From a virus, in IMG/VR virus record IMGVR_UViG_3300030116_003434, positions 1 through 22,895 of that record: a stretch of 22,895 nucleotides of DNA. One strand, written 5' to 3'. Each line of letters opens with the position of its first letter. Position 1 is the stretch's first letter. Of this stretch, positions 1-22,895 are shown piece after piece. The translations under genes and the position numbers were made by a program. Under the pieces are notes generated by a model, which saw only the letters and a program-made list of their open reading frames with translations, was not told the origin of the DNA and did not search any database.

Positions 1-345
1 CATATTGAGTTTGTTTGGTACGAGTAGGTCCCATATGCCCGATATGTCTTCGCGAATCTCCAGATCAGAGTCCAACCAACAGATCTTTTTTGCGGGACAG
101 CGATAGATCGCGTTTGGCTTCTTAAACCAACCGTGTCGAGCCTTTATCTTAGTCATATCCATTATCGCGTGGACGTATGGCTCGATGGTGTTGTACACGG
201 TGTCGCGATCACCAACGCCAAAGTCAGCGAATATGATCGGATCAGAGTTGTGTTTCTTATAGTTATCAAGGAACCAAGGTACCATCCATACCGTGTTCGC
301 GTCGGCTCCGGTTATGAACGCTCTGTCATATAATTTTGTACTCAT
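1..345 (-). CDS. Glycosyltransferase-like protein, 3' end outside the window
   Basis: The reading frame is open from an ATG at 345 to the window edge (115 codons), so the C-terminus is missing. The protein begins MSTKLYDRAFITGADANTVW. Residues 88-95 read ICWLDSDL, a hydrophobic strand ending in a D-x-D motif (D92, D94), the usual metal/nucleotide-sugar ligand of GT-A fold glycosyltransferases. The preceding stretch (ADFGVGD near 40-46, then AIYRCPAKK) fits enzymes that take a nucleotide-sugar donor. It overlaps the upstream gene by 20 bp and is the last visible member of the glycosylation island. No strong ribosome binding site is seen, so translational coupling is likely. The GT-A fold is well supported by the motif; donor and acceptor are unknown. 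Confidence 0.7.
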   Translation of the reverse strand, partial: MSTKLYDRAFITGADANTVWMVPWFLDNYKKHNSDPIIFADFGVGDRDTVYNTIEPYVHAIMDMTKIKARHGWFKKPNAIYRCPAKKICWLDSDLEIREDISGIWDLLVPNKLNM

Positions 346-970
346 TATTAAACTGATGCTTAGCGTAGCACCCCATCTTTCTCTGTATAGTTGTGAACGT
401 TTCTTTGACCTCGATTGGCCATGGATATATCTCGTGCAGTTGGTTACCGAACCGACCCTTGTGCATATAGACGTCAGTCGGACCGGCTTCTCTGATTCCG
501 TCCATCAGCAGCTCTGCACCAATCGGCGTGATGCGATACGCGTGAGCTCCTGGCATATAGTCTTTGCTAAACAGTTTGTTCTCACCAACGAAGTTAGGAA
601 TCTCGTAGTTTCCGTACGATGGTTTGCCTAGGTTGATGATGTGGCCCTGGAATACGTTTGGTAGTTTATCGACAAACACTGCGTCGTGTTCCATGCACAG
701 CATTGGTTTATTTAACCTACGGCACTCTTCCCACAGTGACCAGTGACTACTGAAAGCAGCCATGCAGTTCTCTAGACGTGAGTACTCCTCTTGGAAGTAC
801 GTTGATGGAATACGTCTCTCTTGGAACCATCCATGGATATCTACTCTGTCAGGTGAGTTTGCCCTCCACATCTCGACATCAATACCATATTTTTTACCAC
901 TCTCGATGCACTTTTTGGCTGCAGCGACTGAGTGTTCGTTATGCATAATTGTAATCACACGGGCTATCAT
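326..970 (-). CDS. GT25-like glycosyltransferase
   Basis: This 214-residue protein resembles family 25 (LPS-type) glycosyltransferases. Seen: a short N-terminal strand MIARVITIMHNEHS; a central block with C69, S75-H76 and LW79-80 followed by EEC; then the acidic motif EHDA at 94-97 replacing the EDDA of classical GT25 enzymes. The block S-x-E/N-x-C...SH..LW..C.....P.L..EHDA is the family hallmark as I know it. It overlaps its upstream neighbour by 4 bp (ATGA type), and that neighbour is a second GT25-like protein with the same EHDA motif, suggesting duplication. Inferred role: transfer of a hexose onto a glycan or protein. Substrate unknown. Confidence 0.72.
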   Translation of the reverse strand: MIARVITIMHNEHSVAAAKKCIESGKKYGIDVEMWRANSPDRVDIHGWFQERRIPSTYFQEEYSRLENCMAAFSSHWSLWEECRRLNKPMLCMEHDAVFVDKLPNVFQGHIINLGKPSYGNYEIPNFVGENKLFSKDYMPGAHAYRITPIGAELLMDGIREAGPTDVYMHKGRFGNQLHEIYPWPIEVKETFTTIQRKMGCYAKHQFNNEYKII

Positions 971-1662
971 CTTGATGTAGTACTCTCTAGTCCTTGTACA
1001 TATGTATAATACTTCTTAGACTGTCCTAGGGTTGGAACAAGCTGTCTGCACATCAGAGCGTCGTTTGGCCACGCACCGTATTCTTTCACTAGGGATAACA
1101 TCTTCTGTGCACCGGCTGGTTCGATGTAATATGCCGAGTTACCTGCAATTCCTTGGGGAACCATATGCTGGTCGATAATAGGGGCACGACAGAGAGCCAA
1201 CTGCTGTTCTTGTACCTGTCTATCATATAGTTCTGCCAATCGAGTTGCTCTACGTGGATCGTTTAATCCAATAATATTGAACTGACTCTTGGCAAACTGC
1301 TCGAGTGGTAGTTCTTCGTCGCTGTAGTATATTGCATCGTGCTCGTGAATAATGATCGGTTCGTCGTATTTGATACAACGTTTCCATAGCAGATAGTGGC
1401 TCAGAAAACAACCAATTCGCTTCTCTTTTACTGCTGTAGGATATGGTTTCTTAATCAAACCTGATTTAATGTCAAATTCTTCTGTTTGCCACGGATAATT
1501 CCACTCAATTCCCTCCCCTTTCAACAACACGGAAACCCGTTTTTTCGTCACTGCATCAAAGTCCTGCAAGTTTACGTTTTTAGGCGCAGTCTGCTTTAAC
1601 TTACCAGCAGCGTGTACAGCTGTGCTGTCGTCCTTTACTGTAATGATATAGCCGTTAATCAT
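967..1662 (-). CDS. GT25-like glycosyltransferase, second copy
   Basis: This 231-residue protein is related in architecture to the next gene downstream. Residues 83-93 read IGCFLSHYLLW and residues 107-110 EHDA, the GT25-type acceptor/metal block. The N-terminus MINGYIITVKDDSTA fits the opening beta strand of the fold. Near 173-186 an IAGNSAYYIEPAGA segment parallels the PGAHAYRITPIGA segment in the paralogue, a typical conserved GT25 position. It overlaps the upstream gene by 8 bp and the downstream gene by 4 bp, so it is part of one tightly coupled cistron chain. Function as a glycosyltransferase is well supported; sugar and acceptor are not known. Confidence 0.72.
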   Translation of the reverse strand: MINGYIITVKDDSTAVHAAGKLKQTAPKNVNLQDFDAVTKKRVSVLLKGEGIEWNYPWQTEEFDIKSGLIKKPYPTAVKEKRIGCFLSHYLLWKRCIKYDEPIIIHEHDAIYYSDEELPLEQFAKSQFNIIGLNDPRRATRLAELYDRQVQEQQLALCRAPIIDQHMVPQGIAGNSAYYIEPAGAQKMLSLVKEYGAWPNDALMCRQLVPTLGQSKKYYTYVQGLESTTSR

Positions 1663-2341
1663 TTCGCCACTCTAAAATACCTACATCGCACAGCTCTTCG
1701 TAGTTTTCCATCTTCTCTCGCTTCGGTCCAGTAGGAGTAACCTTAGTGCGGATATGGATAAAGCCTGCAAGCTCTGGATTCGGTAGGAAACTACACTGAC
1801 ACCACTTACGATCGAGGTACATTTCCTTGCTGTGTCGGTATCCAGATAGCATTGCCAACGTATGCATAATGCCCTCGTCCTCGAACTGATACGCTTTATT
1901 GTATGGTAACATCCAACTCTCGTCGCCACCAAGGTGTCTGCGCATCTTCTGTCGCATTGGTTTGTCCATCTTATAGATCGCACCACCCCAGTATGCGTGC
2001 TTCAGACTTGCAAACATCGGAGCATGACGAACTATCTTATTGTGGAGCATGACTTGAGTATCTGCGTACAGTCCTACACCCTGCAGATCAAATACGTTTT
2101 CCTTCATATGCTTTGGTGCAAACATATCAATATCGACCATCAGTACCTGATCGTAGTCATCGTACTTCTCGTCAAGCATGTATACCTTTTGGCACGCACC
2201 AGTCAGATGCTGTCGAAACGGCCGACCCTGCACGAGTTCGTACTCTGCCCCAACCATCTCTGCATATCGTTTCATATTAGCCACTGATGCGACGTCGAGT
2301 GGACGCAGTGGTCCATCCATATGCTGTAAGATTATGTTCAT
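1655..2341 (-). CDS. GT8-like glycosyltransferase
   Basis: This 228-residue protein has a GT-A layout: MNIILQHMDGP at the start, an MKRYAEMVGAEYELV helix near 23-37, then a strand ending in a D-x-D motif (DQVLMVDIDMF, D70 and D72). The downstream GGAIYKMD segment fits the second part of a GT8 or related fold. The order, including the N-x-F-D that follows the D-x-D, is shared with the genes at 3619-4434 and 7224-8024, so these three look like diverged paralogues. The ATG is preceded by AAGGTG about 6 bp away. It overlaps both neighbours slightly. Donor and acceptor are unknown. Confidence 0.72.
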   Translation of the reverse strand: MNIILQHMDGPLRPLDVASVANMKRYAEMVGAEYELVQGRPFRQHLTGACQKVYMLDEKYDDYDQVLMVDIDMFAPKHMKENVFDLQGVGLYADTQVMLHNKIVRHAPMFASLKHAYWGGAIYKMDKPMRQKMRRHLGGDESWMLPYNKAYQFEDEGIMHTLAMLSGYRHSKEMYLDRKWCQCSFLPNPELAGFIHIRTKVTPTGPKREKMENYEELCDVGILEWRND

Positions 2342-2901
2342 GGTCTACACCTTAATAGTACTCCACCTGCTTGACAGTCTATGTTCATTTTTTCCACTCT
2401 ACTGAACCCTGCATCAGATAGCATCTGCTTGACTTCTGCAAGAGTTGCATCGAGTGGATCCGATGCTTGATATACCGACTGCTGTTCAGAGTACTCAAGG
2501 AACAGCGAACCCTCTGTTGACAGCTGATCTTTCCAAGTCTGCAGAGCCACATCTGGATATATGCAGTGATCAAACGAGTTACTGTATACCACGTCCCATT
2601 TACCAATCCATTCTTTTTTCTGCTTTTGCATATCCCATTGAACCGTTCTCGAAAACTGAGTAGCCGTATCAGATATCTCGGTACCAAGTACTTCTGCATG
2701 TGGCCAGTGAGCCGCAAACATCTTGATCTCTGCACCATTTCGACTGCCGTGACATAGTACTGTACCGACAAACTTTACCTCATCGACGATACACTTGATC
2801 ACTCGAGGTTTTGCATAGACCCAACCGAGCTTTTCTCTGTTGATTTCTGTTTGGATTCTAACGTACTCTTCGTACGATTCAAATGGATATATCCTAGGCA
2901 T
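2338..2901 (-). CDS. Class I SAM-dependent methyltransferase
   Basis: This 187-residue protein carries a Rossmann methyltransferase pattern. VLCHGSRNGAE (48-58) is the glycine-containing SAM loop (motif I), GTEIS (73-77) supplies the acidic residue expected to contact the ribose, and KWDVVYSNSFDHC (101-113) is the motif IV strand. GSLFLEYS (131-138) matches the post-motif strand usually preceded by a helix and the L.pGG-like turn. A 27-residue N-terminal helix precedes the core. It overlaps the adjacent methyltransferase by 8 bp and the GT8-like gene by 4 bp. Its place among glycosyltransferases suggests sugar methylation, which is inference. I see no catalytic motif naming the atom methylated. 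Confidence 0.7.
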   Translation of the reverse strand: MPRIYPFESYEEYVRIQTEINREKLGWVYAKPRVIKCIVDEVKFVGTVLCHGSRNGAEIKMFAAHWPHAEVLGTEISDTATQFSRTVQWDMQKQKKEWIGKWDVVYSNSFDHCIYPDVALQTWKDQLSTEGSLFLEYSEQQSVYQASDPLDATLAEVKQMLSDAGFSRVEKMNIDCQAGGVLLRCRP

Positions 2902-3466
2902 TCTTTTTCAACACTGTAAATCCAACGTTCTCCTGATTGCGCATCAAAACTTTCCAGTTGTTATCTGCAGCCCAGTTAGCCAAACACCAGTACAGTTGAT
3001 CATCTGGTTTGTGCGTGTCATGAGCTACGATGTACTTCTTGACATATGGTCCGTGGCGTTCTAATTCTTTCTGCATATGGAACGCCTTGTGATAACTGTC
3101 GATCAAGAGTATGTCTGTAGCGTAACCAAGTGCGTCAATACCAGTTGAGTCGACCTCTTTCATTTTCAGTACTTTTTTCTCATCCTTTGCGTACTCTTCA
3201 GCAATAGGCTTGAGGAACTTCTCGTACTTTTCCATACTTACATCGATTCCCTCAACGTACTTCAACGTAGGTTGCAGTAACGCGTTGGCTAGTGTACCAC
3301 CTTGGTGCACACCGAGTTCCTTATACGACTTGCATTCTTTTGCAAAATTAGCGACCACATCGTGCATCTTACAGTAGTGTTCGCCATGGGCTTCTTCTTG
3401 CTGAGAACGAATTGATTCGTAAAATTCTGACAGTGTCTTTACATGCCCTAGCTCGGAGTTAATCAT
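2894..3466 (-). CDS. SAM-dependent methyltransferase (Methyltransf_24 type)
   Basis: This 190-residue protein has ELGVHQGGT (50-58) as SAM-binding loop, GIDVS (73-77) as the acidic strand, and ILLIDSYH (119-126), which resembles the D-x-x-x-IDG-x-H strand typical of macrocin/TylF and cephalosporin-hydroxylase-like methyltransferases. IVAHDTH (146-152) fits the next strand, where those families keep a metal-binding aspartate. In that group the metal-dependent enzymes methylate sugar hydroxyls, which suits the neighbourhood. The ATG lies inside the end of a short upstream gene (8 bp overlap). Methyltransferase identity is fairly secure; sugar O-methylation is inferred. Confidence 0.7.
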   Translation of the reverse strand: MINSELGHVKTLSEFYESIRSQQEEAHGEHYCKMHDVVANFAKECKSYKELGVHQGGTLANALLQPTLKYVEGIDVSMEKYEKFLKPIAEEYAKDEKKVLKMKEVDSTGIDALGYATDILLIDSYHKAFHMQKELERHGPYVKKYIVAHDTHKPDDQLYWCLANWAADNNWKVLMRNQENVGFTVLKKNA

Positions 3467-3629
3467 TATCTTTTCCTTCTATAGTCTTTAACACCCAGTT
3501 GAGTTCTTCAGCCATTCTAACGTACCACTGCGCGTCGTGTGGATCATGGCATTTAGTTGATTCGTCCATCAGTTGAGCCATTCTTACCTTTATGTATTCT
3601 GATGGCGATGTTGACCTGTTACGCCGCAT
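3459..3629 (-). CDS. 56-residue protein of unknown function
   Basis: A short frame fills what would otherwise be a gap of about 150 bp between a glycosyltransferase and a methyltransferase. It starts at an ATG at 3629 inside the last codons of the upstream gene (11 bp overlap), with AGAAG just before it, and ends in TAA overlapping the next ATG by 8 bp. The product begins MRRNRSTSPSEYIKVRMAQL and has two amphipathic helical segments, including DAQWYVRMAEELNWVLKTI. No cysteine pair or membrane segment is present. The tight fit on both sides is the main evidence that it is real. Function unknown. Confidence 0.7.
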   Translation of the reverse strand: MRRNRSTSPSEYIKVRMAQLMDESTKCHDPHDAQWYVRMAEELNWVLKTIEGKDND

Positions 3630-4434
3630 CTTCTAGTTTCCAAAAGGCTCGAGACTTATTCGTGATGTTGTATAACTTTTCCTCGTCAAAGTAATCAGCA
3701 CCACTCAACTGAATATGTACGAACTTAGTTTCTTTTGTGCGACTGTCGTGGATCGGATCGGCTAGGCCAAGTGGACCACGTGTGTAGTGAATATAGTTAT
3801 TCCAACCGTTATGCATTTCAGTATAACGACCACCTGCGACGATCATAGCGTGAAAGTAATTCTGATCCACTGTATAGAACCGACCAAGGTTACGTGGTCT
3901 CATCGCATTTGTGTAGTGTTGGAATGGTATCCACTTCTCACGCATTAGTTCCATACCCTCACGTGTGAACACAACCATCCCAGCGTTGTATACTTTAAGA
4001 TATCCGTCTGCATCTCGTGGTAACTGTCGGCCATATAAGTCAAAACAGATCCTTGCCCACTTCTCATCGTTGTCTCGGTTAATAGATCCACCGATCGTAG
4101 TCGACGCTCGGTACTTACCTTGGAATGGTTCAGTGCATACACCGAACATATCGATCTCTTCGTCAAAAATGTTTTCAGAAAGATTATCGACTGGGAATAC
4201 ATCTAGGTCAACTACGAGTACTTTATCATACTCAAGAAAGCTGTCGTCTAACATAGGGTTCAGCCATTCCCAGTACATACCGTTTGCGTCTACAGTTTGA
4301 GACGCGATGTTTGGATCAATGTCGAGCCGATAGTCTGCACCAACTCGGTCGGCGTACTCCTTCATTAGTCTGGAGCTGTAGTTACATCCGGGCCGTAGCT
4401 CACCTGCCCATACTTGATAGATTAGATTCTTCAT
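3619..4434 (-). CDS. GT-A glycosyltransferase (GT8-like)
   Basis: This 271-residue protein starts MKNLIYQVWAGELRPG. It has a KEYADRVGADYRLD segment, then YDKVLVVDLDVFP with the D-x-D at D76 and D78, then a long C-terminal half containing VYNAGMVVFTREG and FVHIQLSGADYF. N-A-G after the D-x-D is the usual second substrate-binding loop of GT8-like and related nucleotide-sugar transferases. I chose the ATG at 4434 rather than 4440: it forms an ATGA overlap with the upstream stop, TTGGA lies 8 bp away, and the paralogue at 8024 also starts MKNLI. Substrate is unknown. Confidence 0.75.
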   Translation of the reverse strand: MKNLIYQVWAGELRPGCNYSSRLMKEYADRVGADYRLDIDPNIASQTVDANGMYWEWLNPMLDDSFLEYDKVLVVDLDVFPVDNLSENIFDEEIDMFGVCTEPFQGKYRASTTIGGSINRDNDEKWARICFDLYGRQLPRDADGYLKVYNAGMVVFTREGMELMREKWIPFQHYTNAMRPRNLGRFYTVDQNYFHAMIVAGGRYTEMHNGWNNYIHYTRGPLGLADPIHDSRTKETKFVHIQLSGADYFDEEKLYNITNKSRAFWKLEDAA

Positions 4435-5660
4435 TTCCATAATCCAATTTGTTCTATTAAATTTATATCCTTGACATCTTTTGGTTCGTTCCTAGACTTC
4501 TTCATTGCTTTGGTTATGTCCAAAGAAGCGTACTTAAACCCTTGATAGTATAAGTAATGACGCGGATCATTCATAATGCAATCAAGAGTTAACTTACCGT
4601 AGTGTGTTCCTATGTATTGATTATGAGCGTCTGTTGGTGGTTTGTTTGTATCATAAATTAAGTCTATGTCTTTACAGTCTCTTAGGCCATACAACGACAG
4701 TACCGCTGAACCACTGATTACTTTACTGTCATCTGGTTCCATATCAGCCAAGAGTTTGGTATGATTCGGAAACTCACAATACTTTCTGTTATTAAGAAAG
4801 TGTAAGCTGTTATCATTGAAAACTGTTTTGGATATTCTGATACAGTCTTCGTGAAAGTCGCTGATATGAACAGAATGGTTACCAACATTAAACTGCTCTC
4901 TGATAATGGCTTTCATTTCTTTTACAGTTTCAAGGTTCTTCGCATCTACTAAAAGAAACGTTACTTTATTATCTGGTATGCCACCACCACCTGCAAAACA
5001 CTGGTCGCTTTTTCTCTGTATACCTGCTTCACTTACCCAACCTTCTTTCATATATATTTCTTTCATCAAACTAACTTGGCCAGTCTTATTTAGTGACTCA
5101 GTCGTTTGGTAAAATACATTCACGTGCTCATCAATTATTCTTAAGACTCTCCAATACTTTGTATGAGCGATAGGAAATAAACAAATGACATGTGTATTGG
5201 GTTTAAGTTTAGCGTACTCTACTGCCGCACGTCCTAGCATATGCTTTGGTAAACTTTTTCTAAAGAACAGTTTATAGTCAGCCACGATTGGATACTGTTC
5301 ATCCGAGTCAGCGACTCGAGCCTTGATAGGTTTTTGGTGGTATAGTGCTGCAGCTAGTCTGTGGCCACCATTTGGAATGTGGCCATCATTATTTACTGGA
5401 ATCGGTGGGGTTGAGTCAAGGCTGTTAATGATTCGCTTAAACGCTTTGTCAAACTCTGGAAACCCATGCTTTGGTGGTTCTTTCTCACTAAAGTTATTCC
5501 AAACACTAAGGTGCTCTTTGTACATATTCCGATAAAAACGGCTATGTTGATTTTTTGCGTATAAGTACTTAATGACGACGTCGAATCGTTTGTGCGTCAA
5601 CAGATCCATCGGATCTCTATGCATGTACCTAAGTTCTGGAACATAAGTTTCCGAACTCAT
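4431..5660 (-). CDS. ParB-like domain fused to nucleotidyltransferase-fold protein
   Basis: This 409-residue protein appears to have three parts. Residues about 80-115 contain PIPVNNDGHIPNGGHRLAAA, close to the DG...GxHR-aAa box of the ParB/Srx fold (G99-H100-R101). The middle has CLFPIAHTKYW (160-170), a GGGG run (224-227) and HEDCIRISK. The C-terminal part reads ISGSAVLSLYGLRDCKDIDL with GS at 317-318 and D331/D333, the GS...DxD signature of the polymerase-beta nucleotidyltransferase superfamily, followed by YYQGFKYASLD. As I recall, similar proteins occur in bacterial surface-polysaccharide loci. The start at 5660 has GGAG 7 bp upstream and an ATGA overlap; an in-frame ATG at 5684 is less likely. 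The region looks more AT-rich than its neighbours. Reaction unknown. Confidence 0.6.
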   Translation of the reverse strand: MSSETYVPELRYMHRDPMDLLTHKRFDVVIKYLYAKNQHSRFYRNMYKEHLSVWNNFSEKEPPKHGFPEFDKAFKRIINSLDSTPPIPVNNDGHIPNGGHRLAAALYHQKPIKARVADSDEQYPIVADYKLFFRKSLPKHMLGRAAVEYAKLKPNTHVICLFPIAHTKYWRVLRIIDEHVNVFYQTTESLNKTGQVSLMKEIYMKEGWVSEAGIQRKSDQCFAGGGGIPDNKVTFLLVDAKNLETVKEMKAIIREQFNVGNHSVHISDFHEDCIRISKTVFNDNSLHFLNNRKYCEFPNHTKLLADMEPDDSKVISGSAVLSLYGLRDCKDIDLIYDTNKPPTDAHNQYIGTHYGKLTLDCIMNDPRHYLYYQGFKYASLDITKAMKKSRNEPKDVKDINLIEQIGLWK

Positions 5661-6364
5661 TTTTTTACTCCAACCATACGCCATTTAGCAGTGGCTTCTT
5701 CTTGATAAGTATATGTTAAAAAGTCTTTCTCTAATCTCTTCGCTAAACCATCAAACCATACACAGTTATCAATACCCTCAAACGCGTTGTTGTATACTAA
5801 GAATAAGTAGTCATACTTAACTAGTTGTTGCTCAACTCGAGTGCGTTCCTTTAAGACCATTTCGTTAAGGCTGTGGGCAGCGAAGAACAGTGACTTACCG
5901 TGTGGACTAATCATATCATTAAGCGTCCTATGGTTCACTGTAATGTTATGAAGTCCAAGGTGGTACTCACTTATCTGATGCAACCGAGACAGATCCACTA
6001 ACTGAAAGTGTAGTTTAGGATTGTATAGACCGTATAAGTCGTGCCAGCATCGAGTAAAGTTGCCGTAACCTGGACCAAAGTCTGTCATAAAGTCTATTTC
6101 TGACGGATCAAAGTACTCGTGCATCTCACGAATATAAAGTATTGCTCTTAGAGTCGCTTGGCTGTAACCTGCGTAATGCTTTTGGCCGTGAAGATGCCTG
6201 TCCTTTAAAGCCTCAAAGTTATCGTCTGCTTTGGCCTTTGTCAACATTCTGCTGCCTTCGCCACAGTAAGTTAATCTAGCATGTTTTTCTTTGAGAAACT
6301 TACTCTTATCCTCAAGAGCTTCAAACTCATTAGCTAATAAGTTAGAAAGATTGTTCCAAATCAT
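5657..6364 (-). CDS. SAM methyltransferase, putative sugar O-methyltransferase
   Basis: This 235-residue protein has MTDFGPGYGNFTRCW at 93-107; D95-F-G-P-G-Y-G is a clear SAM-binding motif I. LHFQLVDLSR near 118-127 provides the acidic strand, and SLFFAAHSLNEM fits motif IV. The long helical N-terminus with HLHGQKHYAGYSQATLRAIL resembles the leader helix of the putative sugar O-methyltransferase group. AGGA lies 8 bp before the ATG. It is sandwiched between a nucleotidyltransferase-like gene (4 bp ATGA overlap) and a small unknown (23 bp overlap). Methyltransferase is secure; sugar as substrate is inferred from motif style and neighbourhood. Confidence 0.68.
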   Translation of the reverse strand: MIWNNLSNLLANEFEALEDKSKFLKEKHARLTYCGEGSRMLTKAKADDNFEALKDRHLHGQKHYAGYSQATLRAILYIREMHEYFDPSEIDFMTDFGPGYGNFTRCWHDLYGLYNPKLHFQLVDLSRLHQISEYHLGLHNITVNHRTLNDMISPHGKSLFFAAHSLNEMVLKERTRVEQQLVKYDYLFLVYNNAFEGIDNCVWFDGLAKRLEKDFLTYTYQEEATAKWRMVGVKK

Positions 6365-6662
6365 AAAACCATTCCTTTCCTAGATCACTTGGACTACCAA
6401 TCCAACTTGATTCTTTCTTTTGTAACTCAATCATACCACGATACGTTGGAATCTTCTCAATCGGACACTTAAGTATTGGTCCATCAGACTGTCCAGTGAT
6501 ATGTAAACCAGAGTTGATATGTAGGTTCTTTAAGTCTTTTGGATAAACAAGGTTAGGACCTGCTGTAATATAAAACTGGCACTCTTGGTGTTTGTACATA
6601 AGTGGACACCAGTGTCGGTTAAAGTGCTTTTGATCTCCAACATAAGTTGAGATTATGACCAT
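6342..6662 (-). CDS. 106-residue protein of unknown function in the glycosylation island
   Basis: A compact protein beginning MVIISTYVGDQKHFNRHWCP. The N-terminal strand followed by a charged turn would suit the first Rossmann unit of a nucleotide-binding or GT-A fold, but no D-x-D or glycine loop follows, so it could be a reduced or remnant glycosyltransferase. It contains two isolated cysteines near 19 and 29 and an aromatic C-terminal segment (GKEWFYDLEQSF). GGAGG lies about 10 bp before the ATG. It overlaps the genes on both sides (10 and 23 bp), which argues that it is translated. I do not recognise a family. Confidence 0.6.
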   Translation of the reverse strand: MVIISTYVGDQKHFNRHWCPLMYKHQECQFYITAGPNLVYPKDLKNLHINSGLHITGQSDGPILKCPIEKIPTYRGMIELQKKESSWIGSPSDLGKEWFYDLEQSF

Positions 6663-7270
6663 GGTTTCTGAGCCTCCACAACCGCTGAGTGTAACATTCT
6701 TATCTTCCCGGGTGTATCTATACCTTTAAAATCTGCAACTCGGCTCTCTTGGTATTTGTGAGATCGAACCATTATGAATCCAATGTCCTGCATGGTATCC
6801 ATCAGTTCGGCTTTACCCCATACGTAGAGATGCTCACCTTGTTGCCATAATAACGCTCGTCCGCATTGTTCTCGAATAGAACGATCACGGTATTCTTCTG
6901 GACAGAACCCGTGTTTGACTATATAAAAGTTATGATATGCTGCACAAAAGAATTCTTCATCAGGAGTCAGTGGATCATCTGATAGTAACTTATCCACGAA
7001 CTCACGAGGTGGCCAAATAGTACGAATGGTACCACCTGGTTTTAGAACGCGATACATTTCTTTGAGAAAGGCAGCACCGTCGTCTTTTTCTAAATGTTCG
7101 ATAAAGTGTTCGTTATATACGCCGTCGTAGGTGTTGTCCATTACGCCCTTCATTGGAAGGTCACGCATATCGTATTTCTCTACACCTTTTGCAGGATCAG
7201 CGACGTCTCTTACAGCGTCCCAGTTAAGACCCCGTTTTGCACCAGCTGCAATCTCTAAATATCTCGCCAC
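6653..7270 (-). CDS. SAM methyltransferase (Methyltransf_11 type)
   Basis: This 205-residue protein contains the late motifs of a type 11 methyltransferase: DNTYDGVYNEHFIEHL (45-60), where EHFIEHL is the classic D/E-H-x-x-EH box, and FLKEMYRVLKPGGTIRTIWP (68-87), the R-VLKPGG turn. The N-terminus (YLEIAAGAKRG) is a short motif I with AAGAKRG in place of the usual GxGxG; this shortened N-terminus is common in phage and glycan-cluster versions. It uses a GTG start with GGGAGGG 8-9 bp upstream and overlaps the end of the upstream glycosyltransferase by 47 bp. The substrate is unknown; position suggests a glycan. Confidence 0.75.
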   Translation of the reverse strand: MARYLEIAAGAKRGLNWDAVRDVADPAKGVEKYDMRDLPMKGVMDNTYDGVYNEHFIEHLEKDDGAAFLKEMYRVLKPGGTIRTIWPPREFVDKLLSDDPLTPDEEFFCAAYHNFYIVKHGFCPEEYRDRSIREQCGRALLWQQGEHLYVWGKAELMDTMQDIGFIMVRSHKYQESRVADFKGIDTPGKIRMLHSAVVEAQKPWS

Positions 7271-8024
7271 TCTTCATACCCTCCCATAACTTAGGCATAT
7301 CAAATTTAGTTCTAGCAAGGAAGTGGTTGATCTTACCGTCTTGCTTGCCCTTCCACTGATATGGCATTCTATTCCAATATGTATCCAACTCATAAACGTT
7401 AAAAATAGACTGACTTAACTGTAAGTTAATGTACATCTGTTCAGTATAGCGAGTGTGCAGTACATAATGATCAATTGACTTAAAGTGTTCTCTTGCCTTA
7501 TGACGTCCGTGTTTAGTCCACATCTGCAGACCACCGTTCATATAGCGAAACCGCTCGTCTGGATACAACTTTGACTTAGGAAACATCCACTTCTTATCAT
7601 CAAAGAGTAACTTACCATAGGCGATGATACCACGTTGATACTGTGGTACGTCCATCACTCTCTTTAACCACCCAGCAGGTCCACCCGTATGTACACCGAG
7701 TTCGTGTACCATGGCCACATCTGCTTCTTGGTCAAAACTCTCAAATATGTTGTCGTTGGTATTGCACAGCATATCCAAGTCCATCTTCATTACGTTGTCG
7801 TACTGATCGAACTGTGGATCGTAATGCATTCTGATAGAATCTAGGCGAGGATCGAGATGCTCGAAGTAGCGGTCATGTAAGAGGAGATAGTCCGCACCGC
7901 AGTACTCTGCGTACTTCTTAGCATTCTCGGATCCAGCCTTAGCCCAGTCGGGCATTTCAATTCCACCCATGTCAGCGTCAAATGATTCATAGGGTATGTA
8001 ATATTGTAAGATGAGATTCTTCAT
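7224..8024 (-). CDS. GT-A glycosyltransferase, third GT8-like paralogue
   Basis: This 266-residue protein starts MKNLILQYYIPYESFDADMG. It has ENAKKYAEYCGADYLLLHDR (33-52), then YDNVMKMDLDML with the D-x-D at D82 and D84, then YMNGGLQMWTKHG in the position where the GT at 3619-4434 has YNAGMVVFTREG. This common order marks the two as paralogues. I prefer the ATG at 8024 over the TTG at 8030 because the paralogue starts identically; no strong ribosome binding site is visible for either. It is the first enzyme of the glycosylation island in transcription order, 6 bp after a membrane-protein gene. Confidence 0.74.
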   Translation of the reverse strand: MKNLILQYYIPYESFDADMGGIEMPDWAKAGSENAKKYAEYCGADYLLLHDRYFEHLDPRLDSIRMHYDPQFDQYDNVMKMDLDMLCNTNDNIFESFDQEADVAMVHELGVHTGGPAGWLKRVMDVPQYQRGIIAYGKLLFDDKKWMFPKSKLYPDERFRYMNGGLQMWTKHGRHKAREHFKSIDHYVLHTRYTEQMYINLQLSQSIFNVYELDTYWNRMPYQWKGKQDGKINHFLARTKFDMPKLWEGMKSGEIFRDCSWCKTGS

Positions 8025-8030
8025 AATCAA

Positions 8031-8534
8031 TTATTCGTGTTCACCACCTGGATCGTTAGCGTCTAGCATTACTTTTTTACCGTTCATCCACATATGGCCA
8101 CGTGTGCGACTTACCGAATGGTATCCATCAGTGCGCAAGCTAAAAACCTTTGGATTACGTTTTGCAGTCTCAAAGGTGCCAACTGTGATGGCAATTGCTG
8201 CCAAGATAATTAAGTGAGCCACTGCTGTAAAGCCAAAGATCCACATACTGCCGAAGTACATACTAAAGACTACACACCACATCCAAGCAAGAACTTGCAT
8301 AACCATATGGCGTGTGTTAAGATCGGGAATGTTACTCAGTGGATTTCTCTTGTCGTCCATCACTAAGTTCCATCCGTCGACTATCATTTTTCTCATCGGA
8401 TAAACTCCTTTTTCAAATATTACGTCTTTAGGATAATTCGCATCCATCTGATCTCTGAAGTCGATAGCATCGTATACGTCATCAAACAACTGACTGATAC
8501 GTTTATCCTTAAAGTACGCTGTCACTTTATACAT
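8031..8534 (-). CDS. Predicted inner-membrane protein, two transmembrane segments
   Basis: This 167-residue protein has a soluble N-terminal domain (MYKVTAYFKDKRISQLFDDV through about residue 75), then two hydrophobic segments around 79-97 (MVMQVLAWMWCVVFSMYFG) and 99-120 (WIFGFTAVAHLIILAAIAI), and a basic C-terminal tail. The short spacing between helices suggests a hairpin with both ends in the cytoplasm. The gene overlaps the upstream EF-hand protein by one base (stop/start TAATG). I do not recognise a family. A role in membrane remodelling or in anchoring the downstream glycan enzymes is possible but only inferred from position. Confidence 0.65.
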   Translation of the reverse strand: MYKVTAYFKDKRISQLFDDVYDAIDFRDQMDANYPKDVIFEKGVYPMRKMIVDGWNLVMDDKRNPLSNIPDLNTRHMVMQVLAWMWCVVFSMYFGSMWIFGFTAVAHLIILAAIAITVGTFETAKRNPKVFSLRTDGYHSVSRTRGHMWMNGKKVMLDANDPGGEHE

Positions 8535-8881
8535 TACTTAGTGGTACCATTCGTTGTTTTTGTTTTTTGATATGCTTGTGCACCGAAGAAAGTAGCAACT
8601 AACGCAGATATGGCAACAAAATACGTAGGTGCGATATCACTAATTAATTCTGCAGCTTTATCGTATCCAAGCATAGCCGTAACTAATATGCCACTTGGAT
8701 ATAATAACATTCCCCAAAGCGCAAACCAAGCCATCTTTCGAATCTGATCTTCCTTTGCATCTTCATTCTCAATGCGCAGCATTTTCTCTTCCATTGCAAT
8801 TTCATCATCGGTTACTACACCGTCGCCGTTTCTATCAAAATGCTCAAACTTACTCCCAGGTTCTAGTGTCTTTGGTGCCAT
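8534..8881 (-). CDS. EF-hand membrane protein
   Basis: This 115-residue protein has a complete EF-hand loop at 16-27, DRNGDGVVTDDE: ligands D16, N18, D20, T24 and E27, with G21 at the usual turn position. The loop is followed by a charged helix (EEKMLRIENEDAKEDQIRKM) and two transmembrane segments near 49-68 and 83-101. I recall similar EF-hand plus two-helix proteins in other marine T4-like phages, function unproven. The start at 8881 has AGGAG 8 bp upstream; a longer frame from 8932 lies inside the preceding gene and is less likely. Holin or calcium-sensing membrane protein are both possible. Confidence in the domain call is higher than in any role. Confidence 0.7.
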   Translation of the reverse strand: MAPKTLEPGSKFEHFDRNGDGVVTDDEIAMEEKMLRIENEDAKEDQIRKMAWFALWGMLLYPSGILVTAMLGYDKAAELISDIAPTYFVAISALVATFFGAQAYQKTKTTNGTTK

Positions 8882-9068
8882 CGTAGTACTCCTTAATGGT
8901 CTGTGCGATTTCTTTTGCATCATCAAAGCCATTCCGAAGCGAGTTCGACCTGTGGCCGTTCTCTAAAAACCAACTGATAGTATCTATATCAGAACCTTGA
9001 GGCATATTAAAATGTTGTGTAATATCCTCAAACTCTGATCTTAGTCTAAGTATTTCTGTGAACTGCAT
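8850..9068 (-). CDS. 72-residue conserved phage protein
   Basis: The small acidic protein begins MQFTEILRLRSEFEDITQHF and ends YYDGTKDTRTWE. It is mostly helical, with a central ISWFLENGHRSNSLRNGFDDA segment. I recall similar proteins in marine T4-like phages but no function. It overlaps the HAD gene upstream by 28 bp and the EF-hand gene downstream by 32 bp (from the chosen start). No metal-binding or membrane motif is present. Confidence 0.6.
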   Translation of the reverse strand: MQFTEILRLRSEFEDITQHFNMPQGSDIDTISWFLENGHRSNSLRNGFDDAKEIAQTIKEYYDGTKDTRTWE

Positions 9069-9601
9069 TCATATGCCTCTTTCAGTTTTACAAATAGGTA
9101 TTCTTCAAGATCATCTTCATTGGTCTGAAAGCGAATACCAATACCTCCAGCCTTTTCCCAACGCGTAATGTTTTCTGGCTTATCGTCAACCAGAATGTTT
9201 GGTTTGCGTGTGAGTGGATTTATAGCATACTTATGTTTGTTAGAAGTAATGATAAGATTCTCTACCAATGGTGGCATATAGTTTTTATCTTCTAGCCAAC
9301 GACGTTTCCAATAGGCTGAGTTGTTATGATCACCTTTGAGTGGCGAAGAGCAGATGCCCCAGTCACCGTCAGTAAGATCTTTAACAAACCGTATTATTTC
9401 ACAGGATATACTAGCACCTGCTCTACGAGGACCACGATCTTCTCTAAAGATCGGAAGCGTATAAAAGAAGTCAGTGTTAGCGAGTTCTTTAAACTTAATC
9501 TCACGATCTTGGATTGACTTCCAGTGATCAACACCGTACTTGAGTTCGATACCACTGAAGAAGTCAGCGATCACACCATCCATATCAAGATAAACTGTCA
9601 T
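9041..9601 (-). CDS. HAD-superfamily 5'(3')-deoxyribonucleotidase-like phosphatase
   Basis: This 186-residue protein carries the HAD motifs in order: DMDGVIADF with nucleophile D6 and acid/base D8, the motif II serine in ICSSPLKG (S85/S86), a lysine near K122-K124, and the acidic motif ILVDDKPENI (D139, D140). Length and motif style match 5'(3')-deoxyribonucleotidases (NT5C group), which hydrolyse deoxynucleoside monophosphates. It would act in the cytoplasm and could recycle or balance nucleotides alongside the ribonucleotide reductase and exonuclease encoded upstream. A polynucleotide 3'-phosphatase is an alternative. It overlaps a 37-residue microprotein upstream and a 72-residue protein downstream. 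Confidence 0.75.
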   Translation of the reverse strand: MTVYLDMDGVIADFFSGIELKYGVDHWKSIQDREIKFKELANTDFFYTLPIFREDRGPRRAGASISCEIIRFVKDLTDGDWGICSSPLKGDHNNSAYWKRRWLEDKNYMPPLVENLIITSNKHKYAINPLTRKPNILVDDKPENITRWEKAGGIGIRFQTNEDDLEEYLFVKLKEAYECSSQKYLD

Positions 9602-9698
9602 TGATCTTCTCCATTGTAAATGAAACCATTGTATCTATTTGGTCGGGAAAGAAGTACCCGACTGTGATACCAAAGATGAGTATAAAGATAGTCTGCAT
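9585..9698 (-). CDS. 37-residue single-pass membrane microprotein
   Basis: The short frame starts at an ATG sharing its A with the upstream stop (TAATG) and has GGGAG 7 bp before it, which strongly supports translation. The product begins MQTIFILIFGITVGYFFPDQ, a hydrophobic N-terminal helix, followed by an amphipathic tail ending MEKINDSLS. It overlaps the start of the HAD gene by 17 bp in another frame. No family is recognised; tiny one-helix proteins are frequent in T4-like phages. Confidence 0.65.
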   Translation of the reverse strand: MQTIFILIFGITVGYFFPDQIDTMVSFTMEKINDSLS

Positions 9699-9901
9699 TA
9701 GCAATCTCCCTGTAGTCTTCTGATAGCATAGATTTCTCTGCAGATATCGAGACGCTTCTGAAGATCTTTGATGATCTTAGGTGACTTTGGAAGATTGAGC
9801 TTATGCTCTTGCTGAATCATATGTGGAAGGACTCTCAACATACGATCGAGAGATTCTTGGTTGTTGATAACCTGCTCTCTGAAACGTGAAACTGAAACCA
9901 T
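9698..9901 (-). CDS. 67-residue helical protein, first gene of its transcription unit
   Basis: Begins MVSVSRFREQVINNQESLDR and is predicted almost wholly alpha-helical and basic, with LPKSPKIIKDLQKRLDICREI in the middle. AGGAG lies 8 bp before the ATG, and a near-consensus promoter (9936-9964) sits immediately upstream, so this is the leader gene of the transcript that leads into the HAD, membrane and glycosylation genes. No domain is recognised. The charge pattern would suit a small regulator or nucleic-acid-binding protein, which is inference. Confidence 0.65.
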   Translation of the reverse strand: MVSVSRFREQVINNQESLDRMLRVLPHMIQQEHKLNLPKSPKIIKDLQKRLDICREIYAIRRLQGDC

Positions 9902-9994
9902 AATGTATTCTCCTCTTTTCTCATTTTATAGATATATTATACACTATTTTTTAATGAATGTAAATAGAAAAATGCACTTTTTTCTAATTTTTTT
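9902..9994. other. AT-rich intergenic region between two transcription units
   Basis: This 93 bp gap lies between the oxygenase gene stop and the 67-residue protein. It holds the promoter at 9936-9964 and the AGGAG ribosome binding site just before position 9901. A weak AT-only inverted repeat (AGAAAAA/TTTTTCT, 9966-9985) lies between the oxygenase stop and the -35 box. Nothing else is seen. Confidence 0.6.
9936..9964 (-). promoter_or_regulatory. Sigma-70-like promoter for the HAD/EF-hand/glycosylation unit
   Basis: On the minus strand a TTTACA -35 box (9959-9964) is followed after exactly 17 bp by a perfect TATAAT -10 box (9936-9941). The -35 differs from TTGACA at one base. Transcription would start near 9929, giving a leader of about 28 nt before the ATG at 9901. 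It is one of four promoters in the window with this exact design. Confidence 0.75.
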
Positions 9995-10618
9995 TCATTT
10001 ATATTTCCAATTAATGTTACACACTCCAATGATTCTTGGCTTACTAATGTTAAGATTGATTCCCTTTTCGACCACGTGTTTGAGATAAGCTGGAAAGATT
10101 ATCATATCGTCTTCTTCAACATCCATGGTACACTCTGGCCACCATGCTGAGTTGTTGTAGTCGTCTTTGTCAAGCATATGCATAACATCATTTGTGTTAT
10201 GTGAATACTGACCAAAGATTAGAGGATTGATGAACTTGGTTGGTTTGTGTTGGTCAGGATCATAACTAATATAATGTGTTGATCCAAACATACCCTGCCA
10301 ACCGTTTCTACGATAGAAATGGTCGTGCATTTTCATATACTTGGAGTTTACAGCAAGATTGATCAACTGCCACTTATAGTTAAACTTTCCCTTGATTTGA
10401 CTCATGTAATCGTCAATGGCTTTACCATACGACTTACCAAGGCCCTTCATGTCTGGCATATTAATAAAGTCTCGATGATAGTGGTGTAAGTCAGATACGT
10501 CGTCCCATAGATTATGGTACGGATTTTCAGCATACTTTTGTGTACACTCGTATATAAGCTTTTCTTTATCATACGACTCTGGATCTATCTTGCATTTATA
10601 GATCTGAGTCGGAAACAT
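9995..10618 (-). CDS. 2OG-Fe(II) oxygenase-like protein
   Basis: This 207-residue protein begins MFPTQIYKCKIDPESYDKEK, the FPT-x-IY opening I associate with the putative 2OG-Fe(II) oxygenase group in phages and bacteria. A central MHDHFYRRNGWQGMFGSTHY block supplies H-D-H residues for iron binding, and the C-terminal DDMIIFPAYLKHVVEKG plus PRIIGVCNINW supplies the distal histidine and the 2OG-contacting arginine. This order (HxD/H, then far H, then R) is the double-stranded beta-helix pattern. I chose the ATG at 10618; a TTG at 10630 overlapping the exonuclease stop is possible. Substrate unknown; nucleobase, protein or glycan oxidation are all possible. Confidence 0.65.
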   Translation of the reverse strand: MFPTQIYKCKIDPESYDKEKLIYECTQKYAENPYHNLWDDVSDLHHYHRDFINMPDMKGLGKSYGKAIDDYMSQIKGKFNYKWQLINLAVNSKYMKMHDHFYRRNGWQGMFGSTHYISYDPDQHKPTKFINPLIFGQYSHNTNDVMHMLDKDDYNNSAWWPECTMDVEEDDMIIFPAYLKHVVEKGINLNISKPRIIGVCNINWKYK

Positions 10619-10626
10619 ATTATAGA

Positions 10627-11301
10627 TCAATGGAACAACTGTCTCCGATTATATTCGTCACGCCACTTAATCATTTCGTCAATCCATCCATCACGAGTTT
10701 CTTTGTACATAACAGGATGGAAGTCGTCCACGTCCATTACGATACGAGTTTGATTTATAGCCATACCCGTACGTTCTTCCCACATAACAGCGTACGCTGC
10801 TAGTTGCATGAAATAATTTCCAATGTTGGCTTTTTTCTTGGGGCGTCTACTTGTTTTCCAGTCGACGATGGTTGGTACTCCTGCCCACTCAACAACAGCA
10901 TCACATGTTCCTGCCATCTGTAAGTGATCAGAATATAGTGGCACTTCTTGCGCGTATACTTTTGTGACATTTTTATCCAACAATGGTCTGAGGTTTTCGA
11001 GTGACTGTACTACGTGTGGTAAGAAACCTTCTTTGTAGTCAGGATCGTTTTGCAGATACTTCTCAATGATACTATGAACTTGAGTACCACGAGTGGCTGC
11101 TCGAGCTCCGATTCGATTGGCTTCTTCTTCGCCAACACGTTTACGCCATTTGGCAATCGATTCTTCGTTTACGATGCTAAGTATAGTAGTAACACTAGGA
11201 TAAGCATTGCCATCCAAGGTAACATAACGCCGTCCGTCTGGACTATCTCTTCGATCCAATGTTTCATAGCCAATATCAATTTTTTCATGGATAAACTCCA
11301 T
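10627..11301 (-). CDS. PD-(D/E)XK exonuclease, Cas4/RecB-like
   Basis: This 224-residue protein carries a full RecB-type nuclease core in order: GTQVH (72-76) with H76, E119 in YAQEVPLY, GTCDAVVEW (131-139) with D134, IVDWKTS (145-151) with catalytic D147 and K149, and YFMQLAAYAVMW with Q166 and Y170. That set (H, E, GxxD, DxK, QxxxY) is diagnostic of the Cas4/AddB/lambda-exonuclease-like group. It probably degrades DNA ends, for host DNA scavenging or recombination. The start at 11301 has AAGGA 7 bp upstream; a TTG at 11319 is less likely. It is the first gene after the promoter at 11330-11358. No Fe-S cysteine cluster is present, unlike true Cas4. Confidence 0.82.
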   Translation of the reverse strand: MEFIHEKIDIGYETLDRRDSPDGRRYVTLDGNAYPSVTTILSIVNEESIAKWRKRVGEEEANRIGARAATRGTQVHSIIEKYLQNDPDYKEGFLPHVVQSLENLRPLLDKNVTKVYAQEVPLYSDHLQMAGTCDAVVEWAGVPTIVDWKTSRRPKKKANIGNYFMQLAAYAVMWEERTGMAINQTRIVMDVDDFHPVMYKETRDGWIDEMIKWRDEYNRRQLFH

Positions 11302-11329
11302 AGCATAATCCTTTTTCAATTGTAGTACT

Positions 11330-11358
11330 ATTATACCACATTTTTTCAGTCATGTAAA
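11330..11358 (-). promoter_or_regulatory. Sigma-70-like promoter for the exonuclease/oxygenase unit
   Basis: TTTACA (11353-11358) and TATAAT (11330-11335) on the minus strand are separated by exactly 17 bp. The -35 box lies inside the last codons of the exported-protein gene upstream. The -10 sits in a small inverted repeat (TGTGGTA...TACTACA, 11321-11340; 7 bp stem with one G-U, 6 nt loop). Confidence 0.72.
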
Positions 11359-11723
11359 CGGTTAAATTGTTCTTCGAACCAATCGGGAGCAGTAAAGTCG
11401 ATTTGATCGCCAACTGCCACCACACATGCTTGGTTACTAGGTATGTTATATTCTACCATATGCCAAGAGCCAAGATCAGGATCAGAGAACGCAATGAACG
11501 GATGGGCATAAGGAGTGTTCTCAATACGCACTGCACCTACACCTGCAAACAGAGGTACTTGGTTTCTCTCTGTCATCAAATCATTTACTTCTTTAATCGT
11601 TGCGCACTGGACTGGTTTTTGAAACCACCCTACTTCTGCAAAAGCGTTTGATACGACAATAACGCCGACACCAAAACAGAATGCGGCGATAAGTTGTTTA
11701 TCAAACTTTCCAAATTTAAACAT
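11346..11723 (-). CDS. Exported protein of unknown function
   Basis: This 125-residue protein opens MFKFGKFDKQLIAAFCFGVG, a lysine-containing n-region followed by a hydrophobic core and an AFA motif near 27-29, a good Sec signal peptide with predicted cleavage after AFA. The mature part (about 96 residues) contains two cysteines near 40 and 99, which could form a disulfide in the periplasm. It ends with an acidic PDWFEEQF segment. It shares a base with the PhoH stop/start junction. Function unknown; the family is not recognised. Confidence 0.62.
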   Translation of the reverse strand: MFKFGKFDKQLIAAFCFGVGVIVVSNAFAEVGWFQKPVQCATIKEVNDLMTERNQVPLFAGVGAVRIENTPYAHPFIAFSDPDLGSWHMVEYNIPSNQACVVAVGDQIDFTAPDWFEEQFNRLHD

Positions 11724-12403
11724 TACTTGAGTCCCATCATCTCCTTGGTCATTATGTAATCTCTAACGATACCAGACCGTACGATATCATCCCAACCAAA
11801 TTGCACTGTAGAGAAGTTATTCATCCGCTCCACGATATTAAGAAACTTCATTAATCCGTCTCTCTCACCTTCGCCTCTGAAGTCTGACTGAAGGTAGTCT
11901 CCCGCAAATATAATACGGCAGTGTTCTCCTACACGAGTCATGACTGAGTCTAACTCGTGGAAGTTAAGATTCTGCATTTCGTCGACGATTATGATCGCTC
12001 GATCGAAAGTCTTACCACGAACAAAAGACGTGGTCTCGAATTGAATCTGATGGCTTGACACCATCTTATTATACGCTGCAGTAGTATTAAATAACTCCTC
12101 GCATATTGACTTATATGGAGACTCAAATGCTGCAGTCTTTTCTTCTAGTTTTCCAGGTAAGAAACCAACCTCTCTTACAGCTACAACAGATCTAACGATA
12201 ATGATCTTATCGTAACAAGAACTTTTCTGCAGCATCTCATCCAAAGCAAGATACATTGCAATAAAAGTCTTACCCGTACCTGCCGATCCCATCAGTACTA
12301 AGTTGTCGCCGTCGTCCCAGAGATCGTAAGTCTTCTCTTGGTTTATGGTCATAGGATCGATCTGTAACAGGTCGTCCTCTTTTACTCTCATACTGTTGTT
12401 CAT
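11723..12403 (-). CDS. phoH: PhoH-like ATPase
   Basis: This 226-residue protein has a Walker A at 39-46 (GSAGTGKT), a Walker B strand at 136-143 (AIIIVDEM) followed by QN, and the downstream FAGDYLQSDF strand typical of PhoH. REVGFLPGKLEEK (77-89) is the PhoH signature loop. PhoH-like genes are widespread in marine phages; the protein is thought to act as a P-loop NTPase with possible RNA or nucleotide-related functions, but its role in infection is unproven. The start overlaps the preceding stop (TGATG). An in-frame ATG four codons later is an alternative. The family assignment is secure. Confidence 0.9.
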   Translation of the reverse strand: MNNSMRVKEDDLLQIDPMTINQEKTYDLWDDGDNLVLMGSAGTGKTFIAMYLALDEMLQKSSCYDKIIIVRSVVAVREVGFLPGKLEEKTAAFESPYKSICEELFNTTAAYNKMVSSHQIQFETTSFVRGKTFDRAIIIVDEMQNLNFHELDSVMTRVGEHCRIIFAGDYLQSDFRGEGERDGLMKFLNIVERMNNFSTVQFGWDDIVRSGIVRDYIMTKEMMGLK

Positions 12404-12633
12404 CAGTCGTTAATCGTACTTCCCGGATACTTTTTCTTCAGTGACTTAAGGTGACTGCGAAAATCTGTATCGGTTCTACTCATAGTGCTGCCATGGATTG
12501 TGATAAACTGGTTTGGTTTCCACACTCGTATGACATCAGGCAACTCGTCAAGGATAGTCTGCAGTTCTTCGTACGGAACGTTGACATCCCACTCTTCTAG
12601 AGTCTTAGTGTCTCTTAGGGTGTAAAGCGGCAT
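12403..12633 (-). CDS. Small FmdB-like phage protein lacking zinc cysteines
   Basis: This 76-residue protein begins MPLYTLRDTKTLEEWDVNVP, the M-P-x-Y-x-x-R-x opening of FmdB/zinc-ribbon regulators, but the C-x2-C pairs that bind zinc in that family are absent. The body (YEELQTILDELPDVIRVW) is followed by a basic FRSHLKSLKKKYPG tail. GAGGA lies 8 bp before the ATG at 12633, which supports this start over one at 12705. It overlaps the upstream 57-residue gene by 29 bp and touches the PhoH start. I recall similar short proteins in marine T4-like phages. Function unknown. Confidence 0.6.
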   Translation of the reverse strand: MPLYTLRDTKTLEEWDVNVPYEELQTILDELPDVIRVWKPNQFITIHGSTMSRTDTDFRSHLKSLKKKYPGSTIND

Positions 12634-12778
12634 TAATCTGTTCCTCAAGTTCTCTAGTGCGGTGTGACATCCAACTGATAGCTGTGCTGATATGTCCGGT
12701 ATCATGAGGAGCTAGTTGCTTTTCTGCATGACGAATTTCTTCTAACAAAATTTTATAACGATCAAGTGCTGTGTACAT
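12605..12778 (-). CDS. 57-residue helical protein
   Basis: Begins MYTALDRYKILLEEIRHAEK and is a helical hairpin by residue pattern: KILLEEIRHAEKQL, then a GHISTAISW turn, then SHRTRELEEQINAAL. The start at 12778 lies inside the end of the upstream gene (17 bp overlap), preceded by GGTGG. A GTG at 12802 is possible but lies deeper in that gene. Coiled-coil dimerisation is plausible. No family is recognised. Confidence 0.55.
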   Translation of the reverse strand: MYTALDRYKILLEEIRHAEKQLAPHDTGHISTAISWMSHRTRELEEQINAALHPKRH

Positions 12779-13328
12779 TATTAAACCACCATGGTATATC
12801 ACGCTTTGTCCAGGCCATCTTAAAGCGTGCTTGTTTCGTTTGATAGAACATCCGATATGACCGAACCGGATCTTCTGGGAACATACACTCAGGATTTGAC
12901 TGCATAGCCAACTTGAACTGAGTCTGCTTTACCATCGGTATGTTATGTGGTAATACCCACAGTGGTGCTTTGAGTAACGACGTCTTATGCACCTTTCCAT
13001 ACCTGTATGTATACTCGTCGCAAAGAGCTTCAAAGTGACGCCAGTGCCAGAGATAGTTATCAGCTGACTCCATAGTCCATACAGTACAAGGATGATTGTA
13101 GTGTACTGCTTTGTACAGTATTTGATCCATCTCAGGATCGTCAAACAAACGGTAGTGCTTTACCATTCGCTTACCTGACTTTGACGGTGCAATCTGTACT
13201 GTACCGTCCAATATGCGGTGAGCCGTGGACAACATTTGAGCTGACTCAACGATCATCTTAACGACGTGTTTGTCGCATTGCAGCTGCGCAGCCACAACTG
13301 GATCTTCGTGTAAAACAAAAATATTCAT
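12762..13328 (-). CDS. Conserved marine-phage protein of unknown function
   Basis: This 188-residue protein begins MNIFVLHEDPVVAAQLQCDK and continues HVVKMIVESAQMLSTAHRI, a motif I recall from cyanophage and other marine T4-like proteins of unknown function. It is rich in histidine and aromatic residues (HYNHPCTVWTMES, NYLWHWRHFEALCDEY), which could form a metal site or nucleic-acid surface. It is the first gene after the promoter/hairpin at 13334-13388, and its ribosome binding site (AGGGG) lies in the 3' arm of that hairpin. I cannot assign a reaction. Confidence 0.65.
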   Translation of the reverse strand: MNIFVLHEDPVVAAQLQCDKHVVKMIVESAQMLSTAHRILDGTVQIAPSKSGKRMVKHYRLFDDPEMDQILYKAVHYNHPCTVWTMESADNYLWHWRHFEALCDEYTYRYGKVHKTSLLKAPLWVLPHNIPMVKQTQFKLAMQSNPECMFPEDPVRSYRMFYQTKQARFKMAWTKRDIPWWFNNVHST

Positions 13329-13333
13329 AACGT

Positions 13334-13379
13334 AAAACCCCTGTCCTAATGATATTTATATTATATCATAGAACAGGGG
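13334..13379 (-). promoter_or_regulatory. Strong hairpin with U tail hiding the next ribosome binding site
   Basis: On the minus strand CCCCTGTTCTATGATA (13379-13364) pairs with TATCATTAGGACAGGGG (13354-13338): 16 bp including one G-U, one bulged base, 9 nt loop, then TTTT. It reads as a Rho-independent terminator for RNA coming from the unit upstream. The 3' arm also contains the AGGGG ribosome binding site of the gene starting at 13328, so any RNA that reads through would have it sequestered. RNA started from the promoter within the hairpin lacks the 5' arm. Confidence 0.75.
13353..13360 (-). promoter_or_regulatory. Candidate T4-type late promoter TATAAATA in hairpin loop
   Basis: The octamer TATAAATA on the minus strand equals the T4 late consensus and overlaps the last base of the TATAAT box by one. 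It spans the loop and top of the stem of the hairpin at 13338-13379, and transcription would begin a few bases downstream, before the ribosome binding site. In an AT-rich genome an octamer can occur by chance, so the location is the main support. Confidence 0.4.
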
Positions 13380-13388
13380 AAATGTAAA
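13360..13388 (-). promoter_or_regulatory. Sigma-70-like promoter for the PhoH unit
   Basis: TTTACA (13383-13388) and TATAAT (13360-13365) on the minus strand are exactly 17 bp apart. The spacer is the 5' arm of the hairpin and the -10 reaches into its loop. Transcription would begin near 13353, giving a leader of about 25 nt with the AGGGG ribosome binding site free. Confidence 0.75.
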
Positions 13389-13391
13389 CAA

Positions 13392-13541
13392 TTAAATTGA
13401 GGCTAGCCTTTCTTCTAAAAAGAGTTTCTTCTTTAAGAGTTTATGAACTCGATCTACCGACCCTCTTGACTTGAGTTTCTCTATAAAGGAATTCAATTCA
13501 ATAATGTCGTTGCGTAGTCTTTCGAGTTGAACAGCTGGCAT
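13392..13541 (-). CDS. 49-residue coiled-coil microprotein
   Basis: The frame has a good ribosome binding site (GGAG, 7 bp before the ATG at 13541) and ends in TAA just upstream of the hairpin that closes this unit. The product, MPAVQLERLRNDIIELNSFI followed by a charged basic helix (DRVHKLLKKKLFLEERLASI), has leucine/isoleucine spacing expected of a coiled coil. A small DNA- or RNA-binding or oligomerising protein is plausible, but nothing specific is recognised. Confidence 0.65.
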   Translation of the reverse strand: MPAVQLERLRNDIIELNSFIEKLKSRGSVDRVHKLLKKKLFLEERLASI

Positions 13542-13566
13542 TTAATGTCTCCGGTTGGTTATGACA

Positions 13567-13986
13567 TCAGTCTTGCAACAGTCCAGGGAATGCCTCCTCT
13601 ACTACCGGTCGGCTGATGCCTTTTGGTTTTTCTTTGTTTATCATATTAATGACGAGCCTTGCGTCGTTAGGGTCAATGCCCTCTATCAAACCGATGAATA
13701 TACTCTCGCGTTTGGCTGCAAGCAATCGATTGCTTTCGCGCAGACCTTTCACGAAGTATACAAAATTCTTATGTTCTTTAAGTAAGTTGGTAGGAGCGTT
13801 GTGAGGCTCACACGGAGTCCATGGTGGTTCTCCACCTGGAAGGTTCCACTCTAACGTGGACTCAAATGTACCACGGAGAATATCTTTGAGAGCCCATGAT
13901 TCGTTATCACGAAGAACTTTTACTTTATCTTCTTTTGATCGGGCTTTGTTTGCTTTCTCAATGACTTCATATACTAACAGTGCCAT
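13567..13986 (-). CDS. Conserved T4-like phage protein, probably DUF6433-like
   Basis: This 139-residue protein begins MALLVYEVIEKANKARSKED and contains KVKVLRDNESWALKDILRGT and WNLPGGEPPWTPCEP. The order (short helix, L-R-x-N-x-S/x-ALK-x-ILRG-T, then N-LP-G-x-PP-TP) matches my memory of a protein family common in cyanophages and related marine T4-like phages (DUF6433). Function is unknown. The C-terminal RPVVEEAFPGLLQ segment is another recurrent feature. The start lies 4 bp after the GIY-YIG-like gene. Family assignment is from memory, so moderate. Confidence 0.62.
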   Translation of the reverse strand: MALLVYEVIEKANKARSKEDKVKVLRDNESWALKDILRGTFESTLEWNLPGGEPPWTPCEPHNAPTNLLKEHKNFVYFVKGLRESNRLLAAKRESIFIGLIEGIDPNDARLVINMINKEKPKGISRPVVEEAFPGLLQD

Positions 13987-13990
13987 AGAT

Positions 13991-14395
13991 CTATTTATCC
14001 TTTATATGTTTTGAATGTATCTTACACCCAATAAACTCATTATAGTATTCATCGGATAGTAGTACATCATATTGAAACTGAAGCTTTGCTTCGTAGTAAC
14101 TCATCTCACCTTTAGTCTTACAGAGCTTTAGTATCTCTCTTTTGTAATTACTTTCCCCTTTGGACTCAACGAGAACTTGAACTTCTTTATTTGATCCATA
14201 ATATCTTGGCCAGTCAGATGGCACTCTAGTTCTCTGCCTTCTAGTTCTTTTGCTATTCTTTGGTAATACCTTAGGCCTCCAAAAGTTCTTTTTACCGATA
14301 TACTTTTTATTCGTATCCAGTTCTGTGATGACGTAGACGAATCCTTGGTAGTCCTCGGGAGTATCTGTAAATTCTTTTCCATCATATAACCACAT
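13991..14395 (-). CDS. GIY-YIG-like nuclease, possibly degenerate
   Basis: This 134-residue protein has GFVYVITELDTNKKYIGKKN (18-37), matching the G-x-Y-x-I...KxYIG core of the GIY-YIG fold, with FVY in place of GIY. A later block SYYEAKLQFQYDVLL near 100-114 provides the glutamate that coordinates the metal, and EYYNEFIGCK the asparagine. The rest is lysine- and arginine-rich, suiting DNA binding. T4-like phages often carry this type as Seg-like endonucleases or small stand-alone nucleases. No intron or inserted gene structure is seen around it. Whether it is active is unclear because the first motif is altered. Confidence 0.65.
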   Translation of the reverse strand: MWLYDGKEFTDTPEDYQGFVYVITELDTNKKYIGKKNFWRPKVLPKNSKRTRRQRTRVPSDWPRYYGSNKEVQVLVESKGESNYKREILKLCKTKGEMSYYEAKLQFQYDVLLSDEYYNEFIGCKIHSKHIKDK

Positions 14396-14406
14396 ACAGT
14401 TATATA

Positions 14407-14559
14407 TTAATCATCTTCGTCCCACTCTAAACCTTCTTCTACTCTGGTAATTACTAGATCTTCTGCACCACATAATGGACAATAAGCCGGTATATCTGTA
14501 CCGCAGATGACTGTCATTTCATCATCACACGCGTGGCATTCCATCCAATACTCGTTCAT
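14407..14559 (-). CDS. 50-residue zinc-ribbon protein
   Basis: A small acidic protein, MNEYWMECHACDDEMTVICG then DIPAYCPLCGAEDL. It has C8-x2-C11 and C27-x2-C30 (CHAC and CPLCG), a rubredoxin/zinc-ribbon arrangement that would bind one zinc or iron. The ATG forms an ATGA overlap with the DUF1289 gene upstream. The tail is very acidic (EEGLEWDEDD). Possible roles are a small adaptor or redox partner; it lies two genes after the ribonucleotide reductase. Confidence 0.75.
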   Translation of the reverse strand: MNEYWMECHACDDEMTVICGTDIPAYCPLCGAEDLVITRVEEGLEWDEDD

Positions 14560-14708
14560 TGGCCGATCCTCTCCAAGATCTCTAGTTTCCTTTCGTCAGT
14601 AGCTCTAAGCCACTCAGCGATCTCTTCTTTTGATCGCTCACAACCAATACAAAAACCATCAACTATTGTACAGACCTGTATGCAAGGAGACGCTACCTCA
14701 GAAGTCAA
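14556..14708 (-). CDS. DUF1289 family protein
   Basis: The protein contains SPCIQVCTIVDGFCIGCERS followed by KEEIAEWLRATDERK, which matches the DUF1289 pattern SPC-x3-C...C-x2-C-x-R...EI-x-W as I know it. The four cysteines (C-x3-C-x6-C-x2-C) probably bind a metal or Fe-S cluster; the biochemical role is unknown. Start: a TTG at 14708 has GGAG 9 bp upstream and gives MTSEVASPCIQ, matching the usual family start. The ATG at 14756 would overlap the reductase gene by 59 bp. It follows the class II reductase directly (11 bp overlap). Confidence 0.7.
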   Translation of the reverse strand: MTSEVASPCIQVCTIVDGFCIGCERSKEEIAEWLRATDERKLEILERIGQ

Positions 14709-16914
14709 TTTCACAAGCTCCACCTGCACAGGCTGCAGCTCCGAGTGTATCAACATCGGTATACTTCTTTGCAGTCAGACCTTCTCTCCAATCAATAGGT
14801 TTCAGGTTAGCTTGTATCTTATTCCACTTATGTAGTAAGTACGCGTCTTTAAGACAGTGTTCGGCTCTCTTGACATCGCCTTTGAGATAGTTATTGGCAA
14901 AGTTATCAAAGCGACGATTCCAATCAGCACGTGCTGAGTTTTCCGAAGACTCAAGTGATATGTCGATACCATAACCTTGAGCGGTAGAACACGCGTCCCA
15001 CAGATTGTTGTATACTTTTAACGCATCAACTACTAGACCAGAAGCAAAGATAGCCGCTTCTTTATATTCTTTTACCATCTGTGATGCAGTGGCTACTGCG
15101 GTGTTTGGTGCCTGGTTGTAGTCTTTGTCACCAGACATTGAGAGAAACGAGATACCCGAGAATGAATGACGGTTCTTAAATACGTAAGACTCAACCTCGT
15201 CCCAATCATCAACAATAATAGTGTTAGAAACATTATGGCGTATTCCTTTGTCAGCACAGAGTTCTTCGTTTGTACCAGCCACGACCCAGTGCTTTTGAGC
15301 TTTGGCAACTAACTCCAGATGTTTGACACCAAGGAGTTCGTCCTTCATCATTGATCCCTTGTGTGGAATAATAGGGAATGAAACAACAACATCAGTACCA
15401 GATGCAGACCATACCGATTCTTCTACCATGTATGGATTTGATTTAATGATCGCCTGAGTTACCTCAGACTCCTTGTTCATCTGGACGTTACGGATGTACT
15501 GCGCCGAATGCTCAGCATGGATACCAGACGCTGTCTGGAGAAGGACTGAAGCATTGCCGCTAGGCTTAACACAAGTAGTCCGAGCGGCAGGATTAATACC
15601 AATAATAGCTGCGACTTCTTTATTAATTTCTTTGACAATCTTCGCTCCCTTCTCTAAGATCTTAGGGTTAAACAAAATATCAGGTTGGTTCATCCAGCCT
15701 GTAATTGATACACCAAGGAGTGCCTCACGGTCGAAGATCTTTTTCGATGTTGGACCTAAGAACTTAAAATCGGTATACCCAGCTTGTACCGTACCAAGAA
15801 TGGCACCAGCACGACATGCTTTATAGAAGTCTTCCTCTGTCTTACACATGCCACCGTTGATTTCAGTCAAGTTACATCCTTGCCAACCTGACTTACCGTC
15901 GATCTGTGGATACATACCGATCTCAACACAAGGATTCGTCGTATGCTCTGGTGACTCAACAAAGACGAATCCTGGTTCACCAAACTGTTTTACTGATTCC
16001 ATCAGTTTAGCGAACTCTTCTTTTTTAGCTTCACCACGAACGATGACAGCTGAGTTATTTGAACGACCACGCTGAGGATTGTCAATAAACCAGTTACCTG
16101 TTTTAGCTGTCATCATAGCTTCGTCATCAGGTGAGAACAAACAGATAGTGGCTGAACGACGAACACCACCCGATAGCACAGCGTCAGCAGCGTGCATGGT
16201 GATGTCATATACATTAATTGGCTGTAGGTCAACAGGTTCTTTTTGATCCATTACGATTGACTGTAACAGATGTTCCACTTTATCAAGTGACTTACGTAGA
16301 CCTTCTGGGCCAGGTGCCTTGAATCCACCAGAGATCTTTGCACCTTTTGGTCGGATCTGTGTCAGATCAAAAAAGACCCTACGGCCTTCAAAGTCTGGAT
16401 GTTTACCACCACCAACAAAGTATGAGGATAAGAGTACGTCGAGTGCTGAAGCCCAGCCTTCGATGGAGTCTTCTACGATGTAACCCTTGGCTTGTTTGGT
16501 TCTATTTTGAATCTGTGGTAGTTTGGCAATGTGGTGTTTCTGAACTGAGAAACCAGCACCGGCACCACATAGTAAAATATAAAATACTTCACCAAAGAAC
16601 TCAGGACGATCTGCATAAGAAGACGTACAGTTATACATACGCATCTGATGTTTCAAAAGTTGCTCACCACCAAACTGCAGTGAACGCTGAGCAGCCAACA
16701 CTCGCTGTTCTTTATACGCTTGACGTGCTTCTTCTAAAAATGGAGCAAGAGCGTTACCCTTGTCTTTATAGTTTTCGGCGTGCATATCGACAACTCTGTC
16801 GACAGCTTCATCCCATGACTCGTATCTTTGGTCATCATCTAAGAAACGAGAGTAGCCTTCATAAAATTTAGTCTGAGACAAAAACTGCCTGGTGTCAACA
16901 TGTCCTGCTGCCAT
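14698..16914 (-). CDS. nrdJ: Class II (adenosylcobalamin-dependent) ribonucleoside-triphosphate reductase, monomeric type
   Basis: This 738-residue enzyme reduces ribonucleotides to deoxyribonucleotides for phage DNA synthesis, using coenzyme B12 in place of a diiron radical subunit. It matches the monomeric Lactobacillus leichmannii reductase type (about 739 residues). Seen: C96 in YNCTSSY and C347 in WQGCNLTEI as the redox pair; the active-site NPCVE at 327-331 (N327, C329 thiyl, E331); PSGNAS near 460; and the C-terminal shuttle pair CAGGAC (C729, C734), re-reduced by thioredoxin. No ATP-cone is present at the N-terminus. AGGAG lies 6 bp before the ATG. It is the first gene behind the promoter at 16952-16980. 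Most T4-like phages carry class I NrdAB, so this is a notable replacement. Confidence 0.92.
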   Translation of the reverse strand: MAAGHVDTRQFLSQTKFYEGYSRFLDDDQRYESWDEAVDRVVDMHAENYKDKGNALAPFLEEARQAYKEQRVLAAQRSLQFGGEQLLKHQMRMYNCTSSYADRPEFFGEVFYILLCGAGAGFSVQKHHIAKLPQIQNRTKQAKGYIVEDSIEGWASALDVLLSSYFVGGGKHPDFEGRRVFFDLTQIRPKGAKISGGFKAPGPEGLRKSLDKVEHLLQSIVMDQKEPVDLQPINVYDITMHAADAVLSGGVRRSATICLFSPDDEAMMTAKTGNWFIDNPQRGRSNNSAVIVRGEAKKEEFAKLMESVKQFGEPGFVFVESPEHTTNPCVEIGMYPQIDGKSGWQGCNLTEINGGMCKTEEDFYKACRAGAILGTVQAGYTDFKFLGPTSKKIFDREALLGVSITGWMNQPDILFNPKILEKGAKIVKEINKEVAAIIGINPAARTTCVKPSGNASVLLQTASGIHAEHSAQYIRNVQMNKESEVTQAIIKSNPYMVEESVWSASGTDVVVSFPIIPHKGSMMKDELLGVKHLELVAKAQKHWVVAGTNEELCADKGIRHNVSNTIIVDDWDEVESYVFKNRHSFSGISFLSMSGDKDYNQAPNTAVATASQMVKEYKEAAIFASGLVVDALKVYNNLWDACSTAQGYGIDISLESSENSARADWNRRFDNFANNYLKGDVKRAEHCLKDAYLLHKWNKIQANLKPIDWREGLTAKKYTDVDTLGAAACAGGACEIDF

Positions 16915-16951
16915 TACTATCTCCTATTGGTGGGATTTTAATTCTTGAACT

Positions 16952-16980
16952 ATTATATATCAAAATGTGGATTTTGTAAA
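16952..16980 (-). promoter_or_regulatory. Sigma-70-like promoter for the ribonucleotide reductase unit
   Basis: TTTACA (16975-16980) and TATAAT (16952-16957) on the minus strand are 17 bp apart, the same design as the other three promoters. Leader length to the ATG is roughly 30 nt. Confidence 0.75.
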
Positions 16981-16990
16981 TAGACAAAAT
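16961..16990. repeat. Two overlapping inverted repeats around the -35 box, possible operator
   Basis: On the plus strand CAAAATGTGGATTTTG (16961-16976) is a palindrome with 6 bp arms, and ATTTTGT (16971-16977) also pairs with ACAAAAT (16984-16990). The arms share bases, so only one fold can form at a time. Together they cover the -35 box and part of the spacer, where a repressor could compete with RNA polymerase. Confidence 0.4.
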
Positions 16991-17004
16991 GATGGAAAAG
17001 TATT

Positions 17005-17205
17005 TTATTTAAAGTGTTTATCTAACATTTCCAACATATCGTCGTATTCTGCCACAAGCTTCATTTCCTGTTCGATTGCTTCTATGATATCTGGGTGTTC
17101 GCCCACACCAACAGGGTTAGTCAAATATACTTCAATGTTGGCCACGTGTTTATCGACGTGACCTTTTGCATGACTTCTAAAAGCCTCGATTAATTTCAGT
17201 CTCAT
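17005..17205 (-). CDS. 66-residue conserved phage protein
   Basis: Begins MRLKLIEAFRSHAKGHVDKH and contains VANIEVYLTNPVGVGEHPDI followed by an acidic helix and LDKHFK. I recall the L-x-NPVGVGEHPD block from cyanophage proteins of unknown function. GGAG lies 6 bp before the ATG at 17205, one base after the preceding stop; a longer frame to 17262 is less likely because it lies in the DUF1353 gene. No metal or membrane motif is present. Confidence 0.65.
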   Translation of the reverse strand: MRLKLIEAFRSHAKGHVDKHVANIEVYLTNPVGVGEHPDIIEAIEQEMKLVAEYDDMLEMLDKHFK

Positions 17206-17206
17206 T

Positions 17207-17791
17207 TCATTCTCCAATTTTTGCGTTGACTTTCCGGTGTCCGTTCCATGCCATGAAGCCACCGATTCTTAACGCCCAGTAAGCAAGATAGTTGAGAAAG
17301 TGGAATCCGTTCTGTTCAATGTTAATGTCTCTGAAGATCTCATCCGCTTTCTTTTGGTCAATGGTTCCCATGGTAGTACCATCGCTCTTATATAATGTAG
17401 CATATTTATACGCGTAGTCATGAACCAATCCACCCATCAGTAGTACACCTGTTGGTGACAACCAAGTATGTAAGAACTTTGGTATGGACGCTCCATCAAA
17501 TTTAAACCCAGCTGGGATCATATATTCTTCACCGTTGATCTCATAGTACCATGAGTCTGCAAGTTCCCAGTGTCTGGTTCCAGTGATCCACATCCATATC
17601 GCACCCCAGAAACCTTTACCTGCCGTTGGGATTCGTATTGGCTTAAGATGTGGCATTTCTTTGTACTTAAACCCAATGATCTCTTCTTCACAATCGACGC
17701 CCATCTTATTGGCGATCCATCCTATGATGATTAGAATACCTACAACTGTAAACTGCCACCATGTGACAAGCTGATCGATAATGAAGTCCAT
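17207..17791 (-). CDS. DUF1353 phage protein with N-terminal membrane helix
   Basis: This 194-residue protein has a membrane anchor near 12-28 (WQFTVVGILIIIGWIAN), a spacer, then the DUF1353 core: YMIPAGFKFDGASIPKFLHT (90-109) and LVHDYAYKY (122-130), both diagnostic. DUF1353 proteins occur in many tailed phages, often near lysis or tail genes; biochemical function is not established, though a link to peptidoglycan or capsid/tail functions has been suggested. The N-terminal helix is an addition and may hold it at the inner membrane. It lies in the same cluster as the spanins and small exported proteins. Confidence 0.72.
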   Translation of the reverse strand: MDFIIDQLVTWWQFTVVGILIIIGWIANKMGVDCEEEIIGFKYKEMPHLKPIRIPTAGKGFWGAIWMWITGTRHWELADSWYYEINGEEYMIPAGFKFDGASIPKFLHTWLSPTGVLLMGGLVHDYAYKYATLYKSDGTTMGTIDQKKADEIFRDINIEQNGFHFLNYLAYWALRIGGFMAWNGHRKVNAKIGE

Positions 17792-17800
17792 TACTGTCTC

Positions 17801-18052
17801 CTATCTTAGTACTGTGTCTACGTCGGTTATGAATCTAACGATTCTATAATCTTCATCGTGTTCTACTTCTAACTCTTTACAAGATAAACGCACTGAACCG
17901 TTATACTCTCTTGACTTACCGCCTCTGAGTCCTCGTTCGATAGTACGCTTTGTAGTTAGACACTCACTTAAACTATCACGAATCGTGTATTCTTTTAACT
18001 GTGTTGGTTCTCCAAAAAACAATAACAAAACAAAAAATGTTCCTGTTGCCAT
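17801..18052 (-). CDS. 83-residue exported or membrane-anchored protein
   Basis: Begins MATGTFFVLLLFFGEPTQLK: a short hydrophobic segment (3-13) and then a charged, beta-rich domain ending VRFITDVDTVLR. The N-terminus has no basic residue, so it is an atypical signal peptide or anchor. Cysteines near 31 and 58 could pair. The ATG at 18052 shares its A with the upstream stop (TAATG), which decides this start over a longer one at 18085. Unknown function. Confidence 0.58.
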   Translation of the reverse strand: MATGTFFVLLLFFGEPTQLKEYTIRDSLSECLTTKRTIERGLRGGKSREYNGSVRLSCKELEVEHDEDYRIVRFITDVDTVLR

Positions 18053-18222
18053 TAGTGCTTCATCTTCTCGCCTTCTTTCATGCAAGATAGATGTCCCTTC
18101 TTAAATTGTGTCTTGGCTATCTCCAGCGCCTGTTCACATTGTTGCGTTGATTCATATTTGCCAAGCTCCATCATCGAATGGTCCGGTTTCATTAACATAA
18201 GTACAATTACTATTGCTTCCAT
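18052..18222 (-). CDS. 56-residue exported-like microprotein
   Basis: The frame starts at an ATG 1 bp after the preceding stop and ends by overlapping the next start (TAATG). The product begins MEAIVIVLMLMKPDHSMMEL: a short hydrophobic N-terminus, then a helical domain with cysteines near 29 and 47 that could form a disulfide, and a lysine-rich end (EGEKMKH). The paired-cysteine mature part resembles small periplasmic proteins. Nothing specific is recognised, but the junctions on both sides favour a real gene. Confidence 0.62.
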   Translation of the reverse strand: MEAIVIVLMLMKPDHSMMELGKYESTQQCEQALEIAKTQFKKGHLSCMKEGEKMKH

Positions 18223-18223
18223 T

Positions 18224-18685
18224 TTAGTGTCCCGAGTGATCCTGATTTGCTGATGGTGGTCTCATATTACTATTCGTGTGTATTAGATCCATAATGTCAT
18301 TACGAATCTTTTCATGCGTTGCTTCTAAGTTTTCAATACGTTTCAACATAAAATCAATCTGCAGTTTCTGCTGCTGATCGAATGGTGCTTCACCAGATTC
18401 AATCTCTGTTGTTAACTTTTCAAGCTCTGCTGCCAAATGTTCGATCATCATAAACTGTTCTGAGTCAGCAGGTAAACTACCCATCTCACCTCGAGGCCAC
18501 TTGATACGAAACTCTGTGTTAAACTCAAGATCTGATTTCATCATAGTTTGAGACGTCTCAAGATTATTTAATCTTTCCACGATACCAAAGTAGGCCCAAG
18601 TTGCTATTGACGCTGCAGCAACTATGCTTATCATGTTGCGCAATGGGAGTGCTACTTCAGTGCCTTCATTTATTTTAGTCGCCAT
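18224..18685 (-). CDS. Membrane-anchored coiled-coil protein
   Basis: This 153-residue protein has one transmembrane segment near 17-35 (MISIVAAASIATWAYFGIV), a coiled-coil start (ERLNNLETSQTMMKSDLEF), then a WPRGEMGSLPADSEQFMMIE linker and a second long helix (about 85-135). I recall near relatives in other marine T4-like phages, with the same WPRGE-GSLPADSEQFM block. It lies immediately downstream of the spanin pair and overlaps the o-spanin candidate by 11 bp, so it may belong to the lysis cassette. Its role is unproven. The C-terminal SANQDHSGH tail is likely disordered. Confidence 0.65.
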   Translation of the reverse strand: MATKINEGTEVALPLRNMISIVAAASIATWAYFGIVERLNNLETSQTMMKSDLEFNTEFRIKWPRGEMGSLPADSEQFMMIEHLAAELEKLTTEIESGEAPFDQQQKLQIDFMLKRIENLEATHEKIRNDIMDLIHTNSNMRPPSANQDHSGH

Positions 18686-19067
18686 CTGGTTCCTCCGTCA
18701 CGGCCTTTTCATAATATACAATGATTTCACCTTGTTGATTTATATATCTTCGAAGGTCAGCGATATTCATTGCAAGGTTTTCATAATCTTTCATGCTTAA
18801 AGCAACAAAAGCCACGTCACCGTAGATATCTTTGAACTCTTTTACAAACTCATCAAAGTTTTCTTCAGTTACAACGAAGACTCTTGTGTCATTCAGTTGG
18901 AGTGGTTTCGGTCGAGCTACCGTTGGTATCTGTACTCTCTCCACTTTGACTACTGTCTTGATCTCCGGCTCGGGAATCAGGCGACTGCAGCCACTGAGGA
19001 AGAGGGACGTCATTAGTATTACCGGTATCGTCCATAAGCCCACGCCATAAATCGGCTGACGCTCCAT
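18675..19067 (-). CDS. Outer-membrane lipoprotein, candidate o-spanin (Rz1-like)
   Basis: The protein of 130 residues begins MERQPIYGVGLWTIPVILMT and has the lipobox LFLSGC with the lipidated cysteine at about 27. The mature part starts SRLIPEPEIKTVVKVERVQI, with scattered prolines, followed by a soluble helical domain. Its first 179 bp lie inside the coiled-coil membrane gene at 18889-19392 in another frame, the arrangement typical of Rz/Rz1 spanins. Spanins fuse inner and outer membranes at the end of infection. The length and the C-terminal domain exceed a typical Rz1, so an unrelated lipoprotein remains possible. Confidence 0.62.
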   Translation of the reverse strand: MERQPIYGVGLWTIPVILMTSLFLSGCSRLIPEPEIKTVVKVERVQIPTVARPKPLQLNDTRVFVVTEENFDEFVKEFKDIYGDVAFVALSMKDYENLAMNIADLRRYINQQGEIIVYYEKAVTEEPDGD

Positions 19068-19392
19068 TCATCTTTCCTTCTAATTGTTTTGAATCTTTAA
19101 GTGCTTCCACCACTAGATTCAACTTACTCAGTTTCAGTCTGAGTTCATCACCATACTGCTCTGCTTTCTGCAGCTGTGATTGTAAATTTTTATTGAGTGC
19201 ACCAAGCTTTGAGATGTCAGCTTTGAGTGTGTTTACACTTTCATTTGCAGTCTGAACGGCAACCTCAAGTTGAGCGTTGTTCTTCTGCAGAGTAGAGATA
19301 GTGTTCTGAGTCGTATCGTAATAATACTTAGCACCGTATGCAGCCGCTCCAACAACACCAATCACAAAGATGGCAGCATATACTTTTAACAT
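18889..19392 (-). CDS. Membrane-anchored coiled-coil protein, candidate i-spanin (Rz-like)
   Basis: This 167-residue protein has an N-terminal membrane anchor (MLKVYAAIFVIGVVGAAAYG) and a long periplasmic coiled coil from about 28 to 108 (TLQKNNAQLEVAVQTANES onward, heptad-like spacing), then a flexible Ser/Thr/Glu-rich tail. This is the topology of inner-membrane spanin subunits. The 3' third overlaps the lipoprotein gene in another frame by 179 bp, which is the strongest evidence. The gene follows the basic protein by a one-base overlap. No endolysin or holin is identified next to it, although the EF-hand membrane protein at 8534 is a holin candidate elsewhere. Confidence 0.65.
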   Translation of the reverse strand: MLKVYAAIFVIGVVGAAAYGAKYYYDTTQNTISTLQKNNAQLEVAVQTANESVNTLKADISKLGALNKNLQSQLQKAEQYGDELRLKLSKLNLVVEALKDSKQLEGKMNGASADLWRGLMDDTGNTNDVPLPQWLQSPDSRAGDQDSSQSGESTDTNGSSTETTPTE

Positions 19393-20165
19393 TAGATCAC
19401 ACCGTTTTGCACCAGATAATCTTTAAATCGTTTCACCAAAGCGTAGTGATCTTTCTTTCTCTTACGACGATCGTGTACGTAAGAAACCATTCCCTTACCT
19501 GTGGGTCCCATTGCTGTATCAGCTGGATTAGGAATTGAACCAACACCGGTGATCGCCATTTCTTGTTGAGCTCGAGCGAGTGCATCGGCCGTAGGTGCAC
19601 CCTTCTCTCCTGGTTTTCTCATACGTTCACCAGAACCACGTTTGATTCTTTCTCTCTTTTTTCGAATGTTATCCCATAATCCACTAGTAAGTACAGATCC
19701 ACGTTTCTTAGCTCGACGTGCCATGGCTCGTGCTCTCGTATCACCGACGTTCTTTTTACTATCGACGTCAGATATCTTTAAGTTCTTGAGTTTCCTATCA
19801 GGAATCAGCCGTTCTTTTTTAGTCATGGCTTTTTGTTTATCATTTGCCTTTTGAAGAGCTTTTGCATCTTCTTTCTGCATTTCTTTTGTTTTCTTTTTCA
19901 TAGCGTTTATATACTTTCTGTAAACAGCAGCTGGGCCTTTCTTTCCCATCACTCTTGCTCTTTGTTCCATCGCAATAGCCGCTTGAATTTTATGCGCGTG
20001 AGACCTACCTGAGTTCTTTATTTTGGCAACAGAAGCTTTAGCGTCATCCACTGTCGCAAACTTCAGGCCATGGATCGTTCCCTTTGGATTCTCATCCGTG
20101 TACAAATCCGAATGTTTTTTCGAATTTGCGGGTTGTCCTTTTTTTCTAGGTATTCGTGCACTCAT
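19392..20165 (-). CDS. Basic, lysine/arginine-rich phage protein
   Basis: This 257-residue protein is very basic. The N-terminal domain reads NPKGTIHGLKFATVDDAKAS (27-46) followed by RSHAHKIQAAIAMEQRARVM and AAVYRKYI, a block I recall from T4-like marine phage proteins. The central part (about 88-185) is mostly KKK/REE-type helix and predicted to bind nucleic acid or be disordered; the C-terminus has VSYVHDRRKRKKDHYALVKR. It sits at the head of the lysis cluster and overlaps the next upstream gene by 4 bp. A DNA-packaging or capsid-internal role is plausible, but I have no direct evidence. Confidence 0.6.
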   Translation of the reverse strand: MSARIPRKKGQPANSKKHSDLYTDENPKGTIHGLKFATVDDAKASVAKIKNSGRSHAHKIQAAIAMEQRARVMGKKGPAAVYRKYINAMKKKTKEMQKEDAKALQKANDKQKAMTKKERLIPDRKLKNLKISDVDSKKNVGDTRARAMARRAKKRGSVLTSGLWDNIRKKRERIKRGSGERMRKPGEKGAPTADALARAQQEMAITGVGSIPNPADTAMGPTGKGMVSYVHDRRKRKKDHYALVKRFKDYLVQNGVI

Positions 20166-20746
20166 TTGTAGATTTCACTGGTAGTTATATAGATTGCCAT
20201 ATTAGTCTTAACGTGTGTCGCTTCGTATACTTTTATTCCAAAAATATCACCAATAGGGTTACCATCAAAAACTTTTACTTGGTCTTTTGGTAATACTATT
20301 TCATTAAATGTCCTATTACAGACCTTTGCGAATTTAACCCGGTAAACGCCCGGACTAATTGTACCGTCTTCGAGCATAAACCACTGAGAGTCTTCTTCTA
20401 AGAAGTCTGCTGGTTCGATTCCGACTTCGGACAAGATCTTAGAAATTTGATCGTCACTAAGTTCGTATTTTTCTTTAATGAGAAACAAGCCAGCGGCAAA
20501 GGATCCGAGGCTGGTACCAAGTCCGGGTACTTTATTGAGCAAGCGTTTAACATTAGCAGCAAGACGAATAAAAGGAGTATATGAGGACTTACGCGCATCC
20601 GTGTCAAGAGGTTGGTTTTTAAGTCGTTTGCCTTTGTCATCAATCACACCTTGTTTATACGCATCCCATTTTTTCCAGTCAAGTACAAGCAATCGAATAA
20701 ATCGAAATGTGTACACCATATCTGCGCCACGTTTTAAGATGCTCAT
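20162..20746 (-). CDS. Conserved T4-like phage protein, possibly virion-associated
   Basis: This 194-residue protein begins MSILKRGADMVYTFRFIRLL and continues with DWKKWDAYKQGVIDDKGKR and a SSYTPFIRLAANVKRLLNKV segment. I recall the L-K-RGAD-VYTFRFL...YK-GIID...YTPF-RL pattern from cyanophage proteins, but not a proven function. Residues 79-100 (LGSFAAGLFLIKEKYELSDD) are moderately hydrophobic but do not look like a clear membrane helix. The C-terminal half is a beta-rich domain (GTISPGVYRVKF...IFGIKVYEA). It shares 4 bp with both neighbours. Confidence 0.62.
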   Translation of the reverse strand: MSILKRGADMVYTFRFIRLLVLDWKKWDAYKQGVIDDKGKRLKNQPLDTDARKSSYTPFIRLAANVKRLLNKVPGLGTSLGSFAAGLFLIKEKYELSDDQISKILSEVGIEPADFLEEDSQWFMLEDGTISPGVYRVKFAKVCNRTFNEIVLPKDQVKVFDGNPIGDIFGIKVYEATHVKTNMAIYITTSEIYK

Positions 20747-21111
20747 ATTGTTCTCAACCTATTTACAACTTCTGGATCCATAGGGAATCCTGTTATCTTA
20801 TCTGGCTCAACGTACTTTAGATAAACTAAAAACGGTTTAATCACTGGCCAGTGTTTATGATCTAGTTTTAGATTCAGTATGTTAATCGACGGCTCAATAC
20901 CAAACGAGTTAAAGATAACAATCAAATGATTTAAAATCAATCTTTCAGCTAACTCGTTGTGTTCAAGGTATCTGTTCACTAACCTCTTAACGTACTTAAA
21001 CCTTTTCAGGTCTTCATAAAACTCTTCAATATCTGAGAACTGTGGCTTATAATATACCTTAGCCGCATACAGCATCACGTTCTCTTCGGTAAGTTCATCG
21101 AATATCATCAT
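20743..21111 (-). CDS. 122-residue conserved phage protein
   Basis: Begins MMIFDELTEENVMLYAAKVY and contains FYEDLKRFKYVKRLVNRYLE and ERLILNHLIVIFNSFGIEP. The motif FDELTEEN...FYEDL-R-KY-KRL...ERLILNHLI-L-N-FG matches my memory of a small protein family in marine T4-like phages. All-helical in prediction, no metal or membrane motifs. It precedes the conserved gene at 20162-20746 with a 4 bp overlap, and the pair may act together, which is inference from order only. Function unknown. Confidence 0.62.
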   Translation of the reverse strand: MMIFDELTEENVMLYAAKVYYKPQFSDIEEFYEDLKRFKYVKRLVNRYLEHNELAERLILNHLIVIFNSFGIEPSINILNLKLDHKHWPVIKPFLVYLKYVEPDKITGFPMDPEVVNRLRTI

Positions 21112-21115
21112 GTAA

Positions 21116-22207
21116 CTATATATTTAAGAACTTAGCTAAATCCGGATGATAGTCCGATAAGCTCACTCCATACCATTCATCAAGCTTCTTTGTTTCGTCG
21201 ATAAACTCTTGCCACTTTTGTTCATCATATTGTTTGTCTAAAAAGTATTCTCTATACGCCGTCTCAAACTTTGTATCTTTTACTCGATCATATAGCCATT
21301 CTTTATATTCATCAGGAGCATAATTCAAAGCACAAGGAGTATCTGTTGTCCACCACCAATAAAAATCATATCCCATGTTCAGAACAAAAGATTCTGTATC
21401 AGGTATTGTATCAGCATTATATACGTTCACATTACTCGAAAGATTAATCTCTGTATTTTCCCACTGATCAAAAACTTTTATATTCTCAAAAATGTTTTCT
21501 TTTTTACTATGGTGGCGAATGTAATCGTTGACTTTATGCGAAGATTCCATACTGATAGTTAAATCAATCCACTTAAATTGATTTAACTTTTCGATAATAT
21601 CATCAGATGGTATTACCGATCCATTTGAGGTTATATGTACTCCAATGTTATTTAAGTCAACCTGTTCTTCAACTATGTTAATGATTCTTTCCAAATTAGG
21701 TGACATAAAAGGTTCTCCACCTTGTAATGCCATGCTTTCCAATTTGCTAAGATCCATAACTTGAAGAAATGAAACATCAGCCTTTGACGCTTTACTAACA
21801 TCCTTTCCTAAAAAAACATCTCTCTTTTGTAACTTAGAACTCTGCCAACTGTTGCACATCCTGCATTCAAAGTTACATAAGTTGTCAATCATAATCTCCA
21901 GATGTCTGAGTTCATTCCATTTATTTACTCGTTCAACATCTGGCCATTTTTGTAAACCATTAAGTCTTCTACTACGACCTACGCTCTTTTCGTTCTGATG
22001 ACAAACTTCGCACTCTGGTAACTTTTCTCCATTTAACATTCTCTCTCTGATATTATGAAACCCACCGTCTTCTAAGTGATGAGTCGGAAACTTCACAAAA
22101 TCATCAGAGGATATATCATTATCGCTTTCTTTATAGTGGCAACAAGGTCTTACGTTATGACCTTGCTGCAAAGAAAAACTCACAAATGGATATGGACAAA
22201 ATGACAT
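21116..22207 (-). CDS. Radical SAM protein with extra N-terminal cysteines (twitch-type)
   Basis: This 363-residue protein carries the radical SAM CxxxCxxC at C111, C115, C118 (NLCNFECRMCNSW), the GGEPF loop at 163-167 and a VHITSNGS strand, all hallmarks of the fold that cleaves SAM to a 5'-deoxyadenosyl radical. Before it, cysteines at 4, 22, 23, 66 and 69 (RPCCHY, PECEVC) could bind an auxiliary Fe-S cluster, as in twitch/SPASM enzymes. These enzymes modify peptides, sugars or nucleobases. The gene looks more AT-rich than most neighbours, suggesting recent acquisition. No peptide precursor is obvious nearby. The fold is secure; the reaction is unknown. Confidence 0.85.
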   Translation of the reverse strand: MSFCPYPFVSFSLQQGHNVRPCCHYKESDNDISSDDFVKFPTHHLEDGGFHNIRERMLNGEKLPECEVCHQNEKSVGRSRRLNGLQKWPDVERVNKWNELRHLEIMIDNLCNFECRMCNSWQSSKLQKRDVFLGKDVSKASKADVSFLQVMDLSKLESMALQGGEPFMSPNLERIINIVEEQVDLNNIGVHITSNGSVIPSDDIIEKLNQFKWIDLTISMESSHKVNDYIRHHSKKENIFENIKVFDQWENTEINLSSNVNVYNADTIPDTESFVLNMGYDFYWWWTTDTPCALNYAPDEYKEWLYDRVKDTKFETAYREYFLDKQYDEQKWQEFIDETKKLDEWYGVSLSDYHPDLAKFLNI

Positions 22208-22223
22208 AACAAAAAGGTACTAA

Positions 22224-22487
22224 TTAACCAAAGAGGCTCCGCTTCTTTTTCTTCTTCTTCTTTGGCTTTGGTGTATGTACTTCTTGAACTTCAGCTTCAA
22301 TGTCGTCTGCATACACATGCGGGTCTTCTTCAACGATTGGTGCTGGTTCGGCTAGAACTTGTACGCCATGGTACTCGTCTAGCTGTTCTTTAGTAATTTT
22401 CATAGCCTTTAAAAGTTCACCTGTGCGAGGATGTACCCATCCACGAGCTGTTGGAACACTTCCTTTTGGACCTTGCTTAAGAGCCAT
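22224..22487 (-). CDS. 87-residue protein with lysine-rich C-terminus
   Basis: Begins MALKQGPKGSVPTARGWVHP and continues RTGELLKAMKITKEQLDEYH, then an acidic stretch (VEEDPHVYADDIEAEVQEV) and a seven-lysine run before RSLFG. The M-ALKQGPKGSVPTARGWVHP-TGELLK opening recurs in T4-like marine phages as I recall. GAGGA lies 8 bp before the ATG at 22487, which favours this start over the ATG at 22493. Split charge (acidic middle, basic end) suits a nucleic-acid or protein interaction tail. Function unknown. Confidence 0.62.
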   Translation of the reverse strand: MALKQGPKGSVPTARGWVHPRTGELLKAMKITKEQLDEYHGVQVLAEPAPIVEEDPHVYADDIEAEVQEVHTPKPKKKKKKKRSLFG

Positions 22488-22641
22488 TTTCATCTTCCTC
22501 TATTCTAAATTGAGATTCATGTTGCCATTCATACTGAATGACACCGTCATCATGTTTTTCGTACCACCGAAAGTTTTCAACGTATTCTTTTCTTTTTTCG
22601 GGAGTACTCAAATACGATAGTGGTTTTTGTTTATTAGACAT
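22477..22641 (-). CDS. 54-residue acidic protein
   Basis: Begins MSNKQKPLSYLSTPEKRKEY and ends HESQFRIEEDENGS. It is helical with aromatic residues (VENFRWYEKHDDGVIQYEWQ). The ATG at 22641 overlaps the upstream stop by 8 bp with GGTGG nearby; a longer frame to 22710 lies in the upstream gene and is unlikely. No family is recognised. Confidence 0.58.
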   Translation of the reverse strand: MSNKQKPLSYLSTPEKRKEYVENFRWYEKHDDGVIQYEWQHESQFRIEEDENGS

Positions 22642-22895
22642 CACCACCTGGTTTATCCACCTGCATTTGCTTGTACGCGTTTGCAATCTTATTGATGATT
22701 TCTTTATCACCTAACTTTGCATCGTTAGTACGAGCAGATTTACCACCTGGACCTGATGTTTCAGCTCCTTTTGAGTCCTCACCACCATGCTTTTCTGGAT
22801 TCTGATGAGCGTCATACATCTTCTGGTCAGCGTCAGCCTTGTTCATTGGCTCACGATTCTGATCTTTCATACGCTTAGCACCAGCGGCGTCTTCC
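22634..22895 (-). CDS. Hydrophilic protein, 5' end probably outside the window
   Basis: The frame is open to the right edge. An ATG at 22870 could start a 78-residue protein (MKDQNREPMNKADADQKMYD...), but no ribosome binding site precedes it and the open frame (EDAAGAKR) continues upstream, so a longer gene is likelier. The visible part is charged and low-complexity (HQNPEKHGGEDSKGAETSGP) and ends AYKQMQVDKPGGDV. No domain is recognised. It could be the disordered C-terminus of a larger virion protein. Confidence 0.5.
   Translation of the reverse strand, partial: EDAAGAKRMKDQNREPMNKADADQKMYDAHQNPEKHGGEDSKGAETSGPGGKSARTNDAKLGDKEIINKIANAYKQMQVDKPGGDV

Follow-up and report, generated by a model that had tools for sequence, protein, structure and literature searches.

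Why would the promoter of a phage gene be threaded through an RNA hairpin that also contains the Shine-Dalgarno (SD) sequence of that gene? The question is raised by a locus in the window, that is, the whole 22,895-nucleotide (22.9-kb) stretch of a virus fragment analysed here, which carries T4-like marine phage genes on its minus strand, including those for PhoH, a ribonucleotide reductase, and an Rz-like spanin. No close DNA relatives among named phages were returned by megablast. The gene behind the hairpin encodes a protein of the family phrog_624 (annotated as 'DNA binding protein'), and its match to PF03013 (pyrimidine dimer DNA glycosylase) scored 22.4 bits, below the curated cut-off of 23.

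The first-pass annotation had described a TTTACA-17-TATAAT promoter that uses the 5' arm of a hairpin as its spacer and reaches with its -10 box into the loop, while the AGGGG of the downstream gene lies in the 3' arm, and both the geometry and the position of the SD were confirmed on the minus strand (Table 1). The stem had been drawn with 16 bp and a 9-nt loop; the helix stood, whereas RNAfold adds one terminal A-U pair and gives 17 pairs, one bulge, and a 7-nt loop for positions 13379-13338 (minus strand). Its minimum free energy was -23.0 kcal/mol, compared with -10.8 +/- 2.5 kcal/mol in shuffled sequences (z -4.8), and none of 200 shuffles was as stable; the nested hairpin is a real observation. 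The sequence is that of a strong sigma70-type promoter. Four exact TTTACA-N17-TATAAT sites were found in the window, each of them on the coding strand, which is far above expectation and indicates that the promoter class is real, and the spacing to the -10 box predicts an RNA start near 13353. The other three sites (minus strand, 16980-16952, 11358-11330, and 9964-9936) are not nested in hairpins, and the first of them immediately precedes the ribonucleotide reductase gene. No Rfam family was matched at the gathering threshold anywhere in the window.

Table 1. Elements of the hairpin-nested promoter and the adjoining genes in the window.
Feature	Position	Strand	Remarks
-35 box TTTACA	13383..13388	-	promoter class found 4 times in the window, 0.01 expected
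-10 box TATAAT	13360..13365	-	TG upstream (extended -10); top of stem and loop
Spacer, 17 nt		-	between TTTACA and TATAAT; holds the hairpin 5' arm
Hairpin 5' arm	13363..13379	-	in the spacer and first -10 bases; fold, covariation of lower stem
Hairpin loop, 7 nt	13362-13356	-	
Hairpin 3' arm	13338..13355	-	one bulged U at 13349; fold, covariation
SD AGGGG	13342-13338	-	base of 3' arm, 9 nt before ATG
TTTT	13334..13337	-	directly after the stem; weak intrinsic-terminator tail
TATAAATA	13360-13353	-	late-promoter-like box overlapping the -10 box; significance doubtful
Start codon ATG	13328-13326	-	start of the controlled gene
Controlled gene, 188 aa	12762..13328	-	phrog_624, strong match
49-aa ORF (MPAVQLERL...)	13392..13541	-	directly upstream of the hairpin

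The frequency of such nesting was compared with chance by counting strong nested hairpins, defined as those with at least 12 pairs and an energy of -16 kcal/mol or lower that enclose the -10 box, against controls in which spacers and downstream parts were re-paired among sites. In a clean, unselected viral scan for GTTTACA-N14-TGNTATAAT, 5 of the 146 listed sites were nested versus 0.2-0.3 expected; a larger set of 216 sites (14 versus 1.1) was discarded, as its count was inflated by admixed loci from a CCTC-pattern scan. Among the viral scan matches listed for TGTACA promoters, 2 were nested versus 0.15 expected, and the excess among those listed for TTGACA promoters was weak (4 versus 1.15). 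The bacterial genome control gave 2 versus 0.9 over 115 mostly clostridial sites, and the nearest complete relative of the window, C48C1, showed no clear enrichment (2 versus 0.4 at -16 kcal/mol). With a loose promoter definition and plain pair counts no enrichment was seen below 15 pairs, and only energy-filtered stems stand apart from the controls.

The nesting is more frequent in the family of the controlled gene than elsewhere. Among the matches listed in the unselected scans, 6 of 21 phrog_624 promoters were nested versus 19 of 752 others (p 2e-5); an earlier count of 12/30 versus 34/968 was replaced because its set contained loci from the CCTC-pattern scan. In a sample of 187 distinct phrog_624 gene starts, a sigma70-type promoter lies no more than 60 nt away in 128, and 59 have none nearby. 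Of those 128, the nested hairpin was found in 41, with the -10 box 25-37 nt from the ATG and an SD in 40 of them; another 40 are near-leaderless, their -10 box standing 6-9 nt ahead of the ATG, and 39 of them lack an SD; and the remaining 47 show other layouts, mostly ordinary promoters. The nearest relatives of the window gene, approximately 78-80% identical, have the leaderless layout. The nested state switches 19 times along the protein tree, and supported branches force 11 of these switches; since block exchange together with a small upstream gene could explain many of them, no number of independent origins is claimed.

The first-pass annotation had proposed a search for covarying stem changes in relatives, and strong covariation emerged in both of the alignable stem groups in which it was examined. 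In the first group, all 91 of 91 cells were paired, with 15 double changes versus 5.8 in shuffles and none when the arms were slid; in the second, 98% were paired, with 14 double changes versus 4.2 in shuffles and at most 2 when slid. A palindrome acting as DNA would yield roughly equal numbers of G-T and A-C mismatches between its arms. When Watson-Crick matches alone guided the alignment of the arms, 52 G-T and 2 A-C mismatches were counted in the 41 nested loci, whose choice by RNA energy favours G-U, and the ratio was still 70 to 7 after the addition of non-nested promoters with at least 10 matches. This excess indicates selection on the RNA of the gene strand, and both arms are present only in read-through RNA. 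By comparative sequence analysis, the element is a real, conserved RNA element.

These data bear directly on the proposal that the inverted repeat works at the DNA level as an operator covering the -10 box, bound by a repressor that might be the phrog_624 product itself. The symmetry is indeed centred near the -10 box, the family annotation would suit a repressor, the I-TevI protein represses its own late promoter in T4, and a protein-binding role has been proposed for the ESAS/SAS elements of cluster K mycobacteriophages (PMC3203893, PMC11373665). The latter resemble the present element in that a SigA-like promoter with 17-18 spacing lies in a 15-17 bp inverted repeat near an RBS-like start-associated sequence (SAS). 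However, the ESAS repeat is conserved in sequence within its phage group, the SAS is found on the downstream side of the repeat, and the authors of that work saw no support for RNA pairing in the departures from the repeat, whereas no 15-17 bp repeat is conserved between the phrog_624 sites, whose stems, all from one gene family, group into 17 sequence clusters. Together with the G-T bias and the fact that the SD position tracks the arm, this makes an operator very improbable. The design is conserved across homologues although the stem sequence is not.

Read-through RNA had been expected to hide the SD and sometimes to terminate, and RNA started in the loop, which lacks the 5' arm, to be free; comparative sequence supports this proposal through covariation, G-U bias, the place of the SD, T-runs, and computed SD accessibilities. 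In 39 of the 40 nested phrog_624 loci tested, the 3' arm encloses the SD core, which makes SD masking nearly universal among them. When the own-promoter RNA was modelled as starting 7 nt after the -10 box, opening the SD zone in nested loci was computed to require 15.1 kcal/mol in read-through RNA versus 3.9 kcal/mol in own-promoter RNA, the corresponding values for the window being 16.8 and 5.9 kcal/mol.

Termination at the stem is plausible in the majority of nested loci, judging from the T-run (four or more T among the 6 nt behind the stem) that follows it in 25 of 41 cases versus 8.5% in the background. The hairpin might thus be primarily the intrinsic terminator of the 49-aa gene, overlapped with the next promoter to save space, with SD masking as a by-product. 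Homologues of this small ORF (37-69% identity) precede phrog_624 in many viral contigs, and they are found upstream at all 41 nested loci, at 10 of the 40 leaderless ones, and at 19 of the 47 with other layouts; the hairpin and the small gene may be inherited as one block, and the presence of the gene at every nested locus allows such a terminator-first reading. Nevertheless, 16 of the 41 loci have no T-run, yet the SD core remains in the arm almost without exception; the T-run of the window is only 4 long, and a stricter terminator rule does not list its hairpin; and the comparable hairpin of T4 regB has no T-run. A hairpin serving chiefly as a terminator is therefore considered unlikely, and a search of the literature for overlaps between promoters and terminators turned up no relevant work. 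In three other contigs (L020, L024, and L013), ahead of the phrog_624 start, a terminator-like hairpin stands directly upstream of the promoter and its T-run adjoins or enters the -35 box, e.g., GGACTTAGTCCTTTACA in L024, which represents a second way to pack a terminator and a promoter together.

Geometry, promoter match, stem covariation, RNA-strand bias, SD placement, T-run enrichment, and recurrence are read from the sequences themselves, and they suggest that the element probably acts as a gate that makes translation of the phrog_624 gene depend on the promoter of origin, the start site, the timing, and the effects on translation and termination being predictions. Polymerase arriving from upstream genes would transcribe the whole inverted repeat, and the resulting read-through RNA would fold so that the hairpin buries the SD; where a T-run follows, the hairpin may also end the upstream message. 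A host-type (sigma70, early) polymerase at the threaded promoter would instead start RNA past the 5' arm, and since such a leader lacks that arm, no hairpin would form and the gene would be translated. Synthesis of the protein would then be confined to the period in which its own early promoter is active, and read-through RNA would not yield it.

The closest precedents are the late-promoter hairpins of T4 e, soc, 49, I-TevI, I-TevII, I-TevIII, and segB and of Aeh1 mobE (PMC2988022, PMC3014915), in which the promoter likewise lies inside an SD-masking hairpin and the own transcript lacks the 5' arm. Prediction and covariation point to the same two properties at the present locus, namely a stable hairpin by which the SD is masked on transcripts from upstream and a promoter so placed that its RNA, from the predicted start, omits the 5' arm. 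The difference is that the known promoters are late or middle ones and silence early read-through, whereas the window-type hairpin has a sigma70 early-type promoter with a 17-nt spacer as its 5' arm and often a T-run behind it. The gate would thus be the mirror image of that of e, soc, and I-TevI, and the element is most likely the early-promoter counterpart of the T4 late-promoter hairpins.

A late-type box overlapping the -10 box had also been noticed, and the octamer TATAAATA is present exactly there; the accompanying suggestion that early and late promoters share one hairpin, from which the own-promoter RNAs of both would escape, was not borne out as a conserved feature, the box occurring in 1 of 41 nested phrog_624 loci, the window itself. 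In its favour, in C48C1 the box occurs 20 times on the coding-rich strand versus 3.0 in shuffles (3 versus 2.8 on the other strand) and precedes structural genes, which makes it a plausible late box, and over all promoters it accompanies 4 of 57 nested versus 10 of 1109 other sites (p 0.004), although two of those four are close relatives. In the window, however, it occurs twice versus 1.4 expected, so that the box alone is not beyond chance, and AT-rich loops invite chance matches. A hairpin shared by both promoter types is weakly supported, and such a double arrangement is quite unlikely. In two related phages (L070:3062 and L080:2391) a nested promoter stands before another gene, and there one base more or less separates the -10 box from TATAAATA with both boxes intact (TATAATATAAATA, TATAATTATAAATA).

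An early-type box inside a hairpin is not peculiar to this phage: the early genes of T4 itself show the nesting. Eight of 36 early-type promoters of T4 are nested versus 0.07 expected, and by position in the gene table of the record they precede alc, alt.-3, regB, dmd, mobD.2, ipII, 30.7, and motB; a shorter nested hairpin lies upstream of cd.2, where the record annotates the early promoter Pe133295. The sites of regB, alc, and alt.-3 match the locus in the window in that the spacer of an early-type promoter is the 5' arm, the -10 box crowns the stem, and the 3' arm carries the SD; they differ from it by the absence of a T-run. The regB hairpin is kept with changed stems in four genera (Tequatrovirus, Mosigvirus, Gelderlandvirus, and Dhakavirus), while in Gaprivervirus MN01 a regB stem as in T4 was not seen. 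In dmd, cd.2, and 30.7 the SD lies outside the stem. On the minus strand of NC_000866, near 20588, 57966, 129895, and 133307, early promoters are centred in near-perfect inverted repeats (dmd, mobD.2, 30.7, and cd.2) whose stem stops before the SD and is followed by no T-run, and these repeats are explained neither by SD masking nor by a terminator. In the T4 reviews consulted, the promoters associated with SD-masking hairpins are all late or middle ones, and the regB promoter is treated as a typical early one. Nesting of early promoters, of which the accessible T4 reviews make no mention and which subscription papers on T4 early promoters may mention, is new relative to those reviews.

The leaderless layout of the family resembles leaderless phage mRNAs, in which translation is also tied to the gene's own promoter, and differs from the nested one in having neither hairpin nor SD. 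Both layouts may answer one need, that read-through RNA stay untranslated, and both would be expected to make translation depend on the promoter of the gene itself; the ordinary layouts and the genes with no promoter nearby indicate that the gate is not needed everywhere. Whether a gate of this kind, built from an SD-masking hairpin or a leaderless start, is widespread in early phage genes, T4 takeover genes like regB and alc among them, and has for the most part escaped notice appears to us evenly balanced. If so, early genes would be translated only from their own early transcript and be silent on later read-through RNA, which would extend the textbook device of T4 late-gene silencing to the opposite problem and confine possibly harmful early genes to the first minutes of infection. 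The gate predicts which read-through messages stay untranslated, with T4 regB, alc, and dmd accessible for tests, and it would provide a compact natural part linking translation to promoter of origin as well as a signature by which early genes of uncultured phages could be recognised from sequence.

Finally, in the viral contig scans (L085-L541), the spacing between strong sigma70-like -10 boxes and the ATG was bimodal, with a main peak at 25-35 nt accompanied by an SD and a second one at 6-7 nt mostly without an SD (63/631), which suggests that phages commonly have leaderless early genes.
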